Source: Tetramitus jugosus
Lineage: Eukaryota; Heterolobosea; Eutetramitea; Acrasida; Vahlkampfiidae
DNA length: 64,000 nucleotides
Reading direction: 5' to 3'
Assembly (NCBI GenBank): GCA_937625935.1
Contig: OW569349.1
Coordinates: forward strand, 124,001 to 188,000
Shown here: positions 1 to 64,000 of the stretch, piece by piece
Layout of the letters: each line of letters starts with the position of its first letter
Numbering within the stretch: position 1 is the first letter of the stretch
Program-made: the position numbers and the translations under genes
Notes under the pieces: model-generated
Told to the model about the DNA's origin: nothing
Seen by the model: the letters and a program-made list of their open reading frames with translations, nothing else
Database searches by the model: none

Positions 1-827
1 TTAGTCCGAGAGGCCCAATTTTGATTCATTGATTATTCAATGAAGAGGTGCACTGTCGGACTTGCTTCAATTTATTTCACACAAAAAAATCAACGACAAA
101 AAAACAAACACAAGCACATGTAGGTTATGTGTTCATTTCGTTCATTGGAGGAAGAATGGCCCTCAGCTGAGAAACAACAACAAGAAAAGGAAATTTTTTT
201 TGACAAGACAATCAAGTGTCCACCACCACTCATGATACTTTACCAAGGAGATTCGACCAGAGAGATGATCAAGGAAGACAATTTGAGCTCTGCGGTCTCC
301 TACTGAGGAATGGTCCACACAAGCTGGATGTTTTTTATGTTTTAGTTCAGTGTTGGCATGTCATACCTTCTTGTATGATATGCGTGAATATCTTGTGATT
401 CCATTATTCTTGTTGATTCGCCCTTTGAAAAAAATCGCCAATAAAAGAAAAATCGATTATTTCTCGAGGAGACACTATTTCCTTTTTTCATTTTTTCGCT
501 TCGGGTTCATGGTCCCCTACTTCTTGAATCGGGTTTGTGAAAAATCCGCGAATATTGTAAAGTAGTTTCCCCGGGGGAATTTGGGTGGGCTCTGAACAAT
601 TTGGACGGACCAGACATTGGTTTAAAAGTCTGCACTTTTGTGCAACCATCTGTTTTTCAACTCTAGAAAGTCAAGAAAACAGGTGCAATCAGCTAACAAC
701 ACACACAAAAGGAACCCACTCTCGAGCTTCCATTCCAACAACACCAAGACCACTGTCTGACCTGCCTGAAACCCAACACCTGACCTCGGAAAGCCGGATC
801 TATAACACACAAAGAACACAAAAGACC
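1..827. other. 5' flank of the CPSase gene, no supported gene
   Basis: No coding region can be supported here. The open frames present begin at non-ATG codons or are short. The stretch just before 828 is open in the CPSase frame from about 585 but has no ATG, so it is read as 5' leader. A short ATG frame near 232-306 could be the tail of an unseen gene, but nothing in it is recognisable. Confidence 0.5.
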
Positions 828-3800
828 ATGTCACAACAACAACAACAACAACAAGAATATCTAGCTGATGCACCATCGGGCAATGGAACAACAAGAACAA
901 CACAACAAAGAGAGGAAGTCAAGGGTCATTTAATTATGGAAGATGGTACCGTTCTGAAGGGTATTTCCTTTGGTGCTCAGGTGCCCATCTCTGGCGAGTG
1001 CGTTTTCACCACTGCTATGGTCGGCTACCCAGAAAGTTTAACAGGTATGATGATGAATGCAAACACTTTCACACCCACAATTGAACAACGCTAGCTGTGT
1101 TGGTGAGGATCAGCCTCTATCTTGCTGCCTTGTCCGAAGTGTGCGACGCTTCGAATATGGGCACGCGAGAATTTTAGTGTGTTATTCCGATAGGTAGAAT
1201 TCCCGCGCTAACCCACCCATTTTTTTTACACAATTTTCATTCAGATCCTTCGTACTGCGAGCAAATTCTCGTTCTCACATTCCCATTGGTCGGTAACTAT
1301 GGTGTGCCTCCTAACGATGTCGATGAATTTGGACTGTTGAAATATTTTGAATCGGACAAGATTCATATCGCTGGTCTCATTGTTCAAGACTACTCGCACG
1401 ATTATTCACACTGGCAAGCCGTCAAGTCACTGTCCCAATGGCTCAAGGAACACAACATACCAGCTCTCTACAATGTAGACACTCGGTTGATCACTAAAAA
1501 GTTGTGCGAGTCTCAATCCATGCTCGGAAAGATTGTGTTTCAATCCAGTGATGCACAAGGTCTGACTTTTTATGACCCTAATGAGACAAACTTGGTGTCC
1601 AAGGTGACATGCAAGGAAGTGAAGGTGTACGGCAGTGGAAACACTTACAAGGTGATTGCTGTTGACTGCGGCATGAAGAGCAACATTATTCGCATGTTGG
1701 TCCAGAGGGACATGGAAGTCAAGGTCGTTCCTTATGACTACAATTTTTTGAACGAAGAGTATGACGGTCTATTTATTAGCAATGGTCCTGGTGATCCAGC
1801 CATGTGCACTCAAACCATTGATTACTTGAGAGAGGCAATCAAGCATGATAAGCCAATCTTCGGTATTTGCTTGGGCAATCAATTGTTGGGATTGGCCACA
1901 GGAGCTTCCACATTCAAGCTGCCATACGGTAACAGAGGTCACAATCAGCCTTGCGTCTCTCAATTGAACGACAAGTGCTACATTACTTCACAGAACCACG
2001 GTTTTGCAATCGACAATGACACATTGCCATCCAATTGGAAACCACTATTCATTAATGCTAACGACGGAACCAATGAAGGTATCTATTGCTTAGACAAGCC
2101 ATTTTTCAGCACTCAGTTCCATCCAGAAGCAACTGGAGGTCCAGAAGACACCTTCTTCATGTTTGATCACTTCAAAGATTGCTTGGCAGCATTCAAGAAG
2201 GGTGAGCCATTGCTTTTCAAGGAGGATAAGCCACAAGTAGAGATAATTAATGCTAAGAAGGTGTTGATTATTGGCTCTGGAGGTCTCTCCATTGGTCAAG
2301 CCGGTGAGTTTGACTACTCTGGCTCTCAGTGTATCAAAGCTCTGAAAGAAGAAGGAATTTCTACAGTTCTCATTAATCCAAACATTGCTACAACGCAAAC
2401 TGCCAAGGGTCTCGCAGACAAGGTATATTTCTTGCCAGTTGACCTTGAGAATGTTGAGGAAGTGATCAAGATTGAGCAACCTGATGCTATTTATTTGACT
2501 TTTGGTGGACAAACTGGTTTGAACTGTGGTATCGATCTATGGAGATCAGGTATCTTGGAGAAGTACAATGTTAGAGTGCTCGGAACACAAGTGCAAACAA
2601 TTGTTGACACAGAAGACAGAGATATCTTCAAACAGAGAATGTTGAGCATCAATGAAAAGATTGCTCAAAGTTATGCTGCTATTAGCATTGAAGAAGCACT
2701 GCTCTATGCTAACAAGATTGGATATCCAGTCATTGTCCGGTCCGCTTTCGCATTGGGTGGTCTAGGTTCTGGATTTGCAGATAATGATGAAGAGTTGTTG
2801 GAGTTGGCTGAAACCGCCTTTTCCTCGTCTAGCCAAATTTTGATCGATGAGTCATTGAAGGGATGGAAGGAGATTGAGTATGAAGTTGTCAGAGATGCTT
2901 ATGATAATTGTATTACCGTTACGAACATGGAGAACTTTGACCCTTGTGGTATTCACACTGGTGAGAGTATTGTGATTGCTCCATCGCAAACCTTGACGAA
3001 CGAGGAGTATCATATGCTGAGAACAACAGCTATTAAGGTTATTAGACATTTGGGAATTGTTGGTGAGTGTAACATTCAATATGCTCTCCATCCTTTCTCC
3101 AAGGAGTACAGAATCATTGAGGTCAATGCTCGTCTCTCCAGAAGTTCTGCTCTCGCATCTAAGGCTACAGGATATCCACTGGCCTATATCGCTGCAAAGC
3201 TTGGTCTTGGAATCCCACTGCCAAGCATTAGAAATATTGTCACAAAGGTTACAACTGCTTGCTTTGAACCAAGTTTGGACTATTGTGTGATCAAGATGCC
3301 GCGATGGGATTTGAAGAAGTTTACTCGTGTATCAAAGAAGATTGGTAGCGCAATGAAGAGTGTTGGTGAGGTCATGGCTATTGGAAGAAACTTTGAGGAG
3401 ACTATCCAAAAGGCAATTCGTATGGTTGATACATCATACAGTGGATTTGATCCGTTGTTCGTTCAAGATGGAAAGAGCATCTTTACAAACCAACAGGAGC
3501 TAGAAGAGGAACTCATGAATCCAACAGACTATCGTATATTCGCAATTGCAGATGCCATGCTCAACTGGCATTACTCTGTTGACAAGATTAACCAACTGAC
3601 AAACATTGACAAGTGGTTCCTCTACAAGCTGAAGAACATCACTGACACAAAGATCACATTGCACAATCTCTCACTGAAGAACATTCCAAAGAAATTAATG
3701 CAAGAAGCAAAGAGATTTGGATTCAGTGATAAGCAAATCGCATCTTATGTTACCGATTCTGATCATGTGGGCGAGATGGATGTACGACGGGCAAGAAGTG

Positions 3801-5491
3801 AAATGAGAGTTAAGCCATTTGTCAAACAAATTGATACTCTTGCTGCAGAGTTCCCTTGCTACACTAATTATCTGTACACGACATACTGTGCCATGGAACA
3901 TGATATTTATTTTGACGATCACGGTATTATCGTGCTCGGATCTGGTGTATATAGAATTGGTAGCTCAGTTGAATTCGACTTCTGCTCTGTCATGTGTGTT
4001 CGCGCACTGAAGAAGATTGGATGCAAGACTATCATGATCAACTACAATCCTGAGACGGTTTCGACTGATTTTGATGAGTCAGACAGACTCTACTTTGAAG
4101 AATTGTCTCTTGAGCGAACGCTTGACATCTACGAAGTAGAATCTTCCCAAGGTGTCATTGTGTCTGTTGGTGGTCAACAACCCAACAACATTGCAATGGC
4201 TCTATACAAGGCAGGTGTGAGAGTGTTAGGTACCAATCCAGAAGATATTGATCGTGCTGAGAATAGAGATACATTCTCTAGCTTGTTGGATAACTTGTCG
4301 ATTGATCAACCTCAATGGAACGCTCTGAGCACTGTGTATGACGCACAGGTATTCTCGCAGAGTGTTGGCTATCCAGTTTTGATCCGTCCATCTTATGTGT
4401 TGAGTGGTGCCGCTATGAACATTGCCAACAATCAACAGGAATTAAATGTGTATCTAAAGGAGGCTAGCTCAGTCTCACCTGACTATCCTGTTGTGATCTC
4501 TAAGTTTGTCGAGGGAGCAAAGGAGGTCGAAGTAGACGGTGTTGCATTCAATGGAGAAATTGCGGTTTTTGCGATTGCAGAGCACGTGGAAAATGCTGGC
4601 ACTCATTCTGGTGATGCCACGTTAGTGCTTCCACCACACACATTGGACAGTTACACCTATGACACAGTCTTGGAAAACTCTAGAAAGATTGCAAGAGCCT
4701 TGAATATCTCAGGTCCTTTCAATATCCAATACTTGGCCAGAGGAAAGACTATCCAAGTGATCGAGTGCAATTTGAGAGCTTCCAGAAGCTTCCCATTCTG
4801 CAGCAAGGTTCTTGATGTTGACTTTGTCAGCATTGCTACCAAATCGATGGTAGGTGTTTTGACCGAAGCTGACATTCCAAAGTATGATCAGAGATCCATC
4901 AAGGATATTGTCGGTGTTAAATCTCCAATGTTCTCCTTCAAGAGACTGCAAGATGCTGATCCAACTCTAGGTGTTGAAATGGCTTCGACTGGTGAAGTGG
5001 CATGCTTTGGATCCACAGTGCATGAAGCATTCCTCAAATCATTCATCTCTGCAGGATTTACCATGCCAAAGAACAAGACAGCTCTTATTTCAACCTTGCC
5101 AGTGTATGATCCTATCACTATTGGACACATGGATGCATTCATCAACTCCCTACGTAAGATTCAGAAGGAGAATGGATATCAGTTGCATGCAACTCCAGCA
5201 GTTGCCGAAGAGTTGACCACCAAGTTCAACATCTCAGACATTCGTGTGGTCGAGTCGACTGAATATGTTGCCAAAGACGGGAGCAAGCTCGCTGCTTTAT
5301 CCAAGCTCTCTCAATCAGAGGAGACTGAAACACTGAAAATGTTGGGAGCTGGTTCCTTTGGCATTGCCCTTAACGTTCCATTCCACGGTGAAACTCAAAC
5401 TAATTATTTGATCAGAAGAAAGGCGGTCAACTTTGGAATACCTTTGTTCAATAACTACGAACTGTTTAACATGTTTGTTTCGAGCATCTAA
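828..5491 (+). CDS. Carbamoyl-phosphate synthase, glutamine amidotransferase and synthetase fused
   Basis: Makes carbamoyl phosphate from glutamine, bicarbonate and 2 ATP, for pyrimidine or arginine synthesis. Exons are 828..1044 and 1245..5491 (donor GTATGA, acceptor TTCAG). Splicing restores the family motif [12 protein letters not shown] and gives 1487 residues. Domains in order: CPSase small-chain domain (about 30-180), class I GATase (about 200-390) with GICLGNQ (nucleophile Cys) and FHPEA (His, Glu), then two CPSase/ATP-grasp halves (about 405-1320) and an MGS-like C-terminal domain. The length and order match animal CPS1 and kinetoplastid CPSII, with no fused dihydroorotase or aspartate transcarbamoylase as in CAD. 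Unlike vertebrate CPS1, the GATase Cys is kept, so glutamine should be the nitrogen donor. The first in-frame ATG is at 828; the open frame before it has none. The next gene converges 49 bases away. Confidence 0.95.
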
Positions 5492-5493
5492 GG

Positions 5494-5499
5494 AATAAA
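5494..5499 (+). other. Poly(A) signal AATAAA of the CPSase gene
   Basis: AATAAA starts two bases after the stop codon. It lies inside the 49-base gap to the convergent RhoGEF gene, so the two 3' UTRs almost certainly overlap. Confidence 0.55.
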
Positions 5500-5540
5500 A
5501 TCGAATATTATTTGGATACTTATGGTTGTTCACTTGCACT

Positions 5541-8500
5541 TTATTCATCTTGGTCATTCGTTGGACTGGATACAGTCGAATCAGCGTTACCACTGAGGCG
5601 TCTGAATGAACGATTGTTTTCTGAATCGGCAGATCCCATGAAACTGTTCCGCAAATGACTTGCTAGACCAGAGATTGATTGTCTAGTGATGCTCATCCTT
5701 CCACGAGAACCACGGTCAGGTGTTGGGGCGTTGGTGGGTGATAAAGTGTTGTTGTTCACGTTTTCGTTCGAAGGTGAACTGGGTGTGTTGCCCACATTAT
5801 TGGCATTGATACCCAGTTTGTTCAAGAAGTTCTTCATATTAGCGCTCTTACGATCCTTTTCCTTCATATCAGGACTGTCGTCAAAGAGCTTCTCAACCGA
5901 TACAGACTTTCTCAGCTCAGCAATGTTGGACTGTGTGGGGTTTCGATTCGATCCTAACGATAATCGACTCATCTGTTTCATTTGTCGAGCATCATCTGGT
6001 TGTGTCTGCATGATATACTCCTTCTTGCTGTTCAGCTCAGCCAACACAGCTTTCAGATCATACTTCCAGTCATCCTTCAACTGTTCTGAATCAAAGATCA
6101 TTTCGAATTCACCAAAATCACGACCGTTATCATCAGCAAAGGTCACACACAGTGTCTGAGGTGTCTCTTGCGAAATATTTACATCCAACAGGGAATATGG
6201 GTGGACAGGCGAGCTCCTTGATGTCATTCCGAGCGGATTCTTCTTCATTTCTCGCACGAGCAGCAAATCGTTAAACAAGTAGGCTCGTTGCTTGTGCTTC
6301 GAGTTCTTCAAGAACAAATCGCCTTCTCTCACAAGTCTCCGGGATGGTTTGATCAGATCTGGTAGATTGAACAGCTTGCTCAACTGATGGACTTTCATCT
6401 TATTGTTTGTCTCTCTGATCTTTGCGTTTTGGTATTCGGCGCACTCCTTGACCAACTGCACAGCATCTACCAAGTCATCATAATCTACGTGATCATACGG
6501 CGTGTTCTCTAGCAAGTTTTGCAACAGAATCTGATATCTGGGAGTTCTCTGGCATGGCATAATCAGGAGAGAAGCGATATCCAATCCCTCACTCCAAGAC
6601 ATCTTCTTTCTATTCTTCAACCAGCTTTCAAACTGCTTTGAATTGGCTTTCTGCATTCTGATTACACTCATACTTCGTTCATAGGCAGCCAAATAAGACA
6701 CATACACCTTAAAGAACGGAGCAGTCTTCTTAAAAATATCACCAATCTTTAGATTAAACATGGCTTGTGTTTCATGCGAATCCTCATTCCGATCACCCAC
6801 AGCCACTTGACTCTTGTCCTCCTTCTTTGGACAAGAGAATGCAAATCTCTGCTCTAACTTGTCCAGAAAATCTCTGTTGAAACGAATAATCGTTGTCAGG
6901 TTCTCTGGGAACATGTGCTTGATGACGTTGTCTGGTGCAATGGCTTTCTTTTGGAATACCAAACCATGCTCCAAGTTGTCCTTGTGGTCATCGGCCACCA
7001 ACTTCTCCTTGTTATGCACAAGTGGCTGATAGTATCCGTCATAGAGCAAGTTCAGATATTTGACATACTTGCGCTCTGACTCGAGAATCTCCAATAACAG
7101 ACCGATTCTCTCCTTCAAGAGCATGCTCGGATTCTTCATATTCTTCTTGTACCTAGGATCGTGAATAGATTGAAATTGTTTGTACATGGATACACGTAGT
7201 TGATAAGAGAAGTCACTTGTCTGTGGCCGACTAACATTTTGTCTGGCATCAGATCTGGATCTGTGACGTGCAGAGAGTGGAGATAATGGATTCTTGATGG
7301 AACCAGATTTCCGTTTCTGAACTGGTTGGACCTTGAGAATATTGAGCTTATCTGGCGTAGAGGGTGAGAATTTAGTTTGGATAGGACTGGGACTCTTTGC
7401 ACTTGGTGTTGTTTCTGAGTTTGATTGTGGAGATGGAAGTCTCTCCAGAGCGATCGATGGAATGGTAATCTTGGGCTTCTGTATTGCTATTGCGCCTGTC
7501 GAATTAGAGATTGACGGCTCTGGCTTTGGTTCTAAAGATTCAGTTCCTTCATCTTCGTCTGAATCGAAAGAAGTATCATAGTCTGCATCAGATTTTGCGC
7601 TCGAGATATGAAGTCCTTCAATAACATCCCATTCTTCTGCCGATTCGGCTCTAGGTGATTCCATTGGTATCTTGGTAGCATCACTCGAACGCGCAGACGT
7701 GCTCAACAATGAATGATCTCTAGGCGATCGCGTCACAATAGGCCCTGAAACAATAATGAGTGGATCTCTATCTTTAGCCATAGAGTAACGTGGTGAATGA
7801 CGAGGGATTCTGGGAGAACTAGATACCACTTTTATCGTATCCACTTCATTGATTATATCATCGCGATCAATCACATCCATTCCGTACTCATCGTCTGGGA
7901 CTTTCAGAGTCACGCCACTTTCATAGTCAATGACCACGTCTACATCGGAATGGATGTCATGATGGCGATGATGATTCTCTTGGTCATCATCTTCGTCATC
8001 ACTCTGCTGCACAATTTGCTCTAATAGTTTTGCAGTATCAATCTTCTCTCGCACTCTATCCACTTCAGGCATATCATAAAACGAGAGAGAATTCGTTGAG
8101 TGTCGACTCAAAACATCCTTTGTGTGTTCTTGGTCATCATTCACATCGGATACCATGACTCCAATCGCTTCTACGTCGGCTTCGTCCACAGCACACGGAT
8201 AGGCTTCGAAATTTTCTTCGCCATTATCCTCCTCCTCCCATGTGGCATCCTGTGATGAAATCAACTGGTCCACAACCATCAATATATCATCATTGTCCAC
8301 ATCGATAATGTCATCTTCGTCATCATCTGCATCCTCATCACCTGTGCTTCCACTTCCACCCAAATCCCTTGTGTCCTGGTGATGATGGTGATGCATGTAA
8401 GGATCATCAATAATTGCATCCGTGTAATCTGAGCTACCATACTTGTCTCTATAGTTTTGAATCGACGTTGAAGTGTATCCCAAATGTTCCGCATGATTGC

Positions 8501-9821
8501 CCACCAAATGATTCATCACTTCATTCCGTTCTCTCTTTGACCGGAGCATCGGCTCAAAAATCTTGCTCACAATTGAAATTTCCGACTGGAGGAAACTATT
8601 GTCATCAATGCACAGGGTTTTCAACTTTTTTAACTTTTGGAATTCAAGAGGCAGCGTCATCAATGAATTACCACTAATGTCAAGATTACGCAACGAATTT
8701 TTCATCTTGTCAATGTCCGCTGAGAAATTCATCATCATCATAATAATAAAGTAAGTATATCATAATAATCAAACACATACAACAATAACAAAAAACAACA
8801 AATCCAATCCAACAAAAATAACAACAGAAAAAAACATACCTGGAATATTCAACAAGCAATTATCACTAATATCTACAGTTTCGAGCCATCTCATCGTTAA
8901 CAAGCTCCTAGGAAAATATTCAAACTTGTTCATGCTGAGATCAATCTCTTGCAACTCTCTCAACAAGAAAAAGTTGTCAGGCAGCTCAAACAAGCAATTG
9001 CCTCTGAGTCGTAACACCTTTAGATGAGGAAACGCTGAACAGAACCACGATGGAAGACAACTCAGTTCATTCCAACTCAAATCAATCTCTTCAATCACAT
9101 GATGTTGTTGTTGATGATGATGAGTCTGTTTTTGTGGAGATGTAAAATTTTCATTTTCGCCGCCGCCGCCGCCGTTATTAAAGCTCTTGTTTAGCTCTAG
9201 CATCTCATAGGGCAAATTCTGAATGTGCAAGTGACTCAACTGAATAGAGTGACTCTTGGATTGAACACACTCACGAATCAATCGTTTAAATATACCTTTT
9301 GAGTTGGAGAGTGCTGGTGATGATGATGATGAAGGTGATGCAGGAGAGGATGCACTGGACGAAGGTGATGACAATGGTGTGCCATACAAGTAATGTGGAC
9401 CATTTCCACTACTTCCACTTGCACTACCATTTCCACCAATAAAATTACTACTACTATTTCGATTCTTATTATTATTATTGTTACTGTTGTTGCTGCTGCT
9501 ATTGTAAAAATTGATTTTAGAAAAGGGAGAAGTCGGTGATCTTGGTGAATTGTTGTTATTAGAGAATCGCTTCTTACTGGTGGGTGACGAAGAAGGTGAT
9601 GATCGTTTCAGTAACAATGTCGGTGGAGTTGTTAATCTTTTGATGGTAGAACCTCCTCCATTATTATTCTCGTTGTTGCTGTTGGTGGGTTGTTGTTGTT
9701 GTTGTTGTGGAGATGAGGAGCTCATCGGAAGAGAAGAATTGGGTGAGACGGATCCATCTGATGATGAATGATTGTTGTTGCTCACCAAGTGATTCACTTT
9801 TTGTTGCAAATTTTTGAGCAT
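5541..9821 (-). CDS. LRR - DH - PH Rho guanine nucleotide exchange factor
   Basis: Probable activator of Rho/Rac GTPases. Exons on the minus strand are 9821..8840 and 8719..5541, with intron 8720..8839 (GTATGT..CTCAG). The splice joins two halves of a leucine-rich repeat (..DNCLLNIP / ADIDKMKNSLRNLDISGN..), which confirms it. Product 1386 residues: Ser/Asn/Gln-rich N-terminus (1-190), leucine-rich repeats of the LDLSxNxLxxLP type (about 195-370), a long acidic and Ser-rich linker with repeated SPR motifs (370-850), a Dbl-homology domain (about 860-1110; LLLEILESERKYVKYL and IMPCQRTPRYQILLQNLL mark helices of the fold), a PH domain (about 1120-1225; REGDLFLKNSKHKQRAYLFN) and a Ser/Asn-rich tail. 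DH-PH pairs are well known, and LRR-GEF combinations occur in amoebae. The target GTPase cannot be read from the sequence. Start is the ATG at 9821. Confidence 0.92.
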
Positions 9822-10122
9822 TAAATTGTTGTGATGGAGATGGAGCGTGTGGTGATTGGTTTTGTCTTTCGTTGATTTTGGGTGGTGGTGAACCTCTCTT
9901 TGATGTGTGTTTGTGCGAGGTGTTCTTTTTTGTTCGTTGTTGTGTTTTGTTCTTCTGGGAATATGACTTGTTGATGGATGACAGCGACATGTGACAGCGG
10001 AAACTTCTGTTCAAAAACGAAAAGTCGGATAACTGTGGAAGAAAAAAATCTAGTTCAGGACATGTCGCTTCAAAAACAGATTCACGAACAGAGAGGTGAA
10101 ATAAATATCATTGTTTTTGAGT
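9822..10122. other. Spacer between RasGAP 3' end and RhoGEF start
   Basis: About 300 bases holding the 5' leader of the RhoGEF gene and the 3' end region of the RasGAP gene, both on the minus strand. The open frames here are shadows of leader sequence. I see no further gene or RNA. Confidence 0.5.
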
Positions 10123-13100
10123 TTATTTTTTCTTTGGTGCAGGCTTCTTTTGTTCGACTACAGCTTTTCTCTTGTCCATCATGGACCTGAGTCTTTGATT
10201 GTAAACCCAGGCCTTCACTAGATCTTCATAGTCCAAGTATCCCTTCTTATCTCTGTCAAGCTCGTCAATCACTTCTTCGACTTCGTTGTCTGGCATATCG
10301 TCAAGCTTTGATCTGCTCATCACCTGTTTTACATTATCGAAGCTCAAACTGGCTCTACCGTCTTGTTGAGCGTTAAACTTCTTGAACAGACGCTTCATGT
10401 CCTGACAAGGAGTATCAATACGGTAAATATTCTTCCACTTATCGTCATCTGAGCTGTCAGCTTGGATAGGGCTCTGATTTGCTGCAAAGAATCTATCCAC
10501 AGCAGGTGACATGGACTTCCTGAAGAACAATTCCTTCTCCACTTCGATATTGAACTTGAATCGCTTCACAGCATCTAGGAGAGCATCTCTGATCAAGTCT
10601 GCCTTTTCTCCACAGTCCAACAAGTAGCACTTCTTTCTTCCCTTGCTCCAGAAGTTGATATACAGGATATTCTTGCTCTCTGGATCAACATAGAAGCTTT
10701 GAAGTGTGCTGTATGGAATTTCTCTCTTGATAATCTTTTCACTAAAGTTCAAGACGGAATCAGTAGTCAACTTGAGCAGTCTCTTTTGCAACTTGCCCTT
10801 CTTGTTCTCCTTTTGTACCATGAATGTTTGCAACAGATTCAAACTGCTGCTACGGATACCTGCATCATAAATAGCCTCAACAATCACATCTCTCTGTTGT
10901 TCAGTGTAACAGCTGTACTTTCTTGTTTGAACACCAATGGCAGCGTTCGTCTTTAGGAAGTAACCAGCACCACGGTTCATGATTTCTTGTTCCGTTTCTG
11001 GCAAGAATTTGACCAAAATTTCGTTAGCTCCCTTCTTGGCTCTAATTTCCTGAATTCTTTGAAGCATAATCTCATTCTGGACAGTACCAGCCTTTGGATC
11101 AATATTCAACAGAGATTCATTTGTAATCTTCATCAATCTCTCTTGCTTCTTATCATTGTTGTTAATCTTGATCATGTTGTACGTGATTGGGACAAACTTC
11201 TTGCTGACGAACGGAATCCAAATCTTTGGTGGTTCAATGAAATCAGCCAAATCAGTCCAGTCATGAGCCGTCTTCAATAGCTTATTCTTTGTCTCAGCAC
11301 TCATAATGTTCAAAATGTCCTGAGCAGCATTCATGGTCTTAAAAGTAGGATGCAAAATGACAATATTGGCACAGTTGGCCAAATGTTGAGGTGTCATCAA
11401 TCGAGTAAAACTGACAACAGCACGATAGAACAATGCTTGTAGTTCATCGTTCAAATCAGCCCAACTGAGATCCACGACGAACACATATGGATTGTTCAAA
11501 TCCTTGCCAATCGTCTTGAAAATGTGAATCATCAATCGATCATTCTGCTCCAAAAAGTCTTGCTTCACTCTGTGCATCACCAAGTAAATGGTTGGTACGT
11601 TGGTTCTGGTTGGCTTACCAATGTACAAGAATCGAGATGCATCGAGCTCTGTCAAATCGAACATGTCAATCTTCTTCATCAAATTGTCCAATGATCTCTC
11701 CAAGATGGTTGCTTCAATCTCCTGGAACGTCTTACCCTTCAAATTTTCTCTCTTCTTGATTTTGCTTGCTTCTCCAGTGGTTGGTGAAGATGGCTCAGTG
11801 GTCTTTCCCTTGAGAGCAGTGCCCTTCTTTGGAGTGGCCTTCTTGGATGAAGGAGACTCGGCAACAGCGGCCACAGGTGCCTTTCCTGATGCATCAGGTG
11901 GTGGACCCAAATCTTGAATCAATGCCAAGAAATCAGTCTCGGTGGAAATGATACTGACAGGACGCTTGTCATGAGTCATAATGACTTCGTTCTGCAAACT
12001 GACAATCATCTCATAACCGTACTCGTAAATCATTTGATGAATAAACAACAAGTCCTTCATGTCAAATGTCTTGTAATGAATATCTTCAAAGGTGATTGAT
12101 TTTTGGAGGTCATGGAATGGAAGCCTTCCCTCATACTGTTCCGTATCTTGTGGCAACTGCTTCAAATAAGCAGAGAGCTTAATTTGATTCTGTTCAATAA
12201 ACTTGTTCAGTGGCATGAGATGCGGAGAATCAGTCTCGTACATTTCACCGTTGGCCAACTTTTGCAAAACCTTGGCAATCAAGGTCAAATTCTTTCTCAC
12301 GTTTCCATCGGGCATCTTTGCACAAATGTCCCAACCGTTTGGCAGTGTGATACATGGACAAATGTAACGAAGCATAATGAAACCACTGAGCAATGGAAGA
12401 ATAATGGAGTCAAAATCAAGCTTATAAATCTCACCATTGTCAATCATAAAGTAACAAATGGCTCTCAGTTCACGAGGCATCATATCAATCATGGTCGAAT
12501 TGACGATACGATCGACAAACGACTGACAAATTTTTTCAATCATTTTCAAATTTTCCTCCACTCTTTCATCTAGGTTCTCACCAGTAATACGACTATTATT
12601 TTTCGTTCATTTCAAGTGTTAGCTTTTTTTGGTTCAAGAGCTTTCACAAGGTGTGTGTGTTTTTTCAACAACAGAGCAACAACACAAACAACAGCACAAC
12701 ATCAGCTGTATCAACAAACAACAACAATAATAAAAAACACACAGTCTTCATACCTCTTGTCCAATTCTAGGTCCATATTTGGCTTATCATACAAATCTCT
12801 AATCAAATCACCAATCAGTGTGTTCAAATATTTGGAACCAACCGTCTTGGTATACTTTCCCATCATTTTACTCACAATAGAGTTCACTCTGAGAATGGTG
12901 AATGGATGAGATTGCTTTCTATCGAACTCTAGTCCAATCAATGCCTTTATAATACTTAAACTGGCCTTAATTTCATAACTGAGACCACACAGTGCATCTG
13001 CTAGCTTATCATGTTGAGATGGCGCAGTTACATCAGCCAATGCCTTTGCATATCTACACCATGTACACATGTTTTGTTTCCATATTCATTCCGTCATTCA

Positions 13101-13301
13101 AGGTGTTTGTTTTTATGATATCATCATGTGAAAGAAAATGAAAATTTTGTGTTGTGCTTTTAGTATTTTTTTTGTGTGTGCACACAACAATTATTAATTG
13201 TTTTCATACCTTGGATCTGATGTCAAAATTTGCACCAATAATTTGTACTTTTTACCAATTTCACCACTTAGTTGACCTGTCTCAGCACCCTTCTTTGACA
13301 T
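10123..13301 (-). CDS. Neurofibromin-like RasGAP with Sec14/CRAL-TRIO, PH-like and EF-hand regions
   Basis: Probable GTPase-activating protein for Ras. Exons on the minus strand are 13301..13210, 13053..12754 and 12592..10123; both donors are GTATGA, and all junctions keep frame, giving 953 residues. The RasGAP domain spans about 30-270. TILRVNSIVSKMM holds the likely arginine finger (about Arg86), and GFIMLRYICPCI matches the FLRFxxPAI signature. A CRAL-TRIO (Sec14-like) domain follows at about 460-595 and a PH-like fold at about 735-810, the order seen in neurofibromin. A pair of EF-hands follows at about 855-930; the second loop, DRDKKGYLDYED, can bind calcium and the first (QQDGRASLSFDN) looks degenerate. 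A Ser/Lys/Pro-rich linker separates GAP and Sec14. Human neurofibromin is about three times longer. The function is inferred from domains only. Confidence 0.88.
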
Positions 13302-13937
13302 GTTGTTATTATTGTTATTGTTATTGTTGTTGTTGTAATGTTACACAAGTTTGTTGCTCCAACTCTCTCTAATTCTTCTCAAAGAACAAACAGTATACTT
13401 TTCGTTGTTGTTGTTGTTGTGTTGCGCAAACAGGCAAAAAATGTTTCTCTCTCTACGAACGTGTGTGTACGAGTGTGAGTGAACGAGACAATGGATCCTA
13501 TTTAGAGAGTGTGAGATGCCCCGTTTGTTTTTTTTTCGTGCGTTTGTGTTTGTTTGTGTGGATGAGGTTGGTGGTGGGTGCTGTTGATGATGACTGTCAA
13601 TTTGGTGGTATCATCATTGAACGGCAAGAAGAGAAAGGTGAAATTTCCCCCAAGCAAGGACGATAATTCTACTGTCAAAAAACAGAGATAATGTGACAAG
13701 TGACGTGCGACTTGTCATTTGTGTAACTCCGATGAAGGGGTTTCGTAAATGATAATAACACGAAAAAAAGCGGTCGTAGCTGTGTCTGAGCCAGTTTCTT
13801 CCTTTGGTTGATTGGAAGATGCATGCTTCAACCAAATTGTTTTTGGGCAAATTGGGCCCGCTTGTTGCTGCCCGCCTTCCAAGACGTTCCAGAACAGAAT
13901 CGATATCACAAGTAACACGAACACAAAAAAACAGCAA
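13302..13937. other. Divergent intergenic region, RasGAP / acyloxyacyl hydrolase
   Basis: A 636-base region between two divergent genes, presumably with both promoters. It contains GTTGTT-type simple repeats near 13312-13335 and 13405-13420. Open frames here lack ATG starts that fit a gene, or are shadows. I see no RNA gene. Confidence 0.5.
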
Positions 13938-15688
13938 ATGAAACACACGTCATCTTTTCTTCTACTTGCACTCACTGTGCTTTTTGTGTGCTTGTCCTTC
14001 CATGTCTCGTACACAAGGGCAAACAACTGCTTGGGTTGCACCATTGCTGCCCGTGTCGTTTATCAGTTTATGGAAGAACAGGAGCCAAATGCTGAGAAGG
14101 CCCTATTCAAATTGTGTGACATGTTGTCTCCAAAGCTCAGTGCACCATGTAAGCTTTTTGTTTCTTTTGAAGGGTATGTGTTTTCACATGAATTTATAGA
14201 AGAGCCTTTGTGTTGGTGCGCAATGTGAATGTTTTTTGAATTGACATCCGGAAATTTGTGTGATCATGCTTTTTTAGACCTGCGTTGATCCAAATGTTGG
14301 AAAACAATGAGAGCCCCGACAAAATTTGTCAACATTTCAAGTTCTGCACCGATCCAACATGTCTCCTCTATCCAAATCATAAGACCAGTGGCCGCAAGTA
14401 CTTTTCAAAGTCTGCAGCTCAATCCGGAACAGAGCCTTGGTGGAAGAAGATTTTGGATATTTTAATGGAACCGTTTGTCAAGATGGCCAAGGATCATTTG
14501 CCACTGATTGACCCAGATCATGACGGATTTGCTGATACCTTCTCCATGAGAGGCAGTGCATGGAGAGGCAAGGATTGCGACAATACGAATTCTCAAATTT
14601 ATCCTGGAAGGAGAGTGGGAAATGATGGAGATGCAACTTCAGATCACAATTGCAATGGTATTTATGGTGTGGATCCACAGACACAAAAGACCTATGAAGA
14701 ATTGTTCTGCTCAGGAACGTTCAGACGAGGTGTTGCTGTTCTTGGTGATTCCGGAAGTGCTCACTTTAGAGTACCACAGCAACTCGTAATGAAGGGTGGT
14801 ATCAACAAGAAGAATTATCAACACATTTTGGGATTGATCCAAAATGAAGCTGATTGGCCTCAATTGAGCACTGTAACTGGTCATATGAATGATACCACAG
14901 GCTTAACTCCAGGTCCAGTCGATTCTATTTATTTGAGAATGAGACAGAGAAACAGATGTGTTCATAGAGATTATCAGAACATTGGTGTGAATGGTGCCAG
15001 TTCTGACAATGTCCGTAGATATATGCACTCGTTCAGACGTAATCAGACACATGACGAACCTGTTCTCTTGTTCTTGTCCTTGATTGGAAATGATGTGTGT
15101 GGTCGCAGAAAGTCATATGATTCATTTACTACACTGACCGAGTTCCATGACAATATTATTGACGTGTTAAACTATTTGGACACTGTTTTGCCTCCAAAGT
15201 CCTTTGTGACCTTTGTCGGGTTGGCTCAAGGAAGTATGCTCTACGATTATTTGTGGAACCAGACTCATCCACTCGGTACAACATACTCTGGTCTGTACAA
15301 TTACATGAACTGTTTGGACATGAGTCCTTGCTGGGGATGGATGAACACCAACAGAACCATCAGAGAAGCTACCAGCAAGAGAGCTGAGGAGTTGTCAACA
15401 GTGTATGACAAGATTATGCTCGAGAAGAAGGGACAGTACAGAAACTTTGATATGGCCTATCACAAGTTCCCTCTCGAAGAGATGGCACAACAGTACATCA
15501 AGAGCGGAGGTAATCCAGTCGATTTGATTGAACCGTTCGATGGCTTCCATCCATCTCAATTGTCCAATTCTCTTGTAGCAAAGGGATTATTTGAATGGTT
15601 AGAAAAAGAGCACCCAGAGGCATTAGGCCCTATCAACCCATACAATGCCCAAATTGACAAAATCTTTGGGGATCAAGGAGGATATTGA
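13938..15688 (+). CDS. Acyloxyacyl hydrolase-like secreted lipase (saposin B + GDSL)
   Basis: Probable secreted or lysosomal esterase related to animal AOAH, which removes secondary acyl chains from bacterial lipopolysaccharide. Exons are 13938..14173 and 14278..15688 (donor GTATGT). An earlier GT at 14149 breaks the frame, whereas this junction restores the saposin motif FVSFEGPALIQML. Product 548 residues (human AOAH 575). Signal peptide about 1-28; saposin B domain about 31-102 with six cysteines (31, 34, 60, 71, 96, 102). Then comes an acidic DPDHDGFADTF and RGSAWRGKDCD segment as in AOAH's calcium-binding region, the nucleophile motif VLGDSGSAHF (about Ser236), and a late DGFHPS block with the likely catalytic His. 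Substrate is inferred from family. A role in digesting bacterial prey fits an amoeba. Confidence 0.88.
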
Positions 15689-16179
15689 GCTATCTATGCA
15701 CCAACGGACAGTAAATAACCCTTCTCTAAATCGTAGTGAGGAGCTTCCTCGGTGACTCACTAATACAACCTCGCCCGAGAGCTCCTTCATGCCCAATTCC
15801 TATACATACTGCAGAGACCATAAACCGCTTTCTACAACAGATCTTTTGAACCAACACCACCAAAAGGCAAATATTTTTACTTTCCCCCCGCTTTGTGAAA
15901 TAAGTTTTTTCCCTATTTTGTACAAGTTTACAGTAACATTGTCAATGTCACTCCCCATTTGGACAGAGGCGTTGCAAAATTCCCTGTTTTTCACATCTCT
16001 GTGTGCTCCTCATTGCAAATAACCAACAACCATTCCACTCGTTTTTTTGGAACGAATCGCCCCTCAAACACAAACAGTCACTCCACAACAATCCCAACCA
16101 GAACAACCACAGATTGCTTACCTTTCGTTGTGTGACCGAAGACAAAGAAAAACCATTCGATCAAAACAATAATAACACG
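15689..16179. other. Intergenic region between AOAH-like and ankyrin genes
   Basis: About 490 bases without a supported gene. The frame of the ankyrin gene is open back to about 16003 but begins with GTG and has no ATG before 16180, so this part is 5' leader. Confidence 0.5.
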
Positions 16180-18702
16180 ATGGCTCAAATACTTCGAAAA
16201 TTATTGAACCGCCGCAGTCAGAACAACAATCCACCAGTGGTCGAGGTCCACGACCGAGGAGAGACCAATACGAGTCACAGTAGTTCAGATGGTTTCGGTT
16301 CTGATGATTTCTCAAATTTTATCACCAGTAGTAGTAGTAGTATTACGTCTTTGTCTGCCTCTACGTCTTCCACTTCTCTGTCCTCCACATTTTCATCTTC
16401 ATCCTCTTCCTCATCATCATCATCATCACTGCCGACAACACATCGAGGACATTATCCTCAGAGTTCTTTTGACTCTCTGATGGTCGCACGTTCACATTAT
16501 CAACAACAGCAACAACAGAACAACAATAATAATAATAGCAACAGTAGCAACAAGAAACAAGAAGAAGGAAATTCATCACCGAGAATGATGACTACATCCA
16601 TGTCAATGACGCCCATCTCTAGAAGCAATAGCAGTGGTCATGGCAACAGCTTTTTCAATCGATTAGCTAGCGAGATTTCAACAAGTACGGCGAGGCGGCA
16701 TCATGCTTCTGAAAAGGCCAATATTTTTGATTTGACGGGTGATTGGCTACGGGAAATGACTGGCGGAGGTGGAGGTGGAGGGGGCTCAAGGGTCTCCTCG
16801 TCCAAGCACAATCAGTTGCTCGCGTTACAGGCAAAAATTATCTCACAGGATCAACAACAGCAGCAACAAGCGAGAAAGTCCATTGCTCGCAGCAGAAGCA
16901 TCAGTGATGGCAGTAACATTATCTTGGATGAAACAATGAACAGTCCAACCAGTTCAGTCATTGGTCAACTTGGAAGCTTTCTCAGTAGTGAACTAAGTCC
17001 TCCAACAGCTTCAAACAGTCCATTCAAGTTTCCTTATGACTCCAACAGTCCCATATCCAGTGATCCACTCTCTAGTTTTACCAATAGCAAAGAAAAGAGT
17101 CTTTTGCGAGCGATTCACACACTTCCCGTGACTGTAGACGATAGTTTTGTGCTAGAGGACGATGGTCACGGTGAGGATGCTGATGACGATGATGATGATG
17201 ACGAAGCAGCAAATGAAGGCGTAGGAGTCAGTGGTGACGGTGTAGGAGCAGAGCAGTACAACGCAGGAGACGAGAACGAAAAACATCAGAAGAGAGACAG
17301 TAGCAGCCACAAAAGTAGCAGCACTGTCAATAATAGTAGTGAAAAGAGAAGCAGTCGTCAGCACGTTCAAGAGGAATACGACGATGAAGAGATGATTGGT
17401 GTGGAGACAGAGATTGAAGAGGTGAATACAGAGGAGAATGAAACAGATGAATCGGATGGATCAGATGAGAATGTGACACGAGGGATCACATTGGACGGTA
17501 ACAGTGCTTATGACACATCCATTCTGTTCTCTGATGACTATGAAGGCATCTTCCAGTGTCAAACAATGGCCGATAAGCTATTCTATGCGTGTGCATTGTC
17601 TGCTGATCGAGGCCTGACAACATTAGGACAATTGTTGCAAATGACTGATCGTGGAGTATCAGACGTGAGCATATTTAGAAACAAGAACAGGAATAACATT
17701 AGTTTGCTTCATGCCGCTGCAAGAGCAAACAATGCTGCTTGCATCGAATTCTTGATCAAAGATCATAGGGCCAATATAGACAGCGTCGATTCCATTCTCG
17801 CAACACCTCTGCACTATGCATGCAGTGCCAATTCAAAGGCAGCTGTCATGACACTGTTGGCACATGGAGCCAATGTGAATGCACGTGATCGATATGACAA
17901 CTTTCCACTGCTGATTGCAATGAAGAACAATCATGTGCAAGTCATGAAGACACTAATATTGTTCAATGCGGACATTCATTTGAAAACAAAGGGCGGTGAT
18001 ACGTGCCTTCACATTGCATCTAGAGAGGGATATACGAAGCGTGTGAGGTTCATGCTCGGTGAACTGAAAATGTCTCCTAGCAGGTTGAATACGAACAATG
18101 AAAATGTTTTGTTCACGGGGTTGGCCCATCGTTCCATCACACAAATCATTTGTGATAAGGTGGAGGGATACAAGCTGTTGTGCAGAATGGTGACGGTGAC
18201 AAACTGTTCTGGATCCACAGTATTCCACAAGGCAGCTGAACACGGTTATCTTGAATCCTTCTTGGTCATCATACAAGCACTAAAGTTGAAAGAAGGGGGA
18301 GAATCTGATAAAAACAAAACACTAGAGGAGTTTATTTATCAGAGGTTGAATGAGTACGATATAGCAAAGGGATTCACACCTCTTCAATTTGCTGTTGCAG
18401 GCAACCATATCAGTACTGTAAAGTACTTGGCGTCATGTGCCCAGGTGGACATTGACAAGAAGGATGCAAGGAACGGAAATACAGCTCTTCATTTGGCCAT
18501 TGAGGCTGGAAATCAAACGATATGTGACATACTGATTCAGATAGGCAAAGCAGACACGACGATTAAGAACAAGAGAGAGTCGTGTAGCAAGATGGCCACA
18601 CGAGTTGGCATCAAACTCGAGAATCCAACGAAACGTTTTTCACTTCAAACGCTGAAGAAGAGCACCAGTGTTTTGTTTCGGTCGGGCAACAACTTAAGTT
18701 GA
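16180..18702 (+). CDS. Ankyrin-repeat protein with long low-complexity N-terminus
   Basis: Single-exon gene of 840 residues starting at the first in-frame ATG (MAQILRKLLNRRSQ). The first 450 or so residues are low complexity: Ser runs, Gln/Asn runs, a Gly run and Asp/Glu-rich blocks, probably disordered. From about residue 510 a helical segment leads into ankyrin repeats (about 545-780), with hallmarks such as SLLHAAARANN, TPLHYACSANSK, LAHGANVNARDRYDN, TCLHIASREGY, TPLQFAVAGNH and TALHLAIEAGN. Ankyrin repeats bind proteins, and no catalytic domain is visible, so partner and process are unknown. The 3' end converges on the Zn2Cys6 gene with a 49-base gap. Confidence 0.88.
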   Translation: MAQILRKLLNRRSQNNNPPVVEVHDRGETNTSHSSSDGFGSDDFSNFITSSSSSITSLSASTSSTSLSSTFSSSSSSSSSSSSLPTTHRGHYPQSSFDSLMVARSHYQQQQQQNNNNNNSNSSNKKQEEGNSSPRMMTTSMSMTPISRSNSSGHGNSFFNRLASEISTSTARRHHASEKANIFDLTGDWLREMTGGGGGGGGSRVSSSKHNQLLALQAKIISQDQQQQQQARKSIARSRSISDGSNIILDETMNSPTSSVIGQLGSFLSSELSPPTASNSPFKFPYDSNSPISSDPLSSFTNSKEKSLLRAIHTLPVTVDDSFVLEDDGHGEDADDDDDDDEAANEGVGVSGDGVGAEQYNAGDENEKHQKRDSSSHKSSSTVNNSSEKRSSRQHVQEEYDDEEMIGVETEIEEVNTEENETDESDGSDENVTRGITLDGNSAYDTSILFSDDYEGIFQCQTMADKLFYACALSADRGLTTLGQLLQMTDRGVSDVSIFRNKNRNNISLLHAAARANNAACIEFLIKDHRANIDSVDSILATPLHYACSANSKAAVMTLLAHGANVNARDRYDNFPLLIAMKNNHVQVMKTLILFNADIHLKTKGGDTCLHIASREGYTKRVRFMLGELKMSPSRLNTNNENVLFTGLAHRSITQIICDKVEGYKLLCRMVTVTNCSGSTVFHKAAEHGYLESFLVIIQALKLKEGGESDKNKTLEEFIYQRLNEYDIAKGFTPLQFAVAGNHISTVKYLASCAQVDIDKKDARNGNTALHLAIEAGNQTICDILIQIGKADTTIKNKRESCSKMATRVGIKLENPTKRFSLQTLKKSTSVLFRSGNNLS

Positions 18703-18751
18703 AGAAGATATCATAAAAGTCATAAAAATTTTTGTAACTACGATCTCGCCT

Positions 18752-21652
18752 TTATGAAGTGGCCAGTTTGCTTGTTTCCAGTTCTTCAAATTTGATCGTT
18801 GGTGTTATCTCATAATCTTTCAAAAAATTGTAAGCGATGTCAGGATACAACTCCTTGAACTTTTTGCTAATGTTGACTTCAACAGCTCGCACCATCTTGT
18901 AATATCCAGCCATCTTGTGAATCACTGGAAACAATTTCATGAAATCATCTGTATGTCCTTGTTCCAGGAACACTTCAGCCACAGACTCCACGGCCGTAGA
19001 TGACACACCAACACAACAGTACACAAATTCCTTGTCCTCTGTCAACTTGGCCAGTTCCTGGGCATAGTGGAGCGCCATGTCTGGCAGCTTGGCTCGCTTC
19101 AGCGTTTTTGTCAAAGCACCAAATGTCAAAACCTTGAGCAAGAGTGTATTTTGAGGGGTCATCTCTGGTCCGTTCTTTTGTAGATTGTACGCCTGCATGA
19201 GCATGTCAATCAATGACGTCCAATTTGGATTGTCATTGTATAACAGCTCAGTTTCCACCTGACCCACCAGACAATACACTCGATCACTCATGGCACCTCC
19301 TCTTCCAATAGTCTTAAACATCTCTATCCGCTTGTCATATGACTCAACAATGTACGCTGATCCCAGGAGTGCATTCAAGTGCAAGTCTGATCCGAATACT
19401 TTGAGTCCATCCTCTGCAATCGTCTTTGCCAACGAAATGTATTGCATGGCACGTTGAAAATCACACTGTGACATGCAATAGTACGACAAGAGGACAAAGG
19501 AGCACCCGACACGATAATCCATCACATCGAAAGCATCCCCAGCCAATCGCCTCGCAATATGGAAAAAGTCCTGAGACAACTCATAATTGCCCATGATACA
19601 AGCACTGTTACACAGCAACGAATACATGAAAAAGTTGGTTTCGACCGTGTTTGGATTGTCCTTGATCAAATCACTCAACAACTCTGGTATCATGCTCGAA
19701 AAGGATCGAAATCCCGTTGGTATCAGCGTATGATCCGGATGAACATACTTGTCATAAACTTCTACAAAATGTGAAACGATCGATGTCAAATAACCAGTGT
19801 CGCATGAGGCCATGAGACGCGATGGTGAATCGTGGCTTCTCCTCTGTCTCTCCTCTATTGCAAATTGTTCTCGTCGTTCCATTGCGGGCCTATTCATCTC
19901 CTTGCTCATTGTGTTCAATGTACGATTCAAAAATTGATCAAAACTATTATTATTATTAATATTGTTTGCTGTGGCTCCGTTTGCCAGTGTATACGTGGTT
20001 CCACCATTGTTGACAGAGGAAGAGGAAGAAGATGCCAATAGTGCATCACTACTGGTTCCATTGTTGATTGTTTGCAACTGTCCGTGATACTCTCTGACAG
20101 CAGCCGAATCACTATTGTCACAACCGTCTTCATCATCATCTTCTGTCGTTTCTACTCTTCTTCGTTTTCGGTTCATTGCCTGCTGATGAAGAATATTCTG
20201 TTGTTGTTGTTGTTGTGCACTTGTTGCTGCTGCTGTTGTCATTGCTCCTCCCACAGTTGATGATTGCTGCTGTGGTTGCTGTTGTTGTTTGTGCACTAGA
20301 TCCAAATACTTTTGTTTCCAATCTTCTTCCTGCTGTTTCAGTCCTTCATTCTCCCGTTTCATCGTATCCAACTCTTCTCTAATCTTTTTGGCAGCATCAT
20401 TCTTTGGTCCTCTCTTTTTTCTCTTTGTGTAGACGCATTCGACACCCTTGTCAAAACAGTTTTTACATGGCCGATTACCATCACATTTTCGATGATGTTT
20501 TCTACACAGTTCACATGCAATGCTAGACTTCTTTTTTTGTTGTTGTTGATTCTGTGATAATGATGATGATTGTTGTTGAGAGAGTGAGGAGGGAGACAAT
20601 TCTTCATCGTCATTGTCACTACAATAGCTTTCATTGTGTGATACGAATGATGATGATGGTTGTTGTTGATGCAGTTGTTGTTGTTGTATGATTGCTGTGG
20701 TTGCTGCTGATGGTGTGACGTTGCTGGTGGTGGTGGTTGATATTGTTGTTGTTGCTGGTGGTGATGGTTGTTGATTGTATGATTGATTGACTTGTGTGGG
20801 AAAGTGTTGATGGAATTGCAATTGTTGTTTTGGTTGGACATAGCTCTGATTATTGGTTGAATAGGATGGTGATTGTTGTTGTTGTTGATGATGAAGAGGT
20901 GGAGGAGGAGTATCGGATGGAATCGTAGGCAAATACTGTTGTTGTGGTGTTGGTTGTGGTTGTAACGTTGTTCTAAACACTTGATTATATGATTGTTGTG
21001 GTTGTTGTTGTTGTTGTCTCGTGTGAGCATACTGTTGTTGTTGATTGTTCATGACAGCAGCAGCAGCAGCAACCACTGCAGATGTTGCTGTGGTGGTAGC
21101 AGTAGCAGTAGTGATCGGAACAAATGAAGATTGCACTTGTTGATATCGTGAGACATTGTTCGTACTATTGTAAACGGATGGTGAAGTGGATGTTTGTTGT
21201 GTAGTAGTAGGAGTATTTGTCTGATTGATTCTGATTGCTGCTGCTGCTTGTTGTTGTTGTTGATTATAGGCTACACTATTCGAAAGCATCTGTTGTTGTT
21301 GTGCTTGTTGTTGAGGTGATGGTTGTTGATATTGTTGCTGTCGTTGTTGTGGCTGTTGTTGTGTATATCGATAAAAATTCGTTCCATACTGCTGTTGTTC
21401 TACTTGTTGTGGTTGTTGTGGTGGTTGACCAACAAATGGTTGATAAATGGTTTGTTGTGATGACGATGATGTCACAGTGTTGTTACTGCCACTATTCGTG
21501 AATGCAAATTGTTGTGGTTGTTGTGCTTGTTGGGCAGTCATCAACGTAGCTGATGATGGAATTGGTTGTTGTTGTGATTGTTGCTGTGGTGAATAGAATG
21601 GAGCACCACCAACATGTTGTTGTTGTTGATGAGGTGGAGTTGAATAGTTCAT
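18752..21652 (-). CDS. Zn(2)-Cys(6) transcription factor, polyglutamine-rich
   Basis: Probable DNA-binding regulator, 966 residues, one exon, start at the ATG at 21652. Near residues 378-410 there is a full fungal-type binuclear zinc cluster: C-x2-C-x6-C-x5-C-x2-C-x6-C (CELCRKHHRKC, then CKNC and VEC), followed by a basic TKRKKRGPKND linker and a short coiled coil (KKIREELDTMKRENEGLKQQ), the usual order in Gal4-type factors. The first 370 residues are dominated by CAA/CAG-coded Gln runs. From about 600 to the end is a folded, helix-rich region of unknown family, which may be the effector domain. This family is best known in fungi but also occurs in some amoebae. Targets are unknown. Confidence 0.85.
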   Translation of the reverse strand: MNYSTPPHQQQQHVGGAPFYSPQQQSQQQPIPSSATLMTAQQAQQPQQFAFTNSGSNNTVTSSSSQQTIYQPFVGQPPQQPQQVEQQQYGTNFYRYTQQQPQQRQQQYQQPSPQQQAQQQQMLSNSVAYNQQQQQAAAAIRINQTNTPTTTQQTSTSPSVYNSTNNVSRYQQVQSSFVPITTATATTTATSAVVAAAAAVMNNQQQQYAHTRQQQQQPQQSYNQVFRTTLQPQPTPQQQYLPTIPSDTPPPPLHHQQQQQSPSYSTNNQSYVQPKQQLQFHQHFPTQVNQSYNQQPSPPATTTISTTTTSNVTPSAATTAIIQQQQLHQQQPSSSFVSHNESYCSDNDDEELSPSSLSQQQSSSLSQNQQQQKKKSSIACELCRKHHRKCDGNRPCKNCFDKGVECVYTKRKKRGPKNDAAKKIREELDTMKRENEGLKQQEEDWKQKYLDLVHKQQQQPQQQSSTVGGAMTTAAATSAQQQQQQNILHQQAMNRKRRRVETTEDDDEDGCDNSDSAAVREYHGQLQTINNGTSSDALLASSSSSSVNNGGTTYTLANGATANNINNNNSFDQFLNRTLNTMSKEMNRPAMERREQFAIEERQRRSHDSPSRLMASCDTGYLTSIVSHFVEVYDKYVHPDHTLIPTGFRSFSSMIPELLSDLIKDNPNTVETNFFMYSLLCNSACIMGNYELSQDFFHIARRLAGDAFDVMDYRVGCSFVLLSYYCMSQCDFQRAMQYISLAKTIAEDGLKVFGSDLHLNALLGSAYIVESYDKRIEMFKTIGRGGAMSDRVYCLVGQVETELLYNDNPNWTSLIDMLMQAYNLQKNGPEMTPQNTLLLKVLTFGALTKTLKRAKLPDMALHYAQELAKLTEDKEFVYCCVGVSSTAVESVAEVFLEQGHTDDFMKLFPVIHKMAGYYKMVRAVEVNISKKFKELYPDIAYNFLKDYEITPTIKFEELETSKLATS

Positions 21653-22741
21653 AATTGATTACAAAATTTATACTACTACTTGTTATTGTGATATAGCTCT
21701 TGTTGTTGTTGATTTTTGTTGTTATTGTTGGATGGTGTAATACAAATTTTTGGTGATCTCTATGGGAAAGGGTGATTTTTGGGGGAGATATCTCACGCGA
21801 TGGGTTTTATGGAAGAAAAAAAGTTGGTGGGTGTGGTGGGTGGTGTTGGAAGTTGGTTAAACTTGTGGTGGTGAGAGGGTTTCTGATGCGGGTGAGTGGT
21901 GTGGCTTTTTTTCAATTTTTTGATTCGGTTGTTGCGTTCTGTTTCAACGATAACTGATTTGACGCTGCACTTTCCAGGCAAGAAACCGCGAAAGGTCACT
22001 TTTCTTTGATCGGATTTAGGCCTTCGATTTCTGCGTTTCCCCGAGGAGATGTTGGAAAGAGGCAAGGTTGAGAAAATCCCCTAAGAAGAGGGAGCTCCAT
22101 CAATCAGATGGATAGATCATCTGTCCAGCTCTAAGATATCCAAGCATTTTTTCAGGTGGTGGAACAGCAATAACAAGCAGGTCGAATCATTTCATCAAGA
22201 ATTTCTTCGTTTTATCATGCTCATTTCTATTTGCGAATCCCCAACTCATTGTATTTGGTCCAAACGCCAGAAGCACACAGAGGGGGATAAGAGGTCGAAC
22301 GTCATGTGGCAAGTTGGCACTTTTGAAACTGAATTTTAGCAATACCTGACGAGGTGCTTCGAGTAGCTCTTCATTGAATTGCAAAGAAAGGACTGGTCCA
22401 TAAAAGAAGGTGGTTGTTTGATGGCTCTATCACTGGCCAAGTCTAATAATGTTGTCATGAGTATCAAGGTTGTTCTTGTTTTGGGTTGAATTTTCTTGTG
22501 CCACAATCACTGCAGGTGAAGATTTCATCGACAACTTGTTCAAACTGTGCTAAAAACCATTGGTTCTATGTATGGAGTTGAAGTTCAGATTTCTGAGCAG
22601 AAAATACTGCACCTTTGATGCAGAAAAAACTTTTCTTCTGTCCCAGTATGTCAAAATTACCGCTCCCCAAAACCAATCCCGACTTCGGAAAATCAGAATA
22701 CTAATTTATCCATCAAAAACCCAAAGAATTCTGAGAAGAAG
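21653..22741. other. Intergenic region, no convincing gene
   Basis: About 1.1 kb between the divergently oriented Zn2Cys6 and acylphosphatase-like genes. The left part is GT/TTG-rich leader of the Zn2Cys6 gene. Open frames of 60-90 codons occur on both strands (for example 22187..22384 minus) but have no recognisable family and no usable splice context. An upstream non-coding exon of the next gene could be here. Confidence 0.4.
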
Positions 22742-23221
22742 ATGAGGCTCTTTGAAGCTTATGGTACATGTCAGAATGGTATGTTTCTTATCATTTGTCT
22801 TGAAATTTCAATGATCATCACTCACTTATGCTGCGATGATCAACGACAGTCATGTTCAGACAAACATTGATTCGTGCATGTTTGAAGCGAGGTCTAGCAG
22901 CAGGTGCATCAAATGACAAGTCCAATAAATCGAGAGTGTTGTTTGCTGTTGAAGGACCCAATGATAAGATTGATGAATTGGTGCTCATTTTGAAGAGTGG
23001 CCAGAAACTGAACTCGTGGTATGTGCTCTGATCAGGTTTGCATTTTACATGACAATTCTGACAACCATTGTGCAATTATTAGGGGCGCCAAATGCGACAG
23101 CGTAGTAGAGCAGCAGATGCATTCGATTGAAGAAGATGCCATCTGCCTGGACCAATATCAGGTTACGACCAACAATGTGGACAACTTTCGTTGGAAATCC
23201 AATGTAGAGTTCTTCATTTGA
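22742..23221 (+). CDS. Acylphosphatase-like small protein (three exons)
   Basis: Acylphosphatases hydrolyse the carboxyl-phosphate bond of acyl phosphates. Exons are 22742..22778, 22850..23018 and 23083..23221; both introns (71 and 64 bases) start GTATGT and end AG, and the frame closes to 114 residues. The first splice creates YGTCQNVMFRQ, matching the family's phosphate loop xGxVQGVxFR with the catalytic Arg. GLAAGASND corresponds to the GWVRN region with the catalytic Asn, and LFAVEGPNDKIDELVLIL matches the V(E)G..xxVxxF core. The normal length is about 98; here about 20 extra residues follow. No exon is long enough to stand out alone, so the gene is easily missed. The start is the first ATG in frame; an upstream exon cannot be excluded. 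Confidence 0.72.
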
Positions 23222-23284
23222 GTCAGCTCGTCATTGCTTTTGCATCATCAAGGGCAAAGAGGAAAGAGCCATGCAACAAGTATT

Positions 23285-24760
23285 CTACAATTCCTCGGCT
23301 CGCCGGAACACAAAAATCTTTTGCTTGTACATGTCGGCTACTGCAATCGTTGATCCATCAGGGGATAGAGCAGCCCTCGTAGGACACGAGAACAGATCGT
23401 CATTGGTTGCGCCAGCCTTGAATAAACACTTGCCTTCGTTGTTGCTCAAAATCTGGAAGCGATGATTGTCCGAGTCACAAACAAGTAGTTTACCTTGATC
23501 ATCGACTAATACTCCCTCAGGATTATTAAACTGACCGTCTCCTGATCCCTCTGATCCCAGCACTTTGATCAGAGTGCCCTCCCGGTCCAGCACATATATC
23601 TTGTTGGTGTCCTTGTCAGACACGTACATTCCTCCATCCACAGAGACAGAGATGGCACATGGTCTTTGATCCTCGAGTGCAATGGACCTTACATGCTCAC
23701 CCGTACTCGAGAAAATTTGAATTCTATTGTTGAAGTAATCACAGACGTACAATTGACCAGACGTTCTCTCAATAGAAACATCCATGGGCATGATAAATTG
23801 ACCATCTTGGATGCCCTGAGATCCAATCTTGAAAAGAAAAGTACCATACGTATCAAACACCTGTATTCTATGATTTCTCATGTCTGCAACAATAATGTTG
23901 TCATCCTTGTCTGTGACGACTGATTGAGGCCACATGAGCTCTCCATCGCCGTGCCCCTCTGAACCAAACGTTCTCAGAAATTGTCCCTGAGAGTCAAAGA
24001 CTTGTACTCTGTGATTTCCCTTGTCCGATACAAGGATATGCCCTTTGCTATCGATTGCAACACCAAAAGGATGAATAAATTCGCCATTTTGTGAACCACA
24101 AGATCCAAAGCTATTCACCAGTTGATACCTGTTTGCCAAATGATACTTTTTTGCCTCGTGATCATGAAGAGAAACCTTTCCACTGATTATTCGACTACTG
24201 ACATCAACACTACTACTACCACCATGACGATTGACACTATTCGTATTAAACACCGTCATGTTATTGAGCAATTGATTCAACTGATCCGACAATAACTGAA
24301 CTGATTGTTGAGTCAACTTCAATTGCAACTCCAACAATTGAAGTGCATTGTTATAGTTACTCCCATCTTGATTTATTGATTGAATTCCATGTTTCTTGCA
24401 CTGATTGTCCAAAAACATGACCAATCCATCCGGGTACTTTACTTTTCGCTCCATTGGCAATGCACCCCAATCATTCAAATCAAAAATTCGATTCTCGTTC
24501 AATCGTTGCAAATCCTGCTGGAAAAAATCTCGTTGTTTCGAACTGGTAGAGCAATTCTGTATCACATGTGAAATGTCCTGTACTGGTGATGATTCTTCTT
24601 CATGATGTTTTTGTTGTTGTTTTTTATTCGACGTCGTGTGATAGTCATGATATTGATGTTGGATCAGTAGTACTCGTGATGCTCTCTGATGAACGTGAAT
24701 AGGAGGAGAAAATAAGGGTTGTTTCCTCCTCATGAGATTTGCACTGCAACGAACAAGCAT
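23285..24760 (-). CDS. NHL-repeat beta-propeller protein
   Basis: 491 residues, one exon, ATG at 24760. The N-terminus is basic with Arg/Ser/His (about 1-40, possible mitochondrial presequence), followed by a helical or coiled segment (about 75-170). From about 205 to the end run six NHL repeats, each with the pattern G..F..P.gvavd..g.i.V.D..N.R.QvF; examples are FIHPFGVAIDSKGHILVSDK, NHRVQVFDSQGQF and NHRIQVFDTYGTF. Six repeats make a complete propeller, a protein or RNA binding platform in TRIM/NHL proteins. No RING, B-box or other partner domain is present, so function is unassigned. It converges with the acylphosphatase-like gene 63 bases away. Confidence 0.85.
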   Translation of the reverse strand: MLVRCSANLMRRKQPLFSPPIHVHQRASRVLLIQHQYHDYHTTSNKKQQQKHHEEESSPVQDISHVIQNCSTSSKQRDFFQQDLQRLNENRIFDLNDWGALPMERKVKYPDGLVMFLDNQCKKHGIQSINQDGSNYNNALQLLELQLKLTQQSVQLLSDQLNQLLNNMTVFNTNSVNRHGGSSSVDVSSRIISGKVSLHDHEAKKYHLANRYQLVNSFGSCGSQNGEFIHPFGVAIDSKGHILVSDKGNHRVQVFDSQGQFLRTFGSEGHGDGELMWPQSVVTDKDDNIIVADMRNHRIQVFDTYGTFLFKIGSQGIQDGQFIMPMDVSIERTSGQLYVCDYFNNRIQIFSSTGEHVRSIALEDQRPCAISVSVDGGMYVSDKDTNKIYVLDREGTLIKVLGSEGSGDGQFNNPEGVLVDDQGKLLVCDSDNHRFQILSNNEGKCLFKAGATNDDLFSCPTRAALSPDGSTIAVADMYKQKIFVFRRAEEL

Positions 24761-24826
24761 TTTTTTCGAAAATTGTTAGTCTCTTTGCTTCGTTTCTTGT
24801 TGTTGTTGTTTTCTTTTGTTAAATTC

Positions 24827-25189
24827 TCACACTCGAGCTACGTGTGGTTCAAAGATTTGCGCAATGAACACGAGATGACAATCATCAACCAGGAAACACA
24901 AGTGACGGATCGAAGGCACATAATAGCTGAACACGGCACCATTTTGATCATTTTTGCGATGACCAATCACACATGCCCAATCACCTCCAAACTTTTGTGA
25001 GAAGAGTGATGTGAATTGTTTGGCAATGGAAGCGTAGTATTCAGCATTGAAACGATTGGTGAGTTGAGGAGAATTGTTTTTGTTGTTGGTCAATGTAGGT
25101 GTTGGTGTGGTGAGATGGAGAGTGGCACATTGATAGGCATATTGAGTGTGGTCCGTGTTGAACCCAGAGTTTTCCCCTAGTTGGATCAT
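24827..25189 (-). CDS. Divergent dynein light chain LC8-like protein
   Basis: 120 residues from the ATG at 25189 (a longer reading would need a TTG start). The C-terminal half resembles LC8/Tctex-type light chains: a helix (YYASIAKQFTSLFSQKFGGD) followed by the WACVIGHRK strand, like the family's W.CIVGRNFG, and two more beta strands. LC8 proteins are dimeric hubs in dynein and other complexes. The N-terminal 40 residues are unrelated, Thr/Asn/Pro-rich. Similarity is moderate and judged by eye, so the family call is tentative. It lies 66 bases upstream of the NHL gene on the same strand. Confidence 0.6.
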   Translation of the reverse strand: MIQLGENSGFNTDHTQYAYQCATLHLTTPTPTLTNNKNNSPQLTNRFNAEYYASIAKQFTSLFSQKFGGDWACVIGHRKNDQNGAVFSYYVPSIRHLCFLVDDCHLVFIAQIFEPHVARV

Positions 25190-25250
25190 GTTTGTTGTGT
25201 TTTCCAAGTGATGTATTTGTTTTTTGTTCTGCGATTGAGCTTTTTGTGCT

Positions 25251-26992
25251 TCAAGTGGTTACCGAGGTTTTACTTGATTGTTTCACGAGTTTGGGTGGTT
25301 TTCTTTTGTTTCCAAGCTCTGATGTTGGCTCAATGATTGTTGGTTGGGTTGACTGAGGTTGAGTGCTGATCAATTCCAAGTCAGGATCCATGTCATCCAG
25401 ATCGGAATCCGGGTCGAGCAAGTTGGTTTCCTCCAGAGGATCTACAGTTTGTTTTACAATGTTGAAGAATTGGAACTGGGTGGTGTATATCTTCCTCCGT
25501 TTAGATATCTCTATGAATCGAGCTATATCGTACCTATTGTCGTCTGTTGTGGGTGCATCGTCTTCCTGTTCATCATTCACTTCGGGTAGCTCTAACGGAG
25601 TGATACGCGTGGCAGCGGCAGCAGTTTTCTCTTCCTCAAGCATCAAGTTATGATTGTAGGTTCGATGAACTAGTGTAACTCTATATTCTCGTTTCTTCAT
25701 GACAAATTTACCACTAACCTGTTTGCTCGTTGTACCTGCTGAACCAGGTCGACCACCATAGGATCGAGCTGAAGAAGGTCGAGATCCACTACTCGCAGAT
25801 GCAGCGCCTGGGGATTTAGGAGGTTCCATTGATGCATAGAGATCATCCGTGTTTGAGTTGTTAAGAAAAGTGAGTTGATTACCATTTATCAACGCCCGAG
25901 TTCTATCACCTGGTTGAATTAATAAGATATAGGAGGCTTTTGTGGAGTAGATCTGGGAGGAGACAAAGATTGAGCTCAAAAAATCTTCGTATTCTTTGGA
26001 CAAACCCCGGTACAGTTCAGGTAATTGACTCTCAGGTTGCATTTGATGTTTCTGCTCGTTCTCTAAAATACTGAACAATTCACAAATAGTATCAGAGTCA
26101 TAGAATCGGCGCTGAATTCGTAAGTACCTTTCTTTCTTCGACAGAACGGTCTGTACATTGACGTCATCAACAGGATTCATATCATCCGAAGTTTCTGTAT
26201 CAGGAAGCGAGAAACTCTCGGTTTTTGACAGCTTCAAGGTTGTCAGCAAGTCAACAAATTTTCTCTTTCCATTGATCATTTTCATACTTAGAGTTTGCAA
26301 GGAGTTGTCAATTCCAGGTGTATCATCAATCGTGTATTCTCCATGCATGAGCTCGTACGCGCATCTATTAGGATCCCTGTTCGAGAAGAAGTACAGACCA
26401 TCCTGCAATGATCCCAACAACAGATTGAAGGGATCAAGCTTAGATGACTTCGAAGCAATTTTTGAGATGTATTGCATTGGTTGGATTTCTTCGTTCAATA
26501 AGTAATCTCTCACCATTAACTTTCGAGCGTCGTGCTTTAATTGCCGAATTCGTTCTGACTTGGATTCGGAAGGTTTACTATCACTTGAAGTTGTATCATT
26601 CTTATCCTCTTTCTTGATTTCATTATTTGAATTGCTCGTTGATCCGTCAAGTTCAACATGTCTCTTTTGAAACTCGGTGTTCATCTGTTGACCGACCCTG
26701 ACATCGACCATCAGTGCAATCCTGCCAGTCTTTGTCAGTCCAAACCATATACTTTTCTCCTTGTGAAAGAACAACTTTGTTTCTTCTTCACAAGATAACA
26801 AATGAGGATTGTGAGCTGAGAATTTCGGAGGATTCAGAGATATGTGATTGAATTCATCCCTGTTCGTAAAGAGCACCATTAGTTCATCTTAAACTTTCAA
26901 ATCCCACGGAATGAGTAAAGTGCATACTTGTTTGCTAACAACAATAAATAATAAAAAGGATTTCGTGGTTGATAGGAAAGAATAACACTCAT
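25251..26992 (-). CDS. TANGO2/NRDE-family protein
   Basis: Member of the TANGO2 (NRDE) family, linked in animals to Golgi organisation, lipid and haem handling; no reaction is firmly known. Exons on the minus strand are 26992..26928 and 26859..25251, intron 26860..26927 (GTATGC..ACAG, 68 bases). Splicing gives 557 residues and the junction LLLLANKDEFN, which fits the family's N-terminal strand followed by NRDEF (here NKDEF). Further matches are WFGLTKTGRIALMVDV, NLLLGSLQDGLYFFSN and an EYTIDDTPGIDNSL block. The family is usually about 270 residues; the extra 280 include a Ser/Lys linker after the first strands and a long Ser/Gly-, Asp/Glu-rich C-terminal half. Without splicing, an intronic ATG at 26879 would also give a short open start (see findings). 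The divergent transporter gene starts 181 bases away. Confidence 0.78.
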
Positions 26993-27173
26993 CACCCACT
27001 TCTCTGCTTGAAACTGTAAATTTCCTCTCTCAATTTTCACTTCCACTTCGGAGTTCTCCCATTCTCCGGTCTCTCTTTTTCACAAGCGACAAGTTTCCTC
27101 CAAATTTCAGCTGTGACTTTTGCACACAAGCAAACAGAACAACAACAAATTTTATCCACTCCATCCAGTTGTA

Positions 27174-29054
27174 ATGAGTAGTTACTCCTCAGTATCTTCT
27201 CTCGAAGAACACATTTCACTCACTCACAATGTCAATCGAAACTATCAATACTATTCTTCACCATCCTCACCTCACAACAACAACCACAACAACCACAACC
27301 ATACCATGATTCTAGATGATTCTGATCTTCCATTCCGTCAAAAGTACAGTGGAAGTCACGAAGCCGATCGTGATGATGAATACTCTGTCAACAACAACAA
27401 CAACAACAATAGTAGTAGTAGTAGAAACATGAGTCATTCCACTTCTCCCAAAAGCTCTTCTTTTCTCTTTGGTTTTTTTCAAAAAGGAACAAATGCTGAT
27501 CATAATGGTGATGATGTAGAAGGTGGTGGTGCTAGTGCTGGTAACAAGAAGACCACCGTGATGGTAGAGTACAAAAAATCAAGGCCATTCCAATCCTTTA
27601 TCAACATTATCAAGACGTTTGCTGGTGCGGGGACATTTGGATTGCCGTGGGCATTAAAACAGTCGGGTCTATTGGCCGGTTTCATTGGTGTTTTGGTAAT
27701 GGCACTGTTGGCCAATTACACAATGCATTTGTTGGTCAAGTGTCGAAGGTTCATTCAAGCTCAGGAACAGTACTATGATACGAGTGATTATTGGAAGACG
27801 AGAGATTTGAGGCAAAAGATTCAGGTGACTGATGAGACAGAGATTGAAGAGATGAAACGTACTGCAAAACCTGCAAAGGACGAATGGGAACAAGAACAGA
27901 GAAACAAGGGATTGTTCTATAAGAAGGCCAAGAGAACGAGACCGTTGCATTGGCGAATGAAGTATGAAGGTGTTCCGGATGAAACAGAGGAGGCAAAGAA
28001 AATGCTCGGAGAGGATCAGAATGATCCCAATGACTATATTTATGATCAACATCGGATCTTTACCTATATGGATCTGGGTTATGAAGCAATGGGCAGCTGG
28101 GGTAGTGCAATGGTTTATTTTTTGCTATTTATGTGTAACTTGGGTGTATGCACTGTCTATTTGACAATGATTGCTGAAATGATGAACAGTATGGTGCCTC
28201 ATATCCCTCATCGTGTATGGCTACTGTTTACGATACCGATTTTTGTTCCAATGAGTTGGATTCGATCTTATGCGCTCATGACACCAATCAGTATTCTCGG
28301 TACGATTAGTTTGCTCACTGCACTGATTTCAGTGCTCGTGTACGGATTTACGGAGAGAATATCGTTCATTAAGGCACCTTGGCATTATCCAGCGCAGTAC
28401 TCATTGTTCAATGCCCAGTACTTTACTCGTTTTATTGGTGTTGTGCTCTTCCTGTTCAACACACATACCTGCGTGCTTCCAATCGAACAGTCTACTGCAC
28501 CAAGAAGAAAGTATGGATGGGCACTAGGTCTCGGTTTCTCCTTCATTGTAGTCATTAATCTATCTTTTGCTCTGATTGTATTCCTGTTCTTTGGAACGGA
28601 TATTCAACCGAACGCACTGAGTAATCTACCAGGAGGAACTGTTTGGGTCTACATTATTAAGGGTTGCTTGGTCGCAGAGGTTGCATTTACTTTTGCTGTT
28701 GTTCTCATGCCAGTATCTGAAGCATTTGATGAAAAAGTGATTTACAAGTTGAAGGACAGATATTGGCCATTTATTCTTACGGGGTCGGCCATCAGAACAC
28801 TGCTGGTGCTGTTCGTCGTGGCCGTCGCCGAGATTTTTGGAGACAACTTTGGCATTGCCATGTCGTTTATTGGCGGTCTAGGACCTAATCTGCTCGGATT
28901 CGGTCTCCCTAGTTTATTCTACTTAATCTTGATGCGTAGGCACTATGGCTTCATCACATTTATGTTCAATTGTTTCATCATTGTGTTTGGATTGTTTGCG
29001 CTCGTATACAATACTTATTCCACATATGTCGATCTCAGATATCCATCTTCATAA
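27174..29054 (+). CDS. Amino acid transporter, AAAP/SLC36-38 type
   Basis: Membrane transporter of the amino acid/auxin permease family, 626 residues, one exon, start at the ATG at 27174 (MSSYSSVSS). The N-terminal 135 residues are cytosolic and low complexity (Asn, Ser, His). The first transmembrane segment carries the family pattern FINIIKTFAGAGTFGLPWAL, followed by GLLAGFIGVLVMALLANYTM. A charged loop of about 120 residues lies between helices 2 and 3, longer than usual. About nine further hydrophobic helices follow (for example YFLLFMCNLGVCTVYLTMIA, VVLFLFNTHTCVLPIEQS, SFIGGLGPNLLGFGLPSLFY). Proton- or sodium-coupled amino acid uptake, plasma membrane or lysosome, is inferred from the family. 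The substrate is not readable. Confidence 0.9.
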   Translation: MSSYSSVSSLEEHISLTHNVNRNYQYYSSPSSPHNNNHNNHNHTMILDDSDLPFRQKYSGSHEADRDDEYSVNNNNNNNSSSSRNMSHSTSPKSSSFLFGFFQKGTNADHNGDDVEGGGASAGNKKTTVMVEYKKSRPFQSFINIIKTFAGAGTFGLPWALKQSGLLAGFIGVLVMALLANYTMHLLVKCRRFIQAQEQYYDTSDYWKTRDLRQKIQVTDETEIEEMKRTAKPAKDEWEQEQRNKGLFYKKAKRTRPLHWRMKYEGVPDETEEAKKMLGEDQNDPNDYIYDQHRIFTYMDLGYEAMGSWGSAMVYFLLFMCNLGVCTVYLTMIAEMMNSMVPHIPHRVWLLFTIPIFVPMSWIRSYALMTPISILGTISLLTALISVLVYGFTERISFIKAPWHYPAQYSLFNAQYFTRFIGVVLFLFNTHTCVLPIEQSTAPRRKYGWALGLGFSFIVVINLSFALIVFLFFGTDIQPNALSNLPGGTVWVYIIKGCLVAEVAFTFAVVLMPVSEAFDEKVIYKLKDRYWPFILTGSAIRTLLVLFVVAVAEIFGDNFGIAMSFIGGLGPNLLGFGLPSLFYLILMRRHYGFITFMFNCFIIVFGLFALVYNTYSTYVDLRYPSS

Positions 29055-29163
29055 TACCAACAACAAGTATCAATGATAAAACCTGAAATATTAATTCTTG
29101 ATAATTGTGTTTTTATAACAAGGACTTCCTAGTCGAGAAACCTCCTTCATCGATCATAGGTGG

Positions 29164-30027
29164 TTACAACTTGTTGCTCTGCAATTGCTTTACTCTTTCT
29201 TTGAGGCTCTTTATCTCCTTCTTCATAGAGATCTCTTTCGCCAACATCAGCTCATTCTCCTTTTGGGCCAACTCTTTATCCTTTTGGGCCAACTCTTTAT
29301 CCTTTTGGGCCAACATCAGCTCTATATCTTTCTGGATAAGTTCTTTCTCCTTTTGGACCAACATCAGCTCCATATCTCTCTTGGCAATTTCTTTCTCTGT
29401 CTTGGCCAACGTAACCTTTGTTTCCATCAACTCCTTGAACAGTGAAGTTGACCCACGAGAGAGGGAACTTACTTGAGAGGAGGAGGAAACGGAGATATCA
29501 TCGGAAGAACCATCTGAACCATCCAAGTCCCTATTAGCCCTAATGGTATGAAACTTCTCCCTGTCTGATACCATCTCGTCTTCGGCTTTGAGGTACTCGT
29601 ACTCAGCATTTTGAATGCAAAGGGTTTTTGCCCCGGTCTTGAGAAACTCCAAGGCATGATCGGTGTGTTCGCATCTTACCAGGTGAATTTGAAAGATCTT
29701 TTTGTCCTCTTCGGCATTGAAAGCTACCTTCCTCACGATACCTGGTTGATTCAATATCATTGGATCTTGAGATGGAAGAGGGACCCTCCCATTAAAGATG
29801 TCCTTGAGGAATGTTCGAAAACCGTGATATTGAGATGAAACTTCAATTGTGACGACAACTCCTGGCACTTCTTCTTGATTCATTTGATGTTTGATGATTT
29901 TTGCCCGTCCAACTGTAGAGAATTTATCGCTCGTATTTGGCGCCTCGGAGAAATTTTGCGACAATCTTCCGAACGAAGCCACGTCGTGAGTTGATTCAAG
30001 CACCTTGATGATTGACAGTGAGCCCAT
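29164..30027 (-). CDS. Coiled-coil protein of unknown function
   Basis: 287 residues from the ATG at 30027. Residues about 50-140 look globular (VPGVVVTIEVSSQYHGFRTF and GIVRKVAFNAEEDKKIFQIH), followed by an acidic/Ser linker and a C-terminal coiled coil (about 200-285) built from near-identical heptads (ELAQKDK, ELMLAQK). The heptads are encoded by a 21-base tandem repeat. No known family is recognised. The start codon lies inside a duplicated copy of an internal segment of this same gene (30023..30118), so the present N-terminus (MGSLSII..) may be recent or the gene may have been remodelled. Whether the ATG at 29883 (MNQEE) is the older start is open. Confidence 0.65.
   Translation of the reverse strand: MGSLSIIKVLESTHDVASFGRLSQNFSEAPNTSDKFSTVGRAKIIKHQMNQEEVPGVVVTIEVSSQYHGFRTFLKDIFNGRVPLPSQDPMILNQPGIVRKVAFNAEEDKKIFQIHLVRCEHTDHALEFLKTGAKTLCIQNAEYEYLKAEDEMVSDREKFHTIRANRDLDGSDGSSDDISVSSSSQVSSLSRGSTSLFKELMETKVTLAKTEKEIAKRDMELMLVQKEKELIQKDIELMLAQKDKELAQKDKELAQKENELMLAKEISMKKEIKSLKERVKQLQSNKL
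29259..29314. repeat. 21-bp tandem repeat coding for coiled-coil heptads
   Basis: Two exact 21-base units (29259..29279 and 29280..29300) begin CCTTTTGGGCCAAC and continue CTCTTTAT; a third unit starting at 29301 is identical for its first 14 bases. Each unit codes for seven residues of the coiled coil on the minus strand, so copy-number change keeps both frame and heptad register. Confidence 0.8.
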
Positions 30028-30118
30028 TGAAGATGCTCTTTAGGCATGATCGAAAACTGTGATATTGGGATGAAATTTCAATTGTTACCATTACACCTTG
30101 CACTTTCTCTTGATTCAT
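30023..30118 (-). pseudogene. Duplicated internal fragment of the adjacent coiled-coil gene
   Basis: On the minus strand, 32 codons starting with an ATG at 30118 match 29883..29788 of the neighbouring gene. 24 of 32 residues are identical with no gap (MNQEKVQGVMVTIEISSQ versus MNQEEVPGVVVTIEVSSQ). The match ends at 30023, and the frame then diverges. The start codon of the intact gene (30027..30025) lies within this copy in a different frame. It is therefore a partial tandem duplication or the remnant of a paralogue. Confidence 0.8.
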
Positions 30119-30322
30119 TTCCTATTTCGATCTTTTGTTTATCTCATTCCAAAAACTTAAAAGTTAGTCGTTTTGGCCCGAGGTATCACTGCTTGTGCAC
30201 ATGCAACATGGAAAAGCCTCGAATCTAAATATGGTCGATAGCAACATTAGTAAACAACTCAAGTCATTCGTTAAACACAAAATTTGTTTAATTTTGGAGC
30301 CGCAGCAACCTTAAGTCGCTCC

Positions 30323-31381
30323 CTACCACCTTTCATAAATTAATTGTTCCTTTCCCACCCCAATGTCTGACAATGATTGCACGATTCCTTGAATCATTGG
30401 ATCTGGACCACAGACATAAAACAATCCGTTCCGCAAATTGTCCCCTCCTTCATCATCCTCTGCAAAGAAGACCTTCTCAAGCAACGACCGATCCAATTGA
30501 CCCGAACTCATATTGTCTTTGCTTGGACCAGCCACATGATCACCAGTGTCACTCTCTTCATCCGATACATTGTAATACACTTGCATCCTTGCATGCTCAC
30601 ATGTTCGACTCGATTCCTCCAATTCGCGCCAAAATACTAAATCCTCCGCTCTCCTCGCACCGTAAAGCATTTTAACGCGCGTATTCGGCAATGGATGACT
30701 GAGATGTCGTACATGGTTCCAAATGCTCAACATGGGCGTAATTCCAATGCCACCTCCAATTAAATTCACTCGCGTATACTTTTCATAGTTCCTTCTTGAA
30801 TCACCATCACCATCATTGTCATTCGTCGTCAACTCAGGTTGCAAATACATGAATTGTCCATCTGGCCCTCGAATATCCATGACTGTTTCACCTGCAATGC
30901 ACTCATCACTGTGAATGAACTGTGTCATACGATGATTGGACAACTTGATTGCAAATTCAAGTTCATTCGGGTGGAAATGATGCGGTGAATTGCTCGAATT
31001 GATCATTGAAAATCCAGCAATACCATTCAGATCATGATGATATTGATGCTGCTGCTGTTGCTGGTCATTTCCAATGATCGTTGCCTTGTTCCTATGGCCT
31101 TTGTGATGATCATTCCATGTGGGCAGTGGATAAAAATCGACCCATTGACCAGGATAGAACTTGAATAGCACCGGTGAGTTCATGGAACCATTGCTGTTAT
31201 TGTTGTTACTGTTATTATAATCAATAGAGTTGTTGCTGTGGTCCCATATCGGTTGGAATGGCAACAGAGTCAATTTGGTGATTTGGTCCGAGAGTTGCGA
31301 TTTGCAGAGAACTTTGGCCTTCCAATTCTGAGGTGCAATTCTCTTTGCAAACGAAAAGGGCGATCTCATCATGTGTCGCAT
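30323..31381 (-). CDS. OXNAD1-like flavin/NAD(P) oxidoreductase
   Basis: 352 residues, one exon, ATG at 31381. A ferredoxin-reductase-type protein: an FAD-binding barrel with FKFYPGQWVDFYPLP and a later KLSNHRMTQFIHSDECIAGE segment, then the NAD-binding domain with LIGGGIGITPMLSIWNHVR, KMLYGARRAEDLVFWRELEE and the C-terminal FYVCGPDPMIQG. Order and spacing match OXNAD1 proteins, thought to be mitochondrial; the Arg/Lys/Ser-rich first 25 residues could be a presequence. Asn, Gln/His and Asp/Ser insertions occur between strands. Electron donor is probably NADH or NADPH; the acceptor is unknown. Confidence 0.82.
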   Translation of the reverse strand: MRHMMRSPFSFAKRIAPQNWKAKVLCKSQLSDQITKLTLLPFQPIWDHSNNSIDYNNSNNNNSNGSMNSPVLFKFYPGQWVDFYPLPTWNDHHKGHRNKATIIGNDQQQQQHQYHHDLNGIAGFSMINSSNSPHHFHPNELEFAIKLSNHRMTQFIHSDECIAGETVMDIRGPDGQFMYLQPELTTNDNDGDGDSRRNYEKYTRVNLIGGGIGITPMLSIWNHVRHLSHPLPNTRVKMLYGARRAEDLVFWRELEESSRTCEHARMQVYYNVSDEESDTGDHVAGPSKDNMSSGQLDRSLLEKVFFAEDDEGGDNLRNGLFYVCGPDPMIQGIVQSLSDIGVGKEQLIYERW

Positions 31382-31522
31382 GTTTTGTGTTGGTGTTTGT
31401 TGTTTGTTGTTTTGTCATGCAACAAATTTCATCCGATGCGGAGAGAGTTTGTTTTGGCGATTTACTGAAATTGGGAGTAAAAGAAGAAGACATGACATAA
31501 TTGATAGGGAACTCACGTGAGT

Positions 31523-32524
31523 TTATTGTTTGTGATCATCATCTTCGTCAGATGATTCCTCTTCTTCCGATTGTTCCTCTTCCTCTTCGCTTTGCTCTTC
31601 TTCTTCCTCTTTCTCGTCATCATCGTCATCCTCGTCTTCTTCCTCACTCTCCTCCTCTTCACTGCTCGTCTCTTCTTCTACTTGATTCCATTTGTTCCGG
31701 TTTGGATTCGCATTCATTCGATTTGGATTCCTGTTTGGATTCACAATGATATCATCTTCATCGCCACTCCCATCATCCTCATCAGAACTCTCTCCAATGT
31801 CATAATTGCTTCGATCGTAACCATCTGCTCCCTTTCTCAAAGCTCTCTCTCTTCTCTCCTCTTCACACATGGCCAAGTATCGATTCTGTGCTTCAATCAC
31901 CTCTTGTCCCGTCTGACATTGACTGTACTGTGTCAACAGTTCAAAATTCAAATCAATAAACGTTTGTCCCCACGTAAACTTTGCCAATAGCTCTTGTGCT
32001 CGATCTTGGAAACCACAAATGAATAGAGTGGCAGCCAACGCTTCCACACATGACAATTTGAGTGGTCGTCCATAATTGACCGGATTGGCCGCAATTAAAA
32101 ATGGCAACAATCTCGGATTGCCCATTCTCAACTTGTGAAACGCAATACTGCCACCGGACGTGACTTCATTCCACGAACAATCAATGACACATGCACCTGA
32201 TTTTTCCACAATTTCCTTATCTTCCAAACTCACTGCTTTTTGACCAGTGGGCGATAGAACAATGCCCTTGAATGAAGCATTGAGTGGAAGTGATTTGAGC
32301 ATGCCCATGCGCTCCAATTTTTTTCCTGTGCAACGCTTGGCGTCGCACTGTTCAAAGTCCCACATGGCCAGATTGATGGGAAAATTGAATGGCTTGTTCT
32401 TGGATGTGTTGACCTTGTTGTAAGAGTGTTTGCTCTTTTTGTGTTGATGTGGTTGATGAGAGGAGGAGCTCTTGTTGTTGGATTTGTTACCACCGAGTCC
32501 ATCGATACCGCCTTTTCTGCCCAT
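31523..32524 (-). CDS. TSR3: 18S rRNA aminocarboxypropyltransferase TSR3
   Basis: Transfers the aminocarboxypropyl group of S-adenosylmethionine to the hypermodified uridine of 18S rRNA in late 40S maturation. 333 residues from the ATG at 32524 (MGRKGG); the open frame extends upstream only from a GTG. After a Lys/Asn/His-rich start, the core shows MWDFEQCDAKRCTGKKLER, LSPTGQKAVS, CVIDCSWNEV, RLLPFLIAANPVNYGRPLKL and LSCVEALAATLFICGF, all diagnostic of TSR3. The C-terminal 70 residues are almost only Glu, Asp and Ser, an acidic tail common in ribosome-biogenesis proteins. Confidence 0.95.
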   Translation of the reverse strand: MGRKGGIDGLGGNKSNNKSSSSHQPHQHKKSKHSYNKVNTSKNKPFNFPINLAMWDFEQCDAKRCTGKKLERMGMLKSLPLNASFKGIVLSPTGQKAVSLEDKEIVEKSGACVIDCSWNEVTSGGSIAFHKLRMGNPRLLPFLIAANPVNYGRPLKLSCVEALAATLFICGFQDRAQELLAKFTWGQTFIDLNFELLTQYSQCQTGQEVIEAQNRYLAMCEEERRERALRKGADGYDRSNYDIGESSDEDDGSGDEDDIIVNPNRNPNRMNANPNRNKWNQVEEETSSEEEESEEEDEDDDDDEKEEEEEQSEEEEEQSEEEESSDEDDDHKQ

Positions 32525-32760
32525 GATGTTGTTTTTCTTGTGAGTTGGTGGGTTGTTGTTGCTGGTGTTTTTTTTCGTGTGAATGATTTTTTGTGCCCGT
32601 TTATTCAAACTCTGGGTTGAACATTTCACACGTGAAGCTGAAGAAGGCTATTATTGGGAATAGTGCTTTATTATTGGTGAACAAAAGTTCAAAAGGATCT
32701 TGGTGGTAGTAGGTGTGTGAATGGATGGTGGTGCTGCTGTGTGAATGGACGAGGAGGGAT

Positions 32761-35700
32761 TTAGATTTGCAATCCTGCAGCATTCAAGTAGCCTTGCAAT
32801 TGTTGTTGCTGGGTTGTCAATAGTGAATTGATGCCATGCATGATGAGTTGCTTGGTGTTGTTGTCAGCAGAGCTCAGAGTTGAATGGAGAACTTGTGCCA
32901 AGTGGATCCGTGCATCTTGGACATCACTGGCAGGATCTTGCTCAGATTTGGAAGCAAAAGACAATTTTGCAAAAGCAACCTTGTAGCCGGCACCAGACTC
33001 ATCTTGAACAAAAGAAGGTGCTTCTTGCTCTTCCTCCTCGATGATATCTTGTTGCACATTCTCTGGCACTTCCAGCAGGTTCAAATTCTCCTTGAGCAAC
33101 AGAGAGATTGTATTTCCAGCATCAGGTGAAGCAAGGTACAATGGTTCAAATGTTAATCTGGTCAATGCAACAGAGCATGTCTTTCTTTCCTTCTTGCCTG
33201 ATATCTTTGGAAGACCTGCCAACCACACGTTCTTTAGAATTTGAGAGAAAAGACCGGCTTGAATACCCTCAATGACAGAAATGATTGATGACGCTCTGTG
33301 CTTAATTGTAAACAGAGAGAAGAACAAAACCAAGCATCTCTGGAATTTGATCGTCTTTCTGGTTTGTAGTCTTGCAAACAAGATGGAGAAGATTTGGTTA
33401 AAACTTGCGCTGATGATGTCCTTTGGAGCATGCAGAATAACAGCATCTAGGATAACAAATCCATGGTGGTCGTGACTCTTCGTGTTCACAAGCTTTCTAA
33501 AGATTCCAAGGACCTTATGCAAGTTTTCTTGCTTCATAATTTCAACTTTGTCCTTGGCCAAAAATCCAGTGACCATGTTGACAAGACCAGGAATATTACC
33601 TTCGTTGGACCACAAATTAAAGTCCAAAATTCGAGGCAGAAGCTGTTGGTACTTATCTGGGATTGGAGCTGGTCGCAACTCTAAGAGTTGAGAGAAGATT
33701 TGGAACACATATGGAGTAAACTCTTGAATATCACTCTCGAGAATACTCATAAAGGCTGGGAATAGCGCATTTTCGAATGCCTCAACAAATTGCGGATTAA
33801 ACTTAATTACCGTAGCATAGGACTCGAAAATAAAATGGTTGAAGATAGGGTTCCTGATGTTCTTACAAACAGCAGCCAGAATCGATGTAATCTTCTCAAT
33901 ATATACTCCCATTAATTGTGCCATCTCCTCCCTCAATACAGCAGTAACTCTCATAATCGCTTTCATAATATATTCGTTTTCAGTTGATGATTCGTACTGC
34001 AAAGCACTAAACAAGTTGGTCAGCAATTGTTGAGTGTATTGCTTAATGTCGTCCTTTGTATATCTGGATTGTGTTTTTTGATCAGGAGTTGTGTCCTTCA
34101 CACTCAACATCTTCTCAATGCACCATGCAGCGTAAGTATGGACAACTCTTTCCTTTGATGTCAACACATTGACGACCAATGGGAAGAATTGGTGGAACAG
34201 TTCCTTTGATAAATGTTGTCTAAAGATACACAAGAACTTTAGCGCATCAGCCTTCACAATAGGCAAGCTATTGACATCTCGATTGGACAGTTGAGGCAAA
34301 ATTTGATTCAACAAGAAATCGTGAACAGGTACCAATGGATTGATTTGAGTGGCACCTTTACCTCGTGTTTGTCCCTTGACTGACAAGGCTGTGACCAAGT
34401 AGATTGCTACATCCAATGGTTGCCAATTATCAGGACTAGCCTGACCCAACAATTCGCCAACCTTACGAACAAAGATATTGGTCACTTGTGATTCGTAGTG
34501 GATACAGAGGCCTCTGATCAATTCACTCGCAGCTCTTCTTCTCGTCTCACTATCTGATCCTTCAATGTCTCTTCTGATGTATTCGATTGGGTCGTCCTCA
34601 AACATTTCAATATCATCTTCTCTCAGTGTTACATTCGGTACGATAATGCGTTCGCAAATGGTTGTAATGGTTTGTTCGTTGAGGAATGATTGCTTTCCAC
34701 CTCTGCTAATGGTTGTCAGGAAGGAGAGAGCCTTTGAAACAAACTAATTGATCACGAAAAAAATAACATAAAAACAAGCAGGTGTGAGAACAACAATACA
34801 AGAAGGAAAAATGCAAAATGGTTTCGAGAAAGACATACGCGATCGTGCTTCACAGTCAGTGACGCCTTGGACAAGAGATCCCAGATATCAGCAGCAAATT
34901 GAGGCAACAGTTTCTCAAATTCCTCATCATACTTTTCCAAATACAAGTTCACAATTTCAGTGATCAATGACTTGCTAATGTCCAACAAGCCTGCTTCACT
35001 ATCGTCATCACTCGTCTCTACAAACACGTTGGAGTAGATGAGGATACCGTGAAACATGGAGAAGAACTCGTTCATGTGATCTTCGAAAAACTCTGGCAAA
35101 TCAACCCAGTTCAACGAATAAAAAATTTGAAGCAAGAGATTAATATTGTCGAAAATGAGCTTGATAACAGCTTCGTTTTGAGAGAATTGAGCATTGTTCA
35201 ATGTTTGATAAAATGAGGTAAACAATTGAAGCATTGGTTGAGCAAATTGTCCAACAATGTACACCAATTCATTCTCAATCTCATCTGTCTTGCTCTGATC
35301 TCTATACTTTTTGAAGATTGAGTTTGCAGTGAGCAATAGGCATCGAATCACTTGAAAATCATTGGTTGCCATTTTGCTGATCAATTCCTGCTCATCACAA
35401 CAAGTCATTTAGAAAAAAAAAAGCGCGTGTGAGCACACAAACACATGACATGAAAAACAAACAATAAAGGTACACTCCAAGTTGAGACATACAGGCAACA
35501 ATTGAGGCCACTTTTGATGGAAATCATATTCACAAATAATCGAAATCATTCCTGACATTTGAGTTTGAATGTTACCAGTTGTCGACAGCATCAAATCCAA
35601 TGCATTTTGTTTGATTTGAGCTCTCTCTGGTTCCTTCAATTCATCTTCATTCTCCCACTTTGTTCTCACAAAGTTCTTTAGTGCGAGTGCACCTGACAAT

Positions 35701-35997
35701 CGTATCTGAGGTGGTATGGACTGATTCTTGACCACTGCCATGAGAACAAGGGAATAATTGGGTGTTTTTTCTGCTCCTTTCAATTGTGCTTCAGCTATAC
35801 ATGTGATTATGAATTGTTTTGTGTGTGAGTGAGTGAGTGAATGACATGTATTGATGTTGAGATCAAAACGAATTCGAATGATCGATCATAGCTAAAAATA
35901 ACAACAACATACCATTCTTTCTCACTGTTGGATCAGGGTTGAGTGTGTGCTCGAGCAGTTGTGCTAACTGCATCACGTGCTCTGTTGGGACTTGCAT
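32761..35997 (-). CDS. CSE1: Exportin-2 (CSE1/CAS), importin-alpha re-exporter
   Basis: HEAT-repeat exportin that returns importin-alpha to the cytoplasm with RanGTP. Exons on the minus strand are 35997..35913, 35794..35493, 35387..34839 and 34743..32761; all three introns (118, 105 and 95 bases) have GTATGT donors. The product is 972 residues, the same size as human CSE1L (971). The importin-beta N-terminal domain covers about 5-110 (LEHTLNPDPTVRKNAEAQLK, then IRLSGALALKNFVRTKW). The Cse1 core has KWPQLLP, VKHDRFVSKAL and the hallmark FEDDPIEYIRRDIEGSD (about 360-380) with RRRAASELIRGLC. The CAS C-terminal domain fills the rest. Every splice junction falls inside a conserved helix and keeps frame, so the model is firm. 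Confidence 0.96.
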
Positions 35998-36198
35998 TCG
36001 ATCTTTGTGTATTGTTTTTGTTTTTTCTTTGCTCAATGTTGTTTTCCTCCAACGATGAAGATCAATTTTCGTCCACTTTTCTCCGCTTATTTCAAAAAAC
36101 AAATTGAAGTTTGAGGTTCGGAAAGTTTTGTGACAACGCCAAATACAACAGATGTGGTATCGACGTGTGGTTTTTAATTTTCCTCAAAGTTTATCTGT

Positions 36199-39041
36199 TC
36201 AATCTTTACAGTCAACTTTCCATTCCTCCACAATCCCATCAGGTCCGATTATCGTTGTTTCGGACTCGGATTCTTTCTGTTCGGTTGTGGCAGGTTCTGT
36301 GGGAGTTGACTCAATTGAAAGTTTGGTGGTTAGTGAATAACTCTTTTGATTAATTTCTGTTTGAACATGAATGGCTTCTTGGGTTTTGTTAGTAGCCATC
36401 AATTGTTCATGTTCTGATAGTGCTAGAAGTTGTCGCTCCTCTTCAGTCGTTTTATGCATATTGTCAATCGTTGGCTCGAGAGAAAATTCTAAGTCGATTT
36501 TCTTTTTAGCTCTGTACTTTGTTTTTGAAGATTGAATTCTTTGGATTAGTGGTGCTGCTTCATGAGAAACAGTTACCTGAGTAGGATCTGACGAGTATCT
36601 AGTTGTAGAGTCCAAGTTAGCGTGTTTCGACTTTGGGAATTTGAGTGGCTGAGGACGATATTTAGCAATGTACTTCCTCCAAAATCTTTGAATCTGTTTA
36701 GCAGCTAAATCTTTTCTTTGATGGTCCTGTTCTTTCTGGTACTTCTTTACCAGATATTGCCTTGCATTATTCTGTCGCTCAAGCTTCTCCTTCTCCAATT
36801 GCTTTAATCTTTCTCTGTCCTTTCGAGCAAATAGTTCCTCCTGATTCTTTTTGAACTCTTCTATCTGCTGTTTCTCCTTTTCTCTTTTCTTCCTATCGGA
36901 TTCTTTTCTCCTTCTTTCCTTTTCTTCTTTGGCTCTCTTCTCTTCTAGTTCTTCTTGATGTTTTCTTTCCAACTCTCTCTTCTGCTGAAGTTTATACTCT
37001 AGTATTTTCTGGTTCAATTCCTTTTGTCTCTTTTCTCGTTGTAACATTTGTATAAAATCCCATTCTCTTTTCAGTTTGTCCTGCTTCTTCTTTTCCAGTT
37101 CTATTTGCATTTTGTGATGTTGTATGGCCGAGGAAACACCCTTCTTCTCATCCAATCCACTTACAGGTGGTCCATGATCTATTCTTGCCATTCTTCTCGC
37201 TTCTTTCCTCTTCCAATGTAGCTTTCTTCTTTTGTTGTTTTTCTCAACCATCTTCGATTTTGCTGCTCCTGAAATCACTTCATCGATCATCTCCTCAATC
37301 ATATTGAGACAAAACAACGCTGTGGCCCTTTGATTATGTGAGAATTTCGTGAAGAACCTTTTCTCAGAACATTTAGGTCCAGAGAACCTTTTTGTTCTGT
37401 CAGAATATCGCCTGTTCTCAAGCGCCGAAGTTCCATCCCCTTGATGGATAGTCTGGTTGCATTCTTCAAGATAAATCCCAACCGAAGAAGTTATAATATC
37501 ATTCAAAATTTCAGAGATTATCTTTTGAGGATCCTCATGCTCCTCTGATAGAATGGAATTTGTTGATATCTTCCCTTCCCTGTTGCACAAACTGAGTTCT
37601 TCTAGATATGTTGATGAACCCTCTTTTCGCTTAGTCCTCTTGTATTGATTTCGAAACTTTTTCTTAATTCGCTCTTCTCTCTCTAATTGCTTCTCTTTCT
37701 CCACTCTCTCAGCTTCTAATTTCTCTCTTCGTTCTTTCTGAATTCTACCAATTTCAAGTCTTCTCAAACGTAGCAACTTTTTTCTTGGCTCAAGTGAGGA
37801 GTTGATGCTACTAGTGTCTCTTCTTCGCTCCGAACAAGTGGTTGGTAGAGGTTCGCTTTTTGTTGAGTGATTATCTTCAGGGATTTTACCCTCTGAAGTC
37901 CTCATTATTTGTGGCAATTTAGTAATCTCGTACCTATCATCCATCTCCTTTTTTGAACGGATATGAGTGAGAACATCATAATGTCTCTCGACTTGATCGG
38001 GAGGATATTGAACGTCTTCAATCCATGTATGAATCCCGGGGTAAGAGTTAATGACTGGGATTTGTTCGATAGTGCCTAACTTCGACACTCCCAATTGATT
38101 TGAAACTTTCATCAATGAGATGTCATCATAGCCATGCATTGAGTAAAACCTTATCTGAGTGTCTTGGATGATATCACACAGGTCTTCGTTGATTGACTCG
38201 ATACCTAAATGAATAATCTTTTGAATGAGGGTAGTTAATAACCGTTTATCAAATGGAGATCTAAATTCATTCTGATCCCCAATTTGATATGTGCTTCTCA
38301 AGGTGGTGGTTATAAAATCTGAAAAGAAGGTTCTTAATTGGTGATTGGCTGAGAACTTCTTAACAAGAACGCTCAAGATTGTCAAGGAGCAGTCAAACAA
38401 CATATTGTCTTTGACACAGATTGTTAAGAATCGATCGGCTAGTAGTATGGCGTCGTGAATGTTTAAAGCTTCATCACAAACAACGGCCATCAAAAACTGA
38501 AAATCTTCCATAGTTAATCTAGTATTCATTGAAGTCCTAGAGTTTGACATGAATTAGTTTGGCAGAATCTCCGATGAGAAAAGTGCTCTCCCTCTATCAT
38601 CACATACTCTAAAAAACATTTGATGAGTCTCGTTACTGGAAAATACTCCATCGAATGCAACATTCCGATAAAATGAGAAGTCAATTGGTTTCGAATGAAG
38701 TCGTCAGAGAAATGGTAGGATAAACTCGTTAAGAGAATGGTGTAGATATGCTGATAGTTCCTATCCCTGCTTATTATTAACTCTCGCATTACTTCGAACA
38801 GAGCTTCATGAATGGGATACAACTGAGAGATATCGTTTTTCAACACTATAGCTTTTTCAATGGATGAGAAGACAATTTCGATTGCTGATTGATCAAACGC
38901 CAATTCCTCCGTGTTTAAACTCCAAATGTACTCCACAATGGTTAACATATTTTCTTTCACTTCCACCTCTTTCATCTCATTCACCTTCACTAGAATGTGT
39001 TCGATGATTAAAGAAATGGTCTGGTAGGGTTCTCTTCTCAT
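36199..39041 (-). CDS. Large helical protein with coiled coil and IQ motif
   Basis: 923 residues. Exons on the minus strand are 39041..38608 and 38536..36199; intron 38537..38607 has donor GTATGT and acceptor TCTAG, and joins two helix-rich segments in frame. Residues about 1-270 are helical and may be an ARM/MIF4G-like fold. Then come two highly charged Lys/Glu/Arg coiled-coil stretches (about 365-425 and 590-745), and an IQ calmodulin-binding motif (AAKQIQRFWRKYIAKYR) at about 745. The tail is Ser/Thr/Glu-rich. Proteins of this build are often cytoskeletal or ciliary, but no family is recognised, so the function is unknown. Confidence 0.78.
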
Positions 39042-39928
39042 TTTTGGTTTTTGTCAGGGTTTAATCGGTTTTTCAACCCATAAAATCCTTGAATTTTTCA
39101 TTCTTAATTGAACGTTCAGTGATGACACCATCTCTATCTCATAAAGACTTTCTGAGCTGAGAACAACCTTAAATCAGTTTCACGGACATAGTCCCGTTTT
39201 AAGATAACAAAAGGAACAAACAAGTTTGGATATCAAGGGCCGCGAAGTAAGTAGATGTCTCAAGAAACAAACTGAAGCCTTGTTCCGATAGTTACTTCGA
39301 TCATCGGTATTGCAAAAAATGCTCATTTGTTTCTTAAGACGAACAACAGGTGAAATTTTAAGAATGTTAAATTACAGGAAGATTGCCAAAGTGATCCAAA
39401 CTCGATATGACCTTCAAAAGTGGTATCATTCAATGAGACTTCGACTGTTGATTCACATTGTTAGCACCGAATTGAACACAACATATCAGGTGCATATCAT
39501 CGTGTATCACGATATGAGTGAGAGCTTGGAGACGTTGCGGATGCAGATGCATCCAAACAAGCTCGAACTCTTTGTCAGGTAGCCGAGACGATATTGAAGA
39601 ACACGAAAATGGTTGCTAACTCCAGAGTGCCTACCAAATGTCCAAAGGTGCACTTCTGTGCCATCGGGCTATTCTTCAATCTCCAAGGCAAGACTAATCA
39701 ACAGATGGTCAAGAAAAGGCTATTGCTAGAAGAGCCAATGAACGTCTCCAAGTCTTGAATCATTAGACCCAGCAATTGCTGTGCCAGTGGATGAATAAGG
39801 AGCTGCATCAAACAAAGGGATTCATTTATGTCATCAGATTCAGGAGCTGTTTCTCTCCAGGAATGTAAGATAGTCATATGTCGAGATTCGCAATGTTGGT
39901 TGCAAGTCGCTGCAATGGAACACAAAAA
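39042..39928. other. Gene-poor stretch with decayed coding-like pieces
   Basis: No intact gene is supported. A plus-strand frame (39310..39582) ends in an amino-acid pattern that looks protein-like (LLIHIVSTELNTTYQVHIIV), and a minus-strand frame (39698..39925) follows directly downstream of a LINE fragment. Neither has an ATG-to-stop organisation with recognisable domains. Both could be remnants of genes or of the retroelements next door. Confidence 0.35.
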
Positions 39929-40470
39929 TCATAAAGGAGTGCTAGGGTCACACTGCATCTCTTCGCTACTGGGTCCCATTAACCCTGCTAAGATTTCTTC
40001 GGTGGTTCGACTTGGGCTTAGTGGTACCAATTTCCCGTCATCGTATACCCCTTCATCGAACCATATCATTAGCTTGGCTGGTCTCATAAACTCCAGCATG
40101 TCCAATTTGGCTTTAAATTCCTCAACCAGTTCTTTTCTTACCCTTTTGGCTTCAATCTTTCTAGGCCAAAAGGACACTTTAGAAATTCATTCCACTCTTT
40201 TTCTATCTGTAATTCAGCCTCCAATATCCATTCAGGAACTGATTCTATCGATTTTGCCCTCACGAAGTGTTCCACCTTCTCTGACATTTGGGTTGCTCAA
40301 AACTTTGTCACCCACAGACACTTCCGAGTGTCATTCGGTGTTTGCAGCTCCTTCCATCTCTTCAAGGTTTACCAAGAATTTTCAGATAAGCTCTTGTCCT
40401 AGAGTAGCTTGCTGGGTCAATGCCCTTCAACTGAACTTCCTCCTTCCTCTTATGGGATGAGATATTGCTC
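39926..40470 (-). mobile_element. Decayed LINE-type retrotransposon 3' fragment, copy 2
   Basis: On the minus strand the sequence codes, across a frameshift, for EWNEFLKCPFGLERLK and then KELVEEFKAKLDMLEF, WFDEGVYDDGKLVPL and TTEEILAGLMG. These align to copy 1 at 40.7-41.2 kb (NNFLKRPFGLERLWF, SKLVEELKVKLDKLSL, WFEDVLYVSGKI, TPEGTLEGLME). Between FGLERL and KELVEE about 180 bases present in copy 1, including the zinc-knuckle, are missing, and the reading frame changes there. Stop codons interrupt the upstream part. Boundaries are approximate. Confidence 0.65.
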
Positions 40471-40477
40471 GATTTTT

Positions 40478-41243
40478 TTTCCATACAACGTTTGTTGCCA
40501 CTTTATTCTATACACTACTTACTGTGAGTCATGATTCCACTCGTCACCGTCTGAGCAGTGTTTCACTCCTCTGCGCGACAGAGTTAATACATATCTTGTA
40601 TAGTGCCTTGATGCACGACCTCTTGATTGAGTCAATGACTCCTTATCTTTTGCTCTGCTTCTCTGCTCTTCTTACCAGAGAGCTTCATTTCGTCCAGGAG
40701 TTCCTCCTAGAAATCTCCTTCATTTTCCATCAGTCCCTCCAGCGTACCTTCAGGTGTTCGCTTAACATTTCGTGGTTGTATCTTTCCACTCACATACAAA
40801 ACATCCTCGAACCATATAGGGGCCTTGACAGAGTCTGGCAGACTCAACTTGTCCAGCTTCACCTTCAGCTCTTCAACCAACTTGCTTCTTGCAATTCTTG
40901 CGAGTTCGCACTCCACGAGTAGATGCACAATGGTTTCTGGAGCTTTGCAACAGTGTGTGCAAGTGACATCGAACAGAGGATTGTACAACTGTCGAACGAC
41001 AGTCCGTGTGTGGAGAGTTCCACTTCTCACCTGATGATAGAACCAAAGTCTTTCTAGACCAAATGGGCGCTTGAGAAAGTTATTCCTCTCCTTATCTTGC
41101 TGCAATGCAACCTCATGTTTTGAGATAGTATCACTCCTACTCATTGAGAAGTGATCAGCCAGTTCCTTCCTGACGTTATCCTCAACAAGCCCTCTACCAC
41201 TTACAGACACTGAGACCTTTTGCTGCACGGTTCTCCGAGCCAC
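40478..41243 (-). mobile_element. 5'-truncated LINE-type retrotransposon fragment with zf-RVT domain, copy 1
   Basis: A 178-codon open frame (41243..40707) without an ATG start codes for the C-terminus of a non-LTR retrotransposon polyprotein. LWFYHQVRSGTLHTRTVVRQ leads into CTHCCKAPETIVHLLVEC, the C-x2-C..ET..H-x4-C zinc-knuckle found after the reverse transcriptase in many LINEs (zf-RVT type). After the stop comes about 200 bases resembling a 3' UTR, containing AATAAA and then a run of eight A near 40480. Upstream of 41243 the frame is closed, consistent with the 5' truncation usual for LINE copies. No reverse transcriptase core remains. Confidence 0.68.
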
Positions 41244-41561
41244 ATTTCATCACATCGATATTGCTCGAGAAATTGAAGTTTTCGATGATAACAACGATCG
41301 GGCATGGTATAGCTGTTGTAGTCACCCCAAAAATCCAGTATCGGCACCCCTAAAAATTATCGACACACCGGGGAAAATTTTATCGGAACTTCATCAAAAA
41401 CCAATACAACAAACAACAAAACAACAACAATTCAACCCATCATACACTTGATAATCATGTGAAAATGATGATTTGTTGGCAACTCATTCTGGCTTCTGGT
41501 TGAGCAAAAAATCGGAGAAACAGGTGTGAGTGGAGTTTACAACCTAAAGCACTGTTTTGAT

Positions 41562-41899
41562 ATGGATATCGTCCCTCGACTCGATCATCATTATCAAGGG
41601 GCTCCAAGTAATGATGACAGACAATTGTCTGTCAAGATCATTGTTTTTTTTGTCCAGAGAGTTGGTTGGAAATTTTGCATAGGTCAAAGTATGAGAAAGT
41701 GCGTAGCGCCATTTACTAATCAAGTCGTTTCTTGTGTCTCCCTGTAATCGGTGGAACTGTAGGTCAGCGAGCCACCAAAGCGGCAAAAGTTGGGTTACAA
41801 AGATTGATGGGCGAGATACCTCAACGATTTTGGGAAAACACAGCCCGAATGAAAAGAGCAACCAAAGGTCATTTTTCCTCTAATTCTCTAATGGTATAA
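41562..41899 (+). CDS. Possible small two-exon gene, unknown product
   Basis: Tentative model: exons 41562..41688 and 41763..41899, intron of 74 bases with GTATGA donor and CTGTAG acceptor, 87 residues. The second exon reads smoothly (QRATKAAKVGLQRLMGEIPQ) and looks like protein, but no family is recognised and the first exon is unremarkable. The position between retroelement remains and a tRNA-like sequence means it could equally be decayed sequence. Confidence 0.22.
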
Positions 41900-42301
41900 T
41901 GTCCTGCATGGTAGAAGAGCGTACGTCTGTTTTTCAATCAGAAGGGTAGCAGCCTAGAGTTGCTACACACTCATCCTTCATCTTGGAAGCAGTAGGGAAC
42001 GCCTAGGAGGAAGTAAGTCGGGCAGGATTCGAGCTTTGCGGTAGCTACTGTGCGAAGGATCATACATCCCTCCGCCAAGACATACTGTTATACGATGTAG
42101 TTATCCTGCAATCAAGCAAAACAGACTGTTCATTTTGTTCATATTTTGAAGAGGTCAAATTGATTGCACTCATAAGATCGACGAGGGAGTTTTATTGAGA
42201 GTTCCCATCGGCTGAACAGAATTCAAACTGATTAGAATTCTCTAATACAATGTTTTTTGGTTGTATTGATCGAGGTGTGCCTATAATATTTGAAGGAGGT
42301 G

Positions 42302-42371
42302 TCGATAACAGATAGGGGTAGCATTCCAGACTGTCACTCTGGCGACCCGGGTTCGATTCCCGGTGCTCGAG
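42302..42371 (+). tRNA. tRNA-Asp(GTC), possibly degenerate
   Basis: The 3' half is a perfect tRNA: anticodon stem CCAGA/TCTGG around loop CTGTCAC (anticodon GTC, Asp), T stem CCGGG/CCCGG around TTCGATT (the internal B box), and an acceptor strand TGCTCGA. The 5' half is poor: TCGATAA pairs at only five of seven positions with the acceptor strand, and the D stem (GATA/GCAT) hardly pairs. A TTTT run follows four bases later. It may be a diverged gene, a pseudogene or a 3' half fused to other DNA. Confidence 0.5.
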
Positions 42372-42374
42372 ATC

Positions 42375-42378
42375 TTTT
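42375..42378 (+). terminator. Candidate RNA polymerase III terminator (TTTT)
   Basis: Four T residues directly follow the tRNA-Asp-like sequence, the minimum signal for RNA polymerase III termination. They lie 25 bases before the ATG of the RCC1 gene. Confidence 0.4.
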
Positions 42379-42403
42379 AGAATTCTTCTTGAAATAATCT
42401 CCA

Positions 42404-43836
42404 ATGTTCTTGAGTAAGTTCGCGAACACAGGAATGAGACAACCCAAGAAGGTTGAAGTGTTTGTCGCTGGAGTCATCACAACAAAAGTATTGGGTGGAT
42501 CTGAAGAGAACCATTCTCCCTCGAAGTTTACCCAACTTTCTCTTCAAGATCTGGATGGAACAATTGTTGATATTCAGGGAACAGACAACAATGTTTACAT
42601 TCTGACGAGCACTGGAAAACTGTACTCTTCTTATTCAATTTCAAAGCTCCACAAAGTTGCCAACTGCTCTATATACTTGGTTGAATCACTGTTCGATGTA
42701 TCCATAGAAGCCATTTACTGTGGTGGATTGTTTGTTCATGTCAAATCTCGAACAGGTCAATTGTACACAATGGGTGACAATGCAACTTATCAGCTTGGTT
42801 TAAGTTGCACACCAGATGCTGCATCTGAGAAATTTCTCCAGTTAGATATGGCGATGTTCGATGACATGACCATCATGACGAACAACAATTCAGATGATTT
42901 TTATCAACAGCGCTGTCCCATAGAGTTAGTGAGTAGTACGGACAGAACAGCCTTTTATTTGGCAAAAAATCGTAGAGAATTGTTTGCGAGTGGAGCCCTG
43001 GTGAATTCGACCGTTACTGAACCGATCCGACCAGTTCTGCCCTCGGCTGTCGTGTCTGAGCTTCAAGCACAACCAGAGTTGCACATCAAACAAATTACAT
43101 CGGGCAGTAAGCACACTCTTGTCTTATTCAGCAATAATAGAATCATGGGATTTGGACGGAATGATCACTCTCAACTGGGATATACAAGTTCAGGTGAATT
43201 AGGTCAGTGGATTTCATTTGATTTTGGAAGTCCGATTCGCTACTTGTATGCCGGTAGTTTTCATTCATTCTTCCTAACAGAAAACTCTACATTTTCATGT
43301 GGATACTCTAGTGATGGTCGATTGGGACACTCTGGCTCGAACCTTGGTCAAATCACTTGTTTCACAACCGATCCAACAACCAAGGAATCATCATTTTTCG
43401 TAGAAGACATTATTGGAGGAACTTCGACAATGTTTGTCGTGCGAGACAAGGAAAACAAACGCAGACTATTCAGCATAGGCAGGAATCACTATGGAGAGGC
43501 CGGTATAGGCAGCACAGGTCCCTTGTCTTCTGCTGTAGAAACAAAGGACCCACAGATTTGTTCACTCATTAATGATCCTTCATACACAATGAAGCACGCA
43601 TGTGGATACTACTTTCGATTTCTCTATTTTACAGGTAAGCTCTCTTCATTCGACGTCATTGTTGGTTTTCAAACTTGTTCATCTAACACGCTAATCTTAT
43701 GATCCATCGAGCAGCGAATGCAATGCAAGACCCTCTATTTTTCAAGCGACTTTATGCTGCAGTGCCCAAGCAACGATACACTGACATTTCCATCAGTTGT
43801 TCCTCCCATCATCTGCCAGATGAATACTACTACTAA
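42404..43836 (+). CDS. RCC1-repeat beta-propeller protein
   Basis: 450 residues from exons 42404..43634 and 43715..43836 (intron 80 bases, donor GTAAGC, the only one here without GTATG). The second exon adds ANAMQDPLFFKRLYAAVPKQ and a short tail. Several RCC1-type repeats are visible: GQLYTMGDNATYQLG, NRIMGFGRNDHSQLG, STFSCGYSSDGRLG and RRLFSIGRNHYGEAG, each with G(x)N..GQLG-like turns, consistent with a propeller. RCC1 itself is the Ran exchange factor, but many relatives bind other partners, and no chromatin or GEF-specific feature is seen. The start is uncertain: the ATG at 42404 lies only 33 bases after the tRNA-like sequence, and Met at 42434 is an alternative. Confidence 0.8.
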
Positions 43837-44019
43837 ATTCATGATCAAATCAATTCAATGTCAAGAGAGAATATCGATCAGCGTTTATGTTCATCCTTTT
43901 GTAACTTTTTTCGCTCCGCTTTTCCACACGACACGCACACACCAAAGAAATCCCGCGATTGCCACGACAATAACAGAAAAAAATCCACACACAAAACAAC
44001 ACAGAGTTAGCTGACACGA

Positions 44020-45211
44020 ATGAGAGCATCATCAAAGCTTATCAAGACCGCATTCAACAGAGTTCAACAACAGAGAAACTTTTCCTCCTCCATTGTCAAC
44101 AACGGTCAAGTATGTAGTAGTCAGTCGTTGATCATGTTTTTTTTCACCAGGAAAAGCTTTTTTCCTTTTTCGATTCCAATACCTAACACTTTGATTTTTT
44201 TATCATCAGATCAATGTTCGTGATGCTTTGAATCAAGCACTCGACGAAGAATTGGCAAGAGATGACAAGGTGATCCTCATGGGTGAGGAAGTGGGTCAAT
44301 ATCAAGGTGCCTACAAGGTCTCCAAGGGCCTCTATCAAAAGTATGGTGGCCAAAGAGTCGTTGATACACCAATTACTGAGATGGGTATGGGTGGTATTGC
44401 TGTTGGTGCTGCATTGGCCGGTTTGAGACCAATTCTCGAATTCATGACCTTCAATTTCTCCATGCAAGCCATTGATCACGTTGTCAACTCTGCTGCCAAG
44501 GCTTATTACATGTCTGGTGGTCAATTGACTGCTCCAATGGTTTTTAGAGGCCCTAACGGTGCTGCTGCTGGTGTTGGTGCTCAACATTCTCAATGCTTTG
44601 CTGCATGGTACGGCAGTGTTCCTGGTCTCAAGGTTGTGGCTCCATGGAACGCTGAAGATGCCAGAGGTTTGTTGAAGGCTGCCATCAGAGACAACAATCC
44701 AGTTGTCTTCTTGGAACATGAAGTCATGTATGGACAGACCTTTGAAGTGGCTGATGAAATTTTGAACAACAAGGACTTTGTTTTGCCAATTGGTAAGGCA
44801 AAGGTTGAGAGAGAGGGAACTGATGTGACTATTGTTGCCTTCTCCAGAATCTTGAACTGGTGCATGGATGCTGCAAAGCAATTGGAAAAGGAAGGTATAA
44901 GCGTTGAAGTGATCAATCTTAGATCTATTAGACCATTAGACATGGACACCATTATCAAGTCTGTCAAGAAGACCAACAGATTGGTCACTGCTGAAGAAGG
45001 ATGGCCACAATCCGGTGTCGGTGCTGAAATAACAACTCAGATTATGGAGTCTGATGCATTCGACTACTTGGATGCCCCTGTTGTTCGTGTCCACGGTGCT
45101 GACATACCAATGCCATACGCTGTCAATTTGGAACAATTGGCTTTGCCACAAACTGAAAACATTGTTGACGCTATCAGAAGAGTCTGCAAGGGCAAGAAGA
45201 GCCAAAAGTAA
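44020..45211 (+). CDS. PDHB: Pyruvate dehydrogenase E1 component, beta subunit, mitochondrial
   Basis: With the alpha subunit it decarboxylates pyruvate and acetylates lipoyl-E2 in the mitochondrial matrix. Exons 44020..44109 and 44210..45211 (intron 100 bases, donor GTATGT); 363 residues. The first exon is a mitochondrial presequence, basic and hydroxylated ([20 protein letters not shown], then FSSS). The mature protein starts near [18 protein letters not shown]. Hallmarks are [39 protein letters not shown], the [17 protein letters not shown] segment, [20 protein letters not shown] and a transketolase C-terminal domain ending near [17 protein letters not shown]. Human PDHB has 359 residues. 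Confidence 0.96.
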
Positions 45212-45388
45212 ACGATTCTTTTCATTTTTCTCAAAGACATTCTGCTCTCTCAGCCAATGAACTTGTTAAGCGGGGATATTTCTTTCTTTTGAATAACACC
45301 GCCAAGGGAAGATGTCATCATCTCTCCACCATCGCACACAAACATAAAACAGCAGTTGAACCCTTCAAGAGAGAAGTACACACCACTC

Positions 45389-46429
45389 ATGATCACCACC
45401 TCATCTGGTTTTTTCCAAAAGGCAACAATTCTCGTTGTTTTTGCACTGGTAGTCGTGCTGCTGTCCATCATGACTGCCACCAACCTCCATGCTGCCACTG
45501 CAAAGTCCATCTCTAGAAGTCACAAGAAGAAAATGGTTCGTGGATCTTCAACAACTAACAGAGGTTCCTCATCCAAGAACAGCAATGGAAAGCTGCCTGT
45601 TTTCATTATGCACGGTATCAATGGTCAATTCTCCAATTATGCACGGTTGAAGCAGTACCTGGAACAATCTGGCTTTGAGGCACATGTTCTGGCTGTTGAC
45701 TACGGTTTGGCCAGTATCTATCAGAGTCTGGACACTCAACTGGCACACATGGAAGAAACGATTGATAAGGTCAAGAAGGAGAACAACATTAGGGAGCATC
45801 ATCTCATTTGTCACAGCATGGGTGGTCTCTTGTGCAGAGGTTACTTGCAAACACGTGCTGATCACTCGGTCCAAGTGTTTATTTCACTGTCATCTCCACA
45901 CATGGGTCAATTTGGAATACCAAAGGAAGGAGAAAAATTCTTGCCAGCACCGTTTAGAAATGTGACAAACGAAGCTCTGCACGATCTCCTTTATCAACCA
46001 GCGATCCAAAAGGTGTTTTCTGTTGCCAACTTTTGGAAGGATCCTTTCCACTATGGTCAATATCAGAAGGTTGTGACCTATCTACCTAGAATTAACAATG
46101 AAACTGGAAGTAGCAACAATCCAGCCGTTCTTCAATATAAGAGTAACTTTATGAAGTTGAAGAAGGCTGTGTTCTATGGCAGTTTGGCTGATGAAGTCAT
46201 TCAGCCACCAGTCAGTGCATTGTTCCAGTATTGGAAGATCAGTGCCTCTCCAGTTTATCAATTAGTCCCAATGACCGAACAGCCAATCTATACATCGGAT
46301 GTCTTTGGATTGAAAACAATGCACATGGATGGACGATTGAGTGTCATTGAAGTACCAGGAGTGAAACACACTGGTTGGGTAGAAGTCAAGTCCATTTACA
46401 CTCAGTACATTGAGCCATACCTGTATTGA
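45389..46429 (+). CDS. Palmitoyl-protein thioesterase-like alpha/beta hydrolase
   Basis: 346 residues from the first in-frame ATG at 45389 (an upstream TTG is not used). Residues about 9-38 are hydrophobic: a signal peptide or anchor for the secretory or lysosomal route. The alpha/beta hydrolase fold starts at LPVFIMHGINGQFSNYARLK. The nucleophile elbow is HLICHSMGGLLCRGYLQ, FISLSSPHMGQFG is typical of PPT1/PPT2, and the likely triad is completed by Asp in SLADEVIQPP and His in PGVKHTGW. PPT enzymes remove palmitate from cysteines of proteins or act on acyl-CoA. Whether this is closer to PPT1 or PPT2 is not resolved. AATAAA lies 30 bases after the stop. Confidence 0.85.
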   Translation: MITTSSGFFQKATILVVFALVVVLLSIMTATNLHAATAKSISRSHKKKMVRGSSTTNRGSSSKNSNGKLPVFIMHGINGQFSNYARLKQYLEQSGFEAHVLAVDYGLASIYQSLDTQLAHMEETIDKVKKENNIREHHLICHSMGGLLCRGYLQTRADHSVQVFISLSSPHMGQFGIPKEGEKFLPAPFRNVTNEALHDLLYQPAIQKVFSVANFWKDPFHYGQYQKVVTYLPRINNETGSSNNPAVLQYKSNFMKLKKAVFYGSLADEVIQPPVSALFQYWKISASPVYQLVPMTEQPIYTSDVFGLKTMHMDGRLSVIEVPGVKHTGWVEVKSIYTQYIEPYLY

Positions 46430-46458
46430 ATTTGTATTCCATTCGAATGAATCAATTC

Positions 46459-46464
46459 AATAAA
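46459..46464 (+). other. Poly(A) signal AATAAA of the PPT-like gene
   Basis: AATAAA 30 bases after the stop codon and 54 bases before the next ATG, so this intergenic space holds both a 3' UTR and a promoter. Confidence 0.5.
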
Positions 46465-46517
46465 CGACTGTATTTGTATCAGAGAGAACACAGGAAAAAA
46501 ACAATCAAACCAAAACG

Positions 46518-47423
46518 ATGAGCGAAAATGATGAAAATTTGTTTGAAGAGTGCTTTGAAATGCAACTAAATGAATTGCAAGTTTTGGAATCCATGCTGTT
46601 GTTGGACAGTGCTGATTCGGGTGAGGAGGTCCGAAGTGACACAGACCCGGACAATGGTCATTTCAAGGTTCATTTCCATCATAAAAACAGTGGATCGAAT
46701 GACTCGACAACTGCATCCTTTCAGTTTGTTATCGAATGTAGTTCTGGTAACATGAATCAAGAGTTGAGCGGGTGTAAAGTGTGTGTCAAGTGCAATTTTG
46801 ATCGTACCTATCCTTTGAAGAGCCCACTGAGAGTGTATTCGATTCGGTTCTTGTTTCCTCAGATAATCGTCAGTAACAAGCAAGAACAGATGATGATTGA
46901 TGACTGTAATCGATACTTGGAGAGCTTAAGTGGATCTGAGTCAACATATGATCTCATCACCTATCTGAGGGATCACGTAGTTGAGTTGTGGGACAGTATA
47001 TCAGAAAAGAAAGAGACAACGACCGATAAAATAATAGATAATAGAGTTTGTCTCAGCACAGTCGGCATCCACTTCCATCACATCTACTCGGATAACAAGA
47101 AAAGACAGATAGTGAATCAGGCTGCACAACTTGGTCTCAAATCTGGAATATACAAGTTTGGGAAACCGGGAAAGATTATAATACAGGGATTGAAGGAAGA
47201 TGTGGATCAATATGTTTCCATTCTAAAGGGTTTACGGTGGCAGAAGATGGTTGTAAAGATTGAGAAATATTCCAACCATGATATTGATCCTCAAGGGAAG
47301 GACAAGGACTGTGCTTCCAATATTCACCAATTTTTCAGGAAGTACAACTTATTGCTGTTTGACTCCTTCTCAGAAGTTGTAAACGATTTCTTCTTTGAGA
47401 AGATATTAGATGTCGGGGAATAG
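46518..47423 (+). CDS. RWD domain and DUF1115 protein, RWDD2-like
   Basis: 301 residues, one exon. Residues about 15-155 form an RWD domain (ECFEMQLNELQVLESMLL at its start, then acidic and beta segments and the C-terminal helix DLITYLRDHVVELWD). Residues about 180-290 match DUF1115, with the diagnostic HFHHIYSDNKKRQIVNQAAQ, GLKSGIYKFGKPGKIIIQG and LKGLRWQKMVVK. This pairing is that of RWDD2A/B of animals. RWD domains bind proteins, often in ubiquitin or translation control, but the function of RWDD2 is unknown. Confidence 0.88.
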   Translation: MSENDENLFEECFEMQLNELQVLESMLLLDSADSGEEVRSDTDPDNGHFKVHFHHKNSGSNDSTTASFQFVIECSSGNMNQELSGCKVCVKCNFDRTYPLKSPLRVYSIRFLFPQIIVSNKQEQMMIDDCNRYLESLSGSESTYDLITYLRDHVVELWDSISEKKETTTDKIIDNRVCLSTVGIHFHHIYSDNKKRQIVNQAAQLGLKSGIYKFGKPGKIIIQGLKEDVDQYVSILKGLRWQKMVVKIEKYSNHDIDPQGKDKDCASNIHQFFRKYNLLLFDSFSEVVNDFFFEKILDVGE

Positions 47424-47478
47424 ACAACCGAATTCGTATTTTGGTTTTTGACTAATAATATTCACCACGGAATACATC

Positions 47479-47484
47479 AATAAA
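47479..47484 (+). other. Poly(A) signal AATAAA of the RWDD2-like gene
   Basis: AATAAA 56 bases after the stop codon and 78 bases before the next ATG. Confidence 0.45.
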
Positions 47485-47561
47485 GAAGGGATCAATCTTG
47501 TGCCAAAGAAATCTGGCAACACAACAAACCCCTTACGGTCACTCATCTCATCATAACAAGA

Positions 47562-47861
47562 ATGGTTGAAACAAGAAAGGCAACTCCAGCAATTAACAAC
47601 AATCTGCTCCCACAGGAGAAACGATATCAAACATTGAAGGAAAACAGTGGGGATCATTTTCTCTCAGGGGACAACCAGGGTATGAAGAGAACAGGATCTC
47701 AAAATACGATGGTCACACTTCATGCATCTGAAGTACCTGAGATGAAACATGAGACATACCGCGAGTATCCACCTCGACCAAGAACACCGGATATGGACAG
47801 CTTTATGCCATCGTTTGACGATGTTCCTGTCTTTCTTCGCAAGAATAACTCCAAACTTTAA
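47562..47861 (+). CDS. Small uncharacterised protein (99 residues)
   Basis: ATG-to-stop frame of 99 codons in a proper gene setting: it starts 138 bases after the RWDD2-like stop and is followed 12 bases after its stop by AATAAA. The product is hydrophilic, rich in Pro, Arg, Glu and Met (for example YREYPPRPRTPDMDSFMPSF), with no transmembrane or signal sequence and no known domain. It looks disordered, perhaps a small cytoskeletal or microtubule-associated protein as many Pro/Arg-rich flagellar proteins are, but that is a guess. Confidence 0.55.
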   Translation: MVETRKATPAINNNLLPQEKRYQTLKENSGDHFLSGDNQGMKRTGSQNTMVTLHASEVPEMKHETYREYPPRPRTPDMDSFMPSFDDVPVFLRKNNSKL

Positions 47862-47872
47862 GAAATACTCTC

Positions 47873-47878
47873 AATAAA
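47873..47878 (+). other. Poly(A) signal AATAAA of the small gene
   Basis: AATAAA 12 bases after the stop codon, supporting the reality of the 99-residue gene; it is only 33 bases before the oppositely oriented tRNA terminator. Confidence 0.5.
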
Positions 47879-47910
47879 AAATTTTCTCTTTCAGAGAATT
47901 TGGCGAGGAC

Positions 47911-47914
47911 AAAA
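47911..47914 (-). terminator. RNA polymerase III terminator of tRNA-Leu
   Basis: On the minus strand, TTTT follows the tRNA discriminator base after three bases, as expected for RNA polymerase III termination. Confidence 0.75.
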
Positions 47915-47917
47915 CTC

Positions 47918-47997
47918 TGACGAGGGCGGGATTTGAACCCGCGCCCCGAAGGACTGCGGCCTTAACACAGCGTCTTAGACCACTCGACCACCTCGCC
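47918..47997 (-). tRNA. tRNA-Leu(AAG)
   Basis: On the minus strand the sequence folds as a class II tRNA. Acceptor GGCGAGG pairs with CCTCGTC (one G-T pair), the D arm contains GGTCGAGTGGTCTAAGAC, anticodon stem CTGTG pairs with CGCAG around loop TTAAGGC (anticodon AAG), a long variable arm TCCTTCGGGGC follows, and T stem GCGGG pairs with CCCGC around TTCAAAT. The discriminator is A, as in leucine tRNAs. No intron. A TTTT terminator follows. Confidence 0.95.
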
Positions 47998-48028
47998 ATC
48001 TTACTAAGTACTCCGAAAAGAGCAATTT

Positions 48029-48042
48029 AGAGAATTACTTAA
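48029..48042 (+). repeat. Target-site duplication, left copy (AGAGAATTACTTAA)
   Basis: This 14-base sequence is repeated exactly at 48306..48319, flanking a segment that ends in a long A run. This is the signature of target-primed retroposition. Confidence 0.85.
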
Positions 48043-48170
48043 TTGGTGAAGAATGGAATGAAGTTAGAACTAGCCCATCGCAAGGCACGAAGCTTTGTTA
48101 GTTGGGTAAAGAGTCGCTGCATCGTTACTTTGCACAAACTCTACCAGCAATCAAAAGACTACAAACAGCA

Positions 48171-48191
48171 GTAACGCTCTCCGAGCGTTAC
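48171..48191 (+). other. Hairpin 1 in retroelement 3' UTR
   Basis: Perfect 9-bp stem GTAACGCTC / GAGCGTTAC with a TCC loop, starting directly after the element's stop codon. Its core CGCTC..GAGCG is shared with hairpin 2. Confidence 0.85.
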
Positions 48192-48206
48192 TGAAAGGAA
48201 AGATAA

Positions 48207-48227
48207 GTGCCGCTCTTCGAGCGGCAC
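48207..48227 (+). other. Hairpin 2 in retroelement 3' UTR
   Basis: Perfect 9-bp stem GTGCCGCTC / GAGCGGCAC with a TTC loop, 15 bases after hairpin 1. 3' stem-loops are recognised by the reverse transcriptase in stringent LINEs, so this may be a template recognition signal. Confidence 0.85.
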
Positions 48228-48305
48228 GGTGAGAATAAGAGAAACGATTTGAAAGAATGATACACAATAAATTGAGCAACTACGTGTTGTATTAAAAAAA
48301 AAAAA

Positions 48306-48319
48306 AGAGAATTACTTAA
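48306..48319 (+). repeat. Target-site duplication, right copy (AGAGAATTACTTAA)
   Basis: Exact repeat of 48029..48042, directly following the A run of copy A. Confidence 0.85.
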
Positions 48320-48340
48320 AAACTGAAAAAACGCAACCCT

Positions 48341-48998
48341 ATGTCTGGTGATTCAACAAAATTGGTGGAAGGAATACGGCAACATAGATTTCTCAGGGAT
48401 AGAAAAGTCCTGATCGAGGTAGAGCCACGCTGGTGGTTACCAGCTGTGGAAATGCAGCAAAAGAATCAATTTGATTTCCTAAAGAACCCCTTGATAGAAG
48501 TTTGCAGTGGTTTCATGCACAAGTGCGTAGCGGAACACGAAGGTCGTTTGTAATCGCCTCTACAACGACGATAGCCAGACCTCAGCCCAAGATGTGGGAC
48601 TTCGTCTGACACCATCCTCCACTGTTTGGTCGGATGCAAGTACGCTATTGATGCACGTAAAAAACTGGTAACCGAAGTTCACAACAAGTAATTAAAAATG
48701 CCACTGCACCGAGGGTCCACTGTCAACGTGGTTCGACAAGGTGAATTTCAGGAAGGTTTTCTCTGGCCGACACAGTGAAGAGTAGCAAGGAGTACCTCTG
48801 TGGGATGATGGGCATTGAAAGTGAAACCCTTGATCAAGTAATGGACGCGTTGATTAAGAATGGGATGAATCAGGAAACCACCCATCACAAAGCACGCAGT
48901 CTTGCGAGCTGGGTGAAGAGTCGTTGTATCAGTACGATGCACTCTACCAGCTGACGAACGACGAATAAAGAGCAACTCTGCATTGTATTAAAAAAAAA
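48341..48998 (+). mobile_element. Retroelement copy B and related decayed coding sequence
   Basis: The right part (about 48780..48998) aligns with copy A: KNGMNQETTHHKARSLASWV and KSRCISTMHSTS match copy A's end, and the 3' end GAGCAACT..TTGTATTA plus nine A is the same. It extends further 5' than copy A (SSKEYLCGMMGIESETLDQV). It lacks the two hairpins. Left of it, 48341..48553 is an open frame (GIRQHRFLRDRKVLIEVEPR) and the following bases are interrupted by stops. This may be older, frameshifted parts of the same element or another gene remnant. No target-site duplication was found for copy B. The left boundary is a guess. Confidence 0.55.
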
Positions 48999-49274
48999 CA
49001 ATTAGAATTTCCAATTATTTCTGTCAGTATGCCACCGAGGATGCATTGCTACTTTGAAAGAGGTCGTTGATGACATTTTGCACCTTTCTGTGGACATCAC
49101 GCCAACACTCTTGGCTACTGCAGTTCCCCTAGTCAAGATACAAAATGATTCCCCAAGTTCAAGTTCTCTGAAAGTTCCCAAGAGGGAACTTGATTTTGAT
49201 AAAAAAGATAAAGATCCCTGATAAAAGATTTCATTTCAGAAAGAAACAACAACAATCCACCTACACAAACAACC

Positions 49275-50513
49275 ATGTCCTTTCTCTCTGACATTCGAAA
49301 TCTTTCTTCCCTACAACAGCATCTGAAGCATGTGGATGCACCAGTCGAGCGTCAATTTCTCACTGAGGGCACATGCACCAACGACGAGGACTATGACCAG
49401 TTGCTGTCTGATGCATCCATGGAGAATTATCTGTCTGTTATTGAGCCATTTACTTTCAAGTCTCGGATCTTGCCAATTTCCATCGAAGAGTGTCAAGCTC
49501 TAGTGGTCGAACATGAAAAATTCAAGCAATTCAGATTGGAGTACGTGCAAAAGAAGTGCACTGAAAAGGCACAAGCAGAAGAACAAGAAGAAAAGCAGCG
49601 AGTGAACATCAGGAGTTGTGATTATCCAGAGTATAGCTCTTGGAAGCAAGTGGAGATTTTGAAATTGTTGGCCAACAGGATTCAAAAGGTGATTGATGAG
49701 GAGGAGAGAGTGAGGGATGATAGGAGCTCTGATTTTGGAGTATTTGTTCGATTGAGTACCATATCTCCAAAGGATGCTGTCATCAATCGAACTGACTTTC
49801 TCGATTGTGTACAGAGAGCCGAAAACGAGTATATTTCTCATTTGGAAACGGTAGAGAATATTGATTTCTTGAGTGAATTGAATAGACGAGTGTATGCACT
49901 GTACATAGCAGGTACCACTGGCATGAAGGTAAGGAGTGGTGACTATGCTGTCCAATTGTTTATTGAAAGCGAACGAACAAAGCAAGAATTCCAGTCAAAG
50001 CTAAAACATAGCAGCGACAGCAATGACGAGAACAAGGTACTCAATATCATTGTAAGAGAATGGAATGATTTCGATGTTGCTTTAGAATTTAGAGCTTTCG
50101 TTCACAAGAGACGATTGACTGCCATGACTCAGTACAATCCATTTGTCTTATTCCCACATTTGATTAAGCAGAGAGATGCAATTGGCAATCTGTGCAAAGA
50201 TTTCGTCGAGAATCAAATCCTTACACAATCGAGTTTGAGAATGGAGTCCTTTATTGTCGATTTATTGCTTGTGCTTAAGCCTGGATGTAAATTAACTGAT
50301 TCAGTGGATGATTTATCACAAAAGTATCAGGTAAAGGTGATCGAACTGAATCCATTTGCAGAGTTTGCTGGTACAGGGCTTTTCTCACTGTCAGATGACA
50401 TCGATCTGCTCCAGGGCACGAATCCCGATCATCAATTCACATTCCGTATGGTTGAACAACTCCCAAAGTTTGTTGCTCAACAACTAGAGCCTTCTTGGCG
50501 TCAATTCTTGTAA
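49275..50513 (+). CDS. CDC123: CDC123 (D123) family protein, eIF2 assembly factor
   Basis: ATP-grasp chaperone that joins eIF2 gamma to alpha in assembly of translation initiation factor 2. 412 residues, one exon. Family features: PFTFKSRILPISIEECQAL near residue 58, GVFVRLSTISPKDAV (about 155), FRAFVHKRRLTAMTQYNPF (about 275) and VIELNPFAEFAGTGLFSL (about 355) with the metal-binding Asn/Glu. An insertion of charged residues (KKCTEKAQAEEQEEKQRV) lies after residue 90. AATAAA overlaps the stop. The neighbouring gene converges 24 bases away. Confidence 0.93.
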   Translation: MSFLSDIRNLSSLQQHLKHVDAPVERQFLTEGTCTNDEDYDQLLSDASMENYLSVIEPFTFKSRILPISIEECQALVVEHEKFKQFRLEYVQKKCTEKAQAEEQEEKQRVNIRSCDYPEYSSWKQVEILKLLANRIQKVIDEEERVRDDRSSDFGVFVRLSTISPKDAVINRTDFLDCVQRAENEYISHLETVENIDFLSELNRRVYALYIAGTTGMKVRSGDYAVQLFIESERTKQEFQSKLKHSSDSNDENKVLNIIVREWNDFDVALEFRAFVHKRRLTAMTQYNPFVLFPHLIKQRDAIGNLCKDFVENQILTQSSLRMESFIVDLLLVLKPGCKLTDSVDDLSQKYQVKVIELNPFAEFAGTGLFSLSDDIDLLQGTNPDHQFTFRMVEQLPKFVAQQLEPSWRQFL

Positions 50514-50517
50514 TAAA
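50512..50517 (+). other. Poly(A) signal AATAAA overlapping the CDC123 stop
   Basis: The AATAAA starts with the last two bases of the TAA stop, so the 3' UTR must run into the convergent gene's 3' end. Confidence 0.45.
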
Positions 50518-50537
50518 TATTAAAGCGAGTGTTTTTA

Positions 50538-52751
50538 TCATAACCCAGATTGACTTGCGATTTCGAGCCATTGGTCAAAAGTAAGACCATCGGGATCAGG
50601 CTTCTCTGTTTCTCTTGTCACCCCATATTCAGCCAATAGCATTGTGATACCATCAAAAAGATCAGGATCTCCTCGCGCCAATCTGTGGTAAGTTAGACGC
50701 AATGCACTCATATTACAATTCTGATGATAGGAATTATTGCTGCGAAAGAATAGGGTTGGATCTGCACCGCACTTGAGCAACCATCCCATTTTCTTCAAAC
50801 TATTTTCTGTATACGAAGCAGCTGAGATCAAATTCAGTAGAGGTGGGAACTCCAAATGCCCAACTAAATTCACATTGGCTCCATGTTTCGTAAGGAATTG
50901 GTAAACTTCGAAAGAGAATCCATCATACATAAATGTGTCGAATACTTTAATTTGGGCCTTGATGTTTCCATACACTTCATTATCAATGGCAACACCTTCT
51001 GCTTCCTCAGGTCGAGCAAAGTAGATACCAAATCCACAGTTTTCATAGATTTGGTTATCATAAATCTTACACGTGACATCTTTGGAGTTAACTGAGACAC
51101 CATCCCACTGATTCTGACAAATCTCATTATTATCAATGGCAACTCTTCCTTTGGTGTTGATATAAAGACCATTGTAAGAATTGAGGAACACCTGACTCTG
51201 ACGAATAGTCATATCACTATCACCAACTACGTTGATTCCGTCCCACCCATTTTCAGTGATGATATCATTCTCAAACAGACCACTCGATGTGCCCTTGAGC
51301 CATATACCATGTAGCTTACAGTCAGAGACCTGACAGTTTGTCAATGTGATCTGACACTCTTGTTGACACTCGATTCCACAACCGGATTCAGAAGAAACTT
51401 CACAGTGCTCCATGATGACGTTGCCTTGTTTGACCAACACGCCACACATTTCCTTCTCTCCAGTCTGCTTGATTGTCATATTGGATATCTTACAGGCAGC
51501 GGCAGCCTCCATCATCAATGGCGTACTCTTGGACTGGATAGTCACATGACCACTTCCCTCAAGAATCAGAGATTTCTTAATAATGACCTGCTCGGTGTAG
51601 ACACCATGCTTGATCAAAATACGATCCAAGTCCTTTGCTTTCACAACAGCTTCTTGGATTGTCTTGAATTGTTCGTTTCCGGATGATGATTTGTTGGATT
51701 TGGCGTTACAGTTAACTTCAAGGGTATTAGAACCGAACAAGAGCGCAGCCTTTCTTAACACAATTGCCCATTCACTGGCTTCTTGTTCGTGCTCTGCATA
51801 CAAGTACCAAGTTCTTTCTGAAGTGTAAATCTGGATAACATTTTCCTTTTCAACTGTTGATTGGGCTTCTCTTGGAGTCAATAGACGAATCATCTGACCA
51901 GCCAGTTTGACACGACCCTTTGGCTCCTTGTCACTAGGATCTTTGAAGTAGTAGAGATAAGTTCCCTTCAATACACAGAATCTAGTCTTCCAACTCTTGT
52001 AAGAACCACCTTGCTTCGTCAAATAGCCACTCTTTGTGTAAGAGTTAGCCACAGTAATCTTTGATATCTCCTTCAATACTTCGATCCAACAATCGCACTC
52101 ATCATCACACTGAGCACCGAGATAAATTGTGCTCGTGTGTTCAATCTTGAATGTAAATGGCCTTCTGGTTTCATTGTTTGCCTTGGTCACCATTTTACCG
52201 ACAATGTTCACCTTTCCTAGAACGTCCTTGGCCTCCTCATCCTGGAAGAAATACAAGTGAGTATTACTCACGACAAAGTACTCCAACTTCCAAATATAGG
52301 TCCTGTTGTCCTTGGGTACTCTTCTATATAGCCATCCTTTCATCAATGCATTGTTTGTTGCCCATGAATTTGTCACATCATCCACCTCATTGTGCAAAAC
52401 ACCTTCCCAGATTGGAGAATCTTCATCTGTTGCCCTAAATCGTATCACATCCTTGCTATGCATTTGTGCTGATAATTGAGCAAAAAAGTTGGATGGATCC
52501 ACTCCTGTCTCAGTGGCTTTCTTGACTCCTAAGGATTTTCGAATTGACATTCGCGCCGTTTTCATTGACAATCTTGCTGTTTGTGGTGGACTATCTTCTG
52601 TATTACTAGATGAAGAACCTCCTGAACTATCATACAACTTGGCGAGTTCAATGACATAATCCGAATCTCGAATCAACTCCTTGTCTTCACACTCCTCGGG
52701 CAACACTCTTTTCACAACGGCTCCCTTGAGGTCGAACTCTCTTTGTGACAT
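50538..52751 (-). CDS. Tandem PH domains plus right-handed beta-helix and ankyrin-like tail
   Basis: 737 residues from the ATG at 52751 (MSQREFDLKG). Order: Ser/Thr-rich start; PH domain 1 (about 135-230, MKGWLYRRVPKDNRTYIWKL); PH domain 2 (about 240-335, KSGYLTKQGGSYKSWKTRFC, then EWAIVLRKAA); a parallel beta-helix (about 355-615) of PbH1 repeats such as VIMEHCEVSSESGCGIECQQ, GLFENDIITENGWDGINV and KIYDNQIYENCGFGIYF; and a C-terminal ankyrin-like segment (GANVNLVGHLEFPPLLNLIS). The PH domains suggest phosphoinositide or protein binding at membranes, and beta-helix repeats of this type occur in F-box proteins (FBXO11) and carbohydrate enzymes. The N-terminal 40 bases overlap the upstream F-box gene. 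Function unknown. Confidence 0.85.
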   Translation of the reverse strand: MSQREFDLKGAVVKRVLPEECEDKELIRDSDYVIELAKLYDSSGGSSSSNTEDSPPQTARLSMKTARMSIRKSLGVKKATETGVDPSNFFAQLSAQMHSKDVIRFRATDEDSPIWEGVLHNEVDDVTNSWATNNALMKGWLYRRVPKDNRTYIWKLEYFVVSNTHLYFFQDEEAKDVLGKVNIVGKMVTKANNETRRPFTFKIEHTSTIYLGAQCDDECDCWIEVLKEISKITVANSYTKSGYLTKQGGSYKSWKTRFCVLKGTYLYYFKDPSDKEPKGRVKLAGQMIRLLTPREAQSTVEKENVIQIYTSERTWYLYAEHEQEASEWAIVLRKAALLFGSNTLEVNCNAKSNKSSSGNEQFKTIQEAVVKAKDLDRILIKHGVYTEQVIIKKSLILEGSGHVTIQSKSTPLMMEAAAACKISNMTIKQTGEKEMCGVLVKQGNVIMEHCEVSSESGCGIECQQECQITLTNCQVSDCKLHGIWLKGTSSGLFENDIITENGWDGINVVGDSDMTIRQSQVFLNSYNGLYINTKGRVAIDNNEICQNQWDGVSVNSKDVTCKIYDNQIYENCGFGIYFARPEEAEGVAIDNEVYGNIKAQIKVFDTFMYDGFSFEVYQFLTKHGANVNLVGHLEFPPLLNLISAASYTENSLKKMGWLLKCGADPTLFFRSNNSYHQNCNMSALRLTYHRLARGDPDLFDGITMLLAEYGVTRETEKPDPDGLTFDQWLEIASQSGL

Positions 52752-54229
52752 AACGGTAAGTGGGACAATTCTCCACCAGCACCCAACAGCAACTCCATGC
52801 ACTCCATTGCTTCTTGTTCCTCCTTAATTCCATACTTGCGCAAGACTGACATGAAAGGATCATTTAAATGGTTATAATTTTCTGCTAATTGACCATTTCT
52901 CATTCTTAATCCCTGTGAACAGAAGTATTGTATCAACTCGTAGGGTGTCGATGAAGAATTGGATCTGGCAGCCGAACAAAAAACTTGGTCTGAGAGCATT
53001 GACACATCGATTTGATACTTTTCTATCATGGACTTGATCCAAGACAATTTGTAATCCAGAATAGAGTAGTTTTGATAGTCGCGATACGCTTGGCGAGAGT
53101 TCAAAACAGCTGCAATCATTTCTTTTCTATTTGGTTCGTAAACTTCTTCAAGTATGAGGTCAATCAGATCGGTACGAACAAATTCTTTGATGGCAATAGA
53201 AAGAGGCAGTAAATACATCAGTGCATCCTCTCTCATCTTCTTTGGATCAAACAACATTATCTTTTGAGCAGAGTGGTCCTGAACAATACTCTGGTTGTGC
53301 AGAGGAATACATGCTCTCAAAATATCCAAATTGCGAATTTTGATTGCGAAGAGCAATAGTGTCAGATCGTCATGGATTTCAGTTGCACTCAGACGAAACT
53401 TGCTCACAAGTTGCTCAAGTATATGAATGATTCTTTGCACCAAAGAGACACTGTTTGCCAGATCTCCCTTTCCTTCAAGTACTGAATTTAGGAAATAGAA
53501 AAGGAAAGTTTTGCTTCGACTCCTGATAGACCAGAGAAGAGACTCTTGTTGCTCAATTCTCTTTAGTTCCTCCTCACTCTCCAAAACCACACTACTCTTG
53601 AGCACACTCAAATCATTATTCTTTACAGCTTCTTCAAACAGCTCAATCGACATTTTTATCGATTTTGCAACCTTCATTCGCTCCACAATATCATTCATTT
53701 GAGATCTCAACCTTCGAACTACCTTACAAAGGTACAATTGCTTCACAGTGTTATAAATTGAAAAAGTAGTGTACAAAGCTTCATCTACCTCTCCTTTGTC
53801 TTCTTGATTCCTATTTTCAAGACCACTCTCCTCGTTCTTCTGTTGTATGGCTGAACCAAATCGTTTCAATAGCTTCTTTTGATCCTTTAGTTGACCGTTC
53901 AATCGACGAATTTCTTTACAATTCTTGTTGTACTTTTTGCTCTTGCCAGTCATCTCCAGGAATTCAATCTCTGCGATCAGGAAATAATTGAGTTGAGTCA
54001 TCCAGATGAACTTTGAGTCGTGCGATATGGTCAATTGACTGTGGAGTGACGAACTTGTGAGAAGCAAAGATCTCACAGAACCTAAGCCGAGGAAGGATGA
54101 GATGTCAAAAAGACAATCGAATGGAAGGTGAGCTAGTGATTTCATTTTGTGTGGATGAACTCGCGTTTTTTTGGTTCGCAAGTTCCACAAAAACTCCCAC
54201 TTGCGGAGGTTAAATCTTGTCCTGCTCAT
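52712..54229 (-). CDS. F-box protein with ankyrin-like C-terminus
   Basis: 505 residues from the ATG at 54229 (MSRTRFNLRKWEF); the open frame goes a little further but only from a TTG. An F-box is seen at about 30-70 (LAHLPFDCLFDISSFLGLGS, RSLLLTSSSLH), the motif that docks substrate adaptors to SKP1-cullin ligases. The middle has two charged helices (LNGQLKDQKKLLKRFGSAIQ), the rest helical repeats reminiscent of degenerate ankyrins. The stop codon lies inside the next gene on the same strand (40-base overlap). The substrate is unknown. Confidence 0.75.
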   Translation of the reverse strand: MSRTRFNLRKWEFLWNLRTKKTRVHPHKMKSLAHLPFDCLFDISSFLGLGSVRSLLLTSSSLHSQLTISHDSKFIWMTQLNYFLIAEIEFLEMTGKSKKYNKNCKEIRRLNGQLKDQKKLLKRFGSAIQQKNEESGLENRNQEDKGEVDEALYTTFSIYNTVKQLYLCKVVRRLRSQMNDIVERMKVAKSIKMSIELFEEAVKNNDLSVLKSSVVLESEEELKRIEQQESLLWSIRSRSKTFLFYFLNSVLEGKGDLANSVSLVQRIIHILEQLVSKFRLSATEIHDDLTLLLFAIKIRNLDILRACIPLHNQSIVQDHSAQKIMLFDPKKMREDALMYLLPLSIAIKEFVRTDLIDLILEEVYEPNRKEMIAAVLNSRQAYRDYQNYSILDYKLSWIKSMIEKYQIDVSMLSDQVFCSAARSNSSSTPYELIQYFCSQGLRMRNGQLAENYNHLNDPFMSVLRKYGIKEEQEAMECMELLLGAGGELSHLPLCHKESSTSREPL

Positions 54230-54329
54230 TAACTTCACGCCATGATGTAGAGATAGACTTGCATTTGTCGAAGGCAACCTCTCAAAGTTTGAACTCCCAT
54301 ACAACAGATGTAATCCGTGTATTTCCTGT

Positions 54330-56033
54330 TTAGATGGTTCTTGTAGTGGATTTCATCGTACTTGTGATATGTCTCCGAATGTTCACACGGTCAACGATGT
54401 CACAAATGATAACATTGTCAAATGTTCGTTGCTTAATTCTATCGTTTTTAACACACTTGAGGAATTGATTCACAATGAATTCAACGTTCGAGCAGTATCG
54501 CACACCTCCTGTCATAAAGTACTTGTAATAGAGGTTTTTGTCATTCAGATTGTTCATGTACAAATCTCTTTTTAAGTAACGCTTGACTGACCAGGATTCC
54601 TTGTTCTGTGTATAATATGTTGAATTATCACTGTATATCTCGTTTAGGAAGGATGCAATGTCTTCTTCAGAAGTGAAATCGAATCCTGCGATATATCTTG
54701 AGCAAAGACTTTTCCAGATGGCATTGCTAGTTGCAACAGAGTATGACACGCGATCAACTGTCGTGTATTGCACAATGTCTCTCCACGGCAAGTATGATAA
54801 AATAAGGGTCATGATATCCGGTATGCACAGTGCAGAAAAATTTAAACTTTGGTCATTCTCGGTACAGTGTTGCGTTCGTTGGAGAGCATAGTTCAATTTT
54901 TCCTCATATGGATTCCAATTCGGCAAGTCCATGGTTGGTTCAAATAACAAGTCCTGAGGCACGTTACTAAACGTTTGAGAGAGATCTTTCGTGTGTAAAT
55001 AATATTTGAACATCTCTGTCGTATTAAAAACGATGACTATTCGATTCAACTGATTCAAATGTCTGTTGTTCATCGTGGCTTCCCATTCTTTAAACTTTAA
55101 CATTAATTGATTCACTCCTCGTTGGACATTAAAATAGCTACACAAAGGAATGCAGTACATCAAGACATCGGAAGCAGCAAAAAACTGATCACGTAGCATG
55201 AATTGGCTCGCTGTTACAAAATACTCACGAACATTAACCTTCAAACCTTCGAAGCTACCGGTAACAACATTAAAATACGGAGCATCCTTCTTCATCATAG
55301 TGGCCAACTCTATGCTCGATAGGTCATTGCAGTCCAACAAATCAGAATAATGTGCGGCAATTGCTCCAAAGTTTACACTCAACGATGACGCATATGTGAG
55401 CAAAGAAGACGCCTCGCGCTGAAACAAACATACAAGCTCATTCCTCAACTGACTATTACGATTCAACAATTGCTCCAATAAACTCTCATCAAACAGCATT
55501 TTCTTCATGTTTGCAACATTCTTTGCGTTCAATAGCGCCGCACTCTTGTCGCCCATATTGTCTTTCAACTGCTGCCTCTGTTGAAGCTCATTTTGGAAAA
55601 TGGTTGTCAACCGCTTCACAAATCGCCGCGATTCATCATGACACCACACATACGGATTGGATCCACTACTTGCAACCGCACCACGATCTCCCATCGTTGT
55701 CGGAGGCATCATCAGAACACCTGTGTTGTTGGTGTTGATCGAACTTGGAGTGAATCGAGCAGCCAACATTAAACACAACTCTGTCATGAGATAATACGTG
55801 ATTGCATTCCTGACAGTGGTCACCTCGGATACATCCACTGGTTCACACGTGCTGCCTGGAGTGGTTAGAGATGAGGAATTGTAGAGAATTGAGTTCCAAT
55901 GGTTGCACATGAGAGTCTTGCCCGTTCCGCACACGAGAACATTGATATGATCCTTGAGTCCATCCATAGCTGTCTCTCTCTTCTCTCGCTTCAGTGCTTT
56001 TGCGCAAAATATCTGGGGAGGATCATGCTTCAT
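54330..56033 (-). CDS. F-box protein, large, with N-terminal GTGKT motif
   Basis: 567 residues from the first in-frame ATG at 56033. The longer frame upstream would add a hydrophobic stretch but has only a TTG, so it is leader. Near residue 35, INVLVCGTGKTLMCNHW resembles a Walker A loop but lacks the first Gly of GxxxxGK[ST], so nucleotide binding is uncertain. The central 300 residues are helical and of no known family. At about 420-470 there is an F-box (LCIPDIMTLILSYLPWRDIV). A divergent FAHD1 gene starts 93 bases away, so both promoters share that gap. Confidence 0.75.
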   Translation of the reverse strand: MKHDPPQIFCAKALKREKRETAMDGLKDHINVLVCGTGKTLMCNHWNSILYNSSSLTTPGSTCEPVDVSEVTTVRNAITYYLMTELCLMLAARFTPSSINTNNTGVLMMPPTTMGDRGAVASSGSNPYVWCHDESRRFVKRLTTIFQNELQQRQQLKDNMGDKSAALLNAKNVANMKKMLFDESLLEQLLNRNSQLRNELVCLFQREASSLLTYASSLSVNFGAIAAHYSDLLDCNDLSSIELATMMKKDAPYFNVVTGSFEGLKVNVREYFVTASQFMLRDQFFAASDVLMYCIPLCSYFNVQRGVNQLMLKFKEWEATMNNRHLNQLNRIVIVFNTTEMFKYYLHTKDLSQTFSNVPQDLLFEPTMDLPNWNPYEEKLNYALQRTQHCTENDQSLNFSALCIPDIMTLILSYLPWRDIVQYTTVDRVSYSVATSNAIWKSLCSRYIAGFDFTSEEDIASFLNEIYSDNSTYYTQNKESWSVKRYLKRDLYMNNLNDKNLYYKYFMTGGVRYCSNVEFIVNQFLKCVKNDRIKQRTFDNVIICDIVDRVNIRRHITSTMKSTTRTI

Positions 56034-56125
56034 TTTTTCGACCGACTTGGAAAAGGCAAATATTCCGATCAGCACAAGGAAAAACCCCAAAACTAAAAAA
56101 AACAATAGGCTCAATAAACATTGTA

Positions 56126-56806
56126 ATGCAAAGCTGGATCCAAAAGACTCGCAAGATTATTTGCTTGCTCAGAAACTATGAAGCACATGCTGCTGAAATG
56201 AAATCTGCACCACCTACCAGTGTCGACTTTTTCATTAAGCCAACCACATCCATCTTGTTGCACCGTTCAGAACAGCCGTATGCTGCCATTGAGATTCCTA
56301 GTTTCACTGGATCGGATGTTCATCATGAGGTTGAGTTGGGTGTCGTCATTGGATCCGACGGAAAGAACATTAGTGAGGAGAATGCGTTTGATCACGTGGC
56401 TGGCTTCTTCCTGGGACTAGACATGACTGCTCGTAAGCTTCAAGCTCAGGCAAAACAGTCTGGAAGACCTTGGACAGCAGCAAAGGGATTTGACACATTT
56501 TGTCCTATTGGCGATGAATTTATTGCCAGAGATGAGCTGTATGATGTGAGCACTGGTCGTTTTAGAGATGTGAACCTGTCGTTGAAGGTCAATGGACAAG
56601 TGAAGCAGTATGGAAACACCAAGGACATGATCTTTTCGATCCCACAGTGCATCTCTGCCATTTCAAAGGTTATGACACTGCAGGAAGGTGATTTAATATT
56701 AACTGGTACCCCAGAGGGTGTTGGCCCCGTTAACGCAGGTGATCTCGTCGAAGCGGAGATTGAAGGTGTGACAAAGATTTATCGATTCGAAGTAAAGAAT
56801 ATTTAA
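56126..56806 (+). CDS. FAHD1: FAH-family acylpyruvase / oxaloacetate decarboxylase, FAHD1-like
   Basis: 226 residues from the ATG at 56126 (human FAHD1 221). FAHD1 cleaves acylpyruvates and decarboxylates oxaloacetate, in mitochondria. Motifs: FFIKPTTSILLHRSEQ; HHEVELGVVIGSDGKN with the metal-binding Glu residues; GFFLGLDMTARKLQAQAKQS; PWTAAKGFDTFCPIG; and DLILTGTPEGVGPVNAGD near the end. The basic N-terminus (QSWIQKTRKIICLLRNY) could be a weak mitochondrial signal. It converges on the RING gene with a 32-base gap. Confidence 0.92.
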   Translation: MQSWIQKTRKIICLLRNYEAHAAEMKSAPPTSVDFFIKPTTSILLHRSEQPYAAIEIPSFTGSDVHHEVELGVVIGSDGKNISEENAFDHVAGFFLGLDMTARKLQAQAKQSGRPWTAAKGFDTFCPIGDEFIARDELYDVSTGRFRDVNLSLKVNGQVKQYGNTKDMIFSIPQCISAISKVMTLQEGDLILTGTPEGVGPVNAGDLVEAEIEGVTKIYRFEVKNI

Positions 56807-56838
56807 TGATTATGATGTGAATATGAAGTAGTTACATA

Positions 56839-57762
56839 TTAGGCGCTACCATCTCCGTTGTCTCGGGGATCGTGTTTGCATGTTGGACAAGATGGGTGTT
56901 GCTTCAACCACTGCGTGACGCAATTTGTGTGGAAACGATGCGTGCAAGGGAGAGTCGTGATGATCTGGGAGTCAAATGCGTCCAGACAGATGGGACACTC
57001 TTCGTCTGGACAAGTAGTAGCACGGCCTTGGGGTAAAGCTCTTAATTGAAAGTTGTTCAATCCAATCCGTTGTATTGAATCATCGAGAGCTAACAAAGCC
57101 TCATAATCATTCTCATCAAATAAATTAGGTTGAACAGTGGCATAAAGTTCCTGTTCTCCTTCTTCCGTGCCCCATTGACTAGGATAAACGTATTGATTGG
57201 AAGAGAGTCTGCTGTTCTCCTCGTTGAGAGAAAGTGCCAAGTAGTGATCCTTCTCTATTTGCCTCATCCTTTCTAGATCCTGGATCCAAGATATGTTTGT
57301 ACTGTTTCTTTTGACAGTGCCGGTACTAGTATTTGTAAAGCTTCTTCTTCGGGATCCAACACCATACCTGCTTGTACTGTTATGAGACTCGTCATTGTTT
57401 ACTCTCGTCAATCGTGCTAAATAGTCTGAAATGGTATTATCCTCTATTGTTGGCTCACTTGTCCTGGTGGGGGGAGCTGCTGAAGATAGAGCTTGCAATT
57501 GATCACACAATTGTTTCAATGCAGCATTCTTTTGTTCAGACATTGCCAGCTTCCTTTTTGTTTCTTCATGGTTCACTCGTTCCTCCTCGAGCTCTGCAGA
57601 TTGTCATCATCACATTAAGCATGTTGTGATTACAACAATATTGTTGTCAAGTGAAAAACAAATGTCCATACCTCTCCTCAACTTTCGAATCAACTCTTCT
57701 TTCTCATCATCTCCGGTGAGTCGTAATGGATGTTTTCCCTTTCTATCATTAAAATTGTACAT
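56839..57762 (-). CDS. RING-H2 finger protein, probable E3 ubiquitin ligase
   Basis: 281 residues from exons 57762..57672 and 57593..56839 (intron 78 bases, GTATGG..CTGCAG). The first exon (MYNFNDRKGKHPLRL, then a charged helix) joins a coiled coil (RRELEEERVNHEETKRKLAM) in frame. The middle is Ser/Thr/Asn-rich. The C-terminus is a RING-H2 domain: CPICLDAFDSQIITTLPCTH, FHTNC and WLKQHPSCPTCK, with the C3H2C3 ligands in place, so it should bind E2 enzymes. It resembles small RNF-type ligases; target unknown. Confidence 0.85.
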
Positions 57763-58218
57763 GTGTTGTTTTGTTTTTTTCTTTCAAAAACACCCTTCCT
57801 TCAAAAAATTTCCCGCAAAAAAGAGATGTCAATTGAAGTCCGTCTTGATCTTTCAACTTTTGGTGATAGATGTTGAAAATGAGTTTCTTCTGACCTCATG
57901 TTCCAAAATCATCATTTTAGTATTTGAGCTCTTCAGTCGCAGAAATCTCGATTCGTTAACCGTAGTTTCGGGGTTTTCCCTTATTGATGGCAATGCATGC
58001 AAAATCAGCTGCTGCAATTCCAAGAGAGCAAGCACACTTTTTCGCATTTCTATTCTCGCTTCAAGACAAAAAATATCAAATAGAAAACAAGAGTTCAATT
58101 TGCGTCAATCACACAAACAACCACAACAATACCAACAACAACAAACAACAAGATCAACACCAATAATGCTCTTCCTATAAAAACGTTCAAACAACAATAG
58201 ACCAACACATATAAAATA
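57763..58218. other. Divergent intergenic region, one doubtful small ORF
   Basis: About 455 bases between the RING-H2 gene (minus) and the F-box gene (plus), with CAA-rich leader at the right. The minus strand holds a 64-codon ATG frame (58047..57853) with an orderly sequence (RKSVLALLELQQLILHALPS then FLRLKSSNTKMMIL). This resembles the last strands of roadblock-type dynein light chains but has no clear upstream exon. It is not annotated as a gene. Confidence 0.35.
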
Positions 58219-60435
58219 ATGACATTGAATCATCATCATCCAAACAATCACAACGACCATAATCATCATCGCATAGATTATTCAAAAGCAATAGCGACAA
58301 CAAGTGCACCAACCAATCATCATCATCGCAACAACAACAACAATAACAATACTCAACAAGGCAATGAAGACGATCCAACAACCATCACTTCTTTTGTCGA
58401 TCCCATCATCACAACAAACACCACTGACACATCATTAACAACAATCATATCAAACATGGATGCACACTTGCACAAGCATCACAACAACAATAATAATAAC
58501 AACAACAACAATAACAACGTGAACAATTATAGTAAAACACTGATTCAATTACCAATGGAATCAATTGTACACTGTCTATCCTTCTTGCACTCCAAAGACA
58601 TTTTCAACAGTGTCATACCAGTGTGTCAACTGTTTCAGCGGTTGTCTCATACGAGGCAATTGTGGGACAGTGTTTTTTTCTGCACACTCAAAAACGCTAA
58701 TGTGTCTCCAGAGGTGCTCGATCAATTTCCAATCAGACACATTATTGTGAACTCTAAGCAGTTTTCAATTGTCAATTTGATTCGTATGAACAGTGGATTA
58801 GATGCATTGAGAAGTGTCATTTTGAGTTCAATTGTCATTGATTATCGAAACTTTATCTACATGATGAACGTGTTGACGAATATGGAGAGATTGACACTTG
58901 ACAGGTGTAAAGTGATTAATTATTTTGAGCCGCCAATGGAAGACAGTTTAATTACGAATCGTTTTGAACGGTTGACCGTGTTGGAGTGCAAGGGATTGCA
59001 AGGCGACTATGAAACAAAGCTTAAGATTCTTCAGATTATTGTTTCAAGGTGCAAGAATGTGACGAGTTTGACCATGAGCAAAAACAGTCCACTTTTGCTT
59101 CAGGAGATGATTTATCAAAAGTTTCATCCAGAGATGCAACTCGAGAGTCTATCATTGGAAGAGGAATACTTGTTTGCTCAGAATCAGGAGACACACGTTC
59201 TCGATCAATTCTTTCAGAGTCATTGCAATCGTCGATTGAAGAAGCTTTCGTTGGTGAATTGCAGACACAGGTTCGACACGATGCTCTCTCACTGTTCTCA
59301 CACGTTAGAGTACTTGATTGTTGTCAGTGGATTCTGGCATCATCCGTTCAATGAATTACCGTATCCAACGCTGCCATTGCTCGCTCGATTAACAATGATT
59401 AGTTGTCATATTCAAGTTGTTGAGAGAATTCTATCGGATTGCGTTTCTGAAAATATATTGCAGATCAAGTTGGCTGGTCCATCCAGAAATCATCAATGCA
59501 ATGTTTTCTTCCGTACGCCGAAACTGAAATCATTGAAATCAAACTATGCACTGCCTTTTCCAACGCTGGCACCGATCATTATGACATGTGACAAGAGTTT
59601 GGAGTGTCTTGAATTTGCATTCGCAAAGAGAACGTTACTCACATTTGATCCCTGGCATCCTGTTGCTCTTTCGCTGAGTGACTCACTCGTGCACTTGAGT
59701 ATGGACAATGTTCGATTCGATGATCAATGGTGGTTACTCAAACTATTGCGTGATCTCAAGCGATTAGAAACATTGCGAGTAGAGACAGCTTCAAGCGAGG
59801 CATCAGAATCAGAGGAAACATGTGTCATTATACCGCATGACTGTTTGCTTCGTGTTCTTGTCTTGGAGGATTGCGATATAACAGCAGAGTGCTTTGATCG
59901 GGTACTGCAGTATTGTGGTTCTCAACTCTTTAGATTCTCCTGCGATTTCAGTTATGACAAGAAGGGCGTGGTTTCAGAGAAGATGCAATCAATAGCTTTG
60001 CAATGCGAGGAAGCTTACTTAACCATCAATTGCATGGATCAAGTTCCAGCGAGATTGGAGCTCTTCTCCTACGATCTGCCTCTTGTCACAATCAATGTTC
60101 GGGATCTGTCCTTGGAAGATATGGTTCTGTTGACCATTGTTTGTGACAAGGTCAAGAATCTTGAGTTCAACAAGGACCAGGGTGCAATGAACTTTCCAAG
60201 TGAAAGTGCAGAAGCATTGGTCGAGCAAAAGATTGACTATGCCACAATACAGGAAACTATGGCCCACGTGATTACGAATCGAGTTGCAAACCTGAATCAG
60301 CAAGAACGAGAATTACTGTTAACCAAGTACAAATCAATCAACCTGTCATCTGATGTTCGATCTGGAAATATCAAAGGATTGCTCCGTACTCTTGCGATCC
60401 AGAATCCAGATCCAACAGAAGACAATAAACCTTGA
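58219..60435 (+). CDS. F-box protein with leucine-rich repeats
   Basis: 738 residues, one exon, ATG at 58219. The first 105 residues are His/Asn/Thr-rich low complexity. The F-box (LIQLPMESIVHCLSFLHSKD, then VCQLFQRLSHTRQLWDSVFF) spans about 110-160. After that come irregular leucine-rich repeats (LEYLIVVSGFWHHPF; LERLTLDRCKVINY-like segments; LRVLVLEDCDITAECFDRVL) to about 650, as in FBXL proteins where LRRs bind the substrate. No intron is needed. Substrate unknown. The gene converges on the kinase-like gene, 87 bases away. Confidence 0.82.
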   Translation: MTLNHHHPNNHNDHNHHRIDYSKAIATTSAPTNHHHRNNNNNNNTQQGNEDDPTTITSFVDPIITTNTTDTSLTTIISNMDAHLHKHHNNNNNNNNNNNNVNNYSKTLIQLPMESIVHCLSFLHSKDIFNSVIPVCQLFQRLSHTRQLWDSVFFCTLKNANVSPEVLDQFPIRHIIVNSKQFSIVNLIRMNSGLDALRSVILSSIVIDYRNFIYMMNVLTNMERLTLDRCKVINYFEPPMEDSLITNRFERLTVLECKGLQGDYETKLKILQIIVSRCKNVTSLTMSKNSPLLLQEMIYQKFHPEMQLESLSLEEEYLFAQNQETHVLDQFFQSHCNRRLKKLSLVNCRHRFDTMLSHCSHTLEYLIVVSGFWHHPFNELPYPTLPLLARLTMISCHIQVVERILSDCVSENILQIKLAGPSRNHQCNVFFRTPKLKSLKSNYALPFPTLAPIIMTCDKSLECLEFAFAKRTLLTFDPWHPVALSLSDSLVHLSMDNVRFDDQWWLLKLLRDLKRLETLRVETASSEASESEETCVIIPHDCLLRVLVLEDCDITAECFDRVLQYCGSQLFRFSCDFSYDKKGVVSEKMQSIALQCEEAYLTINCMDQVPARLELFSYDLPLVTINVRDLSLEDMVLLTIVCDKVKNLEFNKDQGAMNFPSESAEALVEQKIDYATIQETMAHVITNRVANLNQQERELLLTKYKSINLSSDVRSGNIKGLLRTLAIQNPDPTEDNKP

Positions 60436-60522
60436 CAATATGAAAAACAATCCATCCACAGAAGGCACCAACATTTGTTCAAAAAATAATTTATATGTGT
60501 GGTGTACTACTTACATGGCAAT

Positions 60523-61194
60523 TTACAGGATATTATTCACTTGTAAATGCTTAATAATCTTATCACAATCATAGTCAAACTTGCTCACATCCACTGTAAA
60601 GTCCCACAAGTGACTATACTCCCGATCATACATGTCATAAATATGATCCAAGTGATCTTTGTTTGCCTCATTCAACTGTAGTCTGCTTTCATCCATTCTT
60701 GACTGAATCCGATCCCATACCACATTGACATCCGGTACCTTGAGATACACTGTTGTCAACTCAATGTTACACTCTTTCAATTCTTCAATCGAGTGCTGTA
60801 TCATGTCGGACAAGTGTCTTCCCCGATTGTTCCTTGTGTAGAATACGGCAGAGTACGGCGATCGATCCACAATAATGACTGGATGTTTTGTCGAAGATCC
60901 GCTCTTGCTTGGTGAGTCATCTGACTGTGTGTGAGAGTGTGGTTGTTGTTGTTGTTGGTCAACATCAGCTCCGACAGCAGTGTTGAGGATTCTTTGGAAC
61001 CAGCATGCAGTCCAATAGGTTTCACTGATCAGTGACTGTGGATGAATGGCATTGCTCGTGCATGGAAACGAGTGAATAAAAGCTTCGTCTAGCACTTTGA
61101 ACTTGTTGCTGATGCTAGCTTGTTGTTTAATGTGGGAACACAGAGTGGTTTTACCCGATCCGTGAACACCTTCGATGCATACGACTCTTCTCAT
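60523..61194 (-). CDS. Deoxynucleoside/thymidylate kinase-like P-loop protein
   Basis: 223 residues from the ATG at 61194 (MRRVVCIEG); the frame upstream has an earlier ATG (61272) but its product extension is not conserved-looking. Features: P-loop VCIEGVHGSGKTTLCSHI, a VIIVDRSPYSAVFYTRNN segment with the DRS motif of deoxynucleoside kinases, and a lid-like WDRIQSRMDESRLQLNEA with conserved Arg residues. A low-complexity Gln/His/Ser insertion sits before the DRS strand. Phosphorylation of a deoxynucleoside or nucleotide is the best guess. Overall similarity to known kinases is partial and other small P-loop kinases fit too. Confidence 0.6.
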   Translation of the reverse strand: MRRVVCIEGVHGSGKTTLCSHIKQQASISNKFKVLDEAFIHSFPCTSNAIHPQSLISETYWTACWFQRILNTAVGADVDQQQQQPHSHTQSDDSPSKSGSSTKHPVIIVDRSPYSAVFYTRNNRGRHLSDMIQHSIEELKECNIELTTVYLKVPDVNVVWDRIQSRMDESRLQLNEANKDHLDHIYDMYDREYSHLWDFTVDVSKFDYDCDKIIKHLQVNNIL

Positions 61195-61403
61195 TGTTTG
61201 TATTGTGTATTGTGTTGTTATCTGTTTGTTTTGAGTGGAACAGTTAACGGAATTGAAGAAGAGCTTTTTCATAACAGCCTGGGAAAACGCCAGCAACAAC
61301 AAGTTTTTCCTCTTCCATCAAACGCTCGACCTCAAAATTTTTCTTTACGTGGCGCCAAAAATTCTTAATTGTCCGCAAATTTCTTCAACCAGAAACAACA
61401 CGC

Positions 61404-63149
61404 ATGATCAACAACAATAACAACAAACAGCAGTCACAACAATCATCAGATGATGACAAAAATGAGCTCATTGATCAATATATTCACACTGTGAATCGAA
61501 AGCTATTGGACTTTGACTTTGAAAAAACATGTTGCGTCACATTGTCCAACGTCAATGTCTACCTGTGTCTCGTCTGTGGCAAATACTATCAAGGAAGATC
61601 ACTCAACACACCAGCATGCATACATGCCATCAATGATGATCATCACATTTTTCTCAATGTCTCCACTGGTGCTCTCTACATTCTACCTGATCAGATACCA
61701 GTATTGATCAAGAAGAATAGAGGAGAGGCATCAACAACAGCAGCAGAAGTGTTGAATGACGTCATTTGTAATTTGAATCCCAGGTATTTGAGTTTGGATC
61801 AAGTCAATCAATTTGATTGTCCATCTTCTCACTATCATCATCATCACAATCACAATCACAGTCGCAATAGTGAAAATGATGATGATGATAAGAATAGTGA
61901 GAATAGTGAGAATAGTGAGATTGTGAATATGAGTGAGAAGAGAGTGGATATCAATGGTCAAGTTTTCTATCCAGGTTATCTCGGATTGAACAATTTGAAG
62001 AACACGGATACGATCAATGTTGTGATTCAATCGTTGAGTCATGTCACATTGATTCGCAACTATTTTCTATTGTTGGAATGGAGTGCAGGGACATCTTCTT
62101 CTTCATTATCAGCATCATCTCCACAGATGATGGTTGTGAATCGATTCGGGGAATTAGTGCGGAAGATTTGGAATGGAAGGACGTTCAAGGGTCATGTCAG
62201 TCCTCATGAGCTGTTGCAGGCGATATCGATTGCGAGTGAAAAGAAGTTTGGTATTGGATTAGAGAGGGATCCAATAGAGTTTTTGACATGGTTTCTCAAC
62301 ATGTTGCACATGTCATTGAGCAGTACTACCGCCACCAAGAGCAATGATACTTCTGTGTCGGTGGTTGCTGCTACTGGTAGTTCTGGTTCTTCACAGCAGG
62401 TGACGGGAGGAACCTTGTCAAAAGCAGGTACGACCAATCTGAAGAGAAAGAAGAGCAGTGAGGGTCGACCGACAAAGAAGCGACGAATTGGTGATCATGA
62501 GCAAAAGACAAGTATTATATCAGAAACATTTCAAGGAATGATTCGTGTCACTCAGGAAACGGTTTCGATTCAGAATAAGGATGACAAGGAAGAGGATGTG
62601 ACTAAGAAGCAACAGAAGAAAAAGACGACTCGTGATGTGCCGTTCATGTATCTTACGCTGGATATACCTCCTGCTCCTCTGTTCAAGGATGAACAGGAGA
62701 GGAACATTATTCCTCAGATTCCAATCTATCAGTTGTTAAACAAGTACAATGGAAAAACAGAGACGATTCAAGCAATTTCAAACAACTTGCTTGAAAAGAA
62801 GACTTATTCGATCACGAAACTGCCAAAGTATTTGATTGTTCACATGAAACGATTCTCTGCCAACAACTTTTTCCATGAGAAGAATCCAACAATTGTGAGT
62901 TTCCCCGTGCAAGGATTGGATCTGGCTTACTGTTGTGCTTGCCCTGAAGGCTCCAACACCAAGTACGATCTGGTGGCCAACATTTGCCATGAGGGAGACG
63001 CCAAGTCTGGATTTTTCAAGGTGCACATTCTCCACAGACCAACCGGGAAGTGGTTAGAAATGCAGGACTTGGATGTGAAGGAGATTATTCCACAAATCGT
63101 AAGTGTTTCCGAAGCCTATATTCAAATTTATGAGCAACAAAAGGAGTAA
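61404..63149 (+). CDS. USP39: USP39/SAD1 homologue, inactive ubiquitin hydrolase of the tri-snRNP
   Basis: Splicing factor needed to keep the U4/U6.U5 tri-snRNP intact. 581 residues from the ATG at 61404. A ZnF-UBP domain (about 30-125) contains NVNVYLCLVCGKYYQGRS, HAINDDHHIFLNVSTGALYI and LPDQIPVLI. A His/Asn/Ser-rich insertion follows. The USP fold starts at YPGYLGLNNLKNTDTINVVI, where the catalytic Cys of USPs is Asp, and near the end NICHEGDAKSGFFKVH lacks the catalytic His. Both losses are known in USP39, so it should be enzymatically dead. A basic Lys-rich insertion (LKRKKSSEGRPTKKRRIG) could be a nuclear signal. Confidence 0.93.
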   Translation: MINNNNNKQQSQQSSDDDKNELIDQYIHTVNRKLLDFDFEKTCCVTLSNVNVYLCLVCGKYYQGRSLNTPACIHAINDDHHIFLNVSTGALYILPDQIPVLIKKNRGEASTTAAEVLNDVICNLNPRYLSLDQVNQFDCPSSHYHHHHNHNHSRNSENDDDDKNSENSENSEIVNMSEKRVDINGQVFYPGYLGLNNLKNTDTINVVIQSLSHVTLIRNYFLLLEWSAGTSSSSLSASSPQMMVVNRFGELVRKIWNGRTFKGHVSPHELLQAISIASEKKFGIGLERDPIEFLTWFLNMLHMSLSSTTATKSNDTSVSVVAATGSSGSSQQVTGGTLSKAGTTNLKRKKSSEGRPTKKRRIGDHEQKTSIISETFQGMIRVTQETVSIQNKDDKEEDVTKKQQKKKTTRDVPFMYLTLDIPPAPLFKDEQERNIIPQIPIYQLLNKYNGKTETIQAISNNLLEKKTYSITKLPKYLIVHMKRFSANNFFHEKNPTIVSFPVQGLDLAYCCACPEGSNTKYDLVANICHEGDAKSGFFKVHILHRPTGKWLEMQDLDVKEIIPQIVSVSEAYIQIYEQQKE

Positions 63150-63184
63150 ACACGTATCGATTTATGTAATAATTTAAGTTTTGT

Positions 63185-64000
63185 TTATTGTACATTTTCG
63201 GTAATGGATGTTTGATAATCATAAAGTGTCTCTCGCATGCTGGAGATTCGAGATCTTTGTTCTCTTGTCTCGGTTGACAAAGTGAAGCATTTCACCGCGT
63301 TGTCAAGGTCTCCTTCCATCTCAAAATACACTCCCAGTCTCTCTGTCTCTTGAGCACTCCAGTCTGAAACGGAGGCAGAGAGATAGCGGGCGACAAGGTC
63401 TTCAATTGGTTCCATCTGTTTGCTATGGTCTACACCCGTCTCATCGCTAATGGTTTGGGATCCCTGCTTCACGAGTTGCTTAAGGCGCCTCATGTGTTTC
63501 TTGAACGGTTCACTCGATTTCATGAACGACAAGTAACTCATTTCATAGTATTGCGACTCTCTCGTGGCGTGATAAATTTGCTGGAACATGTCCTCATCAC
63601 TCAAAGTCGCTGCAATCTGGAACGCTTTCTCATAGTATCCATGTCTCAGCGTATAAATAAAGTATCTTCGGTAGAGGTTGTGCAGCTGTGACAGTCTAGA
63701 CGTATTATCTTGCGAGTAGGCATCCAACATGGAGTGTGAGGTCTCTTTGAATAGATTCGCGTATTTGTCTAGGATTATATCCAAATATGCCCTCGCTCTC
63801 ACACCATTGAAATCCACATCCACTTGCCTCAATAAATAATTAACAAATATACAGAGAGCGCAGTACAACTCAGAAGGATTGGATATGTTCCTAATAAGCG
63901 TTCGACTCTCTTCCATACAATTATTATGAATGTGCATTGTTAAGAGGTGAATACTACTCAATGGCTTAATATCGTACATTGAGTGACACAGTGTCAAATC
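63185..64000 (-). CDS. C-terminal part of a helical protein, cut by the window edge
   Basis: The frame is open to the right edge, so the start lies beyond the window; about 271 residues are seen. The visible part is all alpha-helical, with TPR-like pieces (LYRRYFIYTLRHGYYEKAFQ, YFEMEGDLDNAVKCF). The pattern FIYTLRHGYYEKAFQIA with a following ATLSDEDMFQQIYHATRE is like the C-terminus of WDPCP/Fritz-type ciliary proteins, but the match is by eye and weak. Function is left open. The 3' end converges on USP39 with a 35-base gap. Confidence 0.6.
   Translation of the reverse strand, partial: DLTLCHSMYDIKPLSSIHLLTMHIHNNCMEESRTLIRNISNPSELYCALCIFVNYLLRQVDVDFNGVRARAYLDIILDKYANLFKETSHSMLDAYSQDNTSRLSQLHNLYRRYFIYTLRHGYYEKAFQIAATLSDEDMFQQIYHATRESQYYEMSYLSFMKSSEPFKKHMRRLKQLVKQGSQTISDETGVDHSKQMEPIEDLVARYLSASVSDWSAQETERLGVYFEMEGDLDNAVKCFTLSTETREQRSRISSMRETLYDYQTSITENVQ

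Follow-up and report, generated by a model that had tools for sequence, protein, structure and literature searches.

A short retroposed insert close to the 5′ end of a tRNA-Leu gene of Tetramitus jugosus raises the question of whether it came to lie there by chance or belongs to a family of elements that is directed to such genes. The gene, a tRNA-Leu(AAG) on the minus strand of the window (the whole stretch of 64,000 nucleotides analysed here), was placed at 47917..47998 by ARAGORN and at 47918-47997 by Rfam (RF00005, 53.2 bits), its 5′ end being at 47998 or 47997 depending on the program. The insert, a 5′-truncated copy of a non-LTR element of family A1, occupies 48043..48305 on the plus strand as judged from genome matches and tblastn, and is divergent from the tRNA gene, starting 45-46 nt from the tRNA 5′ end, in agreement with the ~45 bases, outside the tRNA gene, given in an earlier sequence-only reading of the locus. 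By alignment and tblastn its first 126 nt encode the last 42 residues of ORF2, the remainder being 3′ UTR with a hairpin, here termed hairpin 1, at 48169..48193 (+; CAGTAACGCTC / GAGCGTTACTG), and it terminates in TATT followed by an oligo(A) tail of 12 residues read from the sequence at 48294..48305 (+). The right copy of the target-site duplication (TSD) follows directly, with AGAGAATTACTTAA present as an exact 14-nt direct repeat at 48029..48042 (+) and 48306..48319 (+), and this pair belongs to the sole direct-repeat family detected within 47800-48500. The 263-base, coding, 5′-truncated and A-tailed retroelement end with a perfect 14-bp duplication on both flanks that the same reading had described is what the locus holds, made up of the ORF2 C-terminus, 3′ UTR and A12. 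The first base of the left TSD copy lies 31 nt from tRNA-Leu and would mark the first-strand nick.

Just past this insert, and absent from the earlier reading, sits an older copy with an internal deletion, oriented like the insert (approximately 48325..48998, +), in which the element 5′ end (to ~48384) is fused to a 3′ part of ORF2 (aa 1073-1263 in two frames) followed by an A-tail. Its 5′ end is common to the copy at locus L015 (89.8% over 59 nt) and lies ~50 nt from tRNA-Leu once the 277-nt later insertion is subtracted. The second tRNA gene of the window, tRNA-Asp(GTC) at 42302..42371 (+), has its closest element homology 1047 nt upstream, with a decayed remnant of an element lying upstream of it in divergent orientation at 40638..41114 (−; ORF2 aa 1090-1249, 39%). 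Further decayed fragments, A2-like and in the orientation opposite to this remnant, lie at 39502..39932 (+) with no Pol III gene assigned to them.

A DNA search of the T. jugosus genome (26.3 Mb, 56 contigs) with the window insert as query gave 44 matches, the insert itself counted and several of them being pieces of single copies, with the nearest other fetched copy differing from the insert at one of 263 positions. A SINE reading, in which the matches have a common start, was dropped since this start is set by the truncation of the query and other copies extend into ORF2. ORF2 sequences define at least four families, A1 (with the window copy), A2 (68% to A1), C (~50%) and D (~47%). ORF1 is 360, 372 and 421 aa long in the three copies read, and ORF2 is 1,274 aa long in L021 with open frames of up to 1,318 aa elsewhere, the stop of ORF1 overlapping the ORF2 start codon in L010 and L021. 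Pfam found a clear reverse transcriptase domain in the L021 ORF2 (RVT_1, E 7.3e-29) and a weak endonuclease match (Exo_endo_phos, E 1.5e-4, 22.1 bits, under the Pfam cut-off of 24.5), with no RNase H among the matches for this protein. A CX2C...HX4C stretch spotted by eye close to the ORF2 end may be a zinc-finger-like motif. The element has the reverse transcriptase, A-tails, 5′ truncation and TSDs of a non-LTR retrotransposon, together with a sub-threshold endonuclease match. The closest protein relative among the best 120 of 281 matches (P0146, on a 3118-nt contig) is 62% identical over 29% of the query, with the remaining matches listed showing 22-36% identity and the few named organisms among them all being animals. 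Ranking of PDB sequences placed R2 proteins at the top with 8c8j, an RNA-directed DNA polymerase that we take to be human L1, beneath them, an order that says little on clade.

ORF1 was modelled with AlphaFold2 on the basis of three sequences (mean pLDDT 64, block means 79-88 for residues 41-160). The model predicts two beta-alpha-beta-beta-alpha-beta units, at residues 37-109 and at 116-175, followed by a long helix at 183-233, the modelled units being RRM-like, with tandem-RRM proteins as the best Foldseek matches in the PDB (E 2.9e-05 and weaker, query TM-scores ~0.2). In the folded 3′ UTR two hairpins are followed by a short terminal one ahead of the A-tail. Comparison of 20 copies gave a single clear compensatory pair, which lies in hairpin 2 (C-G in 11, A-U in 8) and makes a hairpin structure likely, supporting no more than that. 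The 5′-truncated copies at L022, L027, L033 and L036 start within hairpin 1, a possible site of stalling or stopping of reverse transcription, this being an impression from four copies.

Thirty-seven stretches around copies were fetched, the tRNA genes called there and in the window numbering 30, of 16 isotypes; the loci were picked for holding copies, so that these 30 genes are not a random sample. Reading away from the tRNA gene, the first element homology lies at 43-49 nt in 16 of the 30 (in L037 by a single weak match), at 50-78 nt in 6 and at 116-1047 nt in 5, with element homology absent upstream of the other 3, one of which has only 501 nt of upstream sequence. Two or three serial copies in the same orientation are present per gene at L011, L013, L016, L018, L025 and in the window, demonstrating repeated insertion at single Pol III genes.

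An exact-match scan for TSDs (at least 12 nt, right copy at an A-run) around 32 Pol III genes, comprising the 30 tRNA genes and two 5S genes, yielded 25 pairs upstream, at 17 of the 32 genes, and none downstream by the identical scan, though there is less element sequence downstream. The TSDs are 12-18 nt long with their first base 23-42 nt from the gene (29-33 nt in 16 of the 25, 36-42 nt in 6, and 23, 23 and 27 nt in the other 3), the starts at 36-42 nt lying about one helical turn farther out than ~31 nt. The A-tail blurs the exact end of a TSD by at least one base, and the A-rich 12-nt pair at L015 may be due to chance. At L011 two TSD pairs have one common left copy and at L012 (tRNA-Met) two pairs have a nearly identical left copy, as would be expected in each case if a single site had received two insertions. 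A preferred distance, divergent orientation, 5′ truncation, TSDs of 12-18 nt and A-tails are thus shown, the genes used being tRNA genes of many isotypes and two 5S genes. The targeting of tRNA genes, formerly proposed from one insertion, is now supported by homology at 43-49 nt in 16 of 30 genes, by 25 TSD pairs upstream with 0 downstream and by an orientation that is almost always divergent where a Pol III gene is known on the 5′ side of the element.

For the genome as a whole, a list of Pol III genes was drawn up by position from a B-box pattern (GGTTCGANTCC) and from Rfam-scored tRNA and 5S genes. The pattern gave 243 matches as against 24 for its reversed form, and at least 217 nuclear matches (best 100 of 118 in one list) were used, 8 mitochondrial ones having been removed; with at least 53 tRNA and at least 47 5S nuclear genes scored by Rfam (the scored part of more candidates) the merged list came to at least 290 genes. 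The 39 ORF2 matches merged into 36 loci. By coordinates alone, at 17 of these 36 the list places a Pol III gene no more than 4 kb away, on the 5′ side of the element and divergent from it, as against 0 loci with a gene on that side but oriented like the element, 3 with one on the 3′ side in opposite orientation and 1 with one on the 3′ side and oriented like the element. Random placement in the known contig spans gave a mean of 1.1 and a maximum of 6 in 2000 trials against the 17 observed. The habit is common to several families, because 11 of the 17 loci hold elements from families whose ORF2 is only 42-48% identical to that of the query.

Addition of 19 genes found only in the fetched loci brought the 5′ divergent arrangement within 6 kb to 22 of the 36 ORF2 loci (other arrangements 0, 4 and 2) and to 38 of the 44 3′-end matches (other arrangements 1, 6 and 2), these extended counts being raised by denser gene finding since the added genes come from copy-selected loci, which leaves the 17 of 36 unaffected. 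Viewed from the gene side, 34 of 290 genes have an element or reverse transcriptase match within 5 kb upstream and divergent, with 4 upstream in the same orientation, 5 downstream opposite and 3 downstream in the same orientation. No known Pol III gene is at the expected place for 14 of the 36 ORF2 loci and 6 of the 44 3′-end matches, and no other Pol III RNA was found by Rfam (E up to 0.5) beside the copies in nine loci without a tRNA gene. The list lacked 17 of the 30 tRNA genes and both 5S genes of the fetched loci, so that many copies with no Pol III gene may be explained by gaps in the list, and some may be off-target. A scatter of copies bearing no relation to tRNA genes, which would speak against targeting, is not what is seen (38 of 44 matches), with some copies having no known Pol III gene nearby.

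Several further features of the assembly were seen in passing. Weak or partial reverse transcriptase matches lie a few kb from contig starts (C3:2089-2301, C17:2337-2549, C1:4436-4678 and C22:2739-3068), and five weak genomic matches have the profile range 106-164 in common; those near contig starts are perhaps a subtelomeric retroelement family. A second group of matches, limited to profile ~55-205 and with mostly shorter open frames (C16:366236, C15:386571, C30:32495 and others), probably represents other retroelement types. Contigs C54 and C56 have tRNA genes and COX1 at identical places (e.g. 12773-12844, 35286-36629), and the mitochondrial genome seems to be in the assembly twice; among the 120 matches listed, COX1 of the mitochondrial contig is 68% identical to that of Pleurostomum flabellatum and 65% to that of Acrasis kona, the only two given with an organism; both are heteroloboseans, which supports a heterolobosean host.

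Insertion is not confined to tRNA genes, with 5S genes identified by Rfam adjoining two copies, at L017 and L034. At L017 the element junction is 42 nt from the 5S gene with a 13-nt TSD at 29-41 nt, while at L034 homology begins ~51 nt from the gene and no TSD was found by the exact scan; an element identified by protein match at C10:118797 is 74 nt away from a 5S gene. Counted on their own, 5S genes give 2, 0, 1 and 0 of 47 in the four gene-side arrangements, which are small numbers. The targeting that was proposed earlier for tRNA genes is to be widened to 5S genes. As 5S genes, which have a different internal promoter from tRNA genes, are also hit, a shared initiation factor is the simplest cue, and the elements probably respond to the Pol III initiation apparatus rather than to tRNA sequence. 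The 5S rRNA genes themselves (47 scored of 772 candidates) appear to be dispersed across many contigs, mostly as single genes and not gathered in one array.

It is very likely that insertion in this non-LTR lineage proceeds by target-primed reverse transcription a short way upstream of Pol III genes. The element complex would be held by a Pol III initiation factor that tRNA and 5S genes share, TFIIIB being the likeliest, with the APE-like endonuclease (for which the Pfam match is weak) nicking the tRNA-sense strand ~31 nt upstream and sometimes at 36-42 nt. The A-tail of the RNA would then anneal at the nick for ORF2 to copy the RNA, and the second strand would be cut 12-18 nt farther from the gene. 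Recognition by the endonuclease of a motif upstream of tRNA genes, making a protein tether unnecessary, is a very improbable substitute. APE-type endonucleases may show sequence preferences and T or C is commonest at −1 in 15 of the 19 nicks examined (out of 25 TSD pairs), yet the information content at −30 and −31 of the 30 tRNA leaders is 0.01 bit, no nick-aligned column is strong, those adjoining the nick being confounded by the A-tail, and the two 5S genes are hit at roughly the same position. Moreover the 44-nt leaders show no relation to one another across the 30 tRNA genes (mean identity 0.296 against 0.275 when shuffled), and leaders as unlike as shuffles equally contradict segmental duplication of a tRNA gene with its element, whereby one event would have been counted repeatedly. 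Near-identical element bodies at some loci would suit such duplication, but the 30 genes are of 16 isotypes, the TSDs differ between genes and the element breakpoints differ, leaving it next to no credibility. Random insertion, with selection in a compact genome sparing only the copies by tRNA genes, is likewise extremely unlikely: it accords with the small genome (26.3 Mb) and the ORF-dense window, but leaves unexplained why 16 of 25 nicks fall in the narrow range of 29-33 nt, why there is a single orientation and why such sites hold near-identical copies (window, L009, L010 and L011).

For the tether itself, TFIIIB is the likeliest candidate, its usual place fitting ~−31/−45. TFIIIC or Pol III itself could serve instead, both also working at tRNA and 5S genes, and this is unlikely without being negligible, the narrow window at ~−31/−45 suiting the position of TFIIIB. 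Ty1 offers a precedent for targeting through Pol III subunits (PMC10050235; PMC5006619), while in vitro data suggesting an interaction of the TRE5-A ORF1 protein with TFIIIB subunits (PMC5006619; PMC5911963) argue for TFIIIB over these two.

The element is a non-LTR retrotransposon directed to Pol III genes, a kind known from dictyostelids. TRE5-A and the other TRE5 elements of Dictyostelium discoideum insert ~44-54 nt upstream of tRNA genes (40-54 nt in a review table) in opposite orientation with TSDs and oligo(A), and also 37-42 nt upstream of 5S genes (PMC5911963; PMC5391098), and so resemble the window family in non-LTR type, TSDs, oligo(A), orientation and 5S use. The resemblance in distance that had been noted at the outset extends to the family, with 43-49 nt at 16 of the 30 tRNA genes (and 50-78 nt at 6) against 44-54 nt for TRE5, and the behaviour of the two is nearly identical. 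They differ in that here the copies read have an ORF1 whose stop overlaps the start of ORF2, and in that several families of 42-50% identity coexist in one heterolobosean genome. TRE5 ORF2 has APE, reverse transcriptase and a zinc-finger-like motif; of these the reverse transcriptase is clear here, the endonuclease match is weak and the CX2C...HX4C stretch, seen by eye, is a candidate for the third. The non-LTR element NLTR-B of Polysphondylium pallidum inserts 39-64 nt upstream of tRNA genes; NLTR-A of D. purpureum, also a non-LTR element, lies upstream as well but at 2-6 nt (PMC5006619; PMC5911963). Both carry RNase H, unlike the L021 ORF2 as matched in Pfam. TRE3 of Dictyostelium is a tRNA-directed non-LTR element, but lies 40-150 nt downstream in the same orientation (PMC5911963), in contrast to the upstream, divergent insertions here. 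The LTR elements Ty3, Ty1 and DGLT-A likewise have Pol III genes as targets, which Ty1 and Ty3 reach by way of the polymerase or its factors (PMC5911963; PMC5006619), but they use an integrase and insert at other distances, in contrast to the A-tails and 5′ truncation seen here. The tRNA-directed non-LTR elements in the table of a 2018 review are from dictyostelids only (PMC5911963), and among the literature matches listed, judged by titles and the starts of abstracts, there was no such element outside dictyostelids or in Heterolobosea. An origin independent of TRE5 seems likely, the likeness to TRE5 being one of behaviour.

The 5′ ends bear on how the element may be transcribed. Five copies judged 5′-complete (L010, L011-B, L013-B, L015 and the older copy of the window) start 0-27 nt before the first ATG, and the start of L021 is compatible with these, its exact position being approximate. 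A promoter in the 5′ UTR is unlikely because these copies start almost at the first ATG, and there is no room in the five for a long 5′ UTR, in contrast to TRE5-A, the 5′ UTR of which has an A-module promoter. With 5′ ends near the ATG and ~45 nt from a divergent Pol III gene, capture of a promoter is possible, in which the target would double as promoter and transcription of the element would start in the leader that it shares with the tRNA gene, an arrangement that would have evolved in Heterolobosea independently of the dictyostelid elements; we regard this as rather doubtful. If true, targeting would be promoter capture as well as the finding of a safe site.

The stacked insertions, each with its own TSD, form a record of the order of events and a map of nicks that can be compared with TFIIIB footprints. 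The similar distance, shared orientation and use of 5S genes in T. jugosus and dictyostelids would have one of two histories behind them: elements of a second supergroup converged on the same Pol III surface, or the tRNA-directed lineage is much older.
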